NCBI GenBank assembly: GCA_002343425.1
Contig: DDSO01000154.1
Location: 2,663 to 13,047 of the forward strand
Length of the DNA stretch: 10,385 bases
Origin: Brevundimonas sp. UBA2388
GTDB taxonomy: Bacteria > Pseudomonadota > Alphaproteobacteria > Caulobacterales > Caulobacteraceae
Direction of reading: 5' to 3'
The notes under the pieces are model-generated. The model saw only the letters and a list, made by a program, of their open reading frames with translations. It searched no databases and had not been told where the DNA came from. The translations under genes were made by a program, and so were the position numbers. Position 1 is the stretch's first letter. Each line of letters opens with the position of its first letter. Positions 1 to 10,385 of the stretch are shown here, in pieces.

Positions 1-428
1 TCCTGCTCCTTGATGTCCTTGACCGAGCGCGCGCCGGTCTCTTCATCCGCCTCGAACACGATCAGGCGCAGCTTGACCTTCAGCGGCGCGGCATAGGTCA
101 TGTCGCGCTGGATGCATTCCTCGACGTCGTATTTCGGGTCCTCGAACTCGTAGGAGACGTATTCGAGGATGGCGCGTTCGTTGAAGTCCTTGATCGGGAA
201 GACCGACTTGAAGACCGCCTCGATGCCCTGATCCTTGCGCGGACCGCTGCGCACTTCGCGCTGCAGGAACTGCTCATAGGAGGCGCGCTGCACCTCGATC
301 AGGTTCGGCATCTGCACCGCTTCGGGGATCCGGCCGAACGAGTGGCGGATGCGCTTCTTGCCGGTGAAGGTCGTAGCGTGTGCGAACTGGCCGTGGGCGA
401 CGGCGACTTCGGCTTTGGACTTGGCCAT
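1..428 (-). CDS. rpoB: DNA-directed RNA polymerase beta subunit, N-terminal part (runs off the left edge)
   Basis: This is the beta subunit of core RNA polymerase, a cytoplasmic enzyme. About 142 of the usual roughly 1,350-1,370 residues are in the window. The reverse-strand translation starts [18 protein letters not shown] and continues through [11 protein letters not shown], then [17 protein letters not shown], and later [30 protein letters not shown]. These are the conserved first blocks of alphaproteobacterial RpoB, at the start of the protrusion and lobe region. The start is the ATG complementary to 426-428, with a GGGAA-type ribosome-binding site about 8 bases upstream. Unlike the common arrangement, rplL is not next to it: the nearest upstream gene lies on the other strand, so rpoB must use its own promoter in the 429-820 spacer. 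No frameshift is seen in the visible part. The product call is secure. Confidence 0.97.
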
Positions 429-670
429 TCTGTATTCCCAATACACCGCCCGGGCAGGCGGCGATCAATGCAGCAGCCACGGCTCCGCCTCTCGGGCGAC
501 CCGTGACCATCGGTTTCGACGTCCACCCTCGGGCCTTTCGGCGCCAGGACGTCTGAAATTGCAGGGCTCCCTGGGAAGGAGCGCGCCTTCGCACCGGTCG
601 GAGGGCGACAAACCGGGCCTCGGCGCTTTCGCGCGCATCTCGTACTGAGTTAGCGGAACCGGGTCATATA
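429..670 (-). promoter_or_regulatory. Probable rpoB 5' leader with two GAAA-tetraloop hairpins
   Basis: This is most of the 392-bp spacer between the divergent rpoB and the gene at 821. Read in the rpoB sense, a TATATG hexamer (complement of 665-670) is a possible -10, but no good -35 stands at the right distance. Downstream are GCGC-GAAA-GCGC (623-634) and a longer hairpin with GACGTCC/GGACGTC outer arms (518-524 and 547-553) and an inner GCC-GAAA-GGC (533-542). GAAA is a stable GNRA loop only on this strand, which favours an rpoB-sense RNA structure over a plus-strand one. A leader role is inferred and the promoter is weakly supported. I see no gene in 429-820. Confidence 0.4.
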
Positions 671-820
671 CTCGCTTTGACGGCGAAATAAAGACCGGTT
701 CGGCAGTTTTCGGGATTGACCTTCGACCTGACGTGGGAGGTACCTTCAGATTGTTCGAGGTTCACGGAAAAACCAAATGTTGAATGGCGGGCGATCGGCG
801 CATCACCGGGACGCGGAGTC

Positions 821-1666
821 GTGAGCCGCCCGGCTTTGATGCTGGCCGTGGGACTCATCCTTCTGGCCTCGGCTGCCTCGGCCCAGCAGACGCTCGAGCA
901 GACGCCGACCACGCGCGGCCGGGTTCGGGACACCACCACCCTGCTCGCTGCACAGGACGCTGCGACCCGGGCCGGCGCCGACTGCGCGGTCTCCGCCGCC
1001 GCCCTCCGCGGCATGGACAGCTTTGGCGACCGCCAATACGAGGTCGTCTGCCGCGACGGGCCGGGCTATCTGATCATCGACGGGATCAGCCCCGCCGCAC
1101 ACAGCTGCCTGCTTCTGGCGAGCCAGAGTGACCGGTTCCAGCGCGGAGAGCCGTCGAGCCGCCCGGCTCCGGCCTGTGTTCTCCGCGCCAATCGAAATCC
1201 GATCCGGCATTTTGAGTCCATCGCCGCCCGGGCGGGCATGGACTGTCGGGTCGATGAGGGCCGGGTCGTCGGCCTCTCCCCGGCGGGCAACACGATCTAT
1301 GAGATTGGCTGTCGCCGGGCGCCCGGGAGCTGGGTCGAAGAGGCGGCAGGCGCATGGGTCGTCACCGACTGCCTTGATATCCGGACCCGGGGCGACCTGT
1401 GCCGGTTCACCACCGAGCCGGAAGAACTCGCCGGCTTCCGCCCACGGCTGGCCGGAAGCGCCGCCGAGGCCTGCGCACCGACCCGGGTGCGCGACATGGG
1501 GCGCAATGCGGCGGGACTCACCTGGTACGAGCTGACCTGTGCGGGGGGCGCGCCTGTCGTCGTCAGCATGGACGACGGAGGCCGGGTCACGAATGTCCTT
1601 TCATGCACGGACGCGGCTCATATCGGCGACGGTTGCCGGACCGAGGTTCCCGCGCCTCAACGGTGA
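821..1666 (+). CDS. Secreted protein of three four-cysteine repeats, function unknown
   Basis: I do not recognise a named family. The GTG start at 821 is chosen because it gives a standard signal peptide: Arg3, a hydrophobic core at residues 6-17 and an ASA|QQ cleavage site after residue 21. An upstream in-frame TTG at 716 would place 35 non-signal-like residues before it, so it is less likely. The mature part holds three repeats of about 75-87 residues with cysteines at 55/77/96/119, 142/164/184/194 and 218/240/262/272. The first two cysteines are exactly 22 residues apart in every copy. A Tyr-Glu pair always stands four residues before the second (Y73, Y160, Y236). Twelve cysteines in an exported protein suggest up to six disulfides, probably one pair of bridges per repeat. 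The only ribosome-binding candidate, GGAG at 815-818, sits unusually close to the GTG, so the start is moderately sure. It lies 72 bp upstream of the FKBP gene and may be co-transcribed with it. Confidence 0.8.
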   Translation: MSRPALMLAVGLILLASAASAQQTLEQTPTTRGRVRDTTTLLAAQDAATRAGADCAVSAAALRGMDSFGDRQYEVVCRDGPGYLIIDGISPAAHSCLLLASQSDRFQRGEPSSRPAPACVLRANRNPIRHFESIAARAGMDCRVDEGRVVGLSPAGNTIYEIGCRRAPGSWVEEAAGAWVVTDCLDIRTRGDLCRFTTEPEELAGFRPRLAGSAAEACAPTRVRDMGRNAAGLTWYELTCAGGAPVVVSMDDGGRVTNVLSCTDAAHIGDGCRTEVPAPQR

Positions 1667-1738
1667 ATGTTCGACGTCCCCGACAGACCGGATCCCAGCC
1701 GTATTCCTCAACGGTCCCGCCCCTGCTAGCGTCGCCTA

Positions 1739-2248
1739 ATGACCCGCACCCTCCTGATCGCCGCCGCCGCCCTGTCCCTCGCCGCCTGCGCCACCGCGCA
1801 GGAGCCCGCGCCCGCCGCCACGCCCGGAGTCGGCACGCTGGAAGGCTGGGCCGCCGGCAATGCACAATATCTGGTCGTCAACGGCGCCCGCCGCGGCTGG
1901 ACCACCACCGAATCGGGTTTGCAATACCGCCGCGTGGGCCGGGCCCATCCGAACGGCCGCCAGCCGGTCGCCACGGACACCGTCAAGGTCCACTACCGCG
2001 GCACCTTCGTCGACGGTCGCGAGTTCGACAGTTCGTACAGCCGCAATGAACCGGCCGAATTCCCGCTCAACCGGGTCATCCGCGGCTGGACCGAGGGCGT
2101 GGCCCTGATGCGGGAGGGCGAGACGTTCGAGTTCGTCATCCCCGCCGCGCTCGGCTACGGCGAACGCTGGGTCGGCGGCGGCGAACTGCCGCCCAGCTCC
2201 ACCCTGCTGTTCACGGTGGAACTGCTGGAAGTGAAGCCGGCGTCCTGA
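1739..2248 (+). CDS. FKBP-type peptidyl-prolyl cis-trans isomerase, lipoprotein
   Basis: The product is predicted to catalyse cis-trans isomerisation of Xaa-Pro bonds in exported proteins. The 169-residue sequence starts with a short signal peptide ending in a lipobox (LAAC, Cys17), so it should be lipid-anchored on the periplasmic side of a membrane. Ala at position 18 is compatible with transfer to the outer membrane. After a linker rich in Ala and Pro, one FKBP domain fills residues about 57-166. Residues corresponding to the FKBP12 active site are present: Y86, F96 and D97 in the DGREFDSS block, V113-I114 and W117 in VIRGWTEG, Y140 in LGYGER, and F158 near the end. The domain therefore looks catalytically intact. 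No ribosome-binding site is obvious, so initiation may be leaderless or coupled to the upstream gene. A long inverted repeat begins 8 bases after the stop. Neighbouring secreted M61 peptidases suggest a shared role in envelope protein quality control, which is inference. Confidence 0.93.
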   Translation: MTRTLLIAAAALSLAACATAQEPAPAATPGVGTLEGWAAGNAQYLVVNGARRGWTTTESGLQYRRVGRAHPNGRQPVATDTVKVHYRGTFVDGREFDSSYSRNEPAEFPLNRVIRGWTEGVALMREGETFEFVIPAALGYGERWVGGGELPPSSTLLFTVELLEVKPAS

Positions 2249-2255
2249 TTCTCCC

Positions 2256-2425
2256 CTTTCGTCATCCTCCGGCGAGCGAAGCGAGACCGGGGGACCCGGC
2301 GGCGCCGCGACGGCGGCGAAGCACTGCTGTGTCGATGATTGGCGCTCCCGACAGGTTCGCGCTCACGCGCGCCGCCGGGTCCCCCGGTCAGCGCCGCTGC
2401 GCGGCTTGCCGGAGGATGACGAAAG
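2256..2425. repeat. 170-bp long imperfect palindrome (REP/MITE-like intergenic element)
   Basis: Two arms are reverse complements of each other. The outer 18 bp (2256-2273 and 2408-2425) match perfectly, and so do 20 inner bp (2286-2305 and 2369-2388). Between these blocks the arms differ: the left carries a short GAGCGAAGCGAG-type segment and the right a longer one with its own GCCGC-GCA-GCGGC hairpin. The centre (2306-2368) is unpaired and non-coding. It has no transposase, and I see no obvious flanking target duplication. It starts 8 bp after the FKBP stop, so a transcript crossing it would fold strongly and could stop or stabilise the upstream mRNA. The shape fits the dispersed palindromic repeats common in high-GC alphaproteobacteria; copy number cannot be judged from one window. 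Confidence 0.85.
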
Positions 2426-2504
2426 CAGGAGGGCTATCCCCTGTGCTGGAGCCTTCCGAAACCCGAACATGACAGCCTTTTAATGCGGCGCGTTCCTGTC
2501 CAGC

Positions 2505-2533
2505 TTGACCCATGCCTGCGCGCGGCGTGATCT
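2505..2533 (+). promoter_or_regulatory. Possible promoter for the M61 peptidase pair
   Basis: A TTGACC hexamer at 2505-2510 is a good -35 match. A weak TGATCT follows after 17 bases (2528-2533), about 30 bp before the first peptidase ATG. The -10 match is poor, so this is tentative. It is offered because the palindromic element upstream probably separates these genes from the FKBP transcript. I see no gene between 2426 and 2564. Confidence 0.3.
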
Positions 2534-2564
2534 GCGACCGCCCCCCGACCGAGAGTCTCCCGAC

Positions 2565-4520
2565 ATGATGCGCCCCGCCGTCCGCCTGTTCGTCACGTCC
2601 TGCGCCGCCGCCCTCCTCCTCGGCGCCGCGCCCTCGGTCGCACAGGTCGGCACGCCCGCTCTCGACCGCGCCCTCGTCCCCATCCCGGCCCCGCGCGACG
2701 CCCCCTACCCCGGCCTCATCACCCTGGACATGGACGCCACCGACATCGACCGGCGCATCGTCTCGGTGCGGCAGACCATTCCCGTCGCCGGCCCCGGCCC
2801 GCTGGTCCTGCTCTATCCGCAGTGGATCCCCGGCAATCACGGCCCGGTCGGCCCGGTCGATGACATCGCCGACCTCCAGATCACCGCCAATGGCCAGACC
2901 CTGCGCTGGGTCCGCAATACGGTCCGCACCAATGCCTTCCAGGTCGAGGTTCCGGCCGGCGCTTCCTCCGTCGAGGTCGCCTTCAAATGGCTGACCCCCA
3001 TCGACGGCTCCCAGGGGCGGGTCGTCATCACCGACGAGATGCTCAACATCCAGTGGGAAAAGGCCATCCTCTATCCGGCCGGCTACTATTCCCGCCAGAT
3101 CACGGTCCAGCCGACCCTGCGCCTGCCCGCCGGCTGGCAGTATGGGGCAGCGCTCGACACCACATCATTCCAGAACGGCTTGGCCGTCTTCGCTCCCATC
3201 ACCCTGGAGCATCTGGCCGACAGCCCGGTCTTCGCCGGGGCCCATTACCGCCAGATCGACCTCGATCCGGGCGGCCGGTCGCCGGTACGGCTGAACATCG
3301 TCGCCGACGATCCCGACATGCTCGCCGCGACCGACGCGCACATCGAACTGCACCGCAATCTGGTCGATCAGGCCGACTATTTGTACGGCGCGCGCCACTT
3401 CAACCACTACGACTTCCTCGTCGCCGTCAGCGACCGCCTGGGCGGCATCGGGCTGGAGCATCACCGCTCGTCGGAGAACAGCGTCGACACCGCCTATTTC
3501 ACCGCCCCGGCCTCGACCCTCGCGGACCGCGACCTGCTGGGCCACGAATACGTCCACTCCTGGAACGGCAAATGGCGTCGCCCCGCCGACCAGCTGACGC
3601 CGACACTCAACGAGCCGCTGCAGAACTCCCTGCTCTGGGTCTATGAGGGCCAGACCCAGTACTACGGCCTGGTCCTGACCGCCCGCGCCGGCCTGATGTC
3701 GAAACAGCAGGCGCTCGACATCCTCGCCAACACCGCCGCCAGCTATGCCGGGGACAACCCCGGTCGGGCATGGCGCGCCATGCAGGACACCACCAACGAT
3801 CCGATCATCGCCCGGCGTCAGCCCCAGCCCTGGAGCAGCTTCCAGCGCTCCGAGGACTATTATCGCGAAGGGGCCATGATCTGGCTCGACGCCGACACCC
3901 TGATCCGGGAGCAGTCAAACGGTCGCCGGTCGCTCGATGACTTCGCCAGGGCCTTCTTCGGCGTGCAGGACGGAAACTGGGATCCGGCCCCCTACACCTT
4001 CGACGACGTGACCTCGACGCTGAACGGGGTCCAGGCCAACGACTGGGCTGCCTTCCTGCGCGCGCGGCTCGACGCCGTCGGCCCCGATGCGCAGACGCCG
4101 CTGGGCGGTCTCGAGCGCGGCGGCTACCGCCTGGCCTGGAGCACGACCCCCAATGCCTACAGCCGCGCCCTCAACGCCGAACTTGGTCGGGTCGACTTCC
4201 AGTATTCACTGGGCCTCAGCCTCAACACCTCCAACCGCGTCACCGCCGTCCGGTGGGGCTCGCCCGCCTTCGAAGCCGGCCTGACCTCGGGCTGGGACGT
4301 CGTCGCCGTCAACGGCCGCGCCGCAACCGCCGCGACGATCGCCGAGGCCATCACCGCCTCCGCCGGCAACACCACCCCGATCGAGATGATGCTGACGAAG
4401 GGCGACCGCTTCCGCACCATCCGCTTCGCGTACCACGGCGGCCTGCGCTATCCGCGCCTCGAACGCATCGCGGGAACCCCCGACCGTCTCGGCGACATTC
4501 TCGCCCCCCGCCGCCGTTGA
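2565..4520 (+). CDS. M61 family zinc metallopeptidase with PDZ domain, secreted (paralogue 1)
   Basis: The 651-residue protein is predicted to be an exported zinc aminopeptidase of MEROPS family M61, typified by the glycyl aminopeptidase of Sphingomonas. A signal peptide covers residues 1-26 (Arg3 and Arg7, hydrophobic core, PSVA|QVG). A beta-rich M61 N-terminal domain follows, then the catalytic domain with conserved GGIGLEHHRSSEN (293-305), the zinc motif HEYVH (H327, catalytic E328, H331) and the likely third ligand E361 in WVYEGQTQYYG. A PDZ domain occupies about 545-635 and starts with FQYSLGL. All expected catalytic residues are present. The ATG at 2565 (or the adjacent one at 2568) is preferred because it begins a normal signal peptide; the only upstream in-frame candidate, a TTG at 2505, would add 20 non-signal-like residues. 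The stop is 14 bp before the paralogous second peptidase, so the two form an operon. The physiological substrate is unknown. Confidence 0.94.
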   Translation: MMRPAVRLFVTSCAAALLLGAAPSVAQVGTPALDRALVPIPAPRDAPYPGLITLDMDATDIDRRIVSVRQTIPVAGPGPLVLLYPQWIPGNHGPVGPVDDIADLQITANGQTLRWVRNTVRTNAFQVEVPAGASSVEVAFKWLTPIDGSQGRVVITDEMLNIQWEKAILYPAGYYSRQITVQPTLRLPAGWQYGAALDTTSFQNGLAVFAPITLEHLADSPVFAGAHYRQIDLDPGGRSPVRLNIVADDPDMLAATDAHIELHRNLVDQADYLYGARHFNHYDFLVAVSDRLGGIGLEHHRSSENSVDTAYFTAPASTLADRDLLGHEYVHSWNGKWRRPADQLTPTLNEPLQNSLLWVYEGQTQYYGLVLTARAGLMSKQQALDILANTAASYAGDNPGRAWRAMQDTTNDPIIARRQPQPWSSFQRSEDYYREGAMIWLDADTLIREQSNGRRSLDDFARAFFGVQDGNWDPAPYTFDDVTSTLNGVQANDWAAFLRARLDAVGPDAQTPLGGLERGGYRLAWSTTPNAYSRALNAELGRVDFQYSLGLSLNTSNRVTAVRWGSPAFEAGLTSGWDVVAVNGRAATAATIAEAITASAGNTTPIEMMLTKGDRFRTIRFAYHGGLRYPRLERIAGTPDRLGDILAPRRR

Positions 4521-4534
4521 TCGTGAGGGACCCG

Positions 4535-6499
4535 ATGATGATCCGCACCGCCGCCCTCGCCCTGCTCCTGACCTCCGCCGCCCTGCCGGCGCTGGCGCAA
4601 GTTCCGGCCTCACAAGCCGCGACGCCCCTGCCCGCCCCGACCAGCCTGCCGCACGCCTTGCCGCCGATCCCCGCGCCGCAGGACCGCGACTATCCGGGCG
4701 TCATCGGCATCCGCGTTGACCTGACCGACCTCGACCACAAGGTCATCCGCGTGCGCCAGACGGTGCCGGTCAGCGCCGGTCATCTGGTGCTGCAGTATCC
4801 GAAATTCATTCCCGGCAACCACGCCGACACCGGTCCGATCCAGCTGGTCTCCGGCGTCACCGTCACGGGCAATGGCCGGCGGATCGAATGGGTGCGCGAC
4901 ACCGTCGATCCCCACGCCTTCCACCTCGACATCCCGGCTGGCGTGAACGAGATCGAGGTCGCATTCGAATGGCTGACCCAGCCTGACAACGCCGTCTGGC
5001 GCGTGGTCATGACGCCCGAGATGGTCAATCTCCAGTGGGAGAAGGCCCTGCTCTATCCGGCGGGCTACAACCACGACCGCATCACCTTCGCCCCGTCCGT
5101 GGTCCTGCCGACGGGCTGGCAGTACGGCGTGGCGCTGGACACCGTCTCCCGCGAGGGCGACGTCGCGACCTTCGCCCCGATCTCTCTGGAGCATCTGGCC
5201 GACAGCCCGATGTTCGCGGGGGCCCACTACCGCCGCGTCGACATCGATCCGGGCGGCCGCTCGCCGGTGCATCTGAATCTCGTGGGCGACACCGCCGCCT
5301 CGGTGAACATCACGCCCGAGTGGGTCGCCCGCTATGAATCCCTCGTCGACCAGGCCGACCGGCTGTTCGGCGCCCGCCACTACGACCGCTATGAATTCCT
5401 GCTGGCCCTGACCTCGAAGATGGGCGGCATCGGCCTGGAGCATCACCGCTCGTCCGAGAACACCGCCGCCCCCAACTACTTCTCCAGCGCCAGCCCGTCC
5501 TACGGGACGCGCGTCCTGCTGCCGCACGAGTACGTCCACAGCTGGAACGGCAAATACCGCCGGCCGTCGGATGAATACGTCCAGAACCTCAACATCCCGA
5601 CCCAGAACACCCTGATGTGGGTCTATGAGGGCCAGACCCAGTACTGGGGCGACGTCCTCACCCCCCGCTCGGGACTCGGCACGGTCGAGGAGGCCGTCGT
5701 CAACCTTGCCGGAGTGGCCGGCTTCTACGACCAGCAGCCCGGCCGCCAGTGGCGCGCCCTGCAGGACACCACCAACCACAACCTGCTCGGCTACCGCACC
5801 AGCAATCCTTGGCCGTCATGGATGCGCGGCACCGGCGACTACTACCGCGAGGCCCTGCTGATCTGGCTCGACGCCGACACCCTGATCCGCGAGGCCACCA
5901 ACGAGCGCAAGTCGCTCGATGACTTCGCGAGAGCCTTCTACGGCGTCGAGGACGGCGTCTGGGAGGCCCGGCCCTATACGTTCGAGGACGTGGTCTCTCA
6001 CCTGAACGCCGTCCATCCCCATGACTGGGCGACCTTCCTGCGCACACGCCTCGACGCCGTCGGCCCCGACGCCGAGGCCCCGCTGGCCGGGATCGAACGC
6101 GCCGGCTGGCGGCTGACATACGTCGACGAGCTGACGCCGCTCGAAAAGCGGATGAACAGCGGCTGGGCCAATGACTTCCAGTATTCCCTCGGCTTCAGCC
6201 TCGGCGCAGGCGGACGCATCGGCGGCGTGGTCTGGGGCAGCCCGGCCTTCGAACAGGGGCTGGGCGCCGGCTGGGATCTGGTCGCCGTCGGCGACCGCGT
6301 CGGCTCGGCCGAGGCCCTGCGCGACGCCGTCACGGCGGCAAAGGGCGGGACCGAGCCGATCGCCCTCGTGGTCAGGCGCGGCGACGAATTCCGCACCCTG
6401 TCGTTCGCGTATCACGATGGCCTGCGCTACCCGCGCCTCGTCCGCATCGAGGGAACCCGCGACCGTCTGGCCGACATCTTCGCCCCGCGGCGGCGCTGA
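4535..6499 (+). CDS. M61 family zinc metallopeptidase with PDZ domain, secreted (paralogue 2)
   Basis: This 654-residue protein has the same layout as its upstream neighbour: signal peptide 1-21 (ALPALA|QVP), M61 N-terminal domain, GGIGLEHHRSSEN (297-309), HEYVH zinc motif (H331, E332, H335), likely third ligand E365 in WVYEGQTQYWG, and a PDZ domain at about 548-638. By eye well over half of the residues match paralogue 1, including the shared C-terminal LRYPRL and APRRR ending, so the pair arose by tandem duplication. A GAGGG ribosome-binding site at 4525-4529 decides the ATG at 4535 and lies in the 14-bp gap after the first gene. Both active sites are intact, so neither copy looks decayed. 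Differences include Tyr to Trp after the third zinc ligand and an altered loop before the zinc motif, which could change specificity. Its stop is only 7 bp from the stop of the convergent lipoprotein gene. Confidence 0.94.
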   Translation: MMIRTAALALLLTSAALPALAQVPASQAATPLPAPTSLPHALPPIPAPQDRDYPGVIGIRVDLTDLDHKVIRVRQTVPVSAGHLVLQYPKFIPGNHADTGPIQLVSGVTVTGNGRRIEWVRDTVDPHAFHLDIPAGVNEIEVAFEWLTQPDNAVWRVVMTPEMVNLQWEKALLYPAGYNHDRITFAPSVVLPTGWQYGVALDTVSREGDVATFAPISLEHLADSPMFAGAHYRRVDIDPGGRSPVHLNLVGDTAASVNITPEWVARYESLVDQADRLFGARHYDRYEFLLALTSKMGGIGLEHHRSSENTAAPNYFSSASPSYGTRVLLPHEYVHSWNGKYRRPSDEYVQNLNIPTQNTLMWVYEGQTQYWGDVLTPRSGLGTVEEAVVNLAGVAGFYDQQPGRQWRALQDTTNHNLLGYRTSNPWPSWMRGTGDYYREALLIWLDADTLIREATNERKSLDDFARAFYGVEDGVWEARPYTFEDVVSHLNAVHPHDWATFLRTRLDAVGPDAEAPLAGIERAGWRLTYVDELTPLEKRMNSGWANDFQYSLGFSLGAGGRIGGVVWGSPAFEQGLGAGWDLVAVGDRVGSAEALRDAVTAAKGGTEPIALVVRRGDEFRTLSFAYHDGLRYPRLVRIEGTRDRLADIFAPRRR

Positions 6500-6506
6500 C
6501 GCGGCC

Positions 6507-6908
6507 TCAGTAGCCCAGATCGGAGCAGATCTGCGGCTTGGGCGTATTGCGAAGTTCCGCCGTCAGGGCCGAGCAGCGGGTCGAAGCCTCCGCCCGCGGC
6601 AAGGCCTGCAACGTCCACTTCAGGTCGCGCAGTTCGGTGCGCAGTGCGGCATGGTCCACGGTCCGGCCTCTCCGCTCCTCGCAGATCGCCATGTCGGCCT
6701 TGAGGCTGGCCAGTTCCAGGCAGGACAGCGACAGATCGGCCATGATCTGTCGCGCCTTCGGCCCCGTGATCGGTAATTCGGGGGTGGGCGGGACCGGCGG
6801 TCCGGCTGGCGGCGGCGGAGCCGGCGGCTCCCGGCCTCCAGCGAAATCTTCACAGGCGGCCAGCCCCAGCAAGGCGGCGATAGCGATGGCGGTGGTCCTG
6901 ATCGGCAT
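6507..6908 (-). CDS. Small proline-rich lipoprotein with four C-terminal cysteines, function unknown
   Basis: I do not recognise this 133-residue protein. The N-terminus is a lipoprotein signal: Arg4, a hydrophobic stretch at 7-18 and lipobox LAAC with Cys19. Residues 28-46 are a Pro/Ala/Gly-rich linker with a run of four prolines, probably a spacer from the membrane. The C-terminal part (50-133) looks mostly helical and has Cys63, Cys76, Cys112 and Cys128, which could form two disulfides in the periplasm. The ATG start is supported by a strong AGGGG site a few bases upstream. It follows rplL on the same strand, but the rplL terminator lies between them, so it probably has its own promoter or depends on readthrough. 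Its 3' end faces the second M61 peptidase across 7 bp, so the two transcripts are likely to overlap. Coding status is supported by the lipobox, the ribosome-binding site and the tight fit between neighbours. Confidence 0.82.
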   Translation of the reverse strand: MPIRTTAIAIAALLGLAACEDFAGGREPPAPPPPAGPPVPPTPELPITGPKARQIMADLSLSCLELASLKADMAICEERRGRTVDHAALRTELRDLKWTLQALPRAEASTRCSALTAELRNTPKPQICSDLGY

Positions 6909-6967
6909 GGGTCCCCTCCCGTTGGCGGCTCATCCCGACACAACCGGCCCATCCTGTCCAATCCGGG

Positions 6968-7004
6968 CAAAAGAAAACGGGCCGGAGATCGCTCCCCGGC
7001 CCGT
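6968..7004 (-). terminator. Intrinsic terminator of the rplJ-rplL operon
   Basis: Read on the minus strand, a GC-rich stem of 9 perfect pairs (6996-7004 with 6977-6985) can be extended through GAG/CTC around an ATCG loop. A TTTTCTTTT tract follows. It ends about 30 bp after the rplL stop and is a textbook Rho-independent terminator. A second small palindrome (GTCCC-GA-GGGAC, 7013-7024) lies between it and the stop codon. This is the main evidence that rplJ-rplL transcription ends here rather than continuing toward rpoB. Confidence 0.88.
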
Positions 7005-7033
7005 CCAGAACTGTCCCGAGGGACGGTCCGTTC

Positions 7034-7420
7034 TTACTTGACCTGCACCTTGGCGCCGGCTTCCGTCAGCTTCTTGGCGACTTCGTCGGCGGCCTGCTTG
7101 GAGACGTTCTCGACGACGTTCTGCGGAGCGCCTTCGACCAGGTCCTTGGCTTCCTTCAGACCCAGGTCCGAACGAACGCCGCGGACTTCCTTGATGACGT
7201 TGATCTTCTTGTCGCCGCCGTCGATCAGGACGACGGTGAACTCGGTCTGCTCTTCAGCAGCTTCGGCGGGCGCGCCGCCGCCGCCGCCGGCGGGCATGGC
7301 CATGGCGACCGGAGCAGCGGCGCTGACGCCCCACTTCTCTTCCAGCAGCTTGGACAGTTCGGCGGCTTCCAGAACGGTCAGTTTCGACAGGTCTTCAACG
7401 ATTTTGGCGAGATCGGCCAT
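7034..7420 (-). CDS. rplL: 50S ribosomal protein L7/L12
   Basis: L7/L12 forms the dimers of the ribosomal stalk that recruit and stimulate translational GTPases such as EF-Tu, EF-G and IF2. The 128-residue product has the three expected parts. The N-terminal dimerisation helices (1-32, starting [22 protein letters not shown]) bind L10. A flexible Ala/Gly-rich hinge with a run of five glycines follows (33-58). The C-terminal factor-binding domain (59-128) carries INVIKEVR and [17 protein letters not shown]. Length is normal. The start has an AAGGA-type site about 10 bases upstream. It follows rplJ after 66 bp on the same strand, so L10 and L7/L12 are co-transcribed, as is usual. An intrinsic terminator lies just downstream, and rpoB is not the next gene. 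Confidence 0.98.
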
Positions 7421-7486
7421 GGTGTGTTTCCTTCGGAGGATTGGGTTTCAGTAGAGAGTTTGCAGAGATGAAAGAGGCGGGTCCGC

Positions 7487-8002
7487 TTACGCGGCGTCCT
7501 TGGCGGCATAGGCGCTGAACACGCGGGCCAGTTGGGACGCCGGGGCTTGCACGACGCCGGCGACCTTGGTCGCGGGAGCGTTGAGCAGGCCGAGCAGCGA
7601 GGCGCGGATCTGGTCCAGCGAGGGCAGTTTGGACAGAACGCCCACGCCCGCTGCATCCAGAACCTTGTCACCCATGAAGCCGCCGAGGACGATGAACTTG
7701 TCATTGGCCTTGGCGTATTCAGCGGTGATCTTGGCGGCCGTCACAGCATCGTCAGCGTAAGCAATGCCCACGGGACCCTTGAACAGGCCGTGGTATTCGC
7801 TGCCTTCAGCGGCGTCGAGCGCCTTGAGCGCCAGGCGGTTCTTGACCACCTTGAACGTGCCGCCGGCAGTACGCAGGCGTCCACGCAGGTCTTCCATATC
7901 CGCAACGGTCAGACCCAGGTTGTGGGTCACGACCACGGCGCCCGCGTCGGCGAAAACGCCCTTCAGCGTTTCGATCGACTCGGCTTTTTGTGCGCGGTCC
8001 AT
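7487..8002 (-). CDS. rplJ: 50S ribosomal protein L10
   Basis: L10 anchors L7/L12 dimers to 23S rRNA at the base of the ribosomal stalk, and in many bacteria the L10-L12 complex represses its own mRNA. The 171-residue sequence begins MDRAQKAESIETLKGVF and contains the family blocks VVVTHNLGLTVADMEDLRGRLR, FKVVKNRLALKAL and GPVGIAYADD. A helical C-terminus rich in Ala and Leu (about 130-171) is where L7/L12 dimers bind. Length is typical. The ATG complementary to 8000-8002 has a TGGAG site upstream. It is the first gene of its transcript, because the next gene upstream is divergent and neither rplK nor rplA is present beside it. The long leader and promoter at 8003-8302 probably carry its regulation. 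Confidence 0.97.
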   Translation of the reverse strand: MDRAQKAESIETLKGVFADAGAVVVTHNLGLTVADMEDLRGRLRTAGGTFKVVKNRLALKALDAAEGSEYHGLFKGPVGIAYADDAVTAAKITAEYAKANDKFIVLGGFMGDKVLDAAGVGVLSKLPSLDQIRASLLGLLNAPATKVAGVVQAPASQLARVFSAYAAKDAA

Positions 8003-8268
8003 TGCGGTCTCCAGTCTGTATTCGCCGCCGGGCTTATTCCCGACGACGGATTGGCCAAAGCGCGCCGCATCGCTGCGAAGCGTTCAGGCCGGTCGTATTG
8101 TCCGAAGGAAGCTCGAACCCCGACGCCCGGATACCGGAACGTCTGGCGTCGTCTGCATCCCCATCTCCCCACGGCGTCAGAGGGCTCTCTGACATTTATG
8201 GCGCGGGTGACCCCCACGCCCCGAAGTTCTCGGACAGGACCGCCGCGGCCGAAGCTGCGACGGAAGAG
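8003..8268 (-). promoter_or_regulatory. Long structured rplJ leader, candidate L10 autoregulatory leader
   Basis: About 265 nt separate the predicted transcription start from the rplJ ATG. I see no gene here. On the minus strand it contains GTCAGAG-AGCC-CTCTGAC (8176-8193), a perfect 7-bp stem with a tetraloop, and a hairpin with GACG/CGTC outer and CCGG-TAT-CCGG inner pairs (8122-8143). L10 leaders that bind the L10-L12 complex are established upstream of rplJ in many bacteria. Assigning this leader to that class rests on position, length and visible structure. I did not identify the kink-turn with certainty. Confidence 0.55.
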
Positions 8269-8274
8269 GCGCGC

Positions 8275-8302
8275 TCTATACACGGACCCGCGCAGAACTC
8301 AA
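8275..8302 (-). promoter_or_regulatory. Predicted housekeeping promoter of rplJ-rplL
   Basis: On the minus strand TTGAGT (complement of 8297-8302) is followed after 16 bases by TATAGA (complement of 8275-8280). Both match five of six consensus bases for the primary sigma factor. Transcription would start near 8268, giving the long rplJ leader. A GCTCGC-T-GCGAGC palindrome (8315-8327) lies just upstream and might bind a regulator. This is the best promoter candidate in the window. Confidence 0.6.
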
Positions 8303-8360
8303 GCGGGCACTGGCGCTCGCTGCGAGCAATCCTCTTTCCGCACCGGGACCACCACACCCC

Positions 8361-8387
8361 TTGACCCGGCCCGCCGACGTAACATTA
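8361..8387 (+). promoter_or_regulatory. Possible promoter of the beta-hydroxylase-family gene
   Basis: TTGACC at 8361-8366 is a good -35. About 17-18 bases later comes an AT-rich stretch (ATTACAC, from 8384) that is only a weak -10, inside a small GTAA-CA-TTAC palindrome. It lies 35-60 bp before the GTG start and is divergent from the rplJ promoter, with about 60 bp between the two -35 elements. Confidence 0.3.
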
Positions 8388-8421
8388 CACTGAGTTCATA
8401 ACCGGGATCGGGGGACCCCAC

Positions 8422-9591
8422 GTGAACCAGCCGGGCTCTCCTGCCCAGGACGATCTGCTGCGCCGGGCCGCGGAGGCTCTCGCGCGCCACGATCCTCAGT
8501 CTGCCCTCGGCCTGATCGATCAGGCCGACGCCATGGGCGCGACCCACAATGGAACGCTGAACCGGGCCCTGGCCCTGCGGCTGCTCGGCGATTTCCATGG
8601 CGCGCTCATGGTGCTCGACGACGCCCTGGCGATGCAGCCGTATGATTTCGCTGCCCTGCTGGGCAAGGCGTCCATGCTGGAGAAGATCGGACAGGACCAG
8701 TCCGCCGCCGACGTCTATCGCAACGCCCTCAAGATCGCTCCGCCGCGCGAGCGCTGCCCGCCGGTCATCCAGTCCCAGATCGACCATGCCTCCGGCGTCG
8801 TCCGCCGCCACGCCGAGGCCCTGCGCGACCATATGCGCGCGGGCGTCGCCGCCCTGCGTGGCAAGGTCGACGCCGAAACGTTGGACCGGTTCGACGAGGG
8901 GCTGGAGATCTACGCCGGGCTCAAGACCGCGCCGAAGCAGGAGCCGCTCCTGCTCGACTACCCCCGCCTGCCGGCCATCCCCTTCTACGACCGCGCGCAA
9001 TTCCCGTGGCTTGGGACGCTGGAGGCCGCCACCCCGGTCATCAAGGCCGAGCTGGAGGCCCTGCTGGCCGGCGGAATGGAGGATTTCGCGCCCTATATCG
9101 CCTACCCGAAGGGCGCACCGGTCAATCAGTGGGGCGAGCTGAACCATTCCCGCAAATGGAGCTCGCTCTGGCTATGGAAGGACGGCGCGCGGCAGGACGC
9201 CGTGTGCGAACGCTGCCCGCAGACCGCCGCCCTGCTCGAATCCCTGCCGATGTGCCGCCAGGACGGATTCGCACCCACCGCCGTCTTCTCGGCGCTCCAG
9301 CCCCACACCCACATTCCGGCCCACACCGGCTCATCCAACGTCCGCCTGCTGACCCACCTGCCGCTGATCCTGCCGGGTCCGGCCCGGTTCCGCGTCGGCA
9401 ATACGGTGCGCGACTGGAAGATGGGCGAGGCCTGGGTCTTCGACGACACCATCGACCACGAGGCCTGGAACGACGCCGACGAGATGCGGGTCATCCTGAT
9501 CTTCGACATCTGGAACCCGCACCTGTCCGAGGCAGAGCAGTCGCTGATCACGGCCATGATGCAGGCGCGGCGGAGTTTCGGGGGGGCGTAG
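8422..9591 (+). CDS. TPR-containing aspartyl/asparaginyl beta-hydroxylase family dioxygenase
   Basis: This is predicted to be a cytoplasmic Fe(II)- and 2-oxoglutarate-dependent dioxygenase that hydroxylates an unknown protein or small molecule. The 389-residue protein has an N-terminal helical part (about 8-105) with TPR-like repeats, a linker, and a C-terminal domain of the aspartyl/asparaginyl beta-hydroxylase family at about 200-366. Within it, LQPHTHIPAHTGSSNVRLLTHLPL supplies the first iron ligand H301 and likely cofactor-binding R308. FDDTIDHEAWN supplies the second iron ligand H346, and R356 in MRVILIFDIWNP is the likely 2-oxoglutarate contact. This family uses a two-histidine iron site, so the lack of an acidic ligand is normal. 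No signal peptide is seen. The GTG at 8422 is supported by GGGGGA about 6 bases upstream. The gene is divergent from rplJ-rplL and stands alone on its transcript. The substrate cannot be read from sequence. Confidence 0.88.
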   Translation: MNQPGSPAQDDLLRRAAEALARHDPQSALGLIDQADAMGATHNGTLNRALALRLLGDFHGALMVLDDALAMQPYDFAALLGKASMLEKIGQDQSAADVYRNALKIAPPRERCPPVIQSQIDHASGVVRRHAEALRDHMRAGVAALRGKVDAETLDRFDEGLEIYAGLKTAPKQEPLLLDYPRLPAIPFYDRAQFPWLGTLEAATPVIKAELEALLAGGMEDFAPYIAYPKGAPVNQWGELNHSRKWSSLWLWKDGARQDAVCERCPQTAALLESLPMCRQDGFAPTAVFSALQPHTHIPAHTGSSNVRLLTHLPLILPGPARFRVGNTVRDWKMGEAWVFDDTIDHEAWNDADEMRVILIFDIWNPHLSEAEQSLITAMMQARRSFGGA

Positions 9592-9599
9592 CTGCCTGT

Positions 9600-9720
9600 G
9601 ATGAGGGATTAGGGATTGGGGATGAGGGAACTACGCCTCCCCGACATCGGAGCCCCATGTTCCGAAACCGGACCTCAGGATCTGATCCCGGACCTCATCC
9701 CTAATCCCTAATCCCTCATC
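9600..9720. repeat. Inverted repeat with telomere-like GGGATTA arms, each a potential G-quadruplex
   Basis: The arms 9600-9627 and 9693-9720 are reverse complements over 28 bp with one mismatch, separated by 65 bp. The left arm region has four G-runs on the plus strand (9605-9607, 9612-9614, 9618-9621, 9626-9628) separated by 3-4 bases. The right arm has four matching C-runs (9699-9701, 9706-9708, 9713-9715, 9720-9722), so the same motif lies on the minus strand. The element starts 8 bp after the hydroxylase stop and ends about 130 bp before the response regulator, where it may act as a terminator or mRNA 3' stabiliser. The loop and the rest of 9592-9853 contain no gene I can support. Confidence 0.85.
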
Positions 9721-9853
9721 CCTCCCGTTAACCCCCCACTCACCCTGCCCCCCAACCCGATCTTCACCTTGTGACGGTTAAAACGTCCCGGAATGAGCCA
9801 GTCCCGCTTCAACGAGGACCGGCCGAAACCGTGATGTTGAAGGGGCTGCACCC

Positions 9854-10385
9854 ATGGCGAAGACCGTTCTCGTGGTCGACGACGATCCCACCCAGCGCCG
9901 GCTCGCGCAGGCCGTGCTGGAGCGGGAGGGCTATGCCGTCGTCCACGCCGAATCCGGCGGCGAGGCCATCGACCGCCTGACCAAGGGCGGCGGCGCTGAC
10001 GTCGTCCTGCTCGACATGGTCATGCCCGGCATGAGCGGCATGGAGGCCCTGGCCGAGATCCGCACCGCCGGCGTCACGACTCCCGTCATCGTCCTGACCG
10101 CCTCTGGCGGTGTGGACGCTGTGGTCAAGGCCATGCAGGCCGGGGCGCAGGACTTCTTCGTCAAACCCGTCTCCGCCGAACGCCTGCTGGTCGGCGTCTC
10201 CAACGCCCTGCAGCTGACCCGCCTGACCGCCGAAGTCGGCCGGCTCAAGAAGCACGTCTCCGGCCGCACCTCCTTCGACGATCTGGTGGGCACCAGCCCG
10301 CCGATGCGGATGGTCAAGTCGCTGGGCGCTCGCGCCGCCAAATCCTCGATCCCGGTCCTGATCACGGGCGAGAGCGGCGTCGGCA
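9854..10385 (+). CDS. NtrC-type sigma-54-dependent response regulator, N-terminal part (runs off the right edge)
   Basis: This encodes a two-component response regulator expected to activate sigma-54 promoters when phosphorylated. The visible 177 residues include a complete receiver domain (1-120): acidic pocket D9-D10-D11, phosphoacceptor D54 in LLDMVMPGMSG, T82 and K104 in FFVKP. A helical linker follows, then the start of an AAA+ domain with FDDLVGTSPPM (140-150) and a Walker A beginning GESGVG (171-176) where the window ends. The sigma-54-contacting GAFTGA loop and the DNA-binding domain lie outside. The ATG has an AAGGGG site about 9 bases upstream. No histidine kinase gene is in view. 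TacA of the Caulobacter cell-cycle pathway is one protein of this type, but orthology cannot be judged from this fragment, so no symbol is given. Confidence 0.92.
   Translation, partial: MAKTVLVVDDDPTQRRLAQAVLEREGYAVVHAESGGEAIDRLTKGGGADVVLLDMVMPGMSGMEALAEIRTAGVTTPVIVLTASGGVDAVVKAMQAGAQDFFVKPVSAERLLVGVSNALQLTRLTAEVGRLKKHVSGRTSFDDLVGTSPPMRMVKSLGARAAKSSIPVLITGESGVG

Follow-up and report, generated by a model that had tools for sequence, protein, structure and literature searches.

The window, the whole 10,385-nucleotide stretch of Brevundimonas sp. UBA2388 DNA that was analysed, carries a gene for an exported-looking protein, P0001, between a divergent rpoB and a co-directional gene for an FKBP-type prolyl isomerase (Table 1). 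The order rpoB, repeat gene, isomerase gene is kept in two other genomes, that of Brevundimonas denitrificans (L042, which is one record with L096) and L097. Farther downstream lies a tandem pair of genes for M61 glycyl aminopeptidases, about 55% identical to each other (2565–4520 and 4535–6499, both on the + strand), followed by a small lipoprotein-like ORF of 133 aa (6507–6908, - strand) that has no Pfam match at E ≤ 0.001; tblastn finds no counterpart of it in the B. denitrificans locus, where a 241-aa gene stands instead (L042 13514–14236). The distance between rplJ and rpoB is 3.6 to 8.6 kb in all eight genomes of the genus with both genes on one contig (G000, G405, G406, G106, G411, G412, G413, and G414, own genome included; 1–8002 in the window) and 0.6 to 2.2 kb in each of eight genomes from other families of the order; in five more genomes of the genus, the rplJ or rpoB match is missing or the two are on separate contigs.

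Table 1. Features at the repeat locus of the window.
Feature	Position	Strand	Details or basis
rpoB, 5' part, divergent from the repeat ORF	3..428	-	99% identical to B. denitrificans rpoB residues 1–142
ORF for three-domain exported-looking protein	821..1666	+	281 aa (P0001), GTG start, stop included
Signal-peptide-like N-terminus, residues 1–21	821..883	+	likely cleavage after A19-S20-A21; sequence
Linker, residues 22–39, probably mostly disordered	884..937	+	pLDDT <50 at residues 21–35
Domain 1, residues 40–125, Cys 55/77/96/119	938..1195	+	repeat profiles; helix 38–50, strands 57–65, 71–77, 83–87, 92–95, helix 96–107
Domain 2, residues 127–201, Cys 142/164/184/194	1199..1423	+	repeat profiles; helix 127–137, strands 144–152, 158–164, 167–175, 178–183, helix 184–189
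Domain 3, residues 204–276, Cys 218/240/262/272	1430..1648	+	repeat profiles; helix 199–210, strands 220–228, 234–240, 246–250, 256–261
FKBP-type prolyl isomerase gene, 72 bases downstream of the ORF, co-directional	1739..2248	+	PF00254, E 3.1e-28

The P0001 ORF is a real gene under purifying selection. The B. denitrificans orthologue (L042) is 83% identical, with 31, 20, and 73 differences at codon positions 1, 2, and 3, respectively (dN 0.093, dS 0.405, dN/dS 0.23). The GTG start at 821 fits, since the orthologue has an ATG at that position and most of the closer homologues begin at or adjoining it in the alignment, some being annotated longer. Many long spurious ORFs are expected in high-G+C DNA, and the ORF could in principle be one of these, or its cysteine pattern a product of chance; however, the purifying selection, the full-length orthologues, and the conservation of the domain throughout the family already refute this explanation, the probability of which is close to nil. 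A simple script, not a trained predictor, found a hydrophobic segment with an AxA-like site after it in 58 of 60, 119 of 120, and 120 of 120 of the family members listed, and a lipobox-like site in none of 300.

The 12 cysteines of P0001 form three sets of four, in line with the three tandem four-cysteine repeats that the preliminary description had read from the translation. In all three copies, the first two cysteines (C1 and C2) are exactly 22 residues apart and a Tyr-Glu pair stands at positions -4/-3 relative to C2 (YEVVC, YEIGC, YELTC); the C3–C4 spacing is 10 in copies 2 and 3 and 23 in copy 1. The further claim that such regularity is hard to obtain by chance holds for the combined pattern. 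Three cysteine pairs spaced by 22 arose in 160 of 20,000 shuffles of P0001 residues 23–281, so the spacing alone is weak evidence and the claim rests on the spacing combined with the YE pair, which is strong: three C-x17-YExxC matches, as in the real sequence, occurred in none of 20,000 shuffles of the same residues (maximum one). The three repeats are homologous, as profile–profile alignment indicates for R1 with R2 (E 1.3e-12, probability 97.7%), R1 with R3 (E 1.2e-6, 90.8%), and, most weakly, R2 with R3 (E 3.6e-4, 36.8%), the profiles being built from 60 proteins (59 homologue matches and P0001). When these 60 proteins are aligned, all 12 cysteine columns hold cysteine in every row with a residue, except for one row each at positions 77 and 218; the only changed cysteines in window-type proteins are C77, replaced by Tyr in P0036, and the residue aligned with C218 in P0058, a fragment of 210 aa that is gapped at the subsequent cysteine columns.

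The AlphaFold2 model of P0001 (99 sequences) has a mean pLDDT of 86.5 and a pTM of 0.76, and repeat 2 modelled alone (38 domain sequences, pLDDT 89.5) gives a helix, four strands, and a helix. The domain is predicted to comprise about 75 residues arranged as a helix, a four-stranded antiparallel sheet, and a helix. Counted from C1, strands 1 and 2 span +2 to +10 and +16 to +22 in every repeat, and the limits of strands 3 and 4 vary by a few residues. Neither of the two outcomes that the preliminary description had named as refuting arose: no described family matched, and, at the level of predicted elements, the order of secondary structure is the same in the three segments, with strands 1 and 2 in exact register with C1.

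No named domain had been recognised in P0001 at the outset, and none matched in the Pfam, NCBIfam, and PDB searches, so "undescribed" holds for the libraries searched. P0001 itself had no Pfam or NCBIfam match and no PDB chain at E ≤ 10. Further queries gave only chance-level values: the lowest E was 0.23 in Pfam and 0.12 in NCBIfam among seven relatives, and in Pfam it was 0.14 among 38 single domains and 0.019 among seven proteins with five repeats. The best values were E 0.26 for the domain profile against the PDB and E 0.07 among five proteins against PHROGs. No paper on the four-cysteine domain family was found in the PMC open-licence literature, where the Caulobacter crescentus locus tag was not among the search keys. 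Structural searches returned many beta-propeller rows in Foldseek, yet the TM (query) was about 0.15 and the rmsd 12–21, and these rows were taken as blade-like local matches. A propeller is a ring of four-stranded blades; in the P0001 model, helices lie between the sheets. The viral fold library yielded nothing at E ≤ 0.001, with TM (query) values of roughly 0.1–0.2, and the absence of other folds from the structural match lists is no evidence for fold novelty. The matches to Csx3, raised by PADLOC, were not accepted. The Csx3 profile matched the L024 protein at E 4.7e-4 and none of four other proteins, including P0001; among 10 long proteins, the best row was E 8e-5 to 0.0024 in four, 0.049 in one, and absent in five. 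The matched part never exceeds 75 of 286 or 50 of 183 profile positions and falls around repeat 3 in some five-repeat proteins, and the four proteins with E < 0.01 are among those closest to L024 (at least 70% identical), hence not independent. Pfam at E ≤ 1 gave no Csx3-type family for P0185, P0191, and P0243.

The term "module" used in the preliminary description suits the domain, which is present in one, three, or five copies depending on the protein. The window genome also encodes a second three-repeat protein (332 aa) and two single-repeat proteins (183 and 159 aa). Two single-domain paralogues of the same genome stand in tandem (L003 640–1191 and 1462–1941, both on the - strand) and have an N-terminal (R/E)EMNRGR stretch in common. 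Five-repeat proteins of 443–453 aa with about 20 cysteines occur in other genera as well as in two congeneric relatives (L012, L015). Among 299 homologues listed, 177 have three domains, 120 have five, and two have two, numbers that are no census because the homologues are 59 of 59, the best 120 of 602, and the best 120 of 685 matches; the protein searches scored roughly 8,000 candidates with the most words in common, and the count omits P0002, which shares 99% identity with P0001. Window repeats 1, 2, and 3 pair best with repeats 1, 2, and 3, respectively, of other three-repeat proteins in hhalign, and repeat 1 also pairs best with repeat 1 of the five-repeat proteins.

In the aligned rows of the 1,135 domains from these 299 homologues, cysteine occupies C1 in 1134/1134, C2 in 1134/1135, C3 in 1134/1134, and C4 in 1049/1049. 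Across 1,095 unique domains, the Glu of the YE pair, located in strand 2, is kept in 99% and a single Gly position in 95%, and no other residue besides Gly and Cys exceeds 74%. The exact spacing of 22 is not universal across the domain family: in the 1,015 unique domains with all four cysteines aligned, C1 and C2 are 22 apart in 565, 21 in 366, 23 in 59, 20 in 20, and 27 in five. The three successive spacings range over 20–27, 18–30, and 9–24 among the commonest values listed, with modes of 22, 22, and 10.

The domain is apparently near-universal in Caulobacteraceae and limited to that family. The domain profile A5 matches 195 of 199 sampled genomes of the family, 180 of 181 of good quality, and all 22 genera; the genomes without a match are G1076, G1098, and G1107 (completeness 63, 85, and 71%) and G1130 (99%). 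Outside the genus of the window, the commonest number of domain matches per genome is five, with 2 to 15 among matching genomes. In the order-wide and phylum-wide samples, 61 of 299 and 11 of 398 genomes match, all in one and the same family, and no A5 match at E ≤ 0.001 fell outside it, kinship being given for 20 of the non-matching genomes in each sample and not for the other 218 (order) and 367 (phylum). From the named matches, Brevundimonas and Caulobacter, we infer that this family is Caulobacteraceae. An earlier profile, A2 (E ≤ 0.01), matched 5 of 289 genomes class-wide, three in the genus and two weakly and partially elsewhere (G163, G202), and 27 of 120 order-wide, two of them weak and outside the family (G095, G050). 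These four partial matches have E-values of 0.003–0.01 and are not among the order- and phylum-wide A5 matches, for which they may not have been sampled. A few relatives outside Caulobacteraceae are possible because, of 12 loci in a named collection, seven bear Caulobacterales names and five (L045, L050–L053) are named only bacterium, Proteobacteria, or Alphaproteobacteria. In L045, a metagenome bin, the repeat gene matches in two frames (7890–8662), as if broken or misread. The first-repeat matches of three other broadly named bins (L050 7965–8090, L051 7737–8006, and L052 160–282) start late in the profile, with Gly/Ser-rich stretches before or after YExxC.

The repeat gene adjoins and diverges from a gene for a metallo-beta-lactamase-fold hydrolase in 14 of 17 loci (L054, L056–L060, and L062–L069, not L055, L061, and L070), including five of five from other genera, and an exonuclease III-like gene, named by sequence reading, then follows in 8 of 12 loci of the genus. 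Such an arrangement probably marks the ancestral locus. The hydrolase gene is found in none of 10 loci chosen for closeness to the window copy. Some match is present in 120 of 121 genomes of the genus, and identity above 80% occurs only in the own genome and two others, one of which (G429) is B. denitrificans by its identity with L042. The window copy is thus a lineage-specific, relocated paralogue of the copy beside the metallo-hydrolase gene in most relatives examined. In G007 (L054 6494–9405), two repeat genes flank the metallo-hydrolase gene, a layout that suggests local duplication at the ancestral locus. A broader reading, less likely than not but with a fair chance, is that the domain represents a new disulfide-stapled superfamily that originated at the base of Caulobacteraceae, developed into a near-obligatory and commonly five-domain envelope component of the family, and was duplicated and trimmed to three domains or one in Brevundimonas.

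The disulfide-rich periplasmic character proposed in the preliminary description appears well founded, judging from the almost invariant cysteines and the signal-peptide-like N-terminus. P0001 would be exported by Sec and then form two disulfides per domain. The likely first pair is C1–C2, because C1 lies ahead of strand 1 and strand 2 ends in C2, both at one edge of the modelled sheet. The likely second is C3–C4, with C3 placed after strand 4 and C4 in the segment that leads up to the following domain; such a bond would stiffen the domain junctions. Co-loss of cysteine pairs gave no pairing, a changed cysteine occurring in only one of 1,095 unique local domains (P0036). Four almost invariant cysteines per domain could also serve as metal ligands or active thiols. 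However, P0001 has no CxxC, the cysteine spacings vary in the family, a metallothionein row appeared only at E 0.52 and in one of seven proteins, and structural disulfides are the norm outside the cytoplasm, where this exported-looking protein would reside, which leaves a metal-binding or redox protein decidedly improbable.

No conserved catalytic set is visible in the 1,095 unique domains beyond the cysteines, the Gly, and the YE glutamate, and for this reason the array is most likely passive and, being rigid and multivalent, would bind an envelope protein or polymer within the periplasm. The interpretation favoured here, with moderate confidence, is an exported tandem array of three apparently family-restricted, previously undescribed domains, each with two disulfides, that acts as such a passive multivalent envelope binder. 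Of the two main rivals, protease inhibition and polymer binding, the latter, in which the repeats bind peptidoglycan or a polysaccharide at the cell surface, draws on the avidity that tandem rigid domains of variable copy number would suit, on the source label "uncharacterized protein YgiM (DUF1202 family)" of the homologue P0191, and on the lectins and sialidases among the structural rows; it is considered rather unlikely.

The family libraries searched lack an entry for a domain that occurs in 180 of 181 good-quality sampled genomes of the family to which the model genus Caulobacter belongs. Being near-universal, lineage-limited, and exported-looking, the protein is a promising candidate for a family-specific trait of Caulobacteraceae, and the occurrence of one, three, and five copies in related proteins provides a test case for the growth and shrinkage of tandem disulfide domains. 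If the reading as a new superfamily is true, the domain would be a hallmark of the Caulobacter envelope that has so far gone unnoticed. Caulobacter lends itself readily to experimental manipulation.

Among known systems, the cystatin-like (grip) domains of Adhirons/affimers and SQAPI may resemble the modelled window domain, in which a helix appears packed on an antiparallel four-stranded sheet, an arrangement of the cystatin topology; their structural rows align 55 to 62 residues at an rmsd of 2.8–3.6. Each domain might be a cystatin-like grip that blocks an envelope peptidase, for which the nearby M61 peptidases could be targets. QxVxG is the inhibitory loop motif of the cystatin superfamily, and it is absent from P0001 on reading of the translation. 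A protease-inhibitor-like role is judged rather unlikely. PepSY (PF03413) and YpmB share the helix-then-strands order and a YEV-like strand with the domain, and YpmB was among the structural rows, only weakly. At the level of profiles, PepSY was rejected on the probability of 0.4–0.5% in hhalign of the domain against 11 PepSY stretches from relatives, and it gave no row at E ≤ 1 for 38 single domains and no Pfam match for P0001 at E ≤ 10; none of the 11 stretches has a cysteine. In its distribution, the family recalls the Caulobacterales signature proteins of Gupta and Mok (2007; PMC2241609), which are hypothetical proteins limited to a lineage around Caulobacter. Table 5 of that paper covers proteins also present in Oceanicaulis and Maricaulis; in the order and phylum samples, matches of the four-cysteine family at E ≤ 0.001 fall within one family only.
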